DNA of 64,000 nucleotides from Oscillospiraceae bacterium Zagget6 (GTDB lineage: Bacteria; Bacillota; Clostridia; Oscillospirales; Oscillospiraceae), in the NCBI GenBank assembly GCA_001941075.1, contig MSHH01000075.1, forward strand, positions 24,158 to 88,157, written 5' to 3'. Below are positions 1 through 64,000 of the stretch, one piece after another. The number at the start of each line of letters is the position of its first letter. Position 1 is the stretch's first letter. The position numbers and the translations under genes are program-made. Under the pieces are notes generated by a model. The model saw only the letters and a list, made by a program, of their open reading frames with translations. It had not been told where the DNA came from and searched no databases.

Positions 1-117
1 CTCGTCCGCCGCCTCCAGCAGCTGGTCCACCCAATAGGGCTGGTCCCCCTCGTCGATGAGGGAGTACCCATAAAGGGACTTGCCCAGGTGCAGGTCCGCC
101 AGGTGAAAGAATCGCAT
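1..117 (-). CDS. sbcD: Exonuclease SbcCD subunit D, N-terminal fragment (metallophosphoesterase)
   Basis: Reverse complement reads MRFFHLADLHLGKSLYGYSLIDEGDQPYWVDQLLEAADE..., the SbcD N-terminal signature; truncated by the window edge. Confidence 0.8.
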   Translation of the reverse strand, partial: MRFFHLADLHLGKSLYGYSLIDEGDQPYWVDQLLEAADE

Positions 118-262
118 AATACCCCTCCATGTCGGTTTGTTTTTTTCTATTATACCGCATAAATGCGGCGTTTTCCATTCTTTTTCCCGCAAAGAACAGA
201 AAACGCCCGGAGAAGGGCGATTTGCTCTCCTCCGGGCGGTGGATTTTTCTTTGAAATGGGAA

Positions 263-1684
263 TCAGAACCGGAAATCCCGCTGACCGTTTTCGATGTCCG
301 CCAGGTGCTGGACGGTGATGGCCCGCACTTTCTCGTTGGGGATGTTTGCCAACTCCTTCTGGATGAGCTTGAGGCCCACTTCACGGGTTTCGGGGGTGGC
401 GTAGTCCTCAAGGTACTCCTTCAAGGTCATCAGGGCGTTGGGGTGGCAGCAGTTCTGGATGGCGCCGGACTTGCAGACCTCCATGAACCGGTCTCCGGTG
501 CGCCCCGCCCGGTAACAGGCGGTGCAGAAGCTGGGGATATAGCCCATGTCCATCAACCACTTGACCACCTCGTCCAGGCTGCGCTGGTCGGAGATGTCGA
601 ACTGTACCGTGTCCTCCGGGCGAATTTCCTCGGTGTAGCCACCCACGCTGGTACGGCTGCCGCCGGAGATCTGGGAGATACCCAGGTGCAGCACTCGCTC
701 TCTGGTGCGTTGGCTCTCCCGTGTGGAGACGATCATGCCTGTGTACGGCACCGCCACCCGGATGCAGGCCACGATTTTGGCAAAGGTGTCGTCGTCGATG
801 GCGTTGGAGAAGGTGCTGGGGTCGATGTCGTCCGCCGGGCAGATGCGGGGCACAGAGATGGTGTGGGGACCGACGCCGTGGACGGCCTCCAGGTGCTCGG
901 CGTGCATCAGGATGCCCGCAAACTCGTAGCGGTATTTGTCCAGGCCGAAAAGCACGCCCAATCCCACGTCGTCGATGCCGCCTTCCATGGCCCGGTCCAT
1001 GGCCTCGGTGTGGTAAGCGTAGTCGTGCTTGGGGCCCCAGGGGTGCAGCTGCTCATAGGATTCCTTGTGGTAGGTCTCTTGGAAGAGGATGTAGGTCCCG
1101 ATCCCCGCCTCTTTCAGCTTACGGTAGTTCTCCACGGTGGTGGCGGCGATGTTGACGTTCACCCGGCGGATGTCGCCGTTTTTGTGGTGGACAGAGTAGA
1201 TGGTCTGGATGGACTCCAAAATGTACTCGATGGGGTTGTTCACCGGGTCCTCGCCGGACTCGATGGCCAGCCGCTTGTGGCCCAGGTCCTGGAGGGCGAT
1301 GACCTCTTGGCGAATTTCCTCCTGGGTGAGCTTTTTCCGGGGGATGTGCTTGTTGATGGCGTGATAGGGGCAGTAGGTGCAGCCGTTGACGCAGTAGTTG
1401 GACAGGTACAGCGGCGCGAACAGGACAATGCGGTTGCCGTAGAAGTCCTTTTTGATCTGCTCCGCCAGGGCATAGACCTGCTGGATTTTATCCGGCAGGG
1501 TGCAGGCCAGCAGCACGGAGGCGTCCCGGTGGGACAAACCTTTCAGCTCCTTGGCCTTGGCGATGATCTGGTCGATGAGTTCCGCGTCCTCCTTGTGGGC
1601 GTCGGCATAGGCCAGAGTCTCCAGAATTTCCTCGTGGTTGATGAACTCCTCCGCTTTCAGGGAGCTGGGATTGTAAATTGCCAT
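263..1684 (-). CDS. hydG: [FeFe]-hydrogenase H-cluster radical SAM maturase HydG
   Basis: 473 aa; radical SAM CVNGCTYCPY motif, C-terminal CTACYRAGRTGDRFM cluster site; next to hydF. Confidence 0.95.
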   Translation of the reverse strand: MAIYNPSSLKAEEFINHEEILETLAYADAHKEDAELIDQIIAKAKELKGLSHRDASVLLACTLPDKIQQVYALAEQIKKDFYGNRIVLFAPLYLSNYCVNGCTYCPYHAINKHIPRKKLTQEEIRQEVIALQDLGHKRLAIESGEDPVNNPIEYILESIQTIYSVHHKNGDIRRVNVNIAATTVENYRKLKEAGIGTYILFQETYHKESYEQLHPWGPKHDYAYHTEAMDRAMEGGIDDVGLGVLFGLDKYRYEFAGILMHAEHLEAVHGVGPHTISVPRICPADDIDPSTFSNAIDDDTFAKIVACIRVAVPYTGMIVSTRESQRTRERVLHLGISQISGGSRTSVGGYTEEIRPEDTVQFDISDQRSLDEVVKWLMDMGYIPSFCTACYRAGRTGDRFMEVCKSGAIQNCCHPNALMTLKEYLEDYATPETREVGLKLIQKELANIPNEKVRAITVQHLADIENGQRDFRF

Positions 1685-1721
1685 AGCTTGGTTCCTCTTT
1701 CTTTTTTATATTATATAAAGG

Positions 1722-1967
1722 TTAAACTCTTGAATAGGCCACCTTTGCGCTGACGCCGTCCAGCCGCCCGATCTTGCCGGACAGGGTGCTGATGGCATCC
1801 ATGGGCGCGTCCACCGCCACGCTGATAAGGTTGACCCCCTTGGCGTGGTAGGGGATGCCCATTCGCCCGATGATGACGTTGCCGTACTCGTGCAGGAGGG
1901 CGTTCAGCGCCTCCACGCTGTCGGGGTTTTCCACGATAATGGCGATGACCGCCAGTCTTGTCTCCAT
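1722..1967 (-). CDS. TM1266-family putative regulator of iron-only hydrogenase system
   Basis: 81 aa ACT-like METRLAVIAIIVENPDSVEALNALLHEYGNVIIGRMGIPY; located between hydG and hydF. Confidence 0.88.
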   Translation of the reverse strand: METRLAVIAIIVENPDSVEALNALLHEYGNVIIGRMGIPYHAKGVNLISVAVDAPMDAISTLSGKIGRLDGVSAKVAYSRV

Positions 1968-1998
1968 AGTGTTCTCTCCTTTTTTATTTGTCGTTCTC

Positions 1999-3201
1999 TC
2001 ATTCAGGGATGGCCACGTCCGCCAAGATGCCGCTGAGGTGGGCGATGGCTACCCCGTAGTTGGTCATGGGGACGCCCGCGGCCTGGGCCTCAGCCACCCG
2101 GCTGAGGACGTACTTCCGGTTGAACATACAGGCCCCGCACTGGATGATGAGGGCGTACCGCCTCAAATCGGCGGGAAAATCCTTGCCGCTGACCACATCC
2201 ACGGTCAGGCCGGGGCCGGTGCGCTGGCGCAACAACCGGGGAATTTTCACCCGGCCAATGTCCTCCTCCATTGGGGCGTGGGTACACGCCTCAGCAATGA
2301 GGACCTTGTCTGTCTCTCGCAGCCCGTCAATGGCCTTTGCTCCCTGAACATAGGCGTGAATGTCCCCCTTGTAGGCGGCAAACAGGGTGGAAAAGGAGGT
2401 GAGCAGGCTCTCTTGGGGCTTTTTGTCGTAGACCAGGCGGAACACCTGGGAGTCGGTGATAATGAGCTTGGGGGGATAGGCCAACGCAGAGAGGGTCTGG
2501 TCCAGCTTGTCGGTGGTGCAGCTCATCACCAGACATTTTTTGTCCAGCAGCTCCCGAATGGTCTGCACCTGGGGCAGGATCAACCGCCCCTCCGGGGCCT
2601 GAATGTCCTGGGGCATTACCAGCAGCACCAGATCATTTTCTCCCACCAGGTTCCCGGTGATGAACCGTTTGCCCTCCGTCCGGTGGGACAACTCCACCAG
2701 CCGCTCCCGCAGGGCGTCCACCCCCTGCCCGGTGACGGCGCTGGTGGTGATGGGGTCGGTATCCAGCTCCCGGCGAATGGCGGCGCAGAGGGCCTCGGTG
2801 TCCGGGTTGGCGTCGCACTTGCTGACCACCGCCACCACGGGGGTATCCTGCTGGGCGAAGAGCCGGAACCAGTTGGCCTCCTCCTCCAGATTCTCCTGGG
2901 TGAAGAGGATGACGGCCAAATCGGTCTCCTGAGCCACCTGCCGGGTAGTCTCCACCCGCTTTTGGCCCAAATCTCCGGCGTCGTCAAAGCCCGCCGTGTC
3001 GATGAGGACGCAGGGGCCGATGCCGTGAATCTCCATGCTCTTGCGGACGGGGTCGGTGGTGGTCCCGGCTGCGCCGTCCACGATGGAGACGGCGTGGCCC
3101 GCAAAGGCGTTGACAAGGGCGCTCTTGCCGCTGTTCATCCGGCCCAAAAAGGTGATGTGGGTGCGGCTGGAGGCGGGGGTCTCGTTCAGGGAGGTTTTCA
3201 T
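1999..3201 (-). CDS. hydF: [FeFe]-hydrogenase H-cluster maturation GTPase HydF
   Basis: FLGRMNSGKSALVNAF P-loop, DTAGFDD; C-terminal CGACMFNR; start chosen at MKTSLNE (RBS GAAAGGAG) rather than the longer ORF start at 3324. Confidence 0.93.
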   Translation of the reverse strand: MKTSLNETPASSRTHITFLGRMNSGKSALVNAFAGHAVSIVDGAAGTTTDPVRKSMEIHGIGPCVLIDTAGFDDAGDLGQKRVETTRQVAQETDLAVILFTQENLEEEANWFRLFAQQDTPVVAVVSKCDANPDTEALCAAIRRELDTDPITTSAVTGQGVDALRERLVELSHRTEGKRFITGNLVGENDLVLLVMPQDIQAPEGRLILPQVQTIRELLDKKCLVMSCTTDKLDQTLSALAYPPKLIITDSQVFRLVYDKKPQESLLTSFSTLFAAYKGDIHAYVQGAKAIDGLRETDKVLIAEACTHAPMEEDIGRVKIPRLLRQRTGPGLTVDVVSGKDFPADLRRYALIIQCGACMFNRKYVLSRVAEAQAAGVPMTNYGVAIAHLSGILADVAIPE

Positions 3202-3202
3202 A

Positions 3203-3460
3203 GGGCGGCTCCTTTCTCTCGTTGGCGCTTCCGGCGCGCACAGTTGCTGCCTGCGCGCCGGAAAGCACAGAAAAAAGCCCGCATCGGAGGATGCGGGCAT
3301 AGAATATCCTAAATCATCAAACACAAAGAGCAGTCCGTCCGGCCATTTGTCAGAACTCGTGTTCTTTCAAGGGGCGGGGCGAAGCGGCAATCGGGTTTGT
3401 GACAAGGGGTCTGCTCATCACTCACACCGGTATCATACACTATAACAGGCGGAAAGTCCA
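3203..3460 (-). promoter_or_regulatory. Long structured 5' leader of hydF operon with internal terminator-like hairpin (candidate attenuator)
   Basis: Minus-strand TGGACT-17-TATGAT, nested complementary segments GAGCAG/CTGCTC and TTGTCA/TGACAA, then GCCCGCATCctccGATGCGGGC-TTTTTT, then a 12-bp stem TTCCGGCGCGCA/TGCGCGCCGGAA before the hydF RBS. Confidence 0.5.
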
Positions 3461-3502
3461 GAGGAAAAACGCGATTTCAGGGAAATTGGTAGGGCAATTT
3501 TC

Positions 3503-4270
3503 TTATTTCGCCTGTAAATCCCGGATGTAGGTGGTGGTCCCCTGCTTCTGCACCTCGAACCGGGGGATGGACTGAATCATAGAGGACAGCTTTTTAAAGC
3601 CGTAGTTCCGGCTGTCGAAGTCGGGGCGCTTTTTCAACAACAGGGTCCCTAGGGCGGAAAGCATCCCATAGCCCTCGTCGTCGGTGATGTCCTCCAAGCT
3701 CAGGGCAATCAGCTCGATGATGTCCGCTGTGACGGGAGAGATGGAGCGGTTGTTCTGGGTGGTCTGCTTGCGCTTGCTGGCCTTCTGGCCGGTGCGGTGG
3801 TCCTGCTCCGGCTCCGCTTCCTTGGCTGCAGCCCGGATGACCTCGATATAGACGAATTTATCGCAGGAGGCGATGAAGGGCTGGGGCGTCTTTTTCTCCC
3901 CCATGCCGTAGACCTTCATCCCCGCCTCCCGGAGCCGGGTCGCCAGGCGGGTGAAGTCGCTGTCGCTGGACACCAGCACGAAGCCGTCCACCCGACCAGA
4001 ATAGAGGATGTCCATGGCGTCGATGATCATGGCTGAGTCGGTGGCGTTTTTGCCGGTGGTGTAGGCGTACTGCTGGATGGGAGTGATGGCGTACTCCAAC
4101 AGCATGGCCTTCCAGCTGGCCATGTTGGGGGTGGTCCAGTCGCCGTAAATGCGCTTGATGGTGGGAGAGCCGTAGACGGCGATCTCCTCCATAATTTCTT
4201 TCATGGCGGTGCGGGGGGCGTTGTCCGCGTCGATGAGGACGGCGAGACGCAGTTCAATGGGTTCGGGCAT
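3503..4270 (-). CDS. NYN domain protein with C-terminal OST-HTH/LOTUS-like domain
   Basis: LRLAVLIDADNAPRTAMKEI...VLVSSDSDFTRLATRLREAG NYN signature; C-term GYGMLSALGTLLLKKRPDFDSRNYGFKKLSSMI. Confidence 0.85.
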   Translation of the reverse strand: MPEPIELRLAVLIDADNAPRTAMKEIMEEIAVYGSPTIKRIYGDWTTPNMASWKAMLLEYAITPIQQYAYTTGKNATDSAMIIDAMDILYSGRVDGFVLVSSDSDFTRLATRLREAGMKVYGMGEKKTPQPFIASCDKFVYIEVIRAAAKEAEPEQDHRTGQKASKRKQTTQNNRSISPVTADIIELIALSLEDITDDEGYGMLSALGTLLLKKRPDFDSRNYGFKKLSSMIQSIPRFEVQKQGTTTYIRDLQAK

Positions 4271-4452
4271 AAAATCTCCTTTCCGGTAAGAAAGCAAAAT
4301 TAGGATAACAAAAAACCGGTCTGCGCCGGTCAAAAGCTGTTTAGGTATCCATTATACCATAAGAAACGAAAAAGGAAAGTCAAAAATGGCAGGCCGAAAT
4401 AATTTAACAAAATACAGTGAAAAAGCGCGACGCTTTTTGGAGATTGCTGTGG

Positions 4453-4570
4453 TTGTCTTGACAGCGCGAAATTTGGTATAATAGCTCTTGCGTCCCAGAG
4501 GCCCGGCGAGTTTGAAGCCGTCAGCCGGGACCAATACACGCGGTGAGATTGAAACCGCAGGTTTGAAAGG
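4453..4570 (+). promoter_or_regulatory. serC promoter (-10 TATAAT at 4477) and leader with two look-alike hairpins
   Basis: TTGTCT-18-TATAAT; hairpins CGGC-GAGTTTGAA-GCCG (4504-4520) and GCGGT-GAGATTGAA-ACCGC (4540-4558). Confidence 0.5.
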
Positions 4571-4581
4571 AGATCCTCCCC

Positions 4582-5670
4582 ATGAGTGATCGCATTTACA
4601 ACTTTTCCGCAGGCCCTTCCATGCTGCCCCTCTCCGTGCTGGAGAAGGCTGGCGCCGAAATCACCAACTATCAGGGGTCCGGCATGTCCGTCATGGAGAT
4701 GAGCCACCGGTCTAAAGTGTTCCAGAAGATTTTTGACGACACCAAGGCCAAGTTCAAGGCCCTGATGCACATTCCCGATGACTATGAGGTGCTGTTCCTC
4801 CAGGGCGGTGCGTCCTCCCAGTTCTCCGCCATCCCGCTGAACCTGATTGGCAAGACCGGCAAGGCGGATTACGCCGTCACCGGCAACTTCGCCACCATCG
4901 CCTACAAAGAGGCGAAAAAGTACGGCGACATCGCTGTGGCGGCCTCCTCTGAGGACAAAAACCACACCTATATTCCCGCCCAGGAGCAGCTGGTGGTCCG
5001 CCCGGACGCCTCTTATTTCTATTATTGCGCCAACAACACCATCTACGGCACCGAATGGCAGTATGTGCCGGAGACCGGCGACGTGCCGCTGGTCTGCGAC
5101 ATGTCCTCCGATATTTGCAGCCGCCGGGTGGATGTCTCCAAGTACGGCATCATCTACGCAGGGGCACAGAAGAACCTGGCCCCTGCCGGTCTGACCATCG
5201 TTATCATCAAGAAATCCCTGGCCGGTCACGAGCTGCCCTTCACCCCGCTGATGATGAACTACAAGACCATGATCGACAAGGACTCCATGTACAACACCCC
5301 TCCCTGCTGGTGCATTTACATGCTGGGCGAGGTGCTGACCTGGCTGGAGAGCATGGGCGGCGTGGAAGGCATGGAGAAGATCAAGCACGGCAAGGCTCAG
5401 ATGCTCTACGACGTGCTGGACAACTCCGCCCTGTTCCACTGCTGCGCCACCGACAAGGCCAGCCGCTCCGACATGAACGTCACCTTCCGCAGCGACTCCG
5501 ACGAGCTGGACAAAAAGTTCGTGGCCCAGGCCACCGAAGCGGGCTTTGTCAACCTGAAAGGCCACCGGAAGGTGGGCGGTATGCGCGCCTCCATCTACAA
5601 CGCCATGCCCGTGGAAGGCGTGGAAAAGCTGTGCGAGTTCATCAAGCAGTTTGACCGGGAAAACGGCTGA
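4582..5670 (+). CDS. serC: Phosphoserine aminotransferase
   Basis: MSDRIYNFSAGPSMLPLSVLEKA...MSHRSKVF; PLP Lys AGAQKNLAPAGLT; upstream of serA. Confidence 0.96.
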   Translation: MSDRIYNFSAGPSMLPLSVLEKAGAEITNYQGSGMSVMEMSHRSKVFQKIFDDTKAKFKALMHIPDDYEVLFLQGGASSQFSAIPLNLIGKTGKADYAVTGNFATIAYKEAKKYGDIAVAASSEDKNHTYIPAQEQLVVRPDASYFYYCANNTIYGTEWQYVPETGDVPLVCDMSSDICSRRVDVSKYGIIYAGAQKNLAPAGLTIVIIKKSLAGHELPFTPLMMNYKTMIDKDSMYNTPPCWCIYMLGEVLTWLESMGGVEGMEKIKHGKAQMLYDVLDNSALFHCCATDKASRSDMNVTFRSDSDELDKKFVAQATEAGFVNLKGHRKVGGMRASIYNAMPVEGVEKLCEFIKQFDRENG

Positions 5671-5688
5671 TATTGGGGAGGAACCGTC

Positions 5689-6855
5689 ATGTATCGCATC
5701 AAAACAATGAACAAAATCGCCGCTGCGGGCCTGAACCAGCTGCCCAAGGAGCGGTATCAGATCTCCGACGAGTTTGAGCAGTACGAGGGGGCAATCGTCC
5801 GCTCCGCCAAGCTCCACGGGATGGACTTCCCCCCGGAGCTGTTGGCTGTAGCCCGGGCCGGTGCCGGCACCAACAACATCCCCATCGACCGTTGCAACAA
5901 GGCAGGGATCGTGGTGTTCAACACCCCCGGCGCCAACGCCAACGCCGTGAAGGAGCTGGTCATCGCCTCCATGCTCTACAGCAGCCGCGACATCATGGGC
6001 GGCGCGGACTGGGTCAAGGAGCAGGTGGCCGCCGGGGTGGACGTGACCACCGTGGTGGAAAAGGGCAAGGCTGCCTTTGCCGGGCCGGAGCTGGCGGGCA
6101 AGACTCTGGGCATCATCGGCTTGGGGGCCATCGGCGCGAAAGTCGCCAACGCCTGCATCGCCCTGGGCATGAAGGTCATCGGCTACGACCCCTTCCTCTC
6201 CGTGGATGCGGCTCTGGGGCTGGACATCCACGTGAAGCACACCACCGACCTGGACGTGATCTACCGCAACAGCGACTATATCACCATCCACATCCCCTAC
6301 AACAAGGAGACCGCCAACACTATCGACGCGGAGGCCATCTCCAAGATGAAGGGCGGCGTGCGGCTCATCAACCTGGCCCGGGGCGGCCTGGTGAACAACG
6401 ACGCGGTCATCGCCGGATTGGAGTCCGGCCACGTAGCCAAGTACGTCACCGACTTCCCGGATAACCAGCTGATGGCCTGCAAAAACGTCATCGGCACCCC
6501 CCACCTGGGCGCTTCCACCCCGGAGAGCGAGGAGAACTGCGCTATCATGGCCGCCCAGCAGCTGAAAGATTACCTGGAGAACGGCATCATCGTCAACTCG
6601 GTCAACATGCCCCAGGTGACGCTGGCCCGGAGCGGCCTGTGCCGGGTGTGCGTCATCCACCGGAACGTGCCCACCATCCTGACCGCCATTATGTCCTCCT
6701 TCTCCGCCGCCGGAATGAACATTGAGAACATGGTCAACAAGTCCCGCAAGGAAATGGCTTACACCGTGGTGGACCTGGACACCCGCGTCAGTGAGTCCAT
6801 GGTGAATACCATCGCCAGCCTGCCCAACGTGATTCGCGTGCGGGCGTTGCAGTAA
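5689..6855 (+). CDS. serA: D-3-phosphoglycerate dehydrogenase with C-terminal ACT domain
   Basis: GLGAIGAKVANACIALGMKVIGYDP Rossmann motif; INLARGGLVNNDAV; ACT-like C-terminus. Confidence 0.95.
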   Translation: MYRIKTMNKIAAAGLNQLPKERYQISDEFEQYEGAIVRSAKLHGMDFPPELLAVARAGAGTNNIPIDRCNKAGIVVFNTPGANANAVKELVIASMLYSSRDIMGGADWVKEQVAAGVDVTTVVEKGKAAFAGPELAGKTLGIIGLGAIGAKVANACIALGMKVIGYDPFLSVDAALGLDIHVKHTTDLDVIYRNSDYITIHIPYNKETANTIDAEAISKMKGGVRLINLARGGLVNNDAVIAGLESGHVAKYVTDFPDNQLMACKNVIGTPHLGASTPESEENCAIMAAQQLKDYLENGIIVNSVNMPQVTLARSGLCRVCVIHRNVPTILTAIMSSFSAAGMNIENMVNKSRKEMAYTVVDLDTRVSESMVNTIASLPNVIRVRALQ

Positions 6856-6868
6856 AACCTCATATTTA

Positions 6869-6910
6869 ATGAACCCCCGCTGCTTTCCCGGCAGCGGGGG
6901 TCTTTTTGGC
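6869..6910 (+). terminator. Rho-independent terminator after serA
   Basis: ACCCCCGCTGctttcccGGCAGCGGGGGTCTTTTT. Confidence 0.85.
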
Positions 6911-6918
6911 TTCGTATG

Positions 6919-7137
6919 TTATTTCTTCTTCGGTTCCTTCAAAAAATCCAGCTCAAACGGCGGGTCCAGCTCTTTTGGCACATACTGGCCGTTTTTTATG
7001 CGCTGCTTGACGCACTCGGTCAGCAGATACTCGATTTGTCCGTTCACTGAGCGGAAGTCGTCCTCCGCCCAGGCAGCGATGGCGTTATAGAGCTTAGGGG
7101 AAAGCCGGAGGGGAACCTGTTTCTTGGGTTCTGCCAT
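6919..7137 (-). CDS. Small ribbon-helix-helix/Arc-like DNA-binding protein
   Basis: 72 aa [42 protein letters not shown]. Confidence 0.65.
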
Positions 7138-7140
7138 AGG

Positions 7141-8142
7141 TCAATAGAGGCTGCCGGAGTTGACGATGGGCTGGGCGTCCCGGTTGCCGCAGAGCACCAC
7201 CAGCAGGTTGGACACCATGGCCGCCTTCCGCTCCTCGTCCAGCTGCACCACGTCGTTTTCGTTGAGCCGCTCCAGGGCCATTTCCACCATGCCCACAGCG
7301 CCGTCCACGATCATCTTCCGGGCGTCGATGATGGCAGACGCCTGCTGGCGCTGGAGCATGGCAGCGGCGATCTCCTGTGCGTAAGCCAGGTAGGTGATGC
7401 GGGCCTCCACGACCTCAATGCCCGCCTCGTTGACCCGCTGCTGAATCTCCTCCCTGATACGGCTGGCAACTACCTCGCTGGACCCCCGGAGACTGCCCTC
7501 GTCGGGGACGCCGTCGCCGGTGGTGTCCACGTTGGGAGCCACGTCGTAGGGGTAGAGCCGGACGATGTTCCGCAGGGCGCTGTCGCACTGGAGGGAGAGG
7601 AACTCCTTGTAGTTGTCCACGTTAAAAACGGCCTTGGCGGTGTCTACCACCCGCCAGGTCACGGCGATTCCAATTTCCACCGGGTTGCCCAGGCAGTCGT
7701 TGATTTTCTGCCGGGAGTTGTTCAGCGTCATGATTTTCAGCGAAATGCGCTTGCCGTCGGAGTCGTTGGGCGCGCTGCCTGTCTCACCGCCAGCCGCTTT
7801 TTTGAAGAAGCTCTTCACGTCCCCGCTCTGGCTCAGCTTGGTGTAGGCGGCGGGATTCACCGCCGAGCAGAAGGGATTGACCCAGTAGAACCCCTCCCCT
7901 TTCAGCGTACCGATGTACTTGCCGAACAGGGTCAGCACCAGCGCCTCCTGAGGCTTGAGCACTTTCAGGCCCAGAAGGGGAATCCAGCTCACACACAGCA
8001 GGAGAATGGACAGAAACAGCATCAAACCGTTGTCGATGAAGATCGAGAATAAGCAAAGGGCCAGGACCACGAGAATCAGCAGGATATTTCCCAGCAGGAC
8101 GGGCATCCCCAGCTTGCGGGTCGTCAGAATTTTTTCTTCCAT
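7141..8142 (-). CDS. SPFH/Band 7 domain membrane protein
   Basis: N-term TM helices, [42 protein letters not shown] supports start at 8142. Confidence 0.88.
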
Positions 8143-8239
8143 GACGGATACCTCCATATCATTATGGTATCAAAACAATATCATATCGGAACTGCGCTGT
8201 CAAGGGGTTTGGCGAAAAATTTTGACGGATGCCGAACGA

Positions 8240-8268
8240 TTGACATTGCCCCAAGTTCAGATTATACT
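8240..8268 (+). promoter_or_regulatory. Sigma-A type promoter for the Sir2 gene
   Basis: TTGACA-17-TATACT. Confidence 0.7.
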
Positions 8269-8314
8269 ATAATCAAAGAACGTACTTGAAAAAATCCAAA
8301 ATTTCCGAAAGGAT

Positions 8315-9061
8315 GTGAACACGATGGACAACACCAGAGAAATCGAGACCTTGCAGCAGTGGATCGACGGCAGCGACAACATCGTCTTTTTCGGCGGGGC
8401 GGGCGTCTCCACCGAGAGCGGTATCCCTGACTTCCGCAGTCAGGACGGGCTGTACAACCAGAAGTACGATGAGCCGCCGGAGACCATCATCTCCCACACC
8501 TATTTCATGCGCAAGCCGGAGAAGTTCTATCGGTTTTACAAGGACAAGATGATTGCCCCGGACGCCAAGCCCAACGCCGCCCACAAAAAGCTGGCGGAGC
8601 TGGAACAGGCCGGGAAACTGCGGGCCGTCATCACCCAGAACATCGACGGTCTCCACCAGGACGCGGGCAGCAAAGAGGTGCTGGAGCTGCATGGTAGCGT
8701 CCGCCGGAACGACTGTATGAAGTGCGGCGCCCACTTCGACGGGGTGGACATCGTACTGAACAGCCCCGGGGTCCCCAAATGTCCCCGCTGCGGCGGCACC
8801 ATCAAGCCAGACGTGGTCCTCTACGAGGAGGGGCTGGACGACACCACCCTTTACCGTGCAGTGGACTACATTCGGGCCGCAGATGTCCTCATCGTGGGCG
8901 GCACCTCTCTGGTGGTCTACCCCGCCGCGGGCCTCATTAACTACTACCGGGGCCACAAGCTGGTGCTCATCAACCTCCAGCCCACCGGCTATGACCGGCA
9001 GGCCGATTTGGTCATCGCCGGGAAAATCGGTCAGGTGCTGGGCCAAATTCAGGTGCGATAA
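8315..9061 (+). CDS. Canonical Sir2 family NAD-dependent protein deacetylase
   Basis: [32 protein letters not shown] (catalytic His present), CxxC...CxxC zinc site. Confidence 0.95.
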
Positions 9062-9087
9062 CGGGAGCAACGGCCCCAGACAAAAAC

Positions 9088-9123
9088 AGGACTTCCTTCA
9101 TCCAGGTGGAAGTCCTGTTTTCT
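9088..9123. terminator. Bidirectional terminator hairpin
   Basis: AAACAGGACTTCCttcatccaggtGGAAGTCCTGTTTT. Confidence 0.8.
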
Positions 9124-9235
9124 CCGTTTATGCCCCATTGGGTCAAAAAGGAAGCAGAAAACCGTTTCAAATGAGAACGGTCTCCTGCTTCCTTTTCAGG
9201 GACACAAAGCGCAAAACAGTGGAATCCACCCATAG

Positions 9236-9595
9236 TCAGGTCATTTCAGACAGGTCTACAAGGTCATCCACGTTGCGGCACAGCTGAAGATATTCCTGCT
9301 TCATCTCTTCCAGACGTTGATGTCCCAACGGCGTCAGCCGGTAATAGTTGCGGACCCGGTTGTTTTCGGAGATGAGCTTTTCGGATTCCTCAATGAAGCC
9401 CTGATTTTGCAGTCTGTACAGCACAGGGTACAACAGCGGCATGGTATACTCGTTGTTGGTCTTGTCCTTCAGCTCCTGGGTCATTTCATAGGCGTACTTC
9501 GGGCGCTCGGTCAGCAGCGACATGACCACCATGGGATTGACGGCGCGCTTGAAGTAGTCCTCAAAAGAGTGGCCCCGCGTGGTTTCTTTTTGCAT
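9236..9595 (-). CDS. PadR family transcriptional regulator
   Basis: 119 aa; YAYEMTQELKDKTNNEYTMPLLYPVLYRLQNQGFIE. Confidence 0.88.
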   Translation of the reverse strand: MQKETTRGHSFEDYFKRAVNPMVVMSLLTERPKYAYEMTQELKDKTNNEYTMPLLYPVLYRLQNQGFIEESEKLISENNRVRNYYRLTPLGHQRLEEMKQEYLQLCRNVDDLVDLSEMT

Positions 9596-9892
9596 TCATT
9601 CATACCCCCTTCATCATTGTATTATATCGAATATACAGGAAAATTGCAATACACAAATATCTGTTTTTTGATATTATTTTCCGTGAGTTTTCATGAAATT
9701 AAACGGTTTTATGGAACGGTTTTTTTGAAATTTTACGTTTTCGTGCTTTTCAGTCGGAGTATTTTCAGCCAAAAAAGGGTTGAAAAAACGCAAAAAGAGA
9801 GTAAAATAAAAGATACACCCGGCGTAACGGACCCGCTCTCGCAGCAAAACCGTTTGCCGGGCTTCTATTATCTGTCAGCCAAAGGAGAAGCT

Positions 9893-11251
9893 ATGAAAGA
9901 AAACAACAAAATGGAAACCATGCCAATGCCCCAGTTGGTATTGAATATGTCATTGCCCCTGATGATCTCGCTGCTGGTGCAGTCCCTTTACAACATCGTG
10001 GACAGCATCTTTGTGGCCAGGATCGGCGAGGAGGCGCTGACCGCCGTCTCCCTTGCCTACCCGGTGCAGATTTTGATGATTGCCGTGTCAGTAGGCACCA
10101 GCGTGGGCATCAACGCCCTGCTGTCCCGCAGCGTCGGCGCAAAGCAGTACGAGCGCACTACCAACATCGCCACCACCGGTATGCTGTTGGCTCTGGCGGG
10201 CATGGCGGTGTTCATGCTGCTGGGCCTGACCTGCACGGGCTGGTTCGTGGGGATGTTCACCTCTGACCCGGTCATCGGGGCCTACTGCCGCCAGTACCTG
10301 TGGATCTGTATGCTGTTCTGCGCGGGCACCTTTATTGGAACGATGTTCCAGCGGTTTTTGCAGTCCGTGGGCAACACCTTCGACAGCATGGTCTCCCTCA
10401 TCATCGGCGCAGTGACCAACCTGATTTTGGACCCCATTCTGATTTTCGGTCTGCTGGGTCTGCCCGCCATGGGCATCCGGGGCGCGGCCATCGCCACTGT
10501 TATCGGCCAGTGGGTCGGCGGCGCCACCGCCGTCCTGCTCAACCACTTCCATAACCCCACGGTCAACGTCAGCCTGAAAGGGTTCCGGTTCAACAGCCAG
10601 GTACTGGGCCAAATCTACACCGTGGGCCTGCCGACCATCATCACCCAGGCCTTGGGCAGCGTTATGGTCACGGCGGTCAACGCCATTCTCATCTCCTACT
10701 CCTCCACGGCGGTTGCCTTCTTCGGGGTGTACTACAAGCTGCAAAACTTCCTGTTCATGCCCATGAACGGCTTGGGCCAGGCCACTATCCCCATCGTGGG
10801 GTACAGCTACGGCGCGGACCGGAAAGACCGCATCCTGGCGCTGTTCAAGGTGGTGCTGCCCGTGTCCTGGGCCATCTCCCTGGTGATGACGGTGATTTTC
10901 TGGGCGTTCCCCTCTCAGCTGCTGTCCATCTTCTCCGCCAGCGAGACCATGCTGGCCCTGGGCGTCCCCGCCCTGCGCATCATCTCCCCCACCTTCGCTT
11001 TCGCCTCCACCACCATGATTTTGGGCTACTCCCTGTCCGGCTTGGGCAACGGCGTGGTGAATATGCTGGGCACTGCCATTCGACAGTTCATTCTGCTGGT
11101 GCCAGGTATCTGGCTGCTGGCCTGGATGTTTGGCGTAGACTACGCCTGGTACGCTTTCTGGGTGGCCGAGATCGCCGCCACAGCTTACGCCGCTTGCATG
11201 ACGGTGCGGGAACTGCGGCAAAAGAACATTCTTGGCGCCAAGAAGGATTAA
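9893..11251 (+). CDS. MATE family efflux transporter
   Basis: Multi-TM; VLNMSLPLMISLLVQSLYNIVDSIFVARIGEEALTAVSLAYP; start after AAAGGAG RBS. Confidence 0.93.
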   Translation: MKENNKMETMPMPQLVLNMSLPLMISLLVQSLYNIVDSIFVARIGEEALTAVSLAYPVQILMIAVSVGTSVGINALLSRSVGAKQYERTTNIATTGMLLALAGMAVFMLLGLTCTGWFVGMFTSDPVIGAYCRQYLWICMLFCAGTFIGTMFQRFLQSVGNTFDSMVSLIIGAVTNLILDPILIFGLLGLPAMGIRGAAIATVIGQWVGGATAVLLNHFHNPTVNVSLKGFRFNSQVLGQIYTVGLPTIITQALGSVMVTAVNAILISYSSTAVAFFGVYYKLQNFLFMPMNGLGQATIPIVGYSYGADRKDRILALFKVVLPVSWAISLVMTVIFWAFPSQLLSIFSASETMLALGVPALRIISPTFAFASTTMILGYSLSGLGNGVVNMLGTAIRQFILLVPGIWLLAWMFGVDYAWYAFWVAEIAATAYAACMTVRELRQKNILGAKKD

Positions 11252-11271
11252 ACGGCTACAAAATGCACATA

Positions 11272-11322
11272 AAAATACCTGACCGGGCAAAAAATGAGCC
11301 AGGTCAGGTATTTTTTTTGCTC
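11272..11322. terminator. Terminator between MATE and alpha-galactosidase genes
   Basis: AAAATACCTGACCgggcaaaaaatgagccaGGTCAGGTATTTTTTTT. Confidence 0.85.
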
Positions 11323-11337
11323 TTTTTTCAGGGCGGG

Positions 11338-13524
11338 TCAATCCACCGCCTCCAGATGGAACTGCATGGAGGAGAACTCCGGCACCTCTCTGGGGATGGG
11401 CAGCCCGGCGTGCATCAGCGCCGCGCCAGAGAGAACCAGATTCTTGTCGGCCACTCGGTAACGACGCTTGGGGTCCAGCCCTTTCAGATGCAGGTACTCC
11501 TGGGGACCGTTGACCGTCAGGCTGGTGACCACCACGCTGACCAGAGCGGCAGCGCGGTCCTTGGTGACGGACATCCAGGCGGTGAAGTTCCCCGGCTGGA
11601 AGGGGTCGGTCAGCCGATAATAGTCCCCGAAGAAAATAATGGGGTAATAAGTGCGGAACGCCTCGGTCTGCTCCCGGCAGACGGTGACCTCGTCGGCGTT
11701 CAGGTGGGTGGCGTCCAGCTCATAGCCAAAGGTACCGCACATGGACACCACCGCCTTGGTTTTCAGCGGCACATGGGGGCTGGACTCGGAGACATGAGCG
11801 CCCATGCTGCTGATGGGATAGAGGAAGGACGTGCCGTAGTGGAGCTTGAGCCGGTCCAGCGGCTTGGTGTTGTCGGACACCCAATATTGTGGGTAGAAGG
11901 TCAGCATGGCCGGGTCGTACCGCCCGCCGCCGCCGGAGCAGCCCTCAAAGAGGATGTCCGGGTGGGTGTTGATGATGCGGTCCATCACCCGGTACAGGCC
12001 CAGCACATAGCGGTGGTAGACCTCCCCCTGCCGCTCAGCGGGCAGGGCGTTGGACCAGATGTCGGTGATAGAGCGGTTGATGTCCCACTTCATATAAACG
12101 ATGTTGGCGCTGTCCAGCACCTGATTGACAGAGCGGATGAGGTAGTCCTGCACGTCCCGGCGGGTCAGGTCCAGCACAAGCTGGTTCCGGCTGCGGACGG
12201 CGTGACGGCCTGGAATTTCCATCACCCAGTCCGGGTGGGCGCGGTAGAGATCGGAGTCCTCGGAGACCATCTCCGGCTCGAACCAGATGCCGAACTGCAT
12301 CCCCAGGTCGTTGATCTGCTGAACCAGTGTGTTCAGGCCGCACTTGATTTTATTCGTGTTCACCACCCAGTCGCCCAGGCCGGAGTTGTCGTCGTCCCGC
12401 TTGCCAAACCAGCCGTCGTCCATCACCAGCAGGTCCACCCCCAACTGCTGGGCGGATTTCGCAATTTCCACCAGTTTCCGGTCGTCGAAGTCCATAAAGG
12501 CGGCTTCCCAGGTGTTGATGAGAATAGGACGGGTCTCCCGCATATACTTGCTCTTGCAGAGGTTGGTGCGGAAGAAGTCATGGTACAGGTGGGAGAGGCC
12601 GGTCAGTCCCTGCTGGGAGAAGGCCATCAGCACCTCCGGCCCCTCGAAGGATTCACCGGGGGCCAGAGCGAAGTCGAACTGCTTGGGGTGAATCCCCATC
12701 AGCACCCGGAGCTGGTCGTACTGGTCCAGCTCCACCTCCGCCAGAAAGCTGCCGGAGTACATAAACGCCATGCCGTAGCAGTCGCCGTGGTCCTCGGTGG
12801 CATCGTGGTCGCAGAGGATGAGGAAGGGGTTCTGCTGGTGGGAGGAAGTCCCACGGACCGACTGAATGGTATGGACGTGGTGGGTCAGCTTCTGCCGCTC
12901 CACCTGCCGCTCCTGACCGTACCTGCCGGGGAAACTGATGAGGTCGTATTTCGCCCCGTTCAGGAAGTCCAGACAGGCGGACATAATGCGCTGGAGGTGA
13001 ATGGTCCCCGTGCCGCCGTTTGTGACCTTGACGGCCCGGGTGATGATGTCCGCCTCCTCAAAGACGGCGTAGAGCAGCGTCACCTGCACCTTGCTGACCG
13101 CGTCCTCCAGCAAAATTTCCAGCGTCTGGACATGGTCGTTTTCGGTGGCGAAGCAGGTGGGCAGGCCCTTCAGCCGGTATTTTCCTTCGCTGATTTGATA
13201 GGACTGGAACCGCCCGTCGAAGGCGCGGCTGCCGTCGGGGTTGACCACCTGAATAGAGGGCACCCGGAAGTCCCCCTGCTGCTGAGTGGGGAACTCCTGA
13301 GGCTGGGCGTCCAGGGAGAAGGTCCGCTGATAGCGGGAGTCGTAGGGGTTGCCAGAAAAGCCCCGGTCATACTGCATGATTTGGTAAGACAGGTCCTCGT
13401 CCTCCAGGGACGGGCCGTAATAGAGGTGCATTAAGTAATTCAGATTGCCAATTTGCAGCTGATAGGAGGAATTGCGCGTCTGGAGCGTAAAGGTCCACTT
13501 TGTTTTGTTGAATTCAATCGACAT
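11338..13524 (-). CDS. Alpha-galactosidase, GH36 family
   Basis: VDLLVMDDGWFGKRDDDNSGLGDW, YMKWDINRSI, FEGCSGGGGRYD. Confidence 0.95.
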   Translation of the reverse strand: MSIEFNKTKWTFTLQTRNSSYQLQIGNLNYLMHLYYGPSLEDEDLSYQIMQYDRGFSGNPYDSRYQRTFSLDAQPQEFPTQQQGDFRVPSIQVVNPDGSRAFDGRFQSYQISEGKYRLKGLPTCFATENDHVQTLEILLEDAVSKVQVTLLYAVFEEADIITRAVKVTNGGTGTIHLQRIMSACLDFLNGAKYDLISFPGRYGQERQVERQKLTHHVHTIQSVRGTSSHQQNPFLILCDHDATEDHGDCYGMAFMYSGSFLAEVELDQYDQLRVLMGIHPKQFDFALAPGESFEGPEVLMAFSQQGLTGLSHLYHDFFRTNLCKSKYMRETRPILINTWEAAFMDFDDRKLVEIAKSAQQLGVDLLVMDDGWFGKRDDDNSGLGDWVVNTNKIKCGLNTLVQQINDLGMQFGIWFEPEMVSEDSDLYRAHPDWVMEIPGRHAVRSRNQLVLDLTRRDVQDYLIRSVNQVLDSANIVYMKWDINRSITDIWSNALPAERQGEVYHRYVLGLYRVMDRIINTHPDILFEGCSGGGGRYDPAMLTFYPQYWVSDNTKPLDRLKLHYGTSFLYPISSMGAHVSESSPHVPLKTKAVVSMCGTFGYELDATHLNADEVTVCREQTEAFRTYYPIIFFGDYYRLTDPFQPGNFTAWMSVTKDRAAALVSVVVTSLTVNGPQEYLHLKGLDPKRRYRVADKNLVLSGAALMHAGLPIPREVPEFSSMQFHLEAVD

Positions 13525-13641
13525 AAAAAAGTCCTCTCTTTTCGTTGCAGTTGGTGATTGTGTTCGCAAGAATTGTACCCATTATACTGAACCAGACGAA
13601 AAAGTATATGGAAAAATGGAGAGCAAAACTGACCTTGTGTG

Positions 13642-14295
13642 TTACCCTTCCGCCGTGGTCAGCAGCTCGGAAAAATCCCGGATGTAAGCGTGGCACAGCC
13701 GCCGCATCTCCTCTTCTCGACTGGCAAAGAGGGAGTCATAGACGCCGGTGACGGTCAGCCCGGCGGCCTTTGCTCCAGCGCAGGAGACGGGAGAATCGTC
13801 GAAGAACCAACACTCCTCCGGCGTGACCCCCAGCCGCTCCAGAGCGGCAGCGAAGGCCGCTGTGGAACGCTTCTCCATGCCCAGGTCAGAAGCGTAGACG
13901 ATTTGAGAGAAATAATCCTCAATGCCGTGGTGGTGCAGCGCCGCCTGACACAGCACCGGTTCGCAGGAGGTGTAAATCGCCATGGTCCTCCCCTCCCCTG
14001 CGCACTGCTCCAGAAAAGCGCGGACATGGGGCTTGAGCGGGATGCGGTCCCGGTACTCCGTCAGGGCCATGCGCCGCCACTCCGCCATGATGTCCTCCGG
14101 CGAGTCGGGGATGTGGCAGTATTCCTTTGTAAACTGGGCCGCCAAGGGAAAAATCGTGTGGATGACCCCCTGGTTGTATTCCTCGGTCCAGGGAATCCCT
14201 CGTTTGGCTAAAAAATCCACGTCGATTTGCCGCCACACCCTGGCGGAGTCGATCAGCGTGCCATCCAGGTCGAATAAGTACATAAAGCGCCTCAT
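13642..14295 (-). CDS. HAD family phosphatase (beta-phosphoglucomutase-like)
   Basis: FDLDGTLIDSARVW; CWFFDDSPVSCAGAKAAGLTV. Confidence 0.88.
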   Translation of the reverse strand: MRRFMYLFDLDGTLIDSARVWRQIDVDFLAKRGIPWTEEYNQGVIHTIFPLAAQFTKEYCHIPDSPEDIMAEWRRMALTEYRDRIPLKPHVRAFLEQCAGEGRTMAIYTSCEPVLCQAALHHHGIEDYFSQIVYASDLGMEKRSTAAFAAALERLGVTPEECWFFDDSPVSCAGAKAAGLTVTGVYDSLFASREEEMRRLCHAYIRDFSELLTTAEG

Positions 14296-14304
14296 TTCCG
14301 AATA

Positions 14305-14482
14305 AAAAGCTATTAGCTGTTAGCTTTTAGCTATTAGCTTGGCGGTGCGCCCTTTTAAGCACTACACTTTTGCCTTACAAACAACTATTCCAGCTATTGG
14401 CTTGGCAGCGTTCCTTTTAAAGCTCTGCGCTTTGGGTTGACGATACCTGACTAACAGCTAATGGCTAACGGCTAACAGCTTA
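14305..14482. repeat. Interspersed repeat copy R1 with TTAGCTATTAGC-type heptad terminal inverted repeats
   Basis: Left AAAAGCTATTAGCTGTTAGCTTTTAGCTATTAGCTT; right AACAGCTAATGGCTAACGGCTAACAGCTTATT (inverse complement-like); also seen at 22.8 and 31.6 kb. Confidence 0.7.
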
Positions 14483-14493
14483 TTTCTAACAGT

Positions 14494-14931
14494 TCAGTCA
14501 AACAGCGCCAGCAGCACCCCATAGAGGACGCTGGAGCCGATACCGAACACCAGCACCGGCCCGGCGATGGTGAACATTTTGGCGGCCATACCGGTGATGA
14601 AGCCCTCGCTTTTGAACTCCATGGCCGGGCTGACAATGGAGTTAGCGAAGCCCGTCACTGGTACCAGCGTCCCCGCCCCGGCGTGTTTTGCCAGCTTGTC
14701 GTAGACGTTCAGCCCGGTGAACAAGGCGGAGAGGAAAATGAGCGAGATGGTGACGCAGGTCCCCGCGTCCTGCTGGCTCAGGCCAAAGCTCTGCCAGAGC
14801 AGCTGGAGGGCCTGCCCCACGCAGCAAATGCCCCCGCCCACCAAAAAGGCCAGACAGAGGTCCTTCCACAGGGGGGACGGGGTGCTTTTGCGGTTGACCA
14901 TCTCGCCAAATTCCTGATTTGTCATATCCAT
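14494..14931 (-). CDS. spoVAC: Stage V sporulation protein AC
   Basis: PLWKDLCLAFLVGGGICCVGQALQLLW...GAGTLVPVTGFANSIVSPAMEFKSEG. Confidence 0.88.
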   Translation of the reverse strand: MDMTNQEFGEMVNRKSTPSPLWKDLCLAFLVGGGICCVGQALQLLWQSFGLSQQDAGTCVTISLIFLSALFTGLNVYDKLAKHAGAGTLVPVTGFANSIVSPAMEFKSEGFITGMAAKMFTIAGPVLVFGIGSSVLYGVLLALFD

Positions 14932-14998
14932 ATGGGTTTGTTCCTTTCCTTTGGTTGCAATTAGGGTTTCCCGGAAAGGAACAAACCATACGTAACAT

Positions 14999-15871
14999 TT
15001 AGCCGATGGTGATGGTCCAGGCGAAGTCCTTGCTCGCGCCGGGGGCCAGCTCGACGTGCTTGCCCGCCTCGTTGACACTGTTGGCCCAGCCGTTCCACGG
15101 CTCCATGCAGACGAAGGATTCCACGTCCTGCTGCCACAGCACACCGTTGGTGAACACTGCCTCGTCAAAGGCCACTTCAACGGTGTGTCCGTTGCCCGCA
15201 TCGGTCAGCCGCATGGGGCTTTTCACACCGGTCAGCAGTCGGATGGAGTCTGCGCTGCCCGGCTTTTTGGTCAGGGTCAGCACAGCGGGGGCGGCGGGCT
15301 GGGTGCCCTTGGCGTTCTCGGAGCAGGTGGCGGCGGTGATGTCAAAGCTGACGTTCTCCAGCTTGCTGGCGGCGAAGTAGGGGTGGAAGCCCACGCTGAA
15401 GGGCAACGGTTTGTCGCCGGTATTCTCCACCGTCAGGGTCAGCCCAGCAGTGGGGCCGTTCAGAGTGTAGCGCATGGTCAGCAGGAAGTCGAAGGGATAG
15501 ACGAACTTGGTCAGGCCATTGGGGGCCAGAGTCAGCTCAATGGCATCGTCCGCCGCCGTCTTGACTTGCCAGGGCACCAGGTCCGCGAAGCCGTGGATCT
15601 CCATGGGGTAGTCCGCGCCGCCGAAGGTGTGAACGCCGCCGTCCGGCTTGCCGCAGTTGGGGAACAGGATGGGAATGCCGCAGCGGGGGCGGTCAGTGGA
15701 CTCAAAGTTTTTGTCCCGCAGCCAGAGATATTCTTCGCCGCCTTTGGTGAAGGAAGTAGCCATGCCGCCCTTTTCGGGGGTGACGGTCAGCGCGCAGTCG
15801 CCGTCGGTCAGGGTGATGGTCGCGTAGGTGACGCCGTAGTTTTCGTAGACGCCGTTGGTCAGTTTAGACAT
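14999..15871 (-). CDS. Aldose 1-epimerase family protein
   Basis: PRCGIPILFPNCG..., GFHPYFAAS, VCMEPWNGWANSVN. Confidence 0.88.
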   Translation of the reverse strand: MSKLTNGVYENYGVTYATITLTDGDCALTVTPEKGGMATSFTKGGEEYLWLRDKNFESTDRPRCGIPILFPNCGKPDGGVHTFGGADYPMEIHGFADLVPWQVKTAADDAIELTLAPNGLTKFVYPFDFLLTMRYTLNGPTAGLTLTVENTGDKPLPFSVGFHPYFAASKLENVSFDITAATCSENAKGTQPAAPAVLTLTKKPGSADSIRLLTGVKSPMRLTDAGNGHTVEVAFDEAVFTNGVLWQQDVESFVCMEPWNGWANSVNEAGKHVELAPGASKDFAWTITIG

Positions 15872-16109
15872 AGAGAAAGCCCCTTTCAGATATGGTTTTC
15901 GTTTGCGTGGGCCGCTCACTGGCGGCGACACTGTTGATAGGAGGATTATACCATAGATTTTCCGCAAAAAACAGCCCCTTTGTCATTCTGCGCTCTATAT
16001 TGGCAAAATTCTTTGCGGTCCACCGGTTCTTCCGCCCTTCCTGCTCGTCAAAATATCCAATCCTTTTCCCACAACTTCTCTGATTTTCGTGGAAAACTGC
16101 ATCTGCCGG

Positions 16110-16138
16110 TTGACATTTCTTTTAACAGACTTTATAAT
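16110..16138 (+). promoter_or_regulatory. Sigma-A type promoter for aminotransferase
   Basis: TTGACA-17-TATAAT. Confidence 0.75.
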
Positions 16139-16232
16139 ATAAATCAATGTAAGGGTTTTTGCATCCTGCGGCTTGTCCACTGGCGGCAGCTCTTTCACAG
16201 AAACAGGCATTTTTTAGTAAGGAGATTTTTTT

Positions 16233-17453
16233 ATGAGTGAGTTTAAAGTAGCAGCCAGAATGGCTCCGGTCCACTCCGACATCCGCGGCCCGCTGTTCGT
16301 CGAGGCCAACGCCATGACCGCCAGAGGCATCCCGGTCATGAAGCTGAACACCGGCAACCCCGCCACCTTCGGCTTCGGTATGCCCGACAGTCTGCGCTCC
16401 GCCCTGCTGGACAATGTTGACAAGGCCGTTGGTTACTGCGACCTGAAAGGTATGCCGGAGGCGCGACAGGCCATCTATGACTACCACACCAACAAAAAGA
16501 ACCTGACCGGTGTGTCTATGGACCGCATTTTCGTGGGCAACGGCGTTAGTGAGGTTGCCAACATGGTGGCCACCGCCCTGTTCGACGTGGGCGATGAGAT
16601 TTTGGTCCCCTCCCCCAGCTATTCTCTGTGGACCAACCTGGTCTATCTGTCCGAGGCCACCCCGGTGTTCTACACCTGCGACGAGAAGTCCAACTGGTAT
16701 CCTGACCTGGACGACATCCGCAGCAAGATCACCCCCAAGACCAAGGCCCTGCTGCTCATCAACCCCAACAACCCCACCGGCGCGGTCTATCCCGACGAGG
16801 TCATTCTGGGCCTGGCGCAGATCGCCCGTGAGAACAACCTGTTCATCCTGTCCGACGAAATTTATGACCGCCTGCTGATGGACGGCGTCACCCACCGCTC
16901 CACCGCAGAGCTGGCCCCGGACCTGCCAGTCATCACCTTCAACGGCCTGTCCAAGTCCCACATCGTCTGCGGCTTCCGCTGCGGCTGGATGGTCATCACT
17001 GGCCCGGAGAGCTTCACCGTTCCCGCCACCGAAGCCATCCAGAAGATCGCCGCCATGCGGCTCTGCGGCAACGCCCTGACCCAGCTGGTCATCCCCGCCG
17101 CCCTCAACGACCCGGAGAGCACCGAGGCTATGATGGTCCCCGGAGGCCGCCTTTATGAGCAGCGGGAGGCCACCTGTAAGGCTCTGGACAAGATTCCCGG
17201 CATCACCTACGTGAAGAACCACGCCGCGTTCTATCTGTTCCCCAAGATTGACACCAAGAAGTTTAAGATCACCAACGACAAGGAGTTCGCCATGGACATC
17301 CTGCACAACACCCAGGTGCTGTTTGTCCCCGGCAGCGGCTTCGACTGGCCGGAACCCGACCACTTCCGTCTGGTCATGCTCCCCAAGCCGGAGGAGATCA
17401 CCGCCGCTTTGGGCCGCATTGGTGATTATCTGGCTACTTATCATCAGGACTAA
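16233..17453 (+). CDS. PLP-dependent class I/II aminotransferase (AlaA-like)
   Basis: LLLINPNNPTGAVYPDEV, ILSDEIYDRLL, FNGLSKSHIVCGFRCGW. Confidence 0.92.
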   Translation: MSEFKVAARMAPVHSDIRGPLFVEANAMTARGIPVMKLNTGNPATFGFGMPDSLRSALLDNVDKAVGYCDLKGMPEARQAIYDYHTNKKNLTGVSMDRIFVGNGVSEVANMVATALFDVGDEILVPSPSYSLWTNLVYLSEATPVFYTCDEKSNWYPDLDDIRSKITPKTKALLLINPNNPTGAVYPDEVILGLAQIARENNLFILSDEIYDRLLMDGVTHRSTAELAPDLPVITFNGLSKSHIVCGFRCGWMVITGPESFTVPATEAIQKIAAMRLCGNALTQLVIPAALNDPESTEAMMVPGGRLYEQREATCKALDKIPGITYVKNHAAFYLFPKIDTKKFKITNDKEFAMDILHNTQVLFVPGSGFDWPEPDHFRLVMLPKPEEITAALGRIGDYLATYHQD

Positions 17454-17508
17454 TCATCAGGACTAAAAAACTCGCCTGAGCAGTCGTATTTTTCCATAAC
17501 AACGCAAC

Positions 17509-17543
17509 GGGGACCGGGTATTGTACCCGGCCCCCTGTTTTTG
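17509..17543 (+). terminator. Rho-independent terminator
   Basis: GGGACCGGGTAttgTACCCGGCCCCCTGTTTTT. Confidence 0.75.
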
Positions 17544-17605
17544 TCGGTTGCGAATCCGTCCATCACGACCGGCTCGTATTCGTCTAACGGCTCATCAACA
17601 CAGAT

Positions 17606-17953
17606 TCACAGCAACACAAACGTGACCCCATTGTTGTATCGGTCCAGGTCTTTGTCGTTCCGCAGGTCCTCCGCCAGGGAAAACGCCTGGAGGGTGGCAC
17701 TGTTGAAGATGGAGAAATCCTCTCCGGGGATGAAATCCTTGATTTGTCCCCGCAACTTCTGACCGCCCAGCTCCCGACGGATGGCGACCCGTATCTTGCC
17801 ACCCTTGCCGGAGCTGCCGTAGCCGTGGATCAGCTTGACTGCCCGGCACCCCATGCGGCGGCTGGTGTACAGCTCGCCGCTCAAGCGGCGGAGCGCCTGG
17901 TCTACGGTGGGCATCCCCGCCTCCAGGTTGACGACACGGATGGTCTGTTTCAC
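17606..17953 (-). CDS. Smr domain protein
   Basis: 115 aa; VNLEAGMPTVDQALRRL...CRAVKLIHGYGSSGKGGKIRVAIRREL. Confidence 0.85.
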   Translation of the reverse strand: MKQTIRVVNLEAGMPTVDQALRRLSGELYTSRRMGCRAVKLIHGYGSSGKGGKIRVAIRRELGGQKLRGQIKDFIPGEDFSIFNSATLQAFSLAEDLRNDKDLDRYNNGVTFVLL

Positions 17954-18122
17954 GATGGGTCCCTCCTCGCCTGTTTCTTCTAAGACAAGAAGTTATTGTA
18001 GCACACTTCTGAAAATTGCACAACCGCAGGGAGAAATTTTACGAAAAAAACAGGCCACTTTTCAGAAAAAAAGGGTTTACAACCGGGGGGAAGGCTGTTA
18101 TAATAACATCTGTTGGAGATAT

Positions 18123-18198
18123 GCACCCGTAGTTCAATGGATAGAGCGTCAGATTCCGGTTCTGAATGGTGGGGGTTCGAGTCCCTTCGGGTGTACCA
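18123..18198 (+). tRNA. tRNA-Arg (anticodon CCG)
   Basis: GCACCCG/CGGGTGT acceptor stem, TCAGA-TTCCGGT-TCTGA anticodon arm, GGGGGTTCGAGTCCC T-arm, encoded CCA. Confidence 0.95.
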
Positions 18199-18201
18199 AC
18201 T

Positions 18202-18248
18202 GATTCCCGTTGATTTGTTCTCAAATCAACGGGAATTGTTTTGTTTTT
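18202..18248 (+). terminator. Terminator after tRNA-Arg
   Basis: ATTCCCGTTGATTTGttctCAAATCAACGGGAATTGTTTTGTTTTT. Confidence 0.85.
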
Positions 18249-18370
18249 AATAGAAAATCCGCTGATAAAGTGCAAACTCTACCAGCGGGTTTTTCGTTTT
18301 GCCCCAATTTTTACCCCTGGATTTTTTACCCCTGGAGTGAACATATTTTTCATCTTCAATTATTCATGCA

Positions 18371-18958
18371 TTAACCTGGTTCCAGCGAATTTTGAAAATC
18401 AGTGGCTGCTGTCATCTGCGGCCAATACCAGTCGGTAAACAGCTTTTGAATAATGTCAAGCAGATCTGCATCGGTTAAACTTCTCTTGCCTTGCAAGTGA
18501 AGTGCCACTGCGGAAAAAACGCCGGAAAAGAACATGTCTGTCACCACCTCCTTTTTGGGTGTATCGGCAATTTTCACATCGATGTTATCAATCGTTTTTT
18601 CTCTCATTCTTCTGATAAAATGGGAAAGATTCTGTTCCGACATCAAAACGAGGATTCGCTCTGTGTTTTCGTGAAAGCATTTAATGAAAATTTCAAAGAA
18701 GTGCCTGTCATATGTGTTGTTTTCCTCGCCATACTCTTCCAAAGTCTCCCTTGTCTGTTTGAAAAAGCAGTCCTCCGCATATTCAATCAAATCAAAGACA
18801 TCTTTGAAGTACCTGTAAAAAGTTGCGCGGCTGTACCCCGCCAGATTGATAATCTCCCGGACGGTGATTTGGGTTACACTTTTCTTCTGGGCTAGCTGGA
18901 AGAATGAATTGACAAGGGCTTCTCTTGTGGCATCCGTGATTTCTGGCTGTTTTTTCAT
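18371..18958 (-). CDS. TetR/AcrR family regulator (paralog of 36729-37289)
   Basis: MKKQPEITDATREALVNSFFQLAQKKSVTQITVREIINLAGYSRATFYRYFKDVFDLIEYAED; near-identical HTH to the second TetR. Confidence 0.9.
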   Translation of the reverse strand: MKKQPEITDATREALVNSFFQLAQKKSVTQITVREIINLAGYSRATFYRYFKDVFDLIEYAEDCFFKQTRETLEEYGEENNTYDRHFFEIFIKCFHENTERILVLMSEQNLSHFIRRMREKTIDNIDVKIADTPKKEVVTDMFFSGVFSAVALHLQGKRSLTDADLLDIIQKLFTDWYWPQMTAATDFQNSLEPG

Positions 18959-19069
18959 ATTGTTCTCCTGTGACATATCCTATATCAAAAAGCGATTGCC
19001 CCTTTTCATGGGCAGGCATTATCATTTTACAGCAGCGATTCCCGAAAAACAAGCGGCATCGGTCCATCG

Positions 19070-19146
19070 TGAGACATTTGTCTCAAATTGTCACTTGATG
19101 AACGATGTGTGCCACGGTATAATATCATTGTAAGACATCTGTTATA
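19070..19146 (+). promoter_or_regulatory. Operator-flanked promoter P1 (nitroreductase)
   Basis: TGAGACA-TT-TGTCTCA palindrome, TTGATG (19095)-17-TATAAT (19118), downstream TAAGACATCTGTTATA. Confidence 0.7.
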
Positions 19147-19231
19147 CCATGAATCAGCTGGAATTAACAGCTGATTCCGCAGGAGGGTCAGCAGTGGCCC
19201 CATCATCACGAAGCCGGGTAAGGAGGCCGTT

Positions 19232-19900
19232 ATGACATTACAGGAAGCCATGAGCGCACGACATAAAGTGAGCAAATACAAGGATACGCCGTTGCCAGCG
19301 GATGTTGTTCAGAAACTCAACGACAGAATCGAAGCGCAGAATCAGGAATACGGTTTGAATATCCAGCTTGTTACAGAGCACAAGGACGCGATGCCGGGGG
19401 TCATAGCAGCGCTGATGTCCAAGGGCGTCAAAAACTATATCATCCTCGCGGGGCCTGATACGCCGGACGTTGATGAGAAGCTGGGCTACAGCAGCGCCGA
19501 TTTGATGCTTTACGCGCAAACCCTCGGGCTGAATAGCTGGTGGATCGGCGGTATGTACAGCCGCAAGAACGCGAAGAAGAACTCTAACGCAGGAGATAAC
19601 GCGAAAATCATCGGGATCGTTGTGGTCGGCTATGGTCAAGACCAGGGCGTTCCGCACAAATCCAAAGCTGCGTCAGATGTATCGTCCTACGAAGGTACTG
19701 CCCCGGAATGGTTCAAGGCAGGCGTTTCAGCGGTCCTGTTAGCGCCGACGGCGATGAACAAGCAGGCATTTACCATCAAGGGCAAGGGCAATCAGGTGAG
19801 CATGACCTGCGACAACGGCTCCTATTCCGGTGCTGATTTGGGCATTGGCAAATATCATTTTGAGCTGGGCGCCGGCAAGGACAATTTTGAATGGGCATGA
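19232..19900 (+). CDS. Nitroreductase family protein
   Basis: MTLQEAMSARHKVSKYKDTPLP...YSSADLMLYAQTLGLNSWWIGGMYSRKN. Confidence 0.88.
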   Translation: MTLQEAMSARHKVSKYKDTPLPADVVQKLNDRIEAQNQEYGLNIQLVTEHKDAMPGVIAALMSKGVKNYIILAGPDTPDVDEKLGYSSADLMLYAQTLGLNSWWIGGMYSRKNAKKNSNAGDNAKIIGIVVVGYGQDQGVPHKSKAASDVSSYEGTAPEWFKAGVSAVLLAPTAMNKQAFTIKGKGNQVSMTCDNGSYSGADLGIGKYHFELGAGKDNFEWA

Positions 19901-19931
19901 TCGTCCCGTGCGACAATCCAAATGGATAACA

Positions 19932-19980
19932 AAAACCGGCAGGTCGTCACAGAAATCGTGGCGGCCTGCCGGATATTTTT
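19932..19980. terminator. Terminator between nitroreductase and TetR genes
   Basis: CCGGCAGGtcGTCACagaaatcGTGGCggCCTGCCGGATATTTTT. Confidence 0.7.
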
Positions 19981-19994
19981 GCGTTTATAGGCGT

Positions 19995-20528
19995 TTACAA
20001 CTTGCTTTTCAGCAGCCCCAGCACGTCGGCGATTTTCTCCACCGGCTCCGGGCTTTCGCTGTTCAGCCAGTCATAGAGGATGGAAAAGGTGCCCTGAAAG
20101 ACGAATTGCCGGAGATACTTCACTTCCGTCTCCGAATAATTGCTCTCATCGAGCATGTTTTGAAAAATGATGCCGATGCTGGGGATGGCGAACAGATGGG
20201 CGGCGAACTCCTGCATGGGAACAGACCGGACGAGGAGGCAGAACAGCTCCCGCTGGTCATACAAATGCTGCAAAATCAGCAGCAGGGCGTTATCGCTTTG
20301 CGTGATGACCTGCTTCAACTCCTCGTCCAACTGCCGGAGGAAGTCCGCCTCTATTTCGCAGAGCAGCTCCTCCTGGCTGCCGTAGTATTTATAGAACGTG
20401 GTGCGGTTGATTTCCGACACCTTGCAAAGCTCGTAGACCGTAATTTGGTTCAGCGGTTTTTCCCGGAGCAGCTTGAGCAACCCCGTTTTCAGCATGGTCT
20501 TGCTGATACGTACCCTCTGGTTTTCCAT
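19995..20528 (-). CDS. TetR/AcrR family regulator (distinct from the MKKQPEIT paralogs)
   Basis: PLNQITVYELCKVSEINRTTFYKYYGSQEELLCEIE HTH; divergent from HXXEE operon. Confidence 0.88.
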   Translation of the reverse strand: MENQRVRISKTMLKTGLLKLLREKPLNQITVYELCKVSEINRTTFYKYYGSQEELLCEIEADFLRQLDEELKQVITQSDNALLLILQHLYDQRELFCLLVRSVPMQEFAAHLFAIPSIGIIFQNMLDESNYSETEVKYLRQFVFQGTFSILYDWLNSESPEPVEKIADVLGLLKSKL

Positions 20529-20632
20529 CTCTTTGATTCACCTCGACAAATTTTCAATATTTGTTGGTTTTAACGCAAAGAAGCAGCTTAGTGTTGCCTA
20601 CAAAACATTTTAACGCCAACAGTTTGTTGACT

Positions 20633-20662
20633 TTAAGTACTTTCGTCTATTATAATGAAATC
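20633..20662 (+). promoter_or_regulatory. Promoter of HXXEE operon
   Basis: TTGACT-18-TATAAT, flanked by GTTGAC...GTCAAC complementary boxes. Confidence 0.55.
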
Positions 20663-20702
20663 ACAGCGATTTGTCAACATTATGCTGTAGGAGGTTCATA
20701 AA

Positions 20703-21392
20703 ATGAAATTTTGGAGGCGAAACTGGTATTACATCGGCGGCGTCCTTTTTGTTCTGTTGGCCTTTGTCATGGGGCTGTGGGGCTGCGACCACTTGAGCAA
20801 AATCCGGGTCATCCTGATTTTCAGCTGGATGGGGATGCTAATGCACCAGTTTGAGGAATATGCGTTTCCCGGCGGTTTTCCCCTGATTTCCAACATGGCC
20901 GGACTGGGCGAGACGGAACACCCGGAGCACTACCCGCTGAACGCGAGGCAGAGCTTTTTGAGCAACGTCATCTTCTGCTACCTGAGCTACATCATCCCCA
21001 TCTGCTTCCCCAATCTGGTCTGGATGGGGGCCAGCCAGGTGCTGGCCGGTGTGTGGCAGCTTCCGGGGCACGGCATTGCCATGAACGTGCGGCTGAAAAG
21101 CAAGTACAACCCCGGTCTGGCGTCCACGGCGGTTTTGCAGACGCCAGTGGCGATTTACTACATCTGGTACGTCTGCACCTACATGCCGGAAAAGGCGGGA
21201 CAGCTCTGGTGGGGCATCCCCGGTTCCATCCTCATGTTACTCCTGACCTTTATCGTCCCCATTCTGGTGATGAAGGACAAAAATTCTCCCTATCCCTTTG
21301 AGGACCGGGAACTGTACGGTTACAACAAGGAACACGTCGCGGCGCTGTGGGAAGAACGGAAAGCTGCGAAGGCTGCAAAGGAGGACAATTAA
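20703..21392 (+). CDS. HXXEE domain-containing membrane protein 1
   Basis: SWMGMLMHQFEEYAFPGGFP, several TM helices. Confidence 0.82.
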   Translation: MKFWRRNWYYIGGVLFVLLAFVMGLWGCDHLSKIRVILIFSWMGMLMHQFEEYAFPGGFPLISNMAGLGETEHPEHYPLNARQSFLSNVIFCYLSYIIPICFPNLVWMGASQVLAGVWQLPGHGIAMNVRLKSKYNPGLASTAVLQTPVAIYYIWYVCTYMPEKAGQLWWGIPGSILMLLLTFIVPILVMKDKNSPYPFEDRELYGYNKEHVAALWEERKAAKAAKEDN

Positions 21393-21394
21393 AA

Positions 21395-22099
21395 ATGGTG
21401 AAAAAGCTGGATAAATGGTGTGACATCAACTGGATCATCTTCATTTGCGTGACGGGTGTCGTCACCGGCGTACTCGCCGCCATCTTCTGGGACAAAATGC
21501 CCCTGGGCGCGCAGGGCGCGGTGTTTGTGGCGATGATTATGCCCTTCCACGTGCTGGAGGAGTGGAAATTCCCCGGCGGTCTCCACATTTTTTACAACGT
21601 TCTGCTGGGTCCGAAGGAGGCCGAAAAGCAGCAGCTTGACCGGTTCCCCATGAGCCGTCTCACCGATATGATCACCAACGTGGGCTTGCAGTGGATTCCG
21701 CTGGTCTATCTGGTCCTCAGCTTCTTCACCGGCCTCTCCAACGCCACCGCCCTGTGCATGATGCTGCTGTGCTTCATCGAAGTGTGCGCCCACACCGGTG
21801 CCGGCACGCTCACCTATTTCTGGCTGAGAAAGGACGGCAAGAGGACCATCTATCACCCCGGTTTTGCCACCTCCTGGATGATGTTCCTGCCTGCGGGGGT
21901 CTATATCGTGGCGCATTTGGAAAATGTCACCAGAAGCGACTGGCTCTGGGCGATCATCCTGTTCATCATCATGATGCTGATTTGCATTGTTCTGACGGAG
22001 ACGCCGCTGAAAAAGTGGGTCTACAAGCAGGACAAGGGCGTGTTCGCCTTTGCCGACGCCAAGTATTATGAGAAGTACCCCTCCTTCTGGAAGAAGTGA
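21395..22099 (+). CDS. HXXEE domain-containing membrane protein 2
   Basis: MIMPFHVLEEWKFPGGLHIFYN, multi-TM; tandem with 1 and 3. Confidence 0.82.
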   Translation: MVKKLDKWCDINWIIFICVTGVVTGVLAAIFWDKMPLGAQGAVFVAMIMPFHVLEEWKFPGGLHIFYNVLLGPKEAEKQQLDRFPMSRLTDMITNVGLQWIPLVYLVLSFFTGLSNATALCMMLLCFIEVCAHTGAGTLTYFWLRKDGKRTIYHPGFATSWMMFLPAGVYIVAHLENVTRSDWLWAIILFIIMMLICIVLTETPLKKWVYKQDKGVFAFADAKYYEKYPSFWKK

Positions 22100-22114
22100 T
22101 ACGAGGCAGACAGC

Positions 22115-22807
22115 ATGAAATTCTGGAGACGATACTGGTACTGGATCGGCGGCGTTCTCTTTGTGGCTCTGGCTTTTATGATGGGACTGTGGGGCTGTGA
22201 ACACCTGCCGAAGCTACAGACGATTTTGATTTTCAGCTGGATGGCCATGCTGGTCCATCAGGTGGAGGAATACGGTTTCCCCGGCGGGATGCCGTCCATC
22301 ACCAACATGGCTGCCTTCCGGGAGAAGGAAGCGCCGGAGCGGTATCCCTTTAACGCGCAGCAGTGCTTCATCTGCAATGTGTTCCTGTGCTATGCCTTCT
22401 ACATTCTGGCGATTTGCTTTCCCAACGTGATTTGGCTGGGGGCCTCTCAGGTGCTGTGTGTGCTGGTGCAGCTGGCGGCCCACGGCCTGCTCATCAACTT
22501 CTCGTTGAAGAGTTTTTATAACCCCGGCCTGGGTTCCACCGTGTTTTTGCAGCTGCCTGTCGCCATTTACTATATCTGGTATGTCTGTACCACCATGCCG
22601 GAACAGGCGCGGCAACTCTGGATCGGCGCTCCCGGTGCGATTATTGCAATGCTCATATGCTTCATCGCCCCCGTGTTGCTGATGCGGAACCGGAAGAATC
22701 CCTATCCCTTCGCTGAGGAGGAGATGTACGGGTACAAGAAGGAAAAAGTGCTGGAAATCTGGCAGGACAGCAAGCCCTCCCTGCTGCAAAGGGTCGGGCT
22801 GAAGTAA
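22115..22807 (+). CDS. HXXEE domain-containing membrane protein 3
   Basis: AMLVHQVEEYGFPGGMPSITNMA; closely similar to protein 1. Confidence 0.82.
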   Translation: MKFWRRYWYWIGGVLFVALAFMMGLWGCEHLPKLQTILIFSWMAMLVHQVEEYGFPGGMPSITNMAAFREKEAPERYPFNAQQCFICNVFLCYAFYILAICFPNVIWLGASQVLCVLVQLAAHGLLINFSLKSFYNPGLGSTVFLQLPVAIYYIWYVCTTMPEQARQLWIGAPGAIIAMLICFIAPVLLMRNRKNPYPFAEEEMYGYKKEKVLEIWQDSKPSLLQRVGLK

Positions 22808-22814
22808 CAACAAA

Positions 22815-22992
22815 TATGAGCTTTTAGCTCTTAGCTATCAGCTATTAGCTTTGTAGTGCTTACCGATTCGCTCTGCACTTCGGATTCGCTACACAAAACA
22901 AACCGCTCACGACCAACCGATGTTTAACGCTGTTCGCTTTAGCCTGGCAGTGTGTAACTAACAGCTAACAGCTAACGGCTAATAGCTTATTA
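22815..22992. repeat. Interspersed repeat copy R2 (heptad AGCTNTTAGC terminal inverted repeats)
   Basis: TGAGCTTTTAGCTCTTAGCTATCAGCTATTAGCTTT ... AACTAACAGCTAACAGCTAACGGCTAATAGCTTATTA. Confidence 0.7.
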
Positions 22993-23006
22993 AAGTGAGG
23001 TGCAAA

Positions 23007-23819
23007 ATGACCGAAAAGACTGTGATCTATTATTACTCTGGCTCCGGGAACAGCCTCTCTGTGGCGAAACACATTGGCGAGAAGCTGGGAAACACAACGC
23101 TTTTGTCCGTCTACACCCTGCGGGATACCCCGGAGGTCCCGGCGGACTGCACCCGAATCGGCATTGTGACCGCCACCTGGTTTGTACGCCCGCCGAGGGT
23201 GGTGAAGGAGGTCTGCGAAAAACTCCGCTGCTCCAGACAGCAGAGGATTTTTGTCGTCGCCACCTGCGGCGGCTATGACGGATATGTCTGCATCGACCTG
23301 AAAGCCATTTTGCAGCCCAAAACGGACTTCGCTGTGCAGACCTTCATGCTCCCCATGCCGCCCAACCATATTGTGGGTTTTTCTCCCCTGCCGGACTGGG
23401 CGAACCGTATTTACCTGAACCATGAGGCCAAGGCCACGGTTAAGATTGCGGAAAAAATCCAGGCGGACGCCCCCACCAGAAACCGAAAGGGCCTCAACCG
23501 CAAGGCTCTGGCGTGGGTATCCAAAACCTTCAACGGCTGGCTGGGCGTTGACCGGGACAGCGTGGAGGGCGGTTTCTACACCACAGACGCCTGCACCAAA
23601 TGCGGCGTCTGCGAGAAGCTCTGCAAAAACGGGAACATCCAGCTGACCGGGGACGGCCCGGTCTGGGGCCACGACTGCCAGCAGTGCATGGCCTGTATCA
23701 TGTGGTGTCCCAACCGGGCCATTCGTCACCCAAACGTGCCGGAGAAGCGCAGGCGCTACCAGAATCCGAACGTCACCCTGAAGGATATGATGCAGTCGGA
23801 ATTTCATGTGGGTGAATGA
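23007..23819 (+). CDS. EFR1 family ferrodoxin (flavodoxin-like plus 2x[4Fe-4S])
   Basis: VIYYYSGSGNSLSVAKHIGEKLG; CTKCGVCEKLCKNGN and CQQCMACIMWCPN. Confidence 0.88.
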   Translation: MTEKTVIYYYSGSGNSLSVAKHIGEKLGNTTLLSVYTLRDTPEVPADCTRIGIVTATWFVRPPRVVKEVCEKLRCSRQQRIFVVATCGGYDGYVCIDLKAILQPKTDFAVQTFMLPMPPNHIVGFSPLPDWANRIYLNHEAKATVKIAEKIQADAPTRNRKGLNRKALAWVSKTFNGWLGVDRDSVEGGFYTTDACTKCGVCEKLCKNGNIQLTGDGPVWGHDCQQCMACIMWCPNRAIRHPNVPEKRRRYQNPNVTLKDMMQSEFHVGE

Positions 23820-24739
23820 CGATGAGTTGGACATTAGAGAGTATCCCGGATCTTTCCGGTAAAGTGATGATCGTGACCGGGGCAAACAGCGGTCTGGGAT
23901 TTGAAACGACAAAGGAGCTTTCCCGGAAAGGCGCAAAGGTCGTGATGGCCTGTCGCAACCCGCAAAGGGCGGAAGCGGCCATGCAAAAGATCCGGGATGC
24001 TGTTCCGGGCGCGGATCTGGATACCATGCTTTTAGACCTTGCCAGTCAAAAAAGCGTCGCAGAGTTTGCAGAGCGATTCATGCAGAAATACGATAGGCTT
24101 GATGTACTCGTCAACAATGCCGGAATTATGGCGGCGCCCTATTCCGAAACCGTCGATGGGTTTGAGAATCACTTTGCGACCAACTATCTCGGCCACTTTG
24201 CACTGACAGCAAGGTTGTTTGACCTGCTGGAATCGACACCGGGCGCGAGAGTGGTCAGCGTCAGCAGCCTTGCCTACTTTTTTGGGAATAAGATAGATTT
24301 TGAGAATCTGTATTATGAGCACAAAAAGGGTTACGGCAGATGGCGGGCCTATGGACGTTCCAAAATGGAAATACTGCTGTTCGCTTATGAAATGCAGCGG
24401 CGTCTCACGCGCACAGGCAAGTCTACCCTTTCGCTTGCTGCGCACCCAGGAATCGCACAGACAAATATTATGCCGGCGCAAGCGAATAACGCCTTCACAA
24501 AGAAGTTCTTAACGCTGGTCGCCAGTTTTTTGAAGCCGACCATCTATGGCGCAATGCCTTTGATTCGTGCGGCGACAGACACAGAGGTCGTGGGAGGCGA
24601 ATATTTCGGGCCGTCCAAGGACAGGATGCCAGATGTCGTCAAGTCAAATAAGGCGTCTCACAATTTGGATACCGCAAAAAAGCTATGGGAAATTTCCGAA
24701 ACCTTAACAGGACTTCATTATCTGGATGAGACATTGTAA
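23816..24739 (+). CDS. SDR family oxidoreductase
   Basis: KVMIVTGANSGLGFETTKEL, LVNNAGI, YGRSKMEILLF. Confidence 0.9.
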   Translation: MTMSWTLESIPDLSGKVMIVTGANSGLGFETTKELSRKGAKVVMACRNPQRAEAAMQKIRDAVPGADLDTMLLDLASQKSVAEFAERFMQKYDRLDVLVNNAGIMAAPYSETVDGFENHFATNYLGHFALTARLFDLLESTPGARVVSVSSLAYFFGNKIDFENLYYEHKKGYGRWRAYGRSKMEILLFAYEMQRRLTRTGKSTLSLAAHPGIAQTNIMPAQANNAFTKKFLTLVASFLKPTIYGAMPLIRAATDTEVVGGEYFGPSKDRMPDVVKSNKASHNLDTAKKLWEISETLTGLHYLDETL

Positions 24740-24793
24740 TTTTGATGTAAATCGGATCTCGTAAAAGGTCCATGTGGCTGGACAGGCGTATTA

Positions 24794-24873
24794 TGCGACA
24801 TTTATTCCCTATTGTTGCTTGATAAAGGCTCCTTTGTATCATACAATAAGTATGTACAACATCTGTCGCACAA
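24794..24873 (+). promoter_or_regulatory. Operator-flanked promoter P2 (SirTM-like/PARG operon)
   Basis: TGCGACATTTATT, TTGATA (24819)-17-TACAAT (24842), ACAACATCTGTCGCACA. Confidence 0.7.
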
Positions 24874-24939
24874 CGCATGGCGGTGGGTCGGTATTACTTT
24901 GCGGTTCAGCGGCGGCGATGCCGCAGGGAGGTGTTCAGG

Positions 24940-25251
24940 ATGCTGCTTCAAATTTTCAGAGCGTGGCTCAAGTGGCGGAAGGACTGGGATTCCCTGTGCA
25001 ACTGCTGTGGCAAATGCTGTTACACGCGTTCCGTCGGACCGGGCGGCAGGGTCATTATCCACTACAATGACCCCTGTGAGCATCTGGACACGCAAACCCA
25101 TCTGTGCCGGGTTTTCGACGACCGCTTCCGCAAGTGTAAACACTGCGGGAAGGTCGGTTTGTTCACGGCGCTGTTCAATCCGTCTCTGCCGAAAGACTGT
25201 ACCTATGTGCAGACCTTCCGGTTGTGGGACAGGGACGAAAGTACGTTGTAA
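24940..25251 (+). CDS. YkgJ-type cysteine cluster protein
   Basis: CNCCGKCCYTRSVGPGG...CEHLDTQTHLCRVFDDRFRKC; GGGAGGTG RBS. Confidence 0.75.
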   Translation: MLLQIFRAWLKWRKDWDSLCNCCGKCCYTRSVGPGGRVIIHYNDPCEHLDTQTHLCRVFDDRFRKCKHCGKVGLFTALFNPSLPKDCTYVQTFRLWDRDESTL

Positions 25252-25298
25252 AGGCACTGCATTTTTATCACGCAATCTGTCATAAGGAGGTATTCTCT

Positions 25299-25829
25299 AT
25301 GCAAACATTGGAAGCCATTGCAAAAAGAAAATCAACGCGGAACTTTGACCCGAACAAGTCCGTACCGGATGCGGTGATCGATACCATCGTGAAGGCGGGC
25401 TGTCAGGCTCCCATCGGCGGGAACCAGCGGGATTCCCTGCACCTGACGGTCTGCCGCAGTAAAGACATCCTCGACGCCATCAACCAGTCCACTGCCGCCG
25501 CCATGAAAATCGAACCGCGGGATTTCTTCTACGGTGCGCCCGTTGTCGTCTTTGTCTCTGCCGCGAACAAGCAGATGGCCCCCGGCGTGGAATATGCCAA
25601 CGCCGCCTGCGTCATCGAAAACATGCTGATCGCGGCCACAGACGCCGGGGTGGATAACATTTACCTCTGGGGCGCTGTACAGGCCCTGGCGAAGAACACG
25701 GAGCTGTGTGCCAAGATGGGGATACCGGAAGACTTCCGGCCTGTCTCCGCCGCAGCGCTTGGCTACAGCCTCAGCGGAGCTGCTCAGCCGAGAGAGCTGT
25801 CTGTGTCACTCAGCGCGAATTACATCTAA
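25299..25829 (+). CDS. Nitroreductase family protein
   Basis: LEAIAKRKSTRNFDPNKSVPDAVIDTIVKAGCQAPIGGNQRDS; AAGGAGG RBS. Confidence 0.9.
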   Translation: MQTLEAIAKRKSTRNFDPNKSVPDAVIDTIVKAGCQAPIGGNQRDSLHLTVCRSKDILDAINQSTAAAMKIEPRDFFYGAPVVVFVSAANKQMAPGVEYANAACVIENMLIAATDAGVDNIYLWGAVQALAKNTELCAKMGIPEDFRPVSAAALGYSLSGAAQPRELSVSLSANYI

Positions 25830-25922
25830 TCGATCAACCGACAGCACCCACCGAAGAAGAGAACTGTTCTCCGGCGGGCGCTTACGCATGATACGACACA
25901 TCGTTATGGAGGGAATTTCGTT

Positions 25923-26381
25923 ATGAAAACTTTGATTGCTTATTATTCGAGAGGCGGCGCCACGAGAAAGGCGGCTGAAAAGCTCCAAACCATTACGAAC
26001 GGAGATTTATTTGAGGTCAAAGGCGAAAAGAACTATGGCAATTATTTCACTGCGCTTGGAATTGCCAGAAAGGAATTCGCCGAAAACGAACTTCCGAAGG
26101 TAACGGGTAAAGTGGATAATTTCGATTCTTATAACCGTATCCTCATCGGGTTCCCGATTTGGTACAGCAAGTGTCCGCAATTAGTGATGTCATTTATCTC
26201 GCAGCATGATTTCTCCGGAAAAGAAGTTTATCCATTCTGCACCAGTGGAATGAGCGGGCCAGAGCAGGCAGTGGAGCAACTGAAAAGTGCCTGTGTGGGT
26301 GCGATTGTTCACACTGGGCTTCGTTTGAACAAGTGCGATGAAGAAAAGGTCGGAAAGTGGCTTGGAGGGAATCAAACATGA
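25923..26381 (+). CDS. Flavodoxin
   Basis: MKTLIAYYSRGGATRKAAEKLQ...ILIGFPIWYSKCPQLVMSFI. Confidence 0.88.
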   Translation: MKTLIAYYSRGGATRKAAEKLQTITNGDLFEVKGEKNYGNYFTALGIARKEFAENELPKVTGKVDNFDSYNRILIGFPIWYSKCPQLVMSFISQHDFSGKEVYPFCTSGMSGPEQAVEQLKSACVGAIVHTGLRLNKCDEEKVGKWLGGNQT

Positions 26382-27103
26382 AAAGGGAATACGCGCAGTT
26401 AAAAGACTACATGGAGCAGAGTCAAAAGACCGTCGCCGTCACCGGCGCAGGCATCTCCTATCTTTACGGGATGCGTCGATTGAAACAGAGCGTCGGACGG
26501 ATGAACGCCGGGCGCATTTTTTCCGCCTCGTATGTCCGCAAGAACCCGGAGAAGTTTTACGCGGTCATGAAGGACGCCTTTCTGGACGCCACCTTTGTCA
26601 AGGGGCCAAGTGCCGTCCACAGGCAGCTGGCGGAGCTGGAGCGGCAGGGTAAGCTCTGCGGCATTGTCACCCAGAATCTGGACTGTCTGCACACCATCGC
26701 CGGTTCCCAAAACGTGATAGAGTTTCAGGGCAGTTTCCGGGACAACGTCTGTATTGACTGCGGCGAGCGCTGTTATGATTATCAAGTGTGGAACCAGGGA
26801 AAGATGCCCCGCTGTGAGAAGTGCGGCGCGCCCCTGATGCCGACGGCGTTCTGTCGGGAATCTGGCGCAGGCAGCGATGTTTCGCGGGAAAGTATGCGGA
26901 AAGCCGCCGACCTGATTGCCCAGGCGGATTTGGTGCTGGTCATTGGCACCACCGGTTTCCGCAGCGAGGAATATCTGAGCCGCATGAGAGCCGGGACAAA
27001 GCTGGTGCAGATCAATCCGTCTGCGACGCAGTTTGACCAAATCGCGGACCTGAACATCCGGGCAGACGCCGCCGAAGCGCTGGACGCAGTTTTAAACGGA
27101 TAA
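26378..27103 (+). CDS. Divergent Sir2-fold protein 1 (SirTM/class-M-like, His-to-Gln)
   Basis: AVTGAGISYLYGMRR, TQNLDCLHT, EFQGSFR in place of LHGS, Zn CIDCGE...CEKC; 4-nt overlap with flavodoxin stop. Confidence 0.82.
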   Translation: MKREYAQLKDYMEQSQKTVAVTGAGISYLYGMRRLKQSVGRMNAGRIFSASYVRKNPEKFYAVMKDAFLDATFVKGPSAVHRQLAELERQGKLCGIVTQNLDCLHTIAGSQNVIEFQGSFRDNVCIDCGERCYDYQVWNQGKMPRCEKCGAPLMPTAFCRESGAGSDVSRESMRKAADLIAQADLVLVIGTTGFRSEEYLSRMRAGTKLVQINPSATQFDQIADLNIRADAAEALDAVLNG

Positions 27104-27143
27104 GGGCAGTACGCATATGAGGCTATTCAAAGGAGACCGGAAT

Positions 27144-27836
27144 ATGGACAAAATACAGCAGTTAGCTGATTATATTGACCAAAGCAGCAGCATCGTTGCA
27201 ACCACCGGTGCGGGCATTTCCGTTGGCGGCGGAGGGGTCACGTATGGGCAGATGCGTTTCGCCCGCAGAGGCAGACGAGGCTCCGATGAAGGTTCTTTCC
27301 TGCCCACCTATCTGGAGACGATGTTCTCCTATCAGCCCAGCTTTGCCCACTATGCCCTGGCAGACCTGGAAGCGGAGGGCAAGCTCACCGGAATCATCAC
27401 CACAAACGTGGACTGTATGCACACGATTGCCGGTTCCAAGAATGTGGCCGAAATTCAGGGCAGCGTTCAGGTCAACTGCTGCTCCAAGTGTGGCCGCCAT
27501 TCTGACGGGTATGAGATTTGGAAACAGGACAAACTGCCCCGGTGTCAGGTCTGCGGCGGGGAAATCCTTCCCTGGCCGCTGTACAGCCACATCGGTCTGT
27601 GGGATGCGGATGTCAAAAAAGCCAGAGAGTGGATTTCAAAGGCCGACCTGATCCTTGTCATCGGAACACGGGGCAACTACGGAGACGTTTACTGGAGCAA
27701 TCGGCGTAGAGATGCGGCCATTGTCCAAATCAATCCGGGACGTACCGGGTTTGACAGTGTAGCCAATCTGAACATCCGCCAGAACTCTGATGATGTCTTT
27801 CAAAGTCTGAAAAAACTGCGGCATGGAAATGGCTGA
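27144..27836 (+). CDS. Divergent Sir2-fold protein 2 (SirTM/class-M-like)
   Basis: ATTGAGISVGGGGVTYGQ, TTNVDCMHT, EIQGSVQ, Zn CCSKCG...CQVCG; AAAGGAG RBS. Confidence 0.82.
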   Translation: MDKIQQLADYIDQSSSIVATTGAGISVGGGGVTYGQMRFARRGRRGSDEGSFLPTYLETMFSYQPSFAHYALADLEAEGKLTGIITTNVDCMHTIAGSKNVAEIQGSVQVNCCSKCGRHSDGYEIWKQDKLPRCQVCGGEILPWPLYSHIGLWDADVKKAREWISKADLILVIGTRGNYGDVYWSNRRRDAAIVQINPGRTGFDSVANLNIRQNSDDVFQSLKKLRHGNG

Positions 27837-27863
27837 ATGGGATAAAGATAGGATGTGAGCCTG

Positions 27864-28580
27864 ATGAGATTTTCCAGAGGCGGTCAGAATGAGGACAAAA
27901 TCCAACAGTTAGCCGATTACATTGACCAGAGCCACGCGATGGTAGCCATTACCGGCGCCGGGATCTCACTTTCCGGCGGCGGCGTGACCTATGGGCAGCT
28001 CTCCCGCAGCATCCGGCCAGGCGGGTTCGGGAGTGACCGTTTTTTGCGCTCCTACGTCAAAACGATGCACCACTATCACCCCAGCCCCAGCCACTACGCC
28101 CTGCGGGAGCTGGAGGAGGCCGGAAAGCTGATTGGCATTATCACCACCAACGAGGACTGTATGCACACGATGGCCGGTTCTAAGAACGTGGCGGAAATCC
28201 AGGGCAGCTGTCAAATTAACCGCTGCTCCAAATGCGGACGGCATTACGACGGTTATGAGATATGGGACCAGGAGGAGCTGCCCAAGTGTGAATCCTGCGG
28301 CGGGACGATCCTGCCCTGGGAGCTTTACAGCCACATTGGGCTTTGGGACGAGGGCGTGAAAAAGGCGCAGGACTGGATCTCAAAGGCGGATTTGATTCTT
28401 GTAATCGGAACCAACGGCTATTATGGCAGCGCCTATTGGAATTATCGGCGGCGAGACGCCGTCATTGTCCAAATCAATCCGGGACACACTGGATTTGACA
28501 GCGCGGCTGACCTGAACATCCGGGAACCATGTGACGATGTGTTTCAGAAATTGAAAGAAAGGTGGGGCGAACATGGCTGA
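27864..28580 (+). CDS. Divergent Sir2-fold protein 3 (SirTM/class-M-like)
   Basis: AITGAGISLSGGGVTYGQ, TTNEDCMHT, EIQGSCQ, Zn CSKCG...CESCG; strongly similar to protein 2. Confidence 0.82.
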   Translation: MRFSRGGQNEDKIQQLADYIDQSHAMVAITGAGISLSGGGVTYGQLSRSIRPGGFGSDRFLRSYVKTMHHYHPSPSHYALRELEEAGKLIGIITTNEDCMHTMAGSKNVAEIQGSCQINRCSKCGRHYDGYEIWDQEELPKCESCGGTILPWELYSHIGLWDEGVKKAQDWISKADLILVIGTNGYYGSAYWNYRRRDAVIVQINPGHTGFDSAADLNIREPCDDVFQKLKERWGEHG

Positions 28581-29577
28581 GCAGGAAATCAAAAAGGAAC
28601 TATCCGAAGAAGCACGGCTCCAGCAGCTGGCGGCGCAGATGCGGGCGCGGGAGTATCAGGGCCTCTCTGAGGAGGAAATTCAGGAGCGGGAACGGCAGAA
28701 GGAAATGCGCAAAAAGAAGAACATTGCGATACTGGAGGACACGCTGTCCATTCTGGAACAGGGCGGCTACGCCAAGAATGAGCAAGACGTGCGGCTTGCT
28801 TTCTCACCGGAGCAAATGCGGGAGATTCGGGTGTTCCTGCCGGAGGAGCTTACGGCGCTCATCGCTGCGGAGCAGGAAGAACCGCAGACGCAAAGCGTTC
28901 CCTCCTTCGGCTGTGAGAACGAGGACGCCCTTGTTCTGGCGCAGAAGCAGTATCAGCGGTTACAAGGCGAGGGAGACCCTGCGCCTAAAATCCTCGTGCT
29001 GAATCTGGCCAGCGCCACCCGACCCGGCGGCCAGACCCGGAACGGGGCCAGCGCCCAGGAGGAGGACCTCTGCCGTAGAACGTCCCTGCTGCTGTCTCTG
29101 GAGAGCGAGGGCGCAAAGCGGTACTACGACTACAACAACGCCAGAAAGACCCGCATGGGGTCTGACGGCGTACTGCTCTCCCCCAACGTGGAGGTCGTCA
29201 AGGATTCCTCGTCCGAAACCCTTGCCCAGCCGTTTCCCATCTCTGTCATGAGCTGCGCCGCCCCGATGGTGCGGCTGGGCCTGGAGGGGATGAGCCAGCA
29301 GGAGTACGAGGAAATGCTCTGTCGGCGTATTCAGGGGATGCTGCTGGTGGCGGCGTCTCAGGGCTATCGCCACCTGATTTTAGGCGCCTTCGGCTGCGGC
29401 GTGTACGGGAACGATGCGGCGCTTGTCTCTGATTTGTTCGCCCGTGTCATCCGAGCGTTCACCTATGCCGGAAAAGGCAGCGAACAGCTCTTTGATTCCA
29501 TTCAGTTTGCGGTTCTCTGCCGTCCTGGAAAGGACTATAATTACAGGGAGTTTTGCCGGAATTTCTCTCCCGATTGA
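28573..29577 (+). CDS. Bacterial-type PARG-like macrodomain protein (TIGR02452/DUF2263-like)
   Basis: RPGGQTRNGASAQEEDLCRRTSL matches PARG GGG-X-QEE signature; LGAFGCGVYGND. Confidence 0.88.
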   Translation: MAEQEIKKELSEEARLQQLAAQMRAREYQGLSEEEIQERERQKEMRKKKNIAILEDTLSILEQGGYAKNEQDVRLAFSPEQMREIRVFLPEELTALIAAEQEEPQTQSVPSFGCENEDALVLAQKQYQRLQGEGDPAPKILVLNLASATRPGGQTRNGASAQEEDLCRRTSLLLSLESEGAKRYYDYNNARKTRMGSDGVLLSPNVEVVKDSSSETLAQPFPISVMSCAAPMVRLGLEGMSQQEYEEMLCRRIQGMLLVAASQGYRHLILGAFGCGVYGNDAALVSDLFARVIRAFTYAGKGSEQLFDSIQFAVLCRPGKDYNYREFCRNFSPD

Positions 29578-29645
29578 GCAGCTCCCCCAAGTTATTGTCT
29601 TCACCTTTGATTTGTCATTCATCCGGCCTAAAGGAGACCAACTCT

Positions 29646-31151
29646 ATGAGTAATTCCACCATTTACGAACGCTTTGCAGAAACCGTGACACAATTTCCCG
29701 ACCAGCCTGCCATTATCGAGCAGGAACAGTCCCTGACCTATGCTCAGCTTGACCGGCGCATTGACGTGATTGCAGTCAATTTCCCCTCACGCAGGGAGGG
29801 GCAAAGCCCCGGAAGTGCCGCTCGACGGCAGGAAACCTGCATCGGCATCGTGGCCGACCACGGGGCCGATTTCGTCGCCGCCATCTTTGCCGTGCTGAAA
29901 ATCGGGGCGGCTTACGTTCCGGCGGAGCCGGATTTCCCGGAGGAACGCATCCGATTCATGATGCAGGAGAACAATGTGGGCTTCATCGTCACCCAGAAAA
30001 AGTATCAGGAGAAGCTGAAAGGCTTCCCTCTGCTGTTTTTAGAGGATATGACCGGAGAAACCGCTGTGCGGGAAAACACCCCCTTGACACGTCCCGATTC
30101 TCTGGCCTATATTTTATATACCTCCGGTTCCACCGGCGTGCCGAAGGGCGTCTGCGTGACCAACGCCAACGTCTGTCATTACGTCCGGGCGTTTCAGCAC
30201 GAATTTCACCCCATGGCTGGGGACGTGATGCTGCAATACTCCGTCTGTTCCTTCGACATTTTCGTGGAAGAGGTGTTCACCACGCTGCTTTCCGGGGCCG
30301 CCCTCGCCATCCCGAACGGTCAGGCGAGAGCGGATGTCCATTCTCTGATGGACTTTGTGCGGGAGAAGAACGTGACCATGCTCAGCGGGTTCCCTTATCT
30401 GTTGATGGAACTGAACGCGCTGGAGCGCATCCCCTCCAGCCTGCGGCTGCTCATCAGCGGCGGCGACATTCTCCGGGAGAGTTATGTGGACCGTCTGCTG
30501 CCCCAGGTCACGGTCTACAATACCTATGGGCCGTCGGAGACCACCGTCTGTTGCAGCTATTTCCGCTGCAACGGCCAGAAGGCGCTGGAGGATGGCACCT
30601 ATCCCATCGGGAAACCGGTGCTCGGAACGCAAATCGAGCTGTTGGACGAGGATGGAAAGCCCGTCCCCGCCGGTTCCGTGGGGGAGCTTTGCATCTTCGG
30701 CAGCGGCGTCTCCAACGGGTATCTTGACCAGAGCAGGAATGAGATGTTTGTGACAGCAGCGGACGGAAAGCGATTCTACCGGAGCGGCGATTTGGGCTAT
30801 CTCCTGCCGGACGGCAATCTGGCGTTCCTCCACCGCAGAGACTCTCAGGTGATGATCCTGGGGAAACGGGTGGAGCCGGAGGAGGTGGAAAACGTCCTGT
30901 GCGACTGCGAGGAGGTGCAGACCGCCGTGGTCTGCCCGTTCACGGATGAACACGGCCTCTCCTACCTGACCGCCTATGTGGTCCCGGAAGGGACAGGGTT
31001 CGTTCTGTCCGAGGTCAAGAAAAAGCTGCGGCGCTATCTGACCGCCTTCATGATACCGGAGTTTTTCGTGATACTGGATCACATCCCCCTGACCCCCAAC
31101 GGAAAGCCGGATGTGAAAAGCCTGCCGGTGGTGCTGAAAGAGGGGGCCTAG
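29646..31151 (+). CDS. Stand-alone AMP-binding/amino-acid adenylation domain enzyme
   Basis: YILYTSGSTGVPKGVCVTN, YGPSETTV, YRSGDLGYLLPDGN, PLTPNGKPDVKSLP; no carrier domain. Confidence 0.92.
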   Translation: MSNSTIYERFAETVTQFPDQPAIIEQEQSLTYAQLDRRIDVIAVNFPSRREGQSPGSAARRQETCIGIVADHGADFVAAIFAVLKIGAAYVPAEPDFPEERIRFMMQENNVGFIVTQKKYQEKLKGFPLLFLEDMTGETAVRENTPLTRPDSLAYILYTSGSTGVPKGVCVTNANVCHYVRAFQHEFHPMAGDVMLQYSVCSFDIFVEEVFTTLLSGAALAIPNGQARADVHSLMDFVREKNVTMLSGFPYLLMELNALERIPSSLRLLISGGDILRESYVDRLLPQVTVYNTYGPSETTVCCSYFRCNGQKALEDGTYPIGKPVLGTQIELLDEDGKPVPAGSVGELCIFGSGVSNGYLDQSRNEMFVTAADGKRFYRSGDLGYLLPDGNLAFLHRRDSQVMILGKRVEPEEVENVLCDCEEVQTAVVCPFTDEHGLSYLTAYVVPEGTGFVLSEVKKKLRRYLTAFMIPEFFVILDHIPLTPNGKPDVKSLPVVLKEGA

Positions 31152-31155
31152 CGAA

Positions 31156-31626
31156 TTGGACCTGACAATCAGAAAAGCGGACCGCTCCGACCTGGAGGAA
31201 CTGCTGCGCTGGCGGGAAGTCGTTCTGCGGGAGGTGTTTTCCATCTCCGCCGGGGAAGATAGGACAGAGCTTCTCGCCGCAAACCGGGCGTATTACCAGA
31301 CTGCGCTGGAAACGAGGGAACACATCGCCTGCTTCGCCTGCGTGGGAGAACAGACGGTTGGCTGCGGCGGCGTCTGCCTCTATCGGGAGATGCCCTCGCC
31401 GGACAATCCCAGCGGCAAATGCGGGTATCTGATGAATATTTACACCCTGCCCGCCCTGCGCCAGCAGGGTGTGGGAAAAGCGGTCGTGCAATGGCTGGTA
31501 CAGGAGGCGAAGCGCTGGGGCGCAGAAAAGATTTATCTGGAGGCGTCGGAACAGGCATATCCCCTGTATCGGTCATTGGGCTTTCAGGATATGAAGGGAT
31601 ATTTGAAGTACAATATGAGCTGTTAG
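31156..31626 (+). CDS. GNAT family N-acetyltransferase (TTG start)
   Basis: LTIRKADRSDLEELLRWRE...LMNIYTLPALRQQGVGKAVVQWLVQEAKRWGAEKIYLEA. Confidence 0.88.
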   Translation: MDLTIRKADRSDLEELLRWREVVLREVFSISAGEDRTELLAANRAYYQTALETREHIACFACVGEQTVGCGGVCLYREMPSPDNPSGKCGYLMNIYTLPALRQQGVGKAVVQWLVQEAKRWGAEKIYLEASEQAYPLYRSLGFQDMKGYLKYNMSC

Positions 31627-31815
31627 CTATTAGCCGTTAGCTGTTGCCGTCAAGCGGCACTTCCGAAGCTGCGCTTCTCCCTGTAGTCAGGCACTACAAA
31701 CCCAAAACACAGTGCATAAAACGAAATGTGAAAACAACTGTTCGTAAGGTGCTGTCAGCAAAAGTTAAGCACCACAAAGCTAATAGCTAATAGCCAAAAG
31801 CTAAGAGCTAAAAAG
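31614..31815. repeat. Interspersed repeat copy R3, inside the operon
   Basis: GAGCTGTTAGCTATTAGCCGTTAGCTG ... AAGCTAATAGCTAATAGCCAAAAGCTAAGAGCTAAA; supplies the GNAT stop codon. Confidence 0.7.
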
Positions 31816-31825
31816 GTGAGGGAGT

Positions 31826-32518
31826 ATGAAAGCAGAAAAGGCCGTCACATTGCCAGTGAACGGAAAGAAGATACAGGTCTACTGCGCGTCTCAAGCAGCG
31901 CCGCTGGTGATTTATCACGCCGTAATGGGCGAAGGAAAAGCCCTATGGCAAGCCTGCCAGAAGGTAGACTGCCCGGCGTTTTCGCTGGCAGTCATCAACG
32001 GCGTGAGCTGGGACGACGATATGACGCCGTGGGCCATCCCGCCCATCTCCAAGGGGGACACCCCCTGTTCCGGCTGCGCAGACGCCTGGTTAGCGCAGCT
32101 CACCGGCGAACTGCTGCCGCAGATCACGGCAGCTCTCCCCTTCCCGCCGACCTATTGCGCCCTGGCGGGTTATTCCCTGGCAGGGTTGTTCGCCGTGTAC
32201 GCAGGGTATAAGACGGACTGCTTCTCCCGCCTGATTTCTGCGTCCGGCTCGATGTGGTATCCTGACTTCGTGACCTTTGTCCAGCAGCACTTCATTTCGG
32301 AACAGGTGAAGGTGATTTACTTCTCCCTGGGAGATCAGGAGAGCCACACGAAAAATCAGTACCTCGCCCCGGTGGAGGAAAACACCCGGTTCCTGGCACA
32401 ATATTTTTCGGAGCAGGGCATCCAAACGACCTTCCAGCTGAACAAAGGCAACCACTACCGGAACTCCACAGGCCGGATGGCCGTAGGGATTCAGTGGGCG
32501 CTGGAGCAGCAGCTTTGA
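31826..32518 (+). CDS. Alpha/beta-hydrolase fold putative esterase
   Basis: YCALAGYSLAGLFAVYAGYKTDCFSRLISASGSMWYP. Confidence 0.75.
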   Translation: MKAEKAVTLPVNGKKIQVYCASQAAPLVIYHAVMGEGKALWQACQKVDCPAFSLAVINGVSWDDDMTPWAIPPISKGDTPCSGCADAWLAQLTGELLPQITAALPFPPTYCALAGYSLAGLFAVYAGYKTDCFSRLISASGSMWYPDFVTFVQQHFISEQVKVIYFSLGDQESHTKNQYLAPVEENTRFLAQYFSEQGIQTTFQLNKGNHYRNSTGRMAVGIQWALEQQL

Positions 32519-32548
32519 GAGCCTGAACAGTTGCTATATGAAAAAGAA

Positions 32549-32592
32549 TGATACCGGGCGCAGTGCGGTTTGCATTGCGCCCGGTATCTCTA
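32549..32592 (+). terminator. Terminator-like hairpin at end of SirTM-like operon
   Basis: GATACCGGGCGCAgtgcggttTGCattGCGCCCGGTATCTCTATT. Confidence 0.65.
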
Positions 32593-32662
32593 TTCCGGTG
32601 CTGTCTCGGCTTACGGAATCAATGCCGAGAGATTCTTTTGGTCTTTACAACCTATCTATCGG

Positions 32663-34519
32663 TCAGGATGCCTCCTCAAACTGGCTGTTGTACAGCTCTG
32701 CGTAGAACCCATTCTGTTTCAGCAGCTCCTCGTGATTGCCCTGCTCCACGATGTCGCCGTCCCGCATGACCAGGATGATGTCGGCGTTTTTGATGGTGGA
32801 CAGCCGGTGGGCGATGACGAAGCTGGTGCGCTTGTTTGTCAGCTTGTCCATGGCCTGCTGGGTCAGCATTTCGGTCTTGGTGTCCACGCTGGAGGTGGCC
32901 TCGTCCAAAATCAGCATGGGGCTGTTTTGAATCATGGCTCTGGCGATGGTCATCAGCTGCTTCTGTCCGGCGGAGATGGAGGTGTTGTCGGTCAGGGTGG
33001 AGTCATACCCCTTGGGCAGCGCCTGAATAAATTCGTGGATACCGCAGGCTTTGCAGGCGTTTATCATCTGCTCCTCGGTGACGCCCTGAGTGTTGTAGAG
33101 CAGGTTCTCCCGAACGGTTCCCTCGAACAACCAAGTGTCCTGCAACACCATGCCGAACTGACTGTGGACGTTGCTTCTGGGGATGTCGGTGGTCGGAATG
33201 CCGTCAATCAGAATAGAGCCGCCAGTCGGCTCAAAGAACCGCATCAGCAGGTTGACCATGGTGGTCTTGCCTGCACCGGTGGGACCGACGATGGCCACCT
33301 TCTGCCCCGGCTTCACCTTGACGCTGAAGTCGTGGATGATTTCCTTCTCCGGCGCATTGGGATAGGCAAACTTCACATGGCGGAACTCCACCTCGCCGTG
33401 TACGTTCTCGATGCGCTTCACCTTGTCGGACTCGTCCTCCATCTCCTCTTCGGCCAGGAACTCAAAGACGCGCTCGGACGCAGCCGCGCAGGACTGCACC
33501 TGGGTCATAGCCTGAGAGATCTGCCGCAGCGGGGACTCAAACAGACGGGTGTAAATCAGGAAAGCGGTGATGACACCAAAGGTGATGTTGCCGTTGATGA
33601 TTTGCCAGGCACCAACCACACAGACCGACACATAACCCAGGTTGCCGACGAAGGTCATCAGGGGCTGCATCAGACCGGACAGGAACTGGGAACGGAAGTT
33701 TGCGGTTTTCACAGCCTGGTTCAGAGAGGAGAAGGTATCCCGTACCTCGTCCTCCGCGTTCAGGATGCGGATGACGTCGTGACCTGTGTACATCTCCTCG
33801 ATGTAGCCGTTCAGAGTACCCAGGCTTTCCTGCCGGGCGGTGAAGTATTTCTGAGAGCGGCTCATGATGACCACCATCAGCACCAGGCCGATGAGGGTTG
33901 CCAGAACCGTGGTGGTCGCCAGTACCCAGTCTGTGTAGTACATCATGATGAGACAGCCGATAAACTGTGCAAGGGCTGTGACCAGGTTAGAAAGACTGTT
34001 GGACATAGCCTGCCCGATCATATCCACATCGTTGGTCATACGGGAAAGCACGTCGCCTGCGGCGTTGCCGGAGAAGAATTTCAGCGGCAGACGGTTGATT
34101 TTGGTGTCGATGTCCCCGCGGAGCCGTTTGGCCGTCCGCTGGGTCACGGTCTGCATGATGAAGTGCTGGACAAAGCTACAGACTGCGCTGGCCAGATAGA
34201 TGCCCAGCAGCAACAGCGCCACGCTTCGGACGCCAGCCATATCAATTTCACTGGAAAGGCCGTCGTAAATATAATCTGTCAGCCGACTGAGCTGATTCGG
34301 GCCAATGATGGTAAAGACTGCGCCAACGGCTGCCAGCACCAGCGCCAGAACGATGATGCCCACCTGACTTCTGCAATAGGAAAGCAGGCTCAGCAACGCG
34401 CCCTTCATATCCTTCGCTTTGCCGCCGCCTCCGCCACCCATGGGACCGCGACCCATCGGGCCTCTTCTCATGGGAGCGCCAGTTCGGGCGTAAGGTCTGG
34501 TTTGATTGTTTTCTGCCAT
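32663..34519 (-). CDS. ABC transporter, fused permease/ATPase half-transporter
   Basis: GPTGAGKTTMVNLLMRF, ISAGQKQLMTIARA, LDEATSSVDT. Confidence 0.95.
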   Translation of the reverse strand: MAENNQTRPYARTGAPMRRGPMGRGPMGGGGGGKAKDMKGALLSLLSYCRSQVGIIVLALVLAAVGAVFTIIGPNQLSRLTDYIYDGLSSEIDMAGVRSVALLLLGIYLASAVCSFVQHFIMQTVTQRTAKRLRGDIDTKINRLPLKFFSGNAAGDVLSRMTNDVDMIGQAMSNSLSNLVTALAQFIGCLIMMYYTDWVLATTTVLATLIGLVLMVVIMSRSQKYFTARQESLGTLNGYIEEMYTGHDVIRILNAEDEVRDTFSSLNQAVKTANFRSQFLSGLMQPLMTFVGNLGYVSVCVVGAWQIINGNITFGVITAFLIYTRLFESPLRQISQAMTQVQSCAAASERVFEFLAEEEMEDESDKVKRIENVHGEVEFRHVKFAYPNAPEKEIIHDFSVKVKPGQKVAIVGPTGAGKTTMVNLLMRFFEPTGGSILIDGIPTTDIPRSNVHSQFGMVLQDTWLFEGTVRENLLYNTQGVTEEQMINACKACGIHEFIQALPKGYDSTLTDNTSISAGQKQLMTIARAMIQNSPMLILDEATSSVDTKTEMLTQQAMDKLTNKRTSFVIAHRLSTIKNADIILVMRDGDIVEQGNHEELLKQNGFYAELYNSQFEEAS

Positions 34520-34534
34520 AATAGACGCACCTCC

Positions 34535-36331
34535 TTACGCGTTCGCCGCAAGCTCTTCTGCCGAGAGCTGCGACAGGGCGATCTGCTGGTAGACAGAGCA
34601 GTTCTCCATCAGTTCCTCGTGGGTGCCGATCCCGGCGGCTGCGCCGTTGTCCAGCACCACGATCTTGTCCGCATTACGGATGGTGCCAATGCGCTGCGCC
34701 ACGATCAGGCAGGTCGTCCCCTGCAAATCGGTCTTGATTCTCTGCCGCAAAATGCGGTCAGTCTTGTAGTCCAGCGCCGAGAAGGAGTCGTCGAAAATCA
34801 GAATCTCCGGCTTTCTGGCGATGGCTCTTGCAATCGACAGCCGCTGCTTCTGGCCGCCGGAGACGTTGGAGCCGCTCTGGGCGATCCAGCCGTCCTTTCC
34901 GCCGTCCATCGTCTGAACAAACTCTGTGGCCTGGGCGATGTCCAGAGCGTTGTCCACGTCGGCGTCGGTCAGCGTGTGCCCGCTCTTACCGAAGGTGACG
35001 TTGCCCTCCACGGTGTTGGCGAACAGCGTCGCCTTCTGGGGAATGTAGCCGATTTTGTCGTACAGGGTCTCAAAACTGTAGCTGGAAACGTCCTTGCCGT
35101 CCAGCAGCACGGTTCCGTCTGTCGCATCGTAGAGCCTTGCGACGAGACCGGCCAAGGTGGACTTGCCGGAGCCGGTGGCGCCGATAAAGGCCACCGTTTC
35201 GCCCTTCTTTGCCGAGAAGGAGATGTGTTTCAGGCAGTCCTCGGAGGCGTCGGGGTAACGGAAGGACACATCCTGGAATTCGATGCTTCCGGTTTCCTCA
35301 GCGGTCGTCTCCTTCCCCTCCCGCACAGCGATGTCACAGTCAATGACCTCGTTGATACGTTTCGCAGACACCTGCGCACGGGGCAGCATCATGAAAATCA
35401 TTAGCAGCATGACAAAGGACATGATGACATATAGTGCGTAGGAGCTGAACGAAACGACCTCGCCCAGCATGATCGAGCGCTCAGAGGCGGCAGCCATGAT
35501 TTCCTCTGTGGCGCCATTCAGGGGAATGTCGATGGCGTTGATGAGCCAGGCGCCTACATAATAGATGGCGACGCTCACACTGCTCTGAACGAACATCATA
35601 ATGGGAGACAGGAAAGCCATTCCCCTGCCGGTGAACAACTGGGTCCGCATCAGATTGTCATTGGCCGTCTCGAATTTGTCCTCCTGATACTGTTCGGCAT
35701 TGAAGGCCCGGACGACCCGGATGCCGCTCAGATTCTCGTCTGTGAGGCGGTTCACATCGTCGATTTGCCGCTGGACAATGCGGAACTTGGGGATCATGAT
35801 CGCCAGCAGGACGACAAGGGAGACCACAACGATGGCCACCGCCGCAGCCACCACTGCGGAAAGCTGCCAGCTCTTGCCGACAATTTTAATGATGGCCCAA
35901 ATCGCCATGATGGGGGCGCGGAGCATCATTTGCAGTCCCATGGCGATGATCATCTGAATCTGGGTGATGTCGTTGGTGGTACGGGTGATCAGGCTGGCGG
36001 TGGAGAACTGCTTGATTTCACCGCTGCCCATGGCCGCGACCTTGTTGAACAGCTTTGCCCGGACGTCAAAGGAGAAGTCCGCCGCGATCATGGCCGCCAG
36101 ATAGCCGACCACCACTGTCAGCAGAGCGCTGCACAGGGCACAGCCCAGCATATTCCCACCGGCAACGAAGTACTGCGACAAATCCGTGACCTCGCTGCTG
36201 ATGAGCACCGTGATTTCCGCCGTGTAGTCTGGCAGGCGCAAATCGAAATACACTTGGCCGCAGACCAGCAGCACGCACAAAAGCGCCAGCCACCGGTCTT
36301 TGGTCTTCATATTACTGAAAATATGAATCAT
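34535..36331 (-). CDS. ABC transporter, fused permease/ATPase half-transporter (partner)
   Basis: GATGSGKSTLAGLVARL, VSGGQKQRLSIARA; AGGAGGA RBS supports MIHIF start. Confidence 0.95.
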   Translation of the reverse strand: MIHIFSNMKTKDRWLALLCVLLVCGQVYFDLRLPDYTAEITVLISSEVTDLSQYFVAGGNMLGCALCSALLTVVVGYLAAMIAADFSFDVRAKLFNKVAAMGSGEIKQFSTASLITRTTNDITQIQMIIAMGLQMMLRAPIMAIWAIIKIVGKSWQLSAVVAAAVAIVVVSLVVLLAIMIPKFRIVQRQIDDVNRLTDENLSGIRVVRAFNAEQYQEDKFETANDNLMRTQLFTGRGMAFLSPIMMFVQSSVSVAIYYVGAWLINAIDIPLNGATEEIMAAASERSIMLGEVVSFSSYALYVIMSFVMLLMIFMMLPRAQVSAKRINEVIDCDIAVREGKETTAEETGSIEFQDVSFRYPDASEDCLKHISFSAKKGETVAFIGATGSGKSTLAGLVARLYDATDGTVLLDGKDVSSYSFETLYDKIGYIPQKATLFANTVEGNVTFGKSGHTLTDADVDNALDIAQATEFVQTMDGGKDGWIAQSGSNVSGGQKQRLSIARAIARKPEILIFDDSFSALDYKTDRILRQRIKTDLQGTTCLIVAQRIGTIRNADKIVVLDNGAAAGIGTHEELMENCSVYQQIALSQLSAEELAANA

Positions 36332-36387
36332 AGAAATTCCTCCTGTCATAGAATGGATACGTTGCCGGAATCCTTTCGGATTCCATG

Positions 36388-36463
36388 TGCGACATTTGTT
36401 GTGCTGTCACTCTGCCACGCTTTCTGCTAATTATCAAGCGTCAAATTGCAACATATGTCGCAT
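36388..36463 (-). promoter_or_regulatory. Operator-flanked promoter region P3 (ABC exporter)
   Basis: Minus: TGCGACATATGTTGC, TTGATA-17-CAGAGT, CAACAAATGTCGCA. Confidence 0.6.
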
Positions 36464-36550
36464 GATAGACTGCGGCTTCTAGCGGTAAAGTAAGCCAGCT
36501 GTAACCGCTTTTGCGCGTCACAAGTGGAACAACACAAAAATGAGCACCTT

Positions 36551-36670
36551 TGCGACATCTGTTGTATTATCACTCTAGCACTTTCAGTGCTAATTATCAA
36601 GCAACAATTTAAAACATGTGTCGCATGGAGCAAATTTTGCTTGCTATACTGCGACATCTGTTGTATAATA
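36551..36670. promoter_or_regulatory. Operator cluster P4/P5 between ABC exporter and TetR genes
   Basis: Three sites: TGCGACATCTGTTGTA (36551), AAAACATGTGTCGCA (36611), TGCGACATCTGTTGTA (36650); plus promoter TTGCTA-17-TATAAT (36641/36664); minus TTGATA-17-TAGAGT. Confidence 0.65.
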
Positions 36671-36728
36671 CATCCATTGAGATAGGGCCATAAAATCTGT
36701 TTCCTATGCGCCCAGGAGGGATATACCT

Positions 36729-37289
36729 ATGAAAAAGCAGCCGGAAATCACGGATGCCACAAGAGAGTCCTTTGTCAATGCGTTTTTTCAGTTGGCAAAG
36801 ACGAAGAGCATCAGCCGAATCACCATCCGGGAGATCACGAACCTTGCCGGATACAACCGCACTACCTTTTACCGTTACTTTGAGGATGTCTATGCGCTGG
36901 TGGAATACGCTGAAGACGAGTTTTTGAGAGGTGTAAAAACTGCGTTGGAAATCCACGGCGCGGCGGAATCTATCAGCGGTGATAAATTTTTTGAGGTCAT
37001 CATCAACAGTTTCCACGAAAACAAAGAGCGCATCTCTATCCTGGTGTCAGAACAAAACCGCTCTCATTTTTTGAGGAAGATCAAGGAAGCCATCACGAGC
37101 CATGTGGATCAGGAGCACAATGTAACGCCCAAAAAGCGGATCATCATGGATATTTATTTTTATGGAATTTTCCACGCCATCTCCACCAACCTGCAAAGCA
37201 AAGACGCTTTGTCGGATGAGGACCTAATGGACGTTATCAAGGCCATGTTCAACAGCTGGTATCGGCCTGAGATGACACGAGACGCATGA
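36729..37289 (+). CDS. TetR/AcrR family regulator (paralog of 18371-18958)
   Basis: MKKQPEITDATRESFVNAFFQLAKTKSISRITIREITNLAGYNRTTFYRYFEDVYALVEYAED. Confidence 0.92.
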   Translation: MKKQPEITDATRESFVNAFFQLAKTKSISRITIREITNLAGYNRTTFYRYFEDVYALVEYAEDEFLRGVKTALEIHGAAESISGDKFFEVIINSFHENKERISILVSEQNRSHFLRKIKEAITSHVDQEHNVTPKKRIIMDIYFYGIFHAISTNLQSKDALSDEDLMDVIKAMFNSWYRPEMTRDA

Positions 37290-37389
37290 CTTCCCTTTTG
37301 CGGGGCCACTTCCATTATGGATTCGGCCTCGCTTTTTTATATACTCTTTCCAAATTTAGGGGCGTGAATTGGGGGAGAATACAGAATTA

Positions 37390-37470
37390 TACGACACTTG
37401 TCTGATTTTGTCCCTTGATGAACTTCTCACAGGAGGGTATAATATAAATCGTGCGATATGTGTCGCACGA
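37390..37470 (+). promoter_or_regulatory. Operator-flanked promoter P6 (glycosyltransferase operon)
   Basis: TACGACACTTGTCTGA, TTGATG (37415)-17-TATAAT (37438), GTGCGATATGTGTCGCAC. Confidence 0.72.
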
Positions 37471-37527
37471 TTTATTGCTCCAGTCAGAGAGATATACTTG
37501 GATGGAGCGGGCAGAGGGAAAACAGCC

Positions 37528-38397
37528 ATGAGGGAACACGACAACCAATCGGAAAGCGGCGTCAACGTCCTGTACTGCGGGGACAGAAACATCGAGGACG
37601 GCCTGATTCTGTCCGCCCTGTCGCTGCTCAGACACACGGCGGAGCCACTGCATATCTTTGTAATGACGATGAATCTGACCTTGGGGGAGCGTCAGATTTT
37701 ACCCGTTTCCCAAGGAACTGTCCAATATCTGGACGGCTATGTCAAACAGAAAAATAAGGATAACTCCGTCACACGCATTGACGCAACCAGTCTGTTCCAG
37801 GCGGAGCCGCCCACGGCCAACCTGGGCACCCGCTTCACCCCCTGCTGTATGCTGCGGCTGTATGCCGACCAGGTGCCGGAGCTGCCGGAGCGCATCCTGT
37901 ATTTGGACAACGACGTGTTGTGCCGAGGGGATTACAGCGCGTTCTATCACCAGGACATGGAGGGGTGTGAGCTGGCGGGTGTGCTGGACTACTACGGCAA
38001 GTGGTTCTTCCGGCAGAAGCTGCTCCACATGGATTACCTCAACTCCGGTGTGTTGCTGCTGAACCTGAGACAGATCCGGGAGACCAGCCTGTTCGCCAGA
38101 TGCCGGGCCATGTGTCGTGACAAGCAGATGTTCATGCCGGATCAGTCCGCCATCAACAAGCTGGCCCAGTCCAAAAAGCGCTGGGGACGGGCCTACAACG
38201 AGCAGCGCAAGCTGCATCAAAACACCGTATTTCAACATTTCACCACCAGCTTCCGCTTTTTCCCCTGGGTACACACCCTGACGGTAAAGCCCTGGCAGAT
38301 CGAACAGGTACACCAAAAGCTGAAGCTGCATGAATATGATGACATTTTTCAGGAGTATACTGATGTCACCACCGCCATGAAAGGATACTTGCTATGA
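37528..38397 (+). CDS. Glycosyltransferase family 8 protein
   Basis: ERILYLDNDVLCRGDYSAFY, YLNSGVLLLNLRQIRE; ORF 5' extension overlaps promoter P6 so later Met chosen. Confidence 0.88.
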   Translation: MREHDNQSESGVNVLYCGDRNIEDGLILSALSLLRHTAEPLHIFVMTMNLTLGERQILPVSQGTVQYLDGYVKQKNKDNSVTRIDATSLFQAEPPTANLGTRFTPCCMLRLYADQVPELPERILYLDNDVLCRGDYSAFYHQDMEGCELAGVLDYYGKWFFRQKLLHMDYLNSGVLLLNLRQIRETSLFARCRAMCRDKQMFMPDQSAINKLAQSKKRWGRAYNEQRKLHQNTVFQHFTTSFRFFPWVHTLTVKPWQIEQVHQKLKLHEYDDIFQEYTDVTTAMKGYLL

Positions 38398-39398
38398 AGC
38401 AGGATGAAATTCCAATCTTTTTCACCGTAGACGAGAGCTATGCCCCCTATCTGGACTGTGCAATTCGCTCCATGCAGGAAAATGCGTCCAAATCCCACAC
38501 GTATCAAATCATCGTCCTTCATGAGGACTTGACCGAGGAGAGCCAGGAAAAGCTCTCAGCCACTGTAAAGCCTCCCTTCCAGATACGCTTTCTTGAGATG
38601 GAGGGAGCGAAGCGGAAGTACCGCTTGACGGTAAAAGACAAACTGGCAGGCATCACAGACCGAGCCGAGAATAGATTGCGGTGCGATTACTTTACGCTAA
38701 CAATCTATTTTCGGCTCTTTATTGCCGATTTGTTTCCCGAATACGACAAGGGGATTTATCTGGACAGCGATATTGTGGTGCCGGGCGACATCTCCCAGCT
38801 GTTCCAGACCGAGCTGGGAGACAACATCATCGCCGCCTGCGCTGACCGCTCCATCACTCCAGTGCCTGAATTGGTGGAGTATGTGGAGCAGGCCGTGGGC
38901 GTTCCCATCGACCGGTATATCAACTCCGGCATCCTGGTGATGAACCTGAAAAAAATGCGGGAGGTGGGCTTCTCCGGGCATTTCCTCCACCTGCTCCAAA
39001 CCTATCACTTTGACTGCCTCGCCCCGGATCAGGACTACTTCAACGCCATGTGCAATGGGAAAATCGTCTACCTGGACGAGAGCTGGGACGCCATGCCGCC
39101 GGAGGGCGGCGGCGGAACGGGTACGACATTGGAGCATCCCAACCTGATCCACTACAACCTGTTCCAAAAGCCCTGGTGCTATGACAATATCCCGTATGCG
39201 GACTACTTCTGGCGCTATGCGGAGGGTTCCCCCTTCTATGGGGACATCGTGCGGCACAAGGAGACTTATTCTGAGGAGCAGAAGCTGTCTGACCGCACCT
39301 GCCTGAGCAACATGGTGCGCAAGGGGCCAGAGGTGTGCAAACAACCCATCACTTTCCGTAAAATGAACGAAAAAGGAGAGAGGATTCGTGTATGTTAA
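38394..39398 (+). CDS. Glycosyltransferase family 8 protein
   Basis: KGIYLDSDIVVPGDISQLF, YINSGILVMNLKKMRE, APDQDYFNAMCNGKI. Confidence 0.92.
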   Translation: MKQDEIPIFFTVDESYAPYLDCAIRSMQENASKSHTYQIIVLHEDLTEESQEKLSATVKPPFQIRFLEMEGAKRKYRLTVKDKLAGITDRAENRLRCDYFTLTIYFRLFIADLFPEYDKGIYLDSDIVVPGDISQLFQTELGDNIIAACADRSITPVPELVEYVEQAVGVPIDRYINSGILVMNLKKMREVGFSGHFLHLLQTYHFDCLAPDQDYFNAMCNGKIVYLDESWDAMPPEGGGGTGTTLEHPNLIHYNLFQKPWCYDNIPYADYFWRYAEGSPFYGDIVRHKETYSEEQKLSDRTCLSNMVRKGPEVCKQPITFRKMNEKGERIRVC

Positions 39399-40264
39399 TC
39401 GGAGGCAACAAAGAGCAGGTAGTGGCCAATATGCGTACCGCCACAGAGCGCGGTGACCTGAACTGCAAAGTAGAGGTGGATGACCCTGATTTGTCCAAAG
39501 AGGAGCAGGACGCCATCACCCAGCATTTTCTGGACAACTACAAGACCTTTGGCTATCGGTTTTGCAACGTCTGCGCCAGAGCGCTGACGGACACCGCCAC
39601 CAGATACCTGAACCGAAGCACCAAAATCGAAGGGCTGGAAAATCTGGCCGGGGTTCACGGCGGTGTCATCGTGACCAGCAACCACTTTAGTCCGCTGGAC
39701 AACACAGCGGTACGCAGCGCCATCAACAAGGCGGGCTGGCGGCGGCTTTTCATGGTCAGCCAGGAGACGAACCTGGCCATGAAGGGGTGGATCGGCTTTT
39801 TGATGAACCACGAGGACATCATCCCTTTGGCCAACAACACCACCTATCTCCGCAAGCACTTTGGCCCCATGCTCCACGAGCGGCTGGCACAGGGCCACGC
39901 TGTACTGATTTATCCAGAGCAGGAGATGTGGTTTCACTATCGGAAGCCCCGGCCACCCAAGCGGGGCGCCTACTACTACGCCGCTGTCAACCGTGTTCCG
40001 GTGGTCTCCTGTTTTGTGGAGATCCGGGACCTGCCAGGGCAGGAGAACGACCAGTTCCACAAGACCCGGTATGTCATGCACGTCCTCCCTCCCATCTACC
40101 CCGACCCAGCCAAAAGTGACCGGGAAAACAGCGAGGAAATGATGGCGCAGGACTACCGCCAGAAGGTGGCCGCCTATGAACAGGCCTACGGAAAAAAACT
40201 GACCTATGACTTTGACGAGAGCGATATTGCCGGTTGGATTCCACGGACAGCAGAGGGCGAATAG
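39392..40264 (+). CDS. 1-acyl-sn-glycerol-3-phosphate acyltransferase-like (PlsC)
   Basis: VIVTSNHFSPLDNTAVR, VLIYPEQEMW. Confidence 0.88.
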   Translation: MLIGGNKEQVVANMRTATERGDLNCKVEVDDPDLSKEEQDAITQHFLDNYKTFGYRFCNVCARALTDTATRYLNRSTKIEGLENLAGVHGGVIVTSNHFSPLDNTAVRSAINKAGWRRLFMVSQETNLAMKGWIGFLMNHEDIIPLANNTTYLRKHFGPMLHERLAQGHAVLIYPEQEMWFHYRKPRPPKRGAYYYAAVNRVPVVSCFVEIRDLPGQENDQFHKTRYVMHVLPPIYPDPAKSDRENSEEMMAQDYRQKVAAYEQAYGKKLTYDFDESDIAGWIPRTAEGE

Positions 40265-40288
40265 CCCGCACAGAAAGGAAGGATCGTT

Positions 40289-43200
40289 GTGGAAGAGACA
40301 GCCAAAACCCTTCGCCTTGGTATCGACGTGGGTTCCACAACCGTCAAAGTGGTCATCACTGACCCGGAAACCGGGAAAATGCTCCACGCACGCTACGTGC
40401 GGCACAACGCCAGGCAGCAGGAGACAGTGGAAAGCCTGCTTCGGGAGGCGGCGGAACAATTCCCCGCGGCGCAGTTCCAAGCGGCGGTCTGCGGCTCCGG
40501 CGGCAGACCCATTGTACAAAAGCTGAGCGTTCCTTACATACAGGAGGTAGTGGCCAATTCCGCCGCTGTCCGGGCGCTGTACCCCAATGTGAGAACCGCG
40601 GTGGAGCTGGGCGGACAGGACGCAAAGGTCGTGTTCTTCTACTACGACGAACAAAAGGGGCAGCTCCAAACCTCGGATATGCGGATGAACGGTAGCTGCG
40701 CCGGGGGCACCGGCGCGTTCATTGACGAGGTGGCGGCGCTGCTGAACGTGGAGCCGGAGCAGTTTGAAGCCCTGGCGGAGCAGGGCCGCACCGTTTACGA
40801 CATCTCTGGCAGGTGCGGTGTGTTCGCCAAGACGGACATCCAGCCGCTGCTCCTCTCTGGAGCCAGGAAGGAGGACATCGCCCTGTCCACCTTCCACGCC
40901 ATTGTGAAGCAGACCATCGGCGGACTTGCCCAGGGGCTGGAGCTGACAGCCCCTATCATTTTTGAAGGCGGCCCGCTGACCTTTCACCCCACTTTGGTAC
41001 GGGTGTTCGCGGAGCGGCTGCACTTGACGGAAAACGACATTGTCCGCCCGGAGCACCCGGAAACCATCGTGGCCTATGGCACAGCTATCGCCATCGACCA
41101 GCTTTTCCCCGACGAGGGGGACACCGCCACTCTGGAGGAGCTGTTGAAACGACTGGCGCAGTCAGAGGAAACTTCCAGCGCAGACGAGGACATGCAGAGG
41201 CCCTTCTTCCCTTCCTTGGAGGCACAGCAGACCTTTCGGGCGCGGCATGACCGGGAGCTGAAAGACCTCTGTCCACCGATGCCGGTGAACGGGGAGCTGT
41301 GGGTCTGGCTGGGCATCGACTCCGGCAGTACCACCTCCAAGTTTGTCCTGCTGGACGAGGAGGAGCGGGTCATTGACCGGTTCTATGCAAACAACAAAGG
41401 GGAGCCTTTGCTGGTGGTGCGGGACGGCCTGAACGCTCTCAAGCGGAAGTATGACGCGCAGGGAATCAAGCTCACCGTTCTGGGCCTTGGCACCACCGGC
41501 TACGGCGAGCAGCTGTTGGCCCGGGCATTTGGCGCGGACTACCACACCGTAGAGACCGTGGCCCACGCCATGGGCTGCACCCAGTACTACCCAGAGGCCA
41601 CCTTCCTGCTGGACATCGGCGGTCAGGACATGAAAGCCATCTGGCTGGAGGACGGCATCATCACCAACATCATGCTGAACGAAGCCTGTTCCTCCGGGTG
41701 CGGCTCCTTCCTGGAAAATTTCGCGGTGAATCTGAATATCCCCGTGGAGGAGATCGCAGAGGCGGCGTTCCGCTCGAAGGCCCCGGCCCATCTGGGCAGC
41801 CGCTGCACCGTGTTTATGAACAGCACCATCATCAACGAGCAGCGGCGGGGCAAAGGCCCGGACGACATTATGGCGGGGCTGTGCCGTTCCATCATTGAGA
41901 ACGTGTTCACCAAAGTGGTGCGCATCTCCAACACCGCCCAGTTGGGGGACTGCATCGTGGTGCAGGGCGGTACCTTCCGCAACCGGGCGGTGCTGCGGGC
42001 GCTGGAGGAATATCTGGGCGCACAGGTGAAGCTGGCCCCCTACCCCGGCGAAATGGGGGCCGTCGGCGCGGCTCTGGCAGTGAAGCGGCAGGTGGCGGAA
42101 TCTGGCTATGGTCACGGCAGCACGTCCTCCTTCATCGGCTTTGACGCGGTGGAGCACTTTACCTATGAGACGCAGACCGGCGTTCCCTGTCTGGGCTGCG
42201 GCAACCGGTGCAGCCGCACCATCGTTCGCTTCTCCACAGGAAAACAATGGATCTCCGGCAACCGGTGCGAGAAGGGTGCGGCGGAGGCGCAGGATGGCTC
42301 CACGCCGGAGAAACCGGCAAAGGAAAAGCCGGCAGACCTGTTTGCGGAGCGGGAAAGACTGCTCTTTCAGGACTACCCTTATCAGCAGGCCGCCCCGGAC
42401 AAGGGCGAGGTCGTCGGCCTGCCCAGGGTGCTGGAGTTCTGGGACAGTATGCCCTTCTGGAGCACCTTCTTCCGGGCGCTGGGCTATCAGGTGAAATTCT
42501 CCCATAAAAGCTCCCGCAAACTGTATGAGCAGGGACTGCAATATGTGGCCTCCGACACGGTCTGTTTCCCGGCAAAACTGGTACACGGCCACATTATGGA
42601 CTTGGCGCAAGCGGGGGTTGACCGCATCTTTTTCCCTTATGTAATGCACATGCCCCCGGAGGGGGTGGACAAGCTCAGCCCCTATGTCTGCTCCATCCTC
42701 CAGGGCTATCCCATGGTGGTACGGAACTCCCAAGACCCGGCGCGGGGCGGGAAGGTCGTCTTTGACACCCCCGTCTTTCACTGGTTCGCGGAGAAAGACC
42801 GGAAGAAGCAGATTTGCCGCTATGCGATGGAGACGTTGGGCGCTGCCAGAGGGGAGGTGGAGTCCGCTTTCCGGGACGGCGAACAGGCGCTGCTCACCTT
42901 CCGAAATACGCTAACCGAACGAGGCGAGGAAGTGCTGCGCCAGGTGCATGAAAACGGCTCCTACGCGGTGGTGCTGGCAGGCCGCCCCTACCACACCGAC
43001 CCCTTCATCTGCCACGACATCTTTAAGCGGTTCGAGGAGCGGGGCGTGCCGGTGCTGACCGTGGACAGCCTGCCCCATCTCAGTGAGCAGGATTTGAAAA
43101 ACACCACCATCGAAATCACCAACAACTTCCACACCCGGATGTTGGAAGGCGCGATGGTGGCGGCGAAGGACCCGGCGCTGGAGTATGTGCAAATCGTCAG

Positions 43201-44659
43201 CTTCGGCTGCGGCCACGATGCCATTTTGTCCGATGAAATCAGCCGCATCCTCACCGAGAGCGGCAAAAAGTCCCCCCTCATCCTCAAGGTGGACGAGAGC
43301 GACGCCACCGGCTCCCTGGGCATCCGCATCCAGTCCTTCCTGGAGACCATTGAAATCAAGCGGCGGGACGCCCGGCTGCGGGAGAAGATGCTGCACTGGT
43401 ACAGGGAGTTACCCGAACCCAGCCCGACCAAATTCTACAAGCAGGACAAGAAAACCCGCACGATTCTGGTTCCCAACATTTCAAAAGAGGTGTCCGTCCT
43501 GCTCTCCGCCATCATGGAGAAGGAAAATTATAAGGTTCAGACGCTGCCCATCGGCGGACGGGAGCAAATCGCGCTGGGAAAGAAGTATGTCCACAACGAC
43601 ATCTGTTTCCCCTGCCAGATGGTGATTGGTGAACTTATCAGCGCCTTACAGGAGGGACACTATCGACAGGACGAGGTGGCCGTAGCGATGGTGAAGTTCC
43701 AGTGCGATTGCCGGATGTCCCACTATGCGGGGCTGCTGCGCAAGGGCCTGGACAGAGCCGGGTTCACAGAGGTCCCCATCGTCACCACGGACATGGGCGA
43801 CACAAAGGAGATGCACCCCGGTGTAGCCGTCCTTGGGGTCAGCGCGGTCTGGGAGGCGGTTTGGACGTTTATGATGCTGGACATCCTCACCGACCTGTGC
43901 CGGAAGATCCGTCCCTATGAGCTGCACCCCGGCGAGACGGATCAGGTCTATCAGGACTGCGTTGCACAGATTGCAGAAGGCATCCGTGGCGGCGTGGGCA
44001 GCGCCAGGCGTGCCTTTGCCCGCTGCATTGACCAAATGGGGAAGATTCCCTATGACCGGAGCCACCTGAAGCCAAAGGTGTTCGTCACCGGCGAGCTGCT
44101 GGTGACCTACCATCCCGGCTCCAACTTCAACATTGAGCGGTACTTAGAGGCCAACGGCATGGAGACGGCTTTTCCCAGGATCACCGACCAGCTGCGGAAG
44201 GATTTCCGGGCGACGGAGTGTGAGATCAAGGACTATCACGCCAACATCCCGCCCTATCCCCAGCTGGTGGAGGGACTGTTTGACTATGTGCAAAGACAGC
44301 TGGAGAAGGTCGCCATCCGGCACCCCCTTTATGAATACGCCAAAAAGCCGAAGGAGCTGTACCAGGAGGTCAGCGACATCATCCCGGAGACGCTGAGCTG
44401 CGGCGAGGGCTGGCTGATGGCGGCGGAAATCGCCCACAACGCCAAAGAGGGCGTCAAATCCTTTCTCATTTTGCAGCCCTTCGGCTGTCTGCCCAACCAC
44501 GTCTGCGGCCGGGGCGTCATTAAGCGGCTCAAAGAGGAATATCCGGGCATCTCCATCCTGCCGCTGGATTTGGACCCAGACACCAGCTATGCCAACGTGG
44601 AGAACCGGCTGCAAATGCTCATCATGAATCATGGGGTAGAGCAGGCCACCGCCAGCTGA
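40289..44659 (+). CDS. Giant acyl-CoA dehydratase activase-related protein (BadF/HgdC x2, DUF2229, HgdB-like)
   Basis: 1456 aa; two ASKHA ATPase starts LGIDVGSTTVKVVITD and LGIDSGSTTSKFVLLD; GSCAGGTGAF; CSSGCGSFLENFA; GTG start. Confidence 0.9.
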   Translation: MEETAKTLRLGIDVGSTTVKVVITDPETGKMLHARYVRHNARQQETVESLLREAAEQFPAAQFQAAVCGSGGRPIVQKLSVPYIQEVVANSAAVRALYPNVRTAVELGGQDAKVVFFYYDEQKGQLQTSDMRMNGSCAGGTGAFIDEVAALLNVEPEQFEALAEQGRTVYDISGRCGVFAKTDIQPLLLSGARKEDIALSTFHAIVKQTIGGLAQGLELTAPIIFEGGPLTFHPTLVRVFAERLHLTENDIVRPEHPETIVAYGTAIAIDQLFPDEGDTATLEELLKRLAQSEETSSADEDMQRPFFPSLEAQQTFRARHDRELKDLCPPMPVNGELWVWLGIDSGSTTSKFVLLDEEERVIDRFYANNKGEPLLVVRDGLNALKRKYDAQGIKLTVLGLGTTGYGEQLLARAFGADYHTVETVAHAMGCTQYYPEATFLLDIGGQDMKAIWLEDGIITNIMLNEACSSGCGSFLENFAVNLNIPVEEIAEAAFRSKAPAHLGSRCTVFMNSTIINEQRRGKGPDDIMAGLCRSIIENVFTKVVRISNTAQLGDCIVVQGGTFRNRAVLRALEEYLGAQVKLAPYPGEMGAVGAALAVKRQVAESGYGHGSTSSFIGFDAVEHFTYETQTGVPCLGCGNRCSRTIVRFSTGKQWISGNRCEKGAAEAQDGSTPEKPAKEKPADLFAERERLLFQDYPYQQAAPDKGEVVGLPRVLEFWDSMPFWSTFFRALGYQVKFSHKSSRKLYEQGLQYVASDTVCFPAKLVHGHIMDLAQAGVDRIFFPYVMHMPPEGVDKLSPYVCSILQGYPMVVRNSQDPARGGKVVFDTPVFHWFAEKDRKKQICRYAMETLGAARGEVESAFRDGEQALLTFRNTLTERGEEVLRQVHENGSYAVVLAGRPYHTDPFICHDIFKRFEERGVPVLTVDSLPHLSEQDLKNTTIEITNNFHTRMLEGAMVAAKDPALEYVQIVSFGCGHDAILSDEISRILTESGKKSPLILKVDESDATGSLGIRIQSFLETIEIKRRDARLREKMLHWYRELPEPSPTKFYKQDKKTRTILVPNISKEVSVLLSAIMEKENYKVQTLPIGGREQIALGKKYVHNDICFPCQMVIGELISALQEGHYRQDEVAVAMVKFQCDCRMSHYAGLLRKGLDRAGFTEVPIVTTDMGDTKEMHPGVAVLGVSAVWEAVWTFMMLDILTDLCRKIRPYELHPGETDQVYQDCVAQIAEGIRGGVGSARRAFARCIDQMGKIPYDRSHLKPKVFVTGELLVTYHPGSNFNIERYLEANGMETAFPRITDQLRKDFRATECEIKDYHANIPPYPQLVEGLFDYVQRQLEKVAIRHPLYEYAKKPKELYQEVSDIIPETLSCGEGWLMAAEIAHNAKEGVKSFLILQPFGCLPNHVCGRGVIKRLKEEYPGISILPLDLDPDTSYANVENRLQMLIMNHGVEQATAS

Positions 44660-44695
44660 GGAGGGTCTCCCCTTCCGCGTTCCATCCCCTCAGGC

Positions 44696-44748
44696 AAAAA
44701 CGAACGAGCGAGAACTTTCTACAGGGAAGTTCTCGCTCGTTTTTGACT
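44696..44748. terminator. Bidirectional terminator
   Basis: AAAAACGAACGAGCGAGAACTTtctacagggAAGTTCTCGCTCGTTTTT. Confidence 0.9.
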
Positions 44749-44751
44749 GTC

Positions 44752-45546
44752 CTATTTGTTCGGTGTCCCGTTTTCCTCCGCTGCCGGACGGTACTCCACA
44801 TACGCATAGGTGCTCTGCTCGCTCCGCTTCTGCATACAGGCATAGACCTGATCCCGCAGCGCTTCCTTTTGCGCCTGGGGTGTGAGGCTGGTATCCGCAT
44901 AAAACGGGCCGTCCAGATACACGGTAGTTCTCGGCTTTTTTGAAAACCTTCGGCGCTGGTAAGTGGTGGTCATGCAAAAGGCCGGGACCTCGTTTTTGAC
45001 TGCATAGTCGAAGGAGGTGGCAGGATACGGCCTGATTTGGGTGCAGTACGGCCAGACGTGCTGCTCCGGGTAAACGATGACGCAGTTGTTCTCCCGCAGT
45101 CGCTGGCGGACGGCGGCGAGGAATTTTTTCATCTGCTGGAAGTCCGATGGAATCGGCAGCGCGCCCATCCACGGCAACAGCGCGCCAATGACCGGAATCC
45201 CCAGGTTGGCGGGGCTTGCAATCGTGTAGCACCATTTAGGAGTACATACCAGGGCGGGGACAAACACGTCTCCGATGGGCTGGGTATGGTTCCCATAGAC
45301 CACTGCTCCGGTATTGCGATAGCCCTTCCAGTCAACAGTCCTGACGATTTTCAGGTGGAGGACGAGCTTCCCGTAGAGCAGAGCGAACAGATAGCCGACG
45401 GCATACAAAATTCGCCGGACGAATCTGGCTCCTTTGCTCTCCCGTATCCAAACGTAATCTTCGGGCAAAGTATACGCCTGATCGGAGCTTTCTACAAAGT
45501 CGTCATGAAGCGTTTTGTAATATCGAACGCGGTTTGTGTCAGTCAA
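44752..45546 (-). CDS. 1-acyl-sn-glycerol-3-phosphate acyltransferase-like (PlsC)
   Basis: GAVVYGNHTQPIGDVFVPAL, CVIVYPEQHVWPYC. Confidence 0.87.
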   Translation of the reverse strand: MTDTNRVRYYKTLHDDFVESSDQAYTLPEDYVWIRESKGARFVRRILYAVGYLFALLYGKLVLHLKIVRTVDWKGYRNTGAVVYGNHTQPIGDVFVPALVCTPKWCYTIASPANLGIPVIGALLPWMGALPIPSDFQQMKKFLAAVRQRLRENNCVIVYPEQHVWPYCTQIRPYPATSFDYAVKNEVPAFCMTTTYQRRRFSKKPRTTVYLDGPFYADTSLTPQAQKEALRDQVYACMQKRSEQSTYAYVEYRPAAEENGTPNK

Positions 45547-45685
45547 TCTTGACTCATCTCCAGGTTTCCAATCGCTTTGTTTTATGGAATCTCTTATATT
45601 TTACTCCACGCGCCTTAAAACAGCAACCCCGGCAATGGAGCAAAAATCAGATAGAAGCGGCCAGTCAACCAAATTTCTCACTGCC

Positions 45686-45725
45686 TGACAGCATCTGTGG
45701 TTCCAGATAGCTGTCAGCTTTTTGC
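45686..45725 (+). terminator. Terminator-like hairpin upstream of spoVT
   Basis: CTGACAGCATCTGtggttcCAGATAGCTGTCAGCTTTTT. Confidence 0.6.
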
Positions 45726-45834
45726 TCGGATTTCTGCGCGTCAGGGCATTATCGAAGCAAACTGGGCTGTTTCGTCATTTGCTGGGAAAATCTTCTCTTT
45801 TTGCCTTTTCATAATCTTCCCGGAAGCGCAAATA

Positions 45835-45904
45835 CTACCTCCGCGACATGATTCAGGCGGCGCGGCTGACCCGCTGCGCCGCAATGATCCCAATTTGGAG
45901 GTAG
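45835..45904 (+). promoter_or_regulatory. spoVT 5' UTR with anti-Shine-Dalgarno pairing
   Basis: CTACCTCC (45835-45842) is the exact reverse complement of the RBS GGAGGTAG (45897-45904); internal GCGGCGC/GCGCCGC stem. Confidence 0.55.
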
Positions 45905-45910
45905 AGAGAT

Positions 45911-46453
45911 ATGAAAGCGACAGGAATTGTACGGCGAATCGACGACTTAGGCCGCGTGGTTATTCCCAAAGAGATAAGGCGGACCATGCGTATCCGGGAG
46001 GGCGACCCGCTGGAAATCTATACAGACCGGGATGGAGAAGTGATTTTCAAAAAATACTCCCTTATGGGCAGCCTCAGCGACTTTGCCGGCCAGTTCTGCG
46101 AGACGCTCTACAAAACCACCGGCCACCCTGCGGTCATCACTGACCGGGACGCCGTGATTTCCGTCTCCGGCCTGCCCCGGCGGGAGCTGATGCAGGGACG
46201 CATCTCCCTCCCCCTGGAGAACATCATGGAGGGGCGGCAGGTCTACCAGTACCGCCCCGGAGAGGCCCGGCTACCCCTGACGGACAACTACCCGGAGGCT
46301 GCGGTGTTCACTGCCGCCCCCATCCTGAGCCAGGGGGATGTACTGGGCTGCGTGGTGTTTTCCGGGAAAGAAGCGGACAGCCCCATGGGGGAGACGGAAT
46401 ACAAACTGGCCCAGACCGTATCCGGCTTTCTGGGACGGCATATGGAAAATTAA
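45911..46453 (+). CDS. spoVT: Stage V sporulation protein T (AbrB-type regulator)
   Basis: MKATGIVRRIDDLGRVVIPKEIRRTMRIREGDPLEIYTDRDGEVIFKKYS plus GAF-like C-terminus. Confidence 0.95.
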   Translation: MKATGIVRRIDDLGRVVIPKEIRRTMRIREGDPLEIYTDRDGEVIFKKYSLMGSLSDFAGQFCETLYKTTGHPAVITDRDAVISVSGLPRRELMQGRISLPLENIMEGRQVYQYRPGEARLPLTDNYPEAAVFTAAPILSQGDVLGCVVFSGKEADSPMGETEYKLAQTVSGFLGRHMEN

Positions 46454-46489
46454 ACGCTGGTTATCCCGTTGAATCAACCTCTTGGGTGA

Positions 46490-46580
46490 GCCGTTCGTTC
46501 GTTGTTAGCCATTTCCATCAAACGGCACTTCTGAAGCTACGCTTCTCCCTGTAGTCAGGTACACTAAGCCAATCGTGAAG
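46490..46580. repeat. Degenerate repeat copy R4
   Basis: ATCAAACGGCACTTCTGAAGCTACGCTTCTCCCTGTAGTCAGGTAC matches R3 core GTCAAGCGGCACTTCCGAAGCTGCGCTTCTCCCTGTAGTCAGGCAC. Confidence 0.6.
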
Positions 46581-46693
46581 AGTTGCAAAGAAAAGCGGCC
46601 GCTGCCCTCTGCGGACAAAAAAGCCCCCGGCGCAGTCGCGTCGGGGAACTTTTCACAAGGCGATGGGATTGCCCTCAAATTTTTCTGTGTGAT

Positions 46694-47605
46694 TCACTGT
46701 CCGCCTTCCAGCCGATACTTCTGCTGGACAAACTGCACCATCTGCCGGGCGGTGCGGAACAGCTTCCGGTTGGTACGGTAGGTTAGAAAGATGTCCCGGC
46801 TGCTGGTCAGCCCCTCCAGAGGGACTTCTGCAATCCGGTCCCAGGGCAGGTGATCCACCCTGGCCAAAATCGCCACTCCCATGCCCTCCGCCACCAGGTT
46901 TGCGATGGCCGGCTCATTGTAGGCGTAATGGCACAAGTCCGGCTGAACGTTCTGCTGCCGGAGATAGTCCATGATGGGTTTGTGCATGAGGGAACGGTCA
47001 AAGTAAGTCACCATTGGCGCGCCGTTCAGCTCGCTCCCCGCCAATGGGACCCCCTCCTGCTGGTATTTTTTCTCCATCCAATGGCCCTTGGGAACAATGA
47101 GCACCAGAGGCTGGCGGAGAATGGGGATCTGGGTCAGCTCACTGTGGCCGTCGATGGCGGAGCTGAACGCCAGGTCTACGGTGTTGTTTTGCAGGGCCTG
47201 GATGATCTCTCCGGTGTCCATCTCCACGGACTTCAAATGGGCGGAGGAGGCCCGGCCCGTGGCCTGGAACGCCCGGAACAGCTGGGGCAGAAAATGCTCC
47301 GACAAAGGATTGATGTAGGCAATGGTCAGCGTATCCTCCGCCTGGTCTTTCAGGCGTTTCATCTCCCGTGTGGCGGCATCCACATCCCGGATGATCTGCC
47401 GGGCGTGGTAGAGGAACACCTCTCCCTCGGCGGTCAGAGCAATACCCCGCCCCCTTTTCTCGAATAGGGGGACTCCCAGCTCGTCCTCCAGCTTGCTCAG
47501 CGACATACTCAGGCTGGGCTGGGCGATCATCAGCTCCTTGGCGGCGCTGGCCATGTGCATCCGCTCCGCCGTTTTCTCAAAATAGATGATTTGATTCAGC
47601 GTCAT
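46694..47605 (-). CDS. LysR family transcriptional regulator
   Basis: MTLNQIIYFEKTAERMHMASAAKELMIAQPSLSMSLSKLEDELGVPLFEKRGRGIALT. Confidence 0.93.
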   Translation of the reverse strand: MTLNQIIYFEKTAERMHMASAAKELMIAQPSLSMSLSKLEDELGVPLFEKRGRGIALTAEGEVFLYHARQIIRDVDAATREMKRLKDQAEDTLTIAYINPLSEHFLPQLFRAFQATGRASSAHLKSVEMDTGEIIQALQNNTVDLAFSSAIDGHSELTQIPILRQPLVLIVPKGHWMEKKYQQEGVPLAGSELNGAPMVTYFDRSLMHKPIMDYLRQQNVQPDLCHYAYNEPAIANLVAEGMGVAILARVDHLPWDRIAEVPLEGLTSSRDIFLTYRTNRKLFRTARQMVQFVQQKYRLEGGQ

Positions 47606-47721
47606 GTTTCGTCTCTCTCCTGTTCACCACAAACCCTCTTTTACTTATATAGGATATATCAATTTTGGCTATTAGTCAAGAGTTTAAAGTGATGAAACAT
47701 ATATGCGATGAAAGGTTTTCC

Positions 47722-48003
47722 CTATCCAACGCCGGTTTTCCCCGCTTCGGGGAAGATGCAGAGCACGTATTCCCGAAACACATAATCCACGTTGGCCGGG
47801 GTCACCCCTGTATACAAGTTCGTGCCGATTTGAACGGTGGCCCCGTCCGCCTTGCAAAGCCCCAGGCAAGGGGAGGGCTTCGCCGTCACCTGTTCCGCCA
47901 AACCGTTTTCCTGAATCAACGTCTGGAACCGCTCCAGAACCTCCTCCGCCAGCTGCCGTTTACAGGCCCCATTCGACTCCATACAGACCAATACCTCAAA
48001 CAT
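47722..48003 (-). CDS. Thioredoxin-like [2Fe-2S] ferredoxin domain protein
   Basis: CMESNGACKRQ ... CLGLCKADGATVQIGTNLYTGVTPANVD. Confidence 0.75.
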   Translation of the reverse strand: MFEVLVCMESNGACKRQLAEEVLERFQTLIQENGLAEQVTAKPSPCLGLCKADGATVQIGTNLYTGVTPANVDYVFREYVLCIFPEAGKTGVG

Positions 48004-48257
48004 AACGAACCTCCTAACCTTTCATCGCGGGAACAACAGCGCCCGCAGGAGACGCAGAACGTCGTTCTGTCCTCCTTCGGGCGCAACTTTTGGGGCATCA
48101 CCGCCCCAAAGTACCTGTTTTGTTCTGAAACCTGTGCTGATTTTACCTGCTGCGGCGGCAGAATACCTCTTTTGGGAAACTTCCACAAGGCCATGGGGCA
48201 CCCCAAAGCCCCAACGCCGCTAAACTTTATTATAATAAAGTGCAGACGGAAAGTCAA
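48004..48257 (-). promoter_or_regulatory. Promoter and structured ~220-nt 5' leader of [2Fe-2S] gene
   Basis: Minus TTGACT-17-TATAAT (48252-48257/48229-48234); stems TTTGGGGC...GCCCCAAA and GCGCCCG-AGGAG-CAGAAC...GTTCTG-CTCCT-CGGGCGC. Confidence 0.55.
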
Positions 48258-48427
48258 TTACAAATTGCAGCTTTTTGGCGGATATCCTGCATAATTCACA
48301 TTTCGTACATATTTTCCCGTCACATTTCCGCAACAGAACACCTATTTTACAAAGCACACCGCCCGGAGTTCATCTCCGGGCGGCGAAACCGGTATTTAAT
48401 GTATGCTATGGCGGGACAGGAAAAGAA

Positions 48428-48928
48428 TCACTGATACTTCTTCATCCGCTCCAAAATCTCGTTGACCGTGACCTCCGGAGTGGCGAAGTTGGTGATGACC
48501 TCGTCGGCGGCACCGAAATAATAGGGCTTCCTGGCCTCGAAGCGGTCGATGAAATCCTGCTTGCCGTTCTGAGCCAGGGGGCGGTCGGCCAGGTCCTCTC
48601 CGTCGAAAATCTCGTCCACCGGGCGGTTGAGCAGGAACACCACACCGTTGTTGCGCAGGGCCTTGACGTTCTCCTCCCGCAAAATCATGCCGCCGCCAGT
48701 GGCGATGATGAGGTCGTCCATGCGCTCCAGTTCGTGGCACAGGGCGGTCTCCAGGTCCCGGTAATAGCCCTCGCCGTCGGTGGCGAAAATCTCCGAGGTG
48801 GTGCGGTTCTCCCGGGTCTGGATAGTCACGTCGGCGTCCACCAGAGTGCGTCCGAGTTTTTCGCTGAGCAGCAGGCCACAGGTGGTCTTTCCGCTGCCCA
48901 TCATGCCAATGAGTACAATGTTTTTCAT
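48428..48928 (-). CDS. aroK: Shikimate kinase
   Basis: MKNIVLIGMMGSGKTTCGLLLSEKLGRTLVDADVTIQ; ATGGGMILREEN; LADRPLAQ. Confidence 0.92.
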   Translation of the reverse strand: MKNIVLIGMMGSGKTTCGLLLSEKLGRTLVDADVTIQTRENRTTSEIFATDGEGYYRDLETALCHELERMDDLIIATGGGMILREENVKALRNNGVVFLLNRPVDEIFDGEDLADRPLAQNGKQDFIDRFEARKPYYFGAADEVITNFATPEVTVNEILERMKKYQ

Positions 48929-49020
48929 AGGGGTCTCTCTCCATTTCTCAGGCGGCAACGTACCGCCAAAACAGTCTTGGTTTCACACTTTAACGCGGTG
49001 TGGTGCGAAATTGCGCGGAT

Positions 49021-49089
49021 AAAAAAACAGCTGTCAACCATCTCTTGTGACAGCGGGATTATTATATATGAAATATCCCGTTTTGTCAA
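49021..49089 (-). promoter_or_regulatory. aroK-side promoter immediately followed by terminator-like hairpin
   Basis: Minus TTGACA-17-TATAAT; then GCTGTCAcaagagatggtTGACAGC-TG-TTTTTTT within ~45 nt. Confidence 0.6.
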
Positions 49090-49287
49090 CACAGCCTGCG
49101 GACTTTTGGAAAAGAAACGAGGGATAGAGAGAAAAAGAGGATGATTTTACCGCGATTTTTCAAAACTGTCCAAAATCCTATTGAAAATTCCGGCGGAGAC
49201 TGGTAAAATAACAAAAGAACACTCTGCGTTATCTTCTGTTTGCAGGTCGTCTTTCCCTGAACCCGTTACAACGAAAGGAGCTTTCCT

Positions 49288-51294
49288 ATGTACCGTATTC
49301 TCGAACTGAACCCCCAGCTGCAACCCTTTGAAGGGGACATTCAGCTGCGGATGGACAACTATTATCGCAAGAAAGACCAGCTTGTGGGCGATGGCCGCAC
49401 CCTGAATGAGTTCTCCAACGCCTATCTGTACTTCGGCTTCCACCACGTAGAGGACGGCTGGGTCTACCGGGAGTGGGCGCCCGGCGCGGATCAGCTCTAT
49501 CTGGAGGGCGATTTCAACGACTGGAACAAGACCAGCCACCCTCTGGAGAAGATCGACCCCTACTTTGGCACCTGGGAGATCAAGCTGCCGGAGGAGGCCC
49601 TCCACAACGCCAGCATGGTGAAAACCGTGGTAAAAAACGGCGACGCCCTCACCGAACACATCCCCCTCTACGCCCGGCGGGTGGTACAGGACGAGGCCAC
49701 CCTGCAATGGTGCTGCGAGGTCTGGGACGACCGGAAGCAGTTCCCCTGGACGGACTACGGGTTCCATCTGGACGCGCCCCTTTATATCTACGAGGCCCAC
49801 GTGGGCATGGCCCAGGAGGAGGAGCGGGTCGGCACCTACCGGGAGTTTGCGGACAAGACCCTGCCCCGCATCAAAAAGGCGGGCTATAACACCATCCAGC
49901 TGATGGCCATTATGGAGCACCCCTATTACGGCTCCTTCGGCTACCAGGTGTCCAACTTTTACGCCGCCTCCAGCTGGTTCGGCGTGCCGGAGGATTTGAA
50001 ATACCTGGTCAACAAGGCCCACTCCATGGGCCTGCGGGTGCTGCTGGATGTGGTCCACTCCCACGCCGTCAAGAACACCGCCGAGGGCATCAACCTCTTT
50101 GACGGCACCACCGAGCAGTTTTTCCACTCCGGCGAGCGGGGGGAGCATCCCGCCTGGGGGACCAAGTGCTTCAACTATGACCGCAACGAGGTGCTGCACT
50201 TCCTGCTGTCCAACCTGAAATTCTGGATGACGGAGTACCACTTCGACGGCTTCCGGTTCGACGGCGTCACCTCCATGCTCTACCTGGACCACGGCCTGGG
50301 CACCGACTTCAACTCCAACGACAAGTACTTCTCCATGAACACCGACACCCAGGCCATCACCTACCTCCAGCTGGCCAACGAGCTGATCCGGCAGGTGAAC
50401 CCCTACGCCGTCACCATCGCGGAGGATATGTCCGGTATGCCGGGGATGTGCCTGCCCATCCAGGACGGCGGACTTGGCTTCGACTACCGGCTGGGCATGG
50501 GCCTGCCGGATATGTGGATCAAGCTGGTGAAGGAGCAGTCCGACGACGCCTGGGACCTCCAGCAAATTTGGGGCTCCATGTGCCTGCGCCGCCCCGGTGA
50601 AAAGACCATCGCCTATGTGGAGAGCCACGACCAGGCTCTGGTGGGCGACAAGACCATGATCTTCCGGCTGGCGGACGCCGCCATGTACACCGACATGAAC
50701 AAGGACTGCCACACCCTGGTCATTGACCGGGCCATCGCCCTGCACAAGATGATCCGTCTGCTGACCATCGGCGGCGGCGGCGAGGGCTATCTGAACTTCA
50801 TGGGCAACGAGTTCGGCCACCCCGAGTGGATCGACTTCCCCCGGGAGGGCAACGGCTGGAGCTTCAAGTATTGCCGCCGCCAGTGGAGCCTGCTGGACAA
50901 CGGATTTTTGAAGTACCAGTGGCTGGGCGACTTTGACCGTGACATGGTCGCCGTCGCCAAGCGCTACCGCATCTTCGACCAGGGCATGGCCGACCTGAAA
51001 ACGGTCAACACAGCCGACCACGTGCTGGCGTTCGAGCGCAACAACCTGCTGTTCGTGTTCAACTTCCATCCCACCCAGTCTTTCACCGACTATATGATCC
51101 CCGTGTCCCAGCCCTACGACTACGAGGTGGTCCTTTGCAGTGACGACTGGAAATACGGCGGCCAGGGCCGCATCTACCACGAACGCTATTCCTCCCTCGT
51201 TCCCGGCGTGGGGGGCAGCAACCTGAAGCTGTACCTGCCCAGCCGTACCGCCGTGGTGCTGCGGCCTGTGCCTCAGCAGGAACCGGTGAACTGA
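49288..51294 (+). CDS. glgB: GH13 family 1,4-alpha-glucan branching enzyme-like protein
   Basis: YREWAPGADQLYLEGDFNDWNKTSHPLEK, LDVVHSHAVKN, FDGFRFDGVTSMLY, FMGNEFGHPEWIDFPR. Confidence 0.9.
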   Translation: MYRILELNPQLQPFEGDIQLRMDNYYRKKDQLVGDGRTLNEFSNAYLYFGFHHVEDGWVYREWAPGADQLYLEGDFNDWNKTSHPLEKIDPYFGTWEIKLPEEALHNASMVKTVVKNGDALTEHIPLYARRVVQDEATLQWCCEVWDDRKQFPWTDYGFHLDAPLYIYEAHVGMAQEEERVGTYREFADKTLPRIKKAGYNTIQLMAIMEHPYYGSFGYQVSNFYAASSWFGVPEDLKYLVNKAHSMGLRVLLDVVHSHAVKNTAEGINLFDGTTEQFFHSGERGEHPAWGTKCFNYDRNEVLHFLLSNLKFWMTEYHFDGFRFDGVTSMLYLDHGLGTDFNSNDKYFSMNTDTQAITYLQLANELIRQVNPYAVTIAEDMSGMPGMCLPIQDGGLGFDYRLGMGLPDMWIKLVKEQSDDAWDLQQIWGSMCLRRPGEKTIAYVESHDQALVGDKTMIFRLADAAMYTDMNKDCHTLVIDRAIALHKMIRLLTIGGGGEGYLNFMGNEFGHPEWIDFPREGNGWSFKYCRRQWSLLDNGFLKYQWLGDFDRDMVAVAKRYRIFDQGMADLKTVNTADHVLAFERNNLLFVFNFHPTQSFTDYMIPVSQPYDYEVVLCSDDWKYGGQGRIYHERYSSLVPGVGGSNLKLYLPSRTAVVLRPVPQQEPVN

Positions 51295-51413
51295 GAAGTG
51301 AGCTAGTATGACCCAGCGCCGGAGGCGAATCCCTCTCCTCCGGCGCTTTTTTTGAAAAAACGAAAATTTGCTCTTGACATTTCCGCGTTTTGTGGTAAAC
51401 TATACTTCGTTGC

Positions 51414-51489
51414 GCGGGAGTAGCTCATCTGGTAGAGCGCCACCTTGCCAAGGTGGAGGTAGCGAGTTCGAGCCTCGTCTTCCGCTCCA
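51414..51489 (+). tRNA. tRNA-Gly (anticodon GCC)
   Basis: GCGGGAG/CTTCCGC acceptor stem, CCACC-TTGCCAA-GGTGG anticodon arm, CGAGTTCGAGCCTCG T-arm, CCA encoded. Confidence 0.95.
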
Positions 51490-51950
51490 ATCGAAAGGCC
51501 CACTTTGTTGGGCCTTTTTCTTTTGCCCGGTGGATGTAATCGAACTCGTTACCTCCACCCAAAATCCGCCGGCAGGCGGATTTTTGCAATCAGAGGTTCC
51601 CGGTTCCCGGAAAAGGCGCAAGACTTTTCCGGGACAGGGTTGCGAGTTCCGAGCCTCGTCTCCCGCTCCAATCGAAAGGCCCACTTTGTTGGGCCTTTTT
51701 CTTTTGCCCGGTGGATGTAATCGAACTCGATACCTCCACCCAAAATCCGCCGGTAGGCGGATTTTTGCAATCAGAGGTTCCCGGTTCCCGGAAAAGGCGC
51801 AAGACTTTTCCGGGACAGGGTTGCGAGTTCCGAGCCTCGTCTTCCGCTCCAATCGAAAGGCCCACTTTGTTGGGCCTTTTTCTTTTGCCCGGTGGATGTA
51901 ATCGAACTCGTTACCTCCACCAAAATCCGCCGGTAGGCGGATTTTTTTCT
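51465..51950. repeat. 181-bp tandem repeat (~2.6 units) carrying tRNA-Gly 3'-end copies and terminators
   Basis: CTCCA at 51489, 51670 and 51851 gives exact 181-bp period; each unit has GGCCCACTTTGTTGGGCCTTTTT; AAAATCCGCC..GGCGGATTTTT hairpins also recur. Confidence 0.92.
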
Positions 51951-52443
51951 ATCTGGTTATTCCTTTGTACTAGCCTGTCTGTACTCCCGGCACAAACCCC
52001 TCCACCATGCTAACGCATGGTCCCCCTCCCCTTTTGCGACTCGCATGGCCTAAAGGCCATCGCTCCCTGCATTTGCGCTAAAAAGGAATTGGCCATTCGG
52101 CCAGCGCTTCACAGGGGCGGCAAGAGGGGCGGTCAGTGAACGAAACGTTCTTCCTTGTGGGGAACTGATACGATACCAGACAAAAGTGCTGCGTATAGGG
52201 GATAACCAGCTTTTTCTATTCCGCCTCTCCCCTCCCCTGCCTCCCCGAAATCCGCACCGTCAAAACGCACAAAAAAACTGCAAAATCCCCTTTTATTTTT
52301 GAATCCGCTAACCGTTTACGCAGGATTTTGACCGTTCGCGCAAAACCTATTGACCTTTTCCCTGAAAAAATGTTAAATTGCTTTTATGTTGAAATTAACC
52401 AAGGGGCTTTGCCCCACCCGTTCCATTCAAAGGAGGAATAGAA

Positions 52444-55400
52444 ATGTTGAAACGAACAGCGCGTCGGCTTCTGGCGTGGAGCGTAGTTTTCGCCATGCTG
52501 TTCAGCCTGACGGTCCAGCCCGCTGCGGCGGCGGACACGTCCGGCGACAGCAGCGCCGCAGCCTACAGCGTCCAGGCGGACGAGGACGCGGCGGACGAGA
52601 GCACCGAAGCGGAACCCGCTGAGGAAGAGGCGGAAACCGACCCCGCAGACGCGGACAGCGGCGAGGCCAACGAGAGCGCGGATGAATCTGCGGAAGAACC
52701 CGCCGACGAGAGCGGCGAAGAGGCCACACTCACCGTCAGCGCAGCGGCGGCCACCGTCTCCGAAGAGGAAGAAGAAGCCGAAACCACCGTGACGGCCAGC
52801 GCCTACGACGAACCCGCCACGGACAGCGACGGCGTCTATCAGATCTCCACCGCAAGCGAGCTGTTCTGGTTCGCGGAGCTGGTCAACAGCGGCACCGCCG
52901 ACGCTGACGCGGTCCTGACGGCGGACATCGACCTGGAGAGCGAAGAGTGGACGCCCATCGGCGACTACGATTCCGATGCCAGCCTGACCTACACCGGCAC
53001 CTTTGACGGCGGTGGGTTCACCGTTTCCGGGCTTTATATCGTCGTCGGCGCGAACTTAAGCAACTATGGTGGTCTGTTTGGGTACGTTGGCGACGGTGGC
53101 ACGGTGCAAAACCTCACTGTGGAAGGCAGCGTCACAGCCGTACGGTATGCGGCCGGCATTGCTGGCTATGTCAGCAGTGAAGGTGCGGTCAACAACTGCA
53201 CCAATAAGGCCAGCGTTACCGGCAACACCGGTTATGCGGGCGGCGTGGTCGGCTACTGCGAGGGCAACATTACCAGCTGTACCAACAGCGGCACGGTCAA
53301 AGGTTCTGATTATGTAGGCGGCGTAGTCGGCTATAGTGAAGGCGAGATGACCGACTGCGAAAACAGCGGTGGGGTCACTGGCTACAACTATTATGTAGGC
53401 GGCGTGGTTGGCTACTGCACTGCCGCAGTTTCTGACAGCAGCAACAGCGGCACAGTCAAAGGCGCTGTAGATGTAGGCGGTGTGGTCGGCTACTGCACCG
53501 GCGCAGGCGCGCTCACCAACTGCACCAACAGCGGCACGGTCACCGGTCAAGGGAACAATACAGGCGGTGTGGTCGGCTACTGCGATGGCGACATTTCCAA
53601 CTGTACCAACTGCGACAGCGGCACGGTTTCTAGTTCTCAGTACGTAGGCGGCGTAGTTGCCTATGCAACTGGCACGGTCTCAGACTGCTCCAACAGCGCT
53701 ACAGTCAGTGGCATCCAGTATGTGGGCGGTATCGTCGGTCTGATTGAAGCCGAGCTTTCTGACTGCGAAAACACCGGTGAAATCACTGCCAGTGGCTCTA
53801 ATGTGGGCGGCATAGCCGGGAAAACCAACAGCGAGATTTCCAACTGCACTAACAGCGGCGCGGTCACCGGCGCGGACCAAGTCGGTGGTGTGGTCGGTAA
53901 CAGTACCAGCGCTGTGACTGCCTGCACCAACGAGGGCGACGTGACCATCACCGGTTCCGGCAGCAGTTACTACGCGGGCGGCGTGGCCGGTTATATCGAC
54001 GGCGGCACTGTGACCGACTGTATCAACAATGGCGATGTGTCTGTCACCAGCAGCGCTTATGCGGGCGGCGTGGTCGGTTACAACACTGGCACGCTCATCG
54101 ACTGCACCAACAGCGGCACCGTCACCGGTCAAGGGAACTATGCGGGCGGCGTGGTCGGTTCCAATACCGGCAGCGTCTCCGGTTGCTCGAACTCTGGAGC
54201 GGTCAGCAACAGCAGCTCCCCTGTGGGCGGTGTGATTGGTTACAACACCGGCAGCGTCTCAGGCTGCTCGAACTCTGAAACGGTCACCGGCAGCAGTTTA
54301 GCGGGCGGCGTGGTTTGCCTTAACAGTAACAGTGGCACTGTCACCAACTGCTACAACACTGGCAGCATCTCCGGCAATTCCGCGCCTACGGGCGGCGTGG
54401 TCGGCAACGGCGGCACCATCACCAACTGCTACAACACCGGCAGCGTCTCCGGCACTGTCGCGGCCATTACGGGCGGTGTGGCTGGCGGTGGCACTGTTAC
54501 CAACTGCTACTACCTGGAAGGCACTTCCCAAAACAGCTACGGCACCAGCGTGACCGCCGACCAGCTGGCCAGCGGCGAGGTGGCCTATCTGCTCAACGAG
54601 AGCGTCTCCGGCGGCGACACCTGGTTCCAGAACCTGGACAACGGCAAGACCGTGGACGCTTCCCCCGTGCTGGACAGCACCCACGGCGCGGTGTACTATG
54701 GCTATACCTGCACTTCCACGACGGCCGGTTACAGCAACAGCCAGCTCTACGACACTACGGGGCACACCTATGACGACAACGGCTTCTGTACCAAGTGCGG
54801 CGCGTATGAACCTGCCGAGCAGAACAGCGACGGCTATTATGAAATCGACAACGCGGGCAAGCTGTTCTGGTTCGCGGCGCTGGTCAACGGCGACACCACC
54901 CAGGAGGATGTCACGGAGGCTGTGTCCGGCGCGAACGCCGTTTTGACGGCGGACATCGACCTGAGCGTCACCACCGACACCCACACCAGCACGAAATGGA
55001 CGCCCATTGGTAACTACAGCAGCAACAGCATCAGTTACACCGGCACCTTTGACGGCAGGGGCTACACCATTTCCGGACTGTACATCAACAACTCCAGCAG
55101 GTTTCAGGGCCTGTTTGGGTACGTCAGCAGCGGCGGCAGGGTGCAAAACGTCACCGTCAGCGGCAGAGTTTCCGGCACCAACAATGTAGGCGGCGTGGTC
55201 GGCTATAATGACTCTGGCACCGTCACTGGCTGCACAAGCAACGCCACGGTCACCAGCAGCAGCTTCTTTACGGGCGGCGTGGTCGGCAACAACTACGGCT
55301 CCATCACTAACTGCTACAGCACAGGCAGAGTCACCGGCGGCGGCAACAGTGCGGGCGGCGTGGCCGGTTACAACGGCGACACCGGCACCATCACCAACTG

Positions 55401-58400
55401 CTATAACACCGGTGCGGTCAGCAGCAGCAAAACCTATGCAGGCGGCGTGGCCGCTGCCAACAGCGGCACCATCGCCAACTGCTACAGCACAGGCGCGGTC
55501 AGCGGCAGCTCCTATGTGGGCGGCCTGCTTGGAAATAGTTACTCCGGCACCATCACCAACTGCTACTATCTGGACACCGTGGGCAGCGACAGTTATGCCA
55601 CCGCCAAGACTGCCGACGAGTTTGCCAGCGGCGAGGTGGCCTACCTGCTCAACGAGAGCGTCTCCGGCGGCGCCACCTGGTTCCAGACCATCGGCACAGA
55701 TGAAACCCCCGTGCTGGACAGCAGCCACGGCATGGTGTACTATGGCTATACCTGCACTTCCACGACGGCCGGTTACAGCAACAGCCAGCTCTACGACACT
55801 ACGGGGCACACCTATGACGACAACGGCTTCTGTACCAAGTGCGGTGCGTATGAACCCGCCGAGCTGAACAGCGATGGGTATTACGAAATCGACAACACGG
55901 GCAAGCTGTTCTGGTTCGCGGCGCTGGTCAACGGCGACACCACCCAGGAGAATGTCACGGAGGCGGTTTCCGGCGCGAACGCCATTTTGACCGCAGACAT
56001 CGACCTGAGCGGCAGAGAGTGGACGCCCATCGGGGACGGACAGTCGTACAGCAACAGCACTGATAATAGGCCGATGTATACCGGCACCTTTGACGGCGAC
56101 GGCTACACCATCTCCGGCCTGACCATCAGCAACGAACTGGTCGGTCAGGGCCTGTTCGGATTCATGAAAGGCGGCACCGTCAAGAATCTGACCCTTGCGG
56201 AAGTGAACGTGGAGGCCGGAAGCTACAGCGGCGCTGTGGTGGGCACCATTTATGGGGGCAGCATCAGCAACGTGGCCGTTATCAGCGGCAGCGTCACCAC
56301 GACCGGCGACCGCGCAGGCGGCCTTGCGGGTCGGGTGCGCACCTACTGCACGGTCAGCGGCTGTTACAACGCCGCCACCGTCACCGCAGGCGGAAGCTAT
56401 GCGGGCGGCATCTGCGGCGATCTCTGGAACGGCGGCACCATCACCAACTGCTACAACATCGGAACGGTCAGCGGCAGCTACAGCGTGGGCGGCATCACCG
56501 GGCTGATTTACAACGGCAGCGCGGCTATCACCAACTGCTACAGCATGGGGACCCTGTCCTCCAGCGGCACCGTGGGCGGCATTGTCGGCGAAGTGAGCGG
56601 CACCCACACCATCTCCAATAACTACTACCTGGACACCACCGCCGACACCGGCATTGCCTCCGGCGACGGTGAAGCCACCGCCAAGACCGCCAACGAGTTC
56701 GCCAGCGGCGAGGTGGCCTGGCTGCTCCAGAGCAGCCAGAACGAGCAGGTTTGGGGCCAGGCCCTGACCGGCGACGCCGAAGCGTACCCCGTCCTCACCG
56801 ACGAGGCCGCCAAGCTGGTGGTCAAGCTGGACTTCTACCTGGTGGAGGACAGCGAGGTCAGCGCAACGGCGTTCGACACCCGTTACACCAACTACGAGGC
56901 GACCCTGGCCAGCTACCCCAGCAGCGATGAGACCACCTACGTCTTCTACACTGCTGAGACTTGCGCGGACGAGGACGAAATCGACACCGCAGCGTACACC
57001 TACAGCGCGGACTGCAAGGTTTATGTGGCGACCAAGGCCGAGACCTTTACCGTCTGGTACGGCGAAACGGAGATCACCCTTGACGCGGACGAAACCTACG
57101 ACCTGACCCAGGCGTATGACGATGAATTGGGCTACGGCGTGCCGGAGGGCTACCTGTATGGCGGCACCTTTACGGACGAGGACTTTGCAGAGGTCATCGA
57201 CCCGGACACCTGCGGCAGCGGCGTGGAGTTCACCCCGGAGGCCGGGGAGACGTATTACGTCAAGCTGGTGGACGACAGCTACTTTATGCTCAAGTGCCTG
57301 CTGGCCTATGAGGGATATGTGCCGACCAACCTTTGGCTGGTGACGAATATCGACTCGAACGCCTACTGCGGGTACGGCTTTAACCTGATTTACGGCGAGG
57401 ACGACGAGGATGTCGTGGACATCGCTTCGGAGGATGCGGCCAAGCAGCTGTATCAGGAGCTGGAACTCAACGGCAAGGTGTATACCGGCACCGTGGACAT
57501 CTCCAACTTCACCGGCTTCTCCAGCGCCGACTACGATGAATCGGATGAGACGACGAACCTTGTCGGGTATTATGACCTGAGCGACAGCATGTCCGACCTG
57601 CTGGAAATGGGAGAGTTCACCGTGGTCCCGTTCTTCGTCACGCAGGACGGGGTCAAGGTCACCGGCGCGGTTGAGCGGACCATTAGCCTGACCGACACGG
57701 CGTCCTCGGTCAGCAAGATGTACAGCGTGAGCGACAAAACGGTTGCGTCTACCACGGAGGAATACGACGGAGAGGTGGACGACGAGGCGGCTGCCATTAT
57801 GCTGACTTCTTACCTCAACGTTTCTGCCACCGCGCTGATCACCAACATCGACGACGGCGAGGAACCCGCCACCTACACCATCACCAAGTACGACGGAGAC
57901 GCCGTCACCACCCAGGAGGTGGAGGAAGGGGCCACGGACGTGACCGTGGAGTACACCGATAAGGACGGCTATCTGTTCGCGGGCTGGTTCACGGATGAGG
58001 ACTACACCACGGCGGCTGATTTCAGCGAGATCACCGGCGATATGACGGTGTACGCCAAGTACGTGTCGGCGGATTATCTCCAGGTCAAGGCTTCCACCGT
58101 GTCCAGCAAGGGCGTGGTGAAGTCCATCCGCATGATCTCCGCCACGGACAGCAAGAATTACGCCGAGGTGGGCTTCGTGTACCAGTACGGGGACGTGGAA
58201 AGCTCCGTTGAGGTGACGAAATACTCCACCTCCATCAGCGGCAAGACCGCCAAAACCCTTTACGGCGGCAGCGTCGTGGCCGGTTCCAAGCTGATTTACG
58301 CTGATTTGAGCGTCTCCGGCATGGAGGCGGGAACGGCGGTCACCATCACCCCCTACTGGGTGACTCTGGACGGAACCACCGTCTATGGCACCGAGCGCAC

Positions 58401-58431
58401 CATCACTTACACCGGCAGCGGCATTGAATGA
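52444..58431 (+). CDS. Secreted GLUG-motif repeat surface protein (1995 aa)
   Basis: Signal peptide; acidic segment; many G-VVGYN-GTVT-CTNSGTVTG GLUG repeats; FAGWFTDEDYTTAADFSEITGDMTVYAKYV InlB-type repeat near C-term. Confidence 0.92.
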   Translation: MLKRTARRLLAWSVVFAMLFSLTVQPAAAADTSGDSSAAAYSVQADEDAADESTEAEPAEEEAETDPADADSGEANESADESAEEPADESGEEATLTVSAAAATVSEEEEEAETTVTASAYDEPATDSDGVYQISTASELFWFAELVNSGTADADAVLTADIDLESEEWTPIGDYDSDASLTYTGTFDGGGFTVSGLYIVVGANLSNYGGLFGYVGDGGTVQNLTVEGSVTAVRYAAGIAGYVSSEGAVNNCTNKASVTGNTGYAGGVVGYCEGNITSCTNSGTVKGSDYVGGVVGYSEGEMTDCENSGGVTGYNYYVGGVVGYCTAAVSDSSNSGTVKGAVDVGGVVGYCTGAGALTNCTNSGTVTGQGNNTGGVVGYCDGDISNCTNCDSGTVSSSQYVGGVVAYATGTVSDCSNSATVSGIQYVGGIVGLIEAELSDCENTGEITASGSNVGGIAGKTNSEISNCTNSGAVTGADQVGGVVGNSTSAVTACTNEGDVTITGSGSSYYAGGVAGYIDGGTVTDCINNGDVSVTSSAYAGGVVGYNTGTLIDCTNSGTVTGQGNYAGGVVGSNTGSVSGCSNSGAVSNSSSPVGGVIGYNTGSVSGCSNSETVTGSSLAGGVVCLNSNSGTVTNCYNTGSISGNSAPTGGVVGNGGTITNCYNTGSVSGTVAAITGGVAGGGTVTNCYYLEGTSQNSYGTSVTADQLASGEVAYLLNESVSGGDTWFQNLDNGKTVDASPVLDSTHGAVYYGYTCTSTTAGYSNSQLYDTTGHTYDDNGFCTKCGAYEPAEQNSDGYYEIDNAGKLFWFAALVNGDTTQEDVTEAVSGANAVLTADIDLSVTTDTHTSTKWTPIGNYSSNSISYTGTFDGRGYTISGLYINNSSRFQGLFGYVSSGGRVQNVTVSGRVSGTNNVGGVVGYNDSGTVTGCTSNATVTSSSFFTGGVVGNNYGSITNCYSTGRVTGGGNSAGGVAGYNGDTGTITNCYNTGAVSSSKTYAGGVAAANSGTIANCYSTGAVSGSSYVGGLLGNSYSGTITNCYYLDTVGSDSYATAKTADEFASGEVAYLLNESVSGGATWFQTIGTDETPVLDSSHGMVYYGYTCTSTTAGYSNSQLYDTTGHTYDDNGFCTKCGAYEPAELNSDGYYEIDNTGKLFWFAALVNGDTTQENVTEAVSGANAILTADIDLSGREWTPIGDGQSYSNSTDNRPMYTGTFDGDGYTISGLTISNELVGQGLFGFMKGGTVKNLTLAEVNVEAGSYSGAVVGTIYGGSISNVAVISGSVTTTGDRAGGLAGRVRTYCTVSGCYNAATVTAGGSYAGGICGDLWNGGTITNCYNIGTVSGSYSVGGITGLIYNGSAAITNCYSMGTLSSSGTVGGIVGEVSGTHTISNNYYLDTTADTGIASGDGEATAKTANEFASGEVAWLLQSSQNEQVWGQALTGDAEAYPVLTDEAAKLVVKLDFYLVEDSEVSATAFDTRYTNYEATLASYPSSDETTYVFYTAETCADEDEIDTAAYTYSADCKVYVATKAETFTVWYGETEITLDADETYDLTQAYDDELGYGVPEGYLYGGTFTDEDFAEVIDPDTCGSGVEFTPEAGETYYVKLVDDSYFMLKCLLAYEGYVPTNLWLVTNIDSNAYCGYGFNLIYGEDDEDVVDIASEDAAKQLYQELELNGKVYTGTVDISNFTGFSSADYDESDETTNLVGYYDLSDSMSDLLEMGEFTVVPFFVTQDGVKVTGAVERTISLTDTASSVSKMYSVSDKTVASTTEEYDGEVDDEAAAIMLTSYLNVSATALITNIDDGEEPATYTITKYDGDAVTTQEVEEGATDVTVEYTDKDGYLFAGWFTDEDYTTAADFSEITGDMTVYAKYVSADYLQVKASTVSSKGVVKSIRMISATDSKNYAEVGFVYQYGDVESSVEVTKYSTSISGKTAKTLYGGSVVAGSKLIYADLSVSGMEAGTAVTITPYWVTLDGTTVYGTERTITYTGSGIE

Positions 58432-58501
58432 CCGCCGGTGAAGCGCGAAAGGACCGAACCTGAGCGCGTGGTCCTTCGCGCTTAGCACCAACCAAACGCA
58501 T

Positions 58502-58546
58502 AGCGCCCCCTGTGGCCTGACTGCCGCAGGGGGCGCGTTTTCGTCG
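58502..58546 (+). terminator. Terminator after GLUG protein
   Basis: GCGCCCCCTGtggcctgactgcCGCAGGGGGCGCGTTTTCG. Confidence 0.7.
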
Positions 58547-58563
58547 CGGGGAGACCCGGGTTA

Positions 58564-59319
58564 TTAGAGGAACTGCTCCACATACGCCAGCGCGATTTGC
58601 TCATGCTCCTTGGAGAAGCCGTGCTGTGCCATGGGGATGAGCTTCAATTCGGCGTTTGGGTAGGCGGCCTGTGCCTGCTCGGAGTAGTGATAGCTCACGA
58701 TCTGATCGTCGGTGCCGTGGATGATGAGAACCTTTCCGGTATACCTGCTGATTTCCCCCATCAGGTCAAAGTTTTGAACTGAGGCCGCGTAGTCACGCCC
58801 CAGCTTCATGGGACCGCAGGAAAAGGTCTCCGGGATGTTGTCCGGGTCGAATTTCGCGTGAATCATGGTCCCGGCCCTGGCGTCGTCCGGGATGCAAAGC
58901 GCGGGATAGAACAAAATCAGCCGTTCCACCTGCTCCTGCAAGTCGGCGGCGACCAGACCGGAGACCACCCCGCCCTGGCTGCATCCCATCAGGGTCACGG
59001 CGGAACCGTCCGTCTCTGGCAGGGAGCGCGCATAGGCCACGACTGCCTTCAGGTCCTGCTCCTCGGTAAAAATGGTCATCTTCGTGGTGTCCCCATCGCT
59101 TTTGCTCGGCAGACCGCCGCCGTTAAAGTCGAAGCAAAAGGCGGCGTACCCATGCTCCGCAAACCACTTGGCATAGCCCTTTGTGGTCTGGTAATTTGAC
59201 GTAAAGCCGTGGCTGACGATGGCGATGGGAAGGTTCTGCCCCTGAGGACGGTAGTAAAGCCCGCGGATGGTCAGACCGTCCCGCACACATCTAAATTTTT
59301 CCTTCTTGATGGAATCCAT
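58564..59319 (-). CDS. Alpha/beta hydrolase
   Basis: AIVSHGFTSNYQTTKGYAKWFAEHGYAAFCFDFNGGG; LMGCSQGGVVSGL; HGTDDQIV. Confidence 0.9.
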   Translation of the reverse strand: MDSIKKEKFRCVRDGLTIRGLYYRPQGQNLPIAIVSHGFTSNYQTTKGYAKWFAEHGYAAFCFDFNGGGLPSKSDGDTTKMTIFTEEQDLKAVVAYARSLPETDGSAVTLMGCSQGGVVSGLVAADLQEQVERLILFYPALCIPDDARAGTMIHAKFDPDNIPETFSCGPMKLGRDYAASVQNFDLMGEISRYTGKVLIIHGTDDQIVSYHYSEQAQAAYPNAELKLIPMAQHGFSKEHEQIALAYVEQFL

Positions 59320-59324
59320 GTAAA

Positions 59325-59669
59325 TCACTTCGCCTTTCTCTCTTGTTCCGTTCTTTCCTCCGCATCCTCCTCCAGCGCTTCGATCAGGAAGCTGACGGGG
59401 CGGAAGCCGTCGTTGCAGGAGACCATCGCGGATTTTTTGTTCTTCATCCAGCCGCTGTAAATGTCCTCGCCGCCGTACGCCAGCGTCATCACAAAAGGCG
59501 AGAGGGTCTCCCATGCGCTGTCGCAAAAGCCTTCCGGTTTTTCCCAGCCGTTTGCAATGAAAACCTGCCCTTCCGCCATGTCGCAGGCATTGGAGAGGGG
59601 ATTTTCATATTGTTTCATCAAATCCTCGTATGCGGCCACCCGCTTGACGGTAATTCTGCATTTTTTCAT
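59325..59669 (-). CDS. TIGR04076 family protein
   Basis: MKKCRITVKRVAAYEDL...CDSAWETLSPFVMTLAYGGED; SAMVSCNDGFRPVSFLIEAL. Confidence 0.78.
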   Translation of the reverse strand: MKKCRITVKRVAAYEDLMKQYENPLSNACDMAEGQVFIANGWEKPEGFCDSAWETLSPFVMTLAYGGEDIYSGWMKNKKSAMVSCNDGFRPVSFLIEALEEDAEERTEQERKAK

Positions 59670-59795
59670 TCGATGTCTCCCCCGCTGTATCTTTCTGGTT
59701 CATTATATCAGCTTCGGCAGTGGCAAACAAGGGGCAGCTGCTTTTGTAACGCGAAATACTGCAAACGAATTGCTCTGACAAGGACAAAATGGGGA

Positions 59796-59840
59796 TTGAC
59801 AGGACAACGTCTGTGGTGGTATTATAGAACAAAAGTTCTA
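59796..59840 (+). promoter_or_regulatory. recN promoter with LexA/SOS-like box
   Basis: TTGACA-18-TATTAT, immediately followed by TAGAAC-AAAA-GTTCTA (GAAC-N4-GTTC). Confidence 0.75.
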
Positions 59841-59864
59841 AACACCTGCTATGAGGGTACGACC

Positions 59865-61568
59865 ATGCTTTCTGTGTTGCACATTGAGAATATCGCCGTG
59901 ATCGAGTCGGCGGAAATTCAGTTCGACAAGGGTTTTAACGTCCTGACCGGCGAGACTGGCGCGGGCAAGTCCATCGTGGTGGACGCCATCGGCGCGGTGC
60001 TGGGGGGGCGCACCTCTCGCGACCTGATTCGCACCGGGGCGAAATCCGCTCTGGTCAGCGCCACTTTTTCTGAGCTTCCAGAACTGGACTGGTTCGCGGA
60101 AAACGGCGTGGGACCGGACGAGGAGGGCAATTTATTGCTCCAGCGGGAACTGCGCCTGGACGGGAAAAACCTCTGCCGCCTGAATGGTCGCCCGGTGCCG
60201 CTGGCTCAGCTGCGGGAGCTGGGGCGGCAGCTGCTGAACATCCACGGCCAGCACGACGGCCAACAGCTGCTGGACCCGGAGTGCCACCTCTCCTATCTGG
60301 ACAGCTACGGGGAGACCGCTCCCCTTCTGGCAGAGTTCCAACAGGCATACCACCAGGTCGCCGCGCTGAAAAAGCAGATCAGCGCCCTCCAGATGGGCGA
60401 GGCGGAGAAGGCCCGGCGCATTGACTCGCTGACTTATCAAATCGACGAGCTGGAGCGGGCCAACCTGAAACCCGGCGAGGACAAAGAACTGACCGAGCGG
60501 CGGAATCTGCTCCGAAACGCCGGGAAGCTGATGGACGCCATCGACACGGCGTTTTTCGCCCTCTACGGCAGCGACGAGCGGGATGGCGCCATTTCCCTGG
60601 TGGAGACCGCAGAGGAGGCGCTGCGGGCCGGAGGGCGATACAGCCAGGAACTGGCTGCCTTCGGCGACAGCCTCTCCGAGCTGCGGTACACGCTGACCGA
60701 CGCAGCGGAGCGGGTACAGGAGAAAAAAGAGGGGTTGGAGATCTCTCCCCATGAGCTGGACGAGCTGGAAAGCCGACTGGACCTGATTTACCGGCTGCGG
60801 AAAAAGTACGGGTCTACAGTGGAGGAGATGCTGGCCTATTTGGAGCGCTGCAAGCAGGAGTTGGAGGAAATACAGTATTCCAGCGACCGCATTGAGCAGC
60901 TGACCCGGCAGCTGGTGGGGGCGCTGCGGGAGGCCGCCGCCCGTGGCAAAAAGCTGACCGAGGCCCGGAAGGAGAGCGCCCGTTCCCTGGAGCAGCGGAT
61001 TCAAAAGGAGCTGGCCGACCTGGATATGCCCAAGGTACGCTTCCAGGTGCAGTTTGCCCCAAAAGAAGGCTCTTTCCACATGGACGAGACGGGCATGGAC
61101 CAGGTGCAGTTCCTGATGTCCGCCAACGTGGGGGAGGATTTGAAGCCCATCCACAAAATCGCCTCCGGCGGCGAGCTGGCCCGTATCATGCTGGCGCTGA
61201 AAAACGTCCTGGCAGAAAACGAGTCCATCACCACCCTGGTCTTTGACGAGGTGGACACCGGCGTCTCCGGCCGGGCGGCCACCAAGGTGGCCCAGAAGAT
61301 GGCAGACGTGGCCCGCCGCAAGCAGGTGCTCACCGTCACCCATCTGCCCCAGATTGCGGCCATGGCCGACGTGCATTTCTCCGTGGAGAAGGGCGAGCGG
61401 GACGGGCGCACCTGCACCGACGTGGAGCGGCTGACCCCCCAGCGGCGGCGGGAGGAGCTGGCCCGGCTCACCGGCGGCAGCGTCGTCACCCCTGCCCTGC
61501 TGAAAAGCGCCGGGGAACTGCTGGAGCAGTCGGAGGCGTACCGAAAAGAGCTGCACGGTGAGGGGTAA
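59865..61568 (+). CDS. recN: DNA repair protein RecN
   Basis: MLSVLHIENIAVIESAEIQFDKGFNVLTGETGAGKSIVVDAIGAVLGGR; FDEVDTGVSGRAA. Confidence 0.95.
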   Translation: MLSVLHIENIAVIESAEIQFDKGFNVLTGETGAGKSIVVDAIGAVLGGRTSRDLIRTGAKSALVSATFSELPELDWFAENGVGPDEEGNLLLQRELRLDGKNLCRLNGRPVPLAQLRELGRQLLNIHGQHDGQQLLDPECHLSYLDSYGETAPLLAEFQQAYHQVAALKKQISALQMGEAEKARRIDSLTYQIDELERANLKPGEDKELTERRNLLRNAGKLMDAIDTAFFALYGSDERDGAISLVETAEEALRAGGRYSQELAAFGDSLSELRYTLTDAAERVQEKKEGLEISPHELDELESRLDLIYRLRKKYGSTVEEMLAYLERCKQELEEIQYSSDRIEQLTRQLVGALREAAARGKKLTEARKESARSLEQRIQKELADLDMPKVRFQVQFAPKEGSFHMDETGMDQVQFLMSANVGEDLKPIHKIASGGELARIMLALKNVLAENESITTLVFDEVDTGVSGRAATKVAQKMADVARRKQVLTVTHLPQIAAMADVHFSVEKGERDGRTCTDVERLTPQRRREELARLTGGSVVTPALLKSAGELLEQSEAYRKELHGEG

Positions 61569-61629
61569 AAAGCCTCTTGACATTTTAGACGAAATCCGTT
61601 AAAATACCTGACAAGCCAAGTAACAATAT

Positions 61630-61884
61630 GCGATGACAGGGAAGAGTAGCGGCCCCGCCGTTTTTCAGAGAGCTTTCGGGTGGTGCAAGGAAGCAAGCGG
61701 CCCTCGTGAATACCCCCTTGAGCAGCTGCCCCAACGGTTTTTCCCAGTAGGCGCAGCCGGTTTGCGACCGTTATCCCGCCGGAGTCTTTGACTCCCTGAG
61801 GTTCGCCCCGCGAGGGGCCGACGCATCAGAGGTGGTACCGTGCATTTGCGCCCTCTGTCCCAGTGCGGACAGGGGGCTTTTTTG
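61630..61884 (+). promoter_or_regulatory. T-box leader (tyrosine) upstream of tyrS
   Basis: GAAGAGTAG, GGTGGTGCAAG, likely UAC specifier in GTGAATACCCC, AGGTGGTACCGTG T-box, terminator CCCTCTGTCC..GGACAGGGGGCTTTTTT. Confidence 0.88.
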
Positions 61885-61929
61885 GCGCAGTTTTCTGTCT
61901 GGAAAAACATTTGAAGGAGACGAACAACC

Positions 61930-63153
61930 ATGCAAATCTACGAAGAACTACAGGCCCGCGGCCTCATCGCCCAGGTCACCGACGAGGATCAGGTCCGGGA
62001 ACTCATCAACAACGGCAAGGCCACCTTCTACATCGGCTTTGACCCTACGGCGGATTCCCTCCACGTGGGCCACTTTATGGCCCTGAGCCTGATGCGTCGC
62101 CTGCAAAAGGCGGGCAACCGGCCCATCGCCCTGCTGGGCGGCGGCACCGGTATGATCGGCGACCCCTCCGGCAAAAGCGATATGCGCAAAATGCTGACCC
62201 GTGAGACCATCCAGCACAACATCGAGTGCTTCCAGAAGCAGATGAGCCGCTTCATCGACTTCGGCGAGGGCAAGGCCATGATGGTCAACAACGCCGACTG
62301 GTTGCTGAATCTGAACTATGTGGACCTGCTACGGGAGGTGGGCGCCTGCTTCTCCGTCAACAACATGCTGCGGGCCGAGTGCTACAAGCAGCGGATGGAG
62401 AAGGGCCTCTCCTTCCTGGAATTCAACTACATGATTATGCAGAGCTACGACTTCTACGTTCTGTACCAGAAGTACGGCTGCAACTTCCAGTTTGGCGGCA
62501 ACGACCAGTGGTCCAACATGCTGGGCGGCCTGGAGCTGATTCGCCGGAAGCTGGGCAAGACCGACGCCGCCGCCATGACCATCACCCTGCTGCTGAACAG
62601 CGAGGGCAAGAAGATGGGCAAAACGGAAAAGGGCGCGGTGTGGCTGGACCCGGACAAAACCTCCCCTTACGAGTTCTACCAGTACTGGCGCAACGTCAGC
62701 GACAGCGACGTTATCAAGTGCCTGAAAATGCTCACCGAGGTGCCCTTGGAGGAGATCGCCGTCATGGAGACCTGGCAGGACAGCAAGCTCAACCAGGCCA
62801 AGGAAGTGCTGGCCTTCGAGCTGACCAAGCTGGTCCACGGGGAGGAAGAAGCGACCAAGGCCCAGCAGACCGCCCGCAGCCTCTTCGGTGTCGGCACACA
62901 GCAGGCGGATATGCCCACGACAGAGCTGTCCGAGGACGACCTGACCGACGGCAAGATTTCCATCGTCAAGCTGCTGGTGCAGGCAGGGCTGGCCGCCTCC
63001 AACGGCGAGGCCAAAAAGCTGGTGAAGGGCGGCGGCGTGTCCGTGGACGGCGCAAAGGTCGCCGCCATCGATGCGATCTATGCGATTCCCGCTGAGGGGC
63101 TGGTGCTCCGCAAGGGCAAAAAGGTGTACCACAAGGTCGTGCTGCACAGTTAA
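61930..63153 (+). CDS. tyrS: Tyrosyl-tRNA synthetase
   Basis: YIGFDPTADSLHVGHF; FGGNDQWSNMLGGLELIR; KMGKTEKGAVWLD; S4-like C-term. Confidence 0.96.
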   Translation: MQIYEELQARGLIAQVTDEDQVRELINNGKATFYIGFDPTADSLHVGHFMALSLMRRLQKAGNRPIALLGGGTGMIGDPSGKSDMRKMLTRETIQHNIECFQKQMSRFIDFGEGKAMMVNNADWLLNLNYVDLLREVGACFSVNNMLRAECYKQRMEKGLSFLEFNYMIMQSYDFYVLYQKYGCNFQFGGNDQWSNMLGGLELIRRKLGKTDAAAMTITLLLNSEGKKMGKTEKGAVWLDPDKTSPYEFYQYWRNVSDSDVIKCLKMLTEVPLEEIAVMETWQDSKLNQAKEVLAFELTKLVHGEEEATKAQQTARSLFGVGTQQADMPTTELSEDDLTDGKISIVKLLVQAGLAASNGEAKKLVKGGGVSVDGAKVAAIDAIYAIPAEGLVLRKGKKVYHKVVLHS

Positions 63154-63165
63154 GTCAAAAATATC

Positions 63166-63207
63166 GTGAAAAACGCCTGTCCGGGGTATCGGGCAGGCGT
63201 TTTTAAG
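63166..63207 (+). terminator. Terminator after tyrS
   Basis: AAAAACGCCTGtCCggggtatcGGGCAGGCGTTTTT. Confidence 0.85.
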
Positions 63208-63246
63208 ACTATATGAAGTAGTTTTTTGACTGTAAAGTGTTTGTGC

Positions 63247-64000
<754 letters not shown>

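Follow-up and report, generated by a model that had tools for sequence, protein, structure and literature searches.

Gene organization of the cassette

The DNA analyzed here (the window, a stretch of 64,000 nt within which all coordinates below are positions) carries three adjacent genes for Sir2-fold proteins, followed by a gene for a PARG-type macrodomain hydrolase. These genes, their neighbors, and a separate sirtuin paralogue are as follows:

25296..25829, + strand: nitroreductase-family flavoprotein (PF00881, by Pfam), the usual neighbor upstream of the cassette
25923..26381, + strand: flavodoxin (PF12682, by Pfam), present in a subset of loci
26378..27103, + strand: SirA, Sir2-fold, with EFQGS (His to Gln), by SIR2 PF02146 and motifs
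27117..27836, + strand: SirB, Sir2-fold, with EIQGS and a shortened cofactor-loop region, by PF02146 and motifs
27855..28580, + strand: SirC, Sir2-fold, with EIQGS, a near duplicate of SirB, by PF02146 and motifs
28573..29577, + strand: PARG-type macrodomain hydrolase with a QEE motif and an N-terminal helical extension, by PF10021 and TIGR02452
29646..31151, + strand: stand-alone AMP-binding (adenylation) protein, accessory, in 19/79 loci
31156..31626, + strand: GNAT acetyltransferase, accessory, by profile match and tblastn map
31826..32518, + strand: esterase-like protein, accessory, by profile match and tblastn map
8315-9061: canonical Sir2 paralogue with ELHGS (an HG sirtuin)

The gene order is therefore nitroreductase, flavodoxin, SirA, SirB, SirC, PARG, adenylation protein, GNAT, and esterase. 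The flavodoxin stop and the SirA start share 4 nt as read from the sequence (ATGA at 26378), and SirC has two start candidates, GTG at 27855 or ATG at 27864. A first-pass annotation had described three tandem Sir2-fold reading frames and a PARG gene overlapping the third; all four genes were found where it had placed them, and the overlap amounts to 8 nt (28573-28580). Its remark that GcvH-L and LplA2 are not encoded nearby is consistent with the neighbors identified in the window.

Sirtuins with glutamine at the catalytic position

SirA, SirB, and SirC are each about 240 amino acids long and match the Pfam SIR2 family (PF02146) with 89, 69, and 69 bits, respectively, at a cut-off of 24. Their motifs are those originally reported, in that GAGIS is present, SGIPDFR is missing, and two CxxC pairs occur. 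The reported change from HG to QG is likewise real: EFQGS, EIQGS, and EIQGS stand where (E)LHG(S) would be expected, and Gln occupies the catalytic position in every full-length cassette sirtuin of the 79 loci (174 of 174). The Asn and Asp of TxNxD are likewise invariant in these 174 proteins, as is the Ser of the GAG(I)S loop, and all four zinc Cys residues are kept in nearly all cases. Values of dN/dS for same-genus pairs are 0.05-0.09, and by this measure the cassette sirtuins are under strong purifying selection. Because Gln is invariant, Asn, Asp, and Cys are kept, and dN/dS is low, the substitution is, judging from these alignments, not a product of chance.

Both hallmarks of canonical SIR2 deacylases, the catalytic His and the PDFR cofactor loop, are missing from the cassette sirtuins. 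In SirA the PDFR region has become MRRLKQ, and the canonical VVLYEE-type substrate-binding loop is replaced in the aligned window sirtuins. SirB and SirC, which are 70% identical, are on sequence grounds sister duplicates, and SirA is a separate deep lineage. The nearest proteins to SirC in sequence and fold searches are archaeal and Thermotoga Sir2. Its predicted structure is of only moderate quality (pLDDT 73, with residues 40-73 unreliable), and active-site geometry was for this reason not taken from the model.

The PARG-type macrodomain protein

The GG-X8-QEE signature previously ascribed to the protein encoded after SirC is present (P-GGQTRNGASAQEE), and it is accompanied by family HMM matches above cut-off (PARG_cat_microb PF10021, 96 bits; TIGR02452, 155 bits with a cut-off of 50). 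The nearest proteins in sequence and fold searches are the PARGs of T. curvata and D. radiodurans, with TcPARG as the top fold match, and the fold, the QEE motif, and the ADP-ribose-binding residues are common to the cassette protein and such bacterial-type PARGs (TIGR02452/PF10021). Both Glu residues of QEE and the Asn of LNLAS are kept in 55/55 cassette PARGs and the Phe of GAFGCG in 54/55, and dN/dS for same-genus pairs is 0.16-0.19.

The cassette PARG nevertheless differs from the bacterial-type enzymes. A conserved N-terminal helical extension of about 45-50 residues, unmatched in other PARG homologues of the order, precedes the PARG domain. The usual GGG-X6-8-QEE is here GG-X8-QEE, with the third Gly replaced by Gln, His, or Arg, and the gene lies beside that of a candidate writer. 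A BLAST comparison with the Zn-Macro protein encoded in the same genome gave no significant match.

Linkage and distribution

Public loci with the cassette come from Lachnospiraceae, Oscillospiraceae, Ruminococcus, and unplaced Clostridiales MAGs; they number 79, but because they are MAGs and not independent lineages, counts based on them overstate independent events. Locus neighbors were mapped by targeted tblastn, which can miss genes outside the query list. In this neighborhood survey, the proposed linkage of sirtuins and PARG proved to be conserved, with PARG immediately 3' of a B/C-type sirtuin in 60/60 PARG-holding loci. The junction overlaps or spans at most 8 nt in 45 of these 60, and 60 of 63 PARG matches fall within 250 bp after a QG sirtuin. 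A set of exactly three sirtuins, as first envisaged, is not fixed. Their number ranges from one to three, and loci with enough sequence have SirA plus one B-type sirtuin (29 loci), SirA plus two (21), or a single B-type sirtuin (4), with PARG ending all three architectures. From these gene orders, the minimal unit is one B-type sirtuin plus PARG.

The two components also occur together across genomes. The cassette PARG is encoded in 14 of 32 genomes of the same genus, all 14 with sirtuins, and the remaining 18 are without either. Across a sample of 396 genomes from the order, cassette sirtuins and the N-terminally extended PARG are confined to one set of six genomes, and the count elsewhere is 0/390; the PARG homologues of five other genomes in the sample match the profile no earlier than position 41, four of them within longer open frames. 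Where a sirtuin locus is without PARG, the genome encodes the cassette PARG on another contig (12 of 12 such genomes). A phylum-wide search of 398 genomes besides the window genome yielded no match to the cassette beyond Clostridia at E 1e-45, and plasmid and phage records returned only distant sirtuins (<60% identity), of which those inspected had the HG motif; carriage of the cassette itself by plasmids or phages was rejected on these matches.

Flanking genes vary between groups of loci, whereas the core is constant. Upstream of SirA, a flavin enzyme is encoded in the same direction at a distance of at most 0.9 kb in 43 of 50 informative loci, and 25 of 36 loci have a divergent Rrf2 or TetR gene. 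The adenylation gene is absent from 13 same-genus genomes that are without the cassette.

A diverged solo QG sirtuin, together with MarR and a TM1586-type nitroreductase, is encoded in G843 (locus L179), a genome that is 98% complete, and in a phage contig (L210, IMG/VR), where it is flanked by tail genes and retains SGIP. No PARG match was found in G843 or in the phage contig, which suggests that at least this side lineage can sometimes do without an eraser. Given the pairing of a solo QG sirtuin with a nitroreductase, the link to nitroreductase may date back as far as that to PARG.

Relationship to class M and canonical sirtuins

On contig C11 of the host genome lie the genes of a true class M pair (SirTM and Zn-Macro), of which the SirTM matches SpySirTM (5a3a) with 268 bits. 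SirC and SirA score 26 and 28 bits against the same SirTM, versus 118 and 124 bits (34-35% identity) against the canonical paralogue of their own genome. When class M motif definitions are taken from PMC4518038, the GVGx[NT]TP motif is missing from the window sirtuins, which have IGTNG, IGTRG, and IGTTG where the SirTM of the genome has GVGANTP. The residue aligned with Arg192, which contacts the catalytic Gln in SirTM, is Leu in SirB and SirC and Phe in SirA, in a region where the alignment is weak.

The initial tree, in which canonical sirtuins were represented by few kinds, left the cassette clade unplaced relative to the other two groups. In a more broadly sampled tree, the cassette sirtuins form a clade (100/100) whose sister group is a Firmicutes clade of canonical sirtuins (96/86), and a branch with the histidine sirtuins alone on one side occurs in 0% of the bootstrap trees. 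Another alignment and sampling gave 81/64 for the cassette-canonical grouping and such a branch in 12%. Forcing the cassette and class M into one clade costs 21.8 log units, with an AU p of 0.075. The relatedness to class M first suggested for these proteins thus finds no support in the absent GVGx[NT]TP and Arg192, the 26-28-bit matches, or the best trees, which put the cassette beside canonical sirtuins, and membership in class M was rejected on motifs, eraser family, similarity, and best-tree position. As for the history of the substitution, the best trees separate the cassette from SirTM, but a single Gln origin retains an AU p of 0.075, and two origins are therefore favored, not proven.

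The SirTM/Zn-Macro systems of S. aureus and S. pyogenes are among the known systems closest to the cassette. In both cases a His-to-Gln sirtuin is directly linked to a macrodomain hydrolase, and SirTM loci are often near flavin oxidoreductases (OYE, luciferase-like) as the cassette is near nitroreductase and flavodoxin genes. The cassette sirtuins are about 240 amino acids long with QGS, in contrast to about 290 with QGD for SirTM; the cassette eraser is PARG-type and not Zn-Macro; and, unlike SirTM systems, the cassette has one to three sirtuins and lacks GcvH-L and LplA2. Canonical bacterial Sir2/CobB proteins (PRK00481 group) are the closest sequence and fold relatives of the cassette sirtuins, but these latter have no catalytic His, no PDFR, and an altered substrate-binding loop.

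A candidate reversible ADP-ribosylation module

In SirTM, Gln at the His position together with a kept Asn accompanies an obligate ADP-ribosyltransferase activity, which a linked macrodomain reverses (PMC4518038, PMC11490716). By analogy, the cassette would be a reversible ADP-ribosylation module with QG sirtuins as writers and PARG as eraser, a reading that we place at a probability of about 0.62. Gene order, co-occurrence, and conservation of both active sites support the writer/eraser system initially proposed, whereas its class M relation is not supported and three writers are not its fixed number. The cassette is probably a convergent, second sirtuin/macrodomain system with a different eraser family, paralleling SirTM/Zn-Macro but most likely having arisen separately from canonical bacterial sirtuins.

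In this module, the QG sirtuins would bind NAD+ and, in place of lysine deacylation, transfer ADP-ribose onto an acceptor, although their NAD+ chemistry is not to be assumed because Arg192 is not conserved and the PDFR loop is gone. The PARG-type protein, presumably coupled translationally to the last sirtuin, would take ADP-ribose off. SirA and the B/C duplicate probably supply a partner subunit or added specificity to a B-type plus PARG core. Because SirA is a separate old lineage and B and C are sister duplicates, either a hetero-complex or two specificities is plausible. The flavin-reductase neighbors and the divergent Rrf2 or TetR genes suggest redox or electrophile stress as the setting of use, a role proposed for class M too.

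A point against the module is that sirtuins are known for mono-ADP-ribosylation, whereas classical PARG degrades poly-ADP-ribose but spares the unit next to the protein (PMC8883491). Since polymers are the substrate for which PARG is best known, the product of the cassette might not be plain mono-ADP-ribose. An unlikely extension is that two or three unlike QG sirtuins jointly make a PARG-requiring ADP-ribose product, which would make them a second, independently evolved class and a native writer for a bacterial-type PARG; such a product could possibly be a short chain or an O-glycosidic ADP-ribose-ADP-ribose link.

Alternative interpretations

Writers and erasers of ADP-ribose also adjoin one another in DarT/DarG and phage sirtuin-macrodomain pairs (PMC9503650), precedents for a rather improbable toxin-antitoxin or defense-like role in which the QG sirtuins would be NAD+-consuming or toxic ADP-ribosyltransferases and PARG the antidote. 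The retention of PARG elsewhere in the genome whenever a QG locus lacks it (12/12) and the QG sirtuin carried in a phage tail region would fit such a role, but a solo QG sirtuin without PARG exists, and the cassette sits among redox genes and regulators. PADLOC gave no hits, and a known antiphage defense system was rejected for want of any PADLOC model match at E 0.01. Furthermore, DarT is a PARP-like ART acting on DNA, the DarG and phage pairs use macrodomain families other than that of the cassette, and the QG sirtuin/PARG combination was not found in the papers searched. Just as improbable are catalytically dead sirtuins that sense NAD+ or ADP-ribose, or serve as scaffolds, and so regulate PARG or the flavin reductases. 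The absent PDFR loop and Arg192 equivalent and the presence of several adjoining paralogues are compatible with this function, yet pseudoenzymes usually drift at catalytic positions, and here purifying selection is strong, Gln, Asn, and Asp are fully invariant, and the neighboring macrodomain hydrolase implies an ADP-ribosyl product.

Instead of a protein, the acceptor might conceivably be a small molecule or nucleic acid, with detoxification or repair as the function. Macrodomains do act on ADP-ribose linked to nucleic acid (PMC8883491), and nitroreductase, esterase, GNAT, and adenylation neighbors fit small-molecule chemistry, but accessory genes differ by locus (the adenylation gene is in 19/79), and we regard such an acceptor as distinctly improbable. 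It is very improbable that the sirtuins are still deacylases whose O-acyl-ADP-ribose product is cleared by PARG: the 34-35% similarity to the canonical Sir2 paralogue and the hydrolysis of O-acetyl-ADP-ribose by some macrodomains (work cited in PMC12700824) must be set against the replacement of the catalytic His in 174/174 proteins, the altered substrate-binding loop, and the canonical HG sirtuin that the genome already has (8315-9061).

Implications

A description of QG sirtuins with PARG was not found in the searchable literature, a body of text mostly without subscription papers and bioRxiv preprints. A 2025 sirtuin tree names only SIR2, SIR2_2, and SirTM (PMC12700824), and SirTM has been described as the sole sirtuin class with ADP-ribosyltransferase activity alone, with GcvH-L as its only known protein substrate (PMC11490716). 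If the reversible ADP-ribosylation module proposed here is real, a second QG lineage would mean that evolution can arrive repeatedly at the combination of a His-to-Gln change with a macrodomain eraser, and it would offer a natural test of the residues that turn a sirtuin into a transferase. D. radiodurans has PARG and detectable PAR but no recognized PARP (PMC6445106). The cassette sirtuins are a candidate writer for bacterial-type PARG and may be relevant to the native source of bacterial PARG substrates.

Other sirtuin and macrodomain loci

Features of the window, its genome and the compared records
Window 8315-9061: canonical HG sirtuin, CobB-like
Window 20703-22807: multi-pass membrane proteins in tandem, with a Pfam HXXEE match in the leading one
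Window 29646-32518: free-standing AMP-binding protein (adenylation enzyme), then a GNAT and an esterase, 3' of the cassette
L123:687-2349 (window genome, G000:C11): SirTM (motifs GVGANTP and TQGD) and Zn-Macro, a true class M pair
L210:3900-5696 (phage contig, IMG/VR UViG_3300013830_000222): MarR, TM1586-type nitroreductase and QG sirtuin
L038:6593-9127 (genome G042): PARG, ADP-ribosylglycohydrolase (PF03747) and NADAR (PF08719) in one 844 aa protein

Because the true class M pair shares a genome with the window cassette, that genome contains two different QG-sirtuin/macrodomain systems. SirD, an additional QG sirtuin type with ~50% identity to SirC, lies directly 3' of PARG in some loci (e.g., L026:8858-9547 and L036:2090-2779). 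The G042 fusion protein joins three ADP-ribose-processing domains in a single chain.

In the phage contig, the QG sirtuin with MarR and the nitroreductase forms an insertion flanked by tail genes, and the same three gene types are likewise adjacent in a bacterial genome (L179:7467-9267).

Of the 79 loci, 16 to 19 carry the adenylation, GNAT and esterase genes after the cassette, and 13 same-genus genomes that lack the cassette also lack this adenylation gene; no carrier protein was identified beside the window adenylation gene. The tandem membrane protein genes adjoin an EFR1-type ferredoxin gene, an arrangement conserved in relatives. The HG sirtuin provides a useful control for deacylase assays from within the genome.
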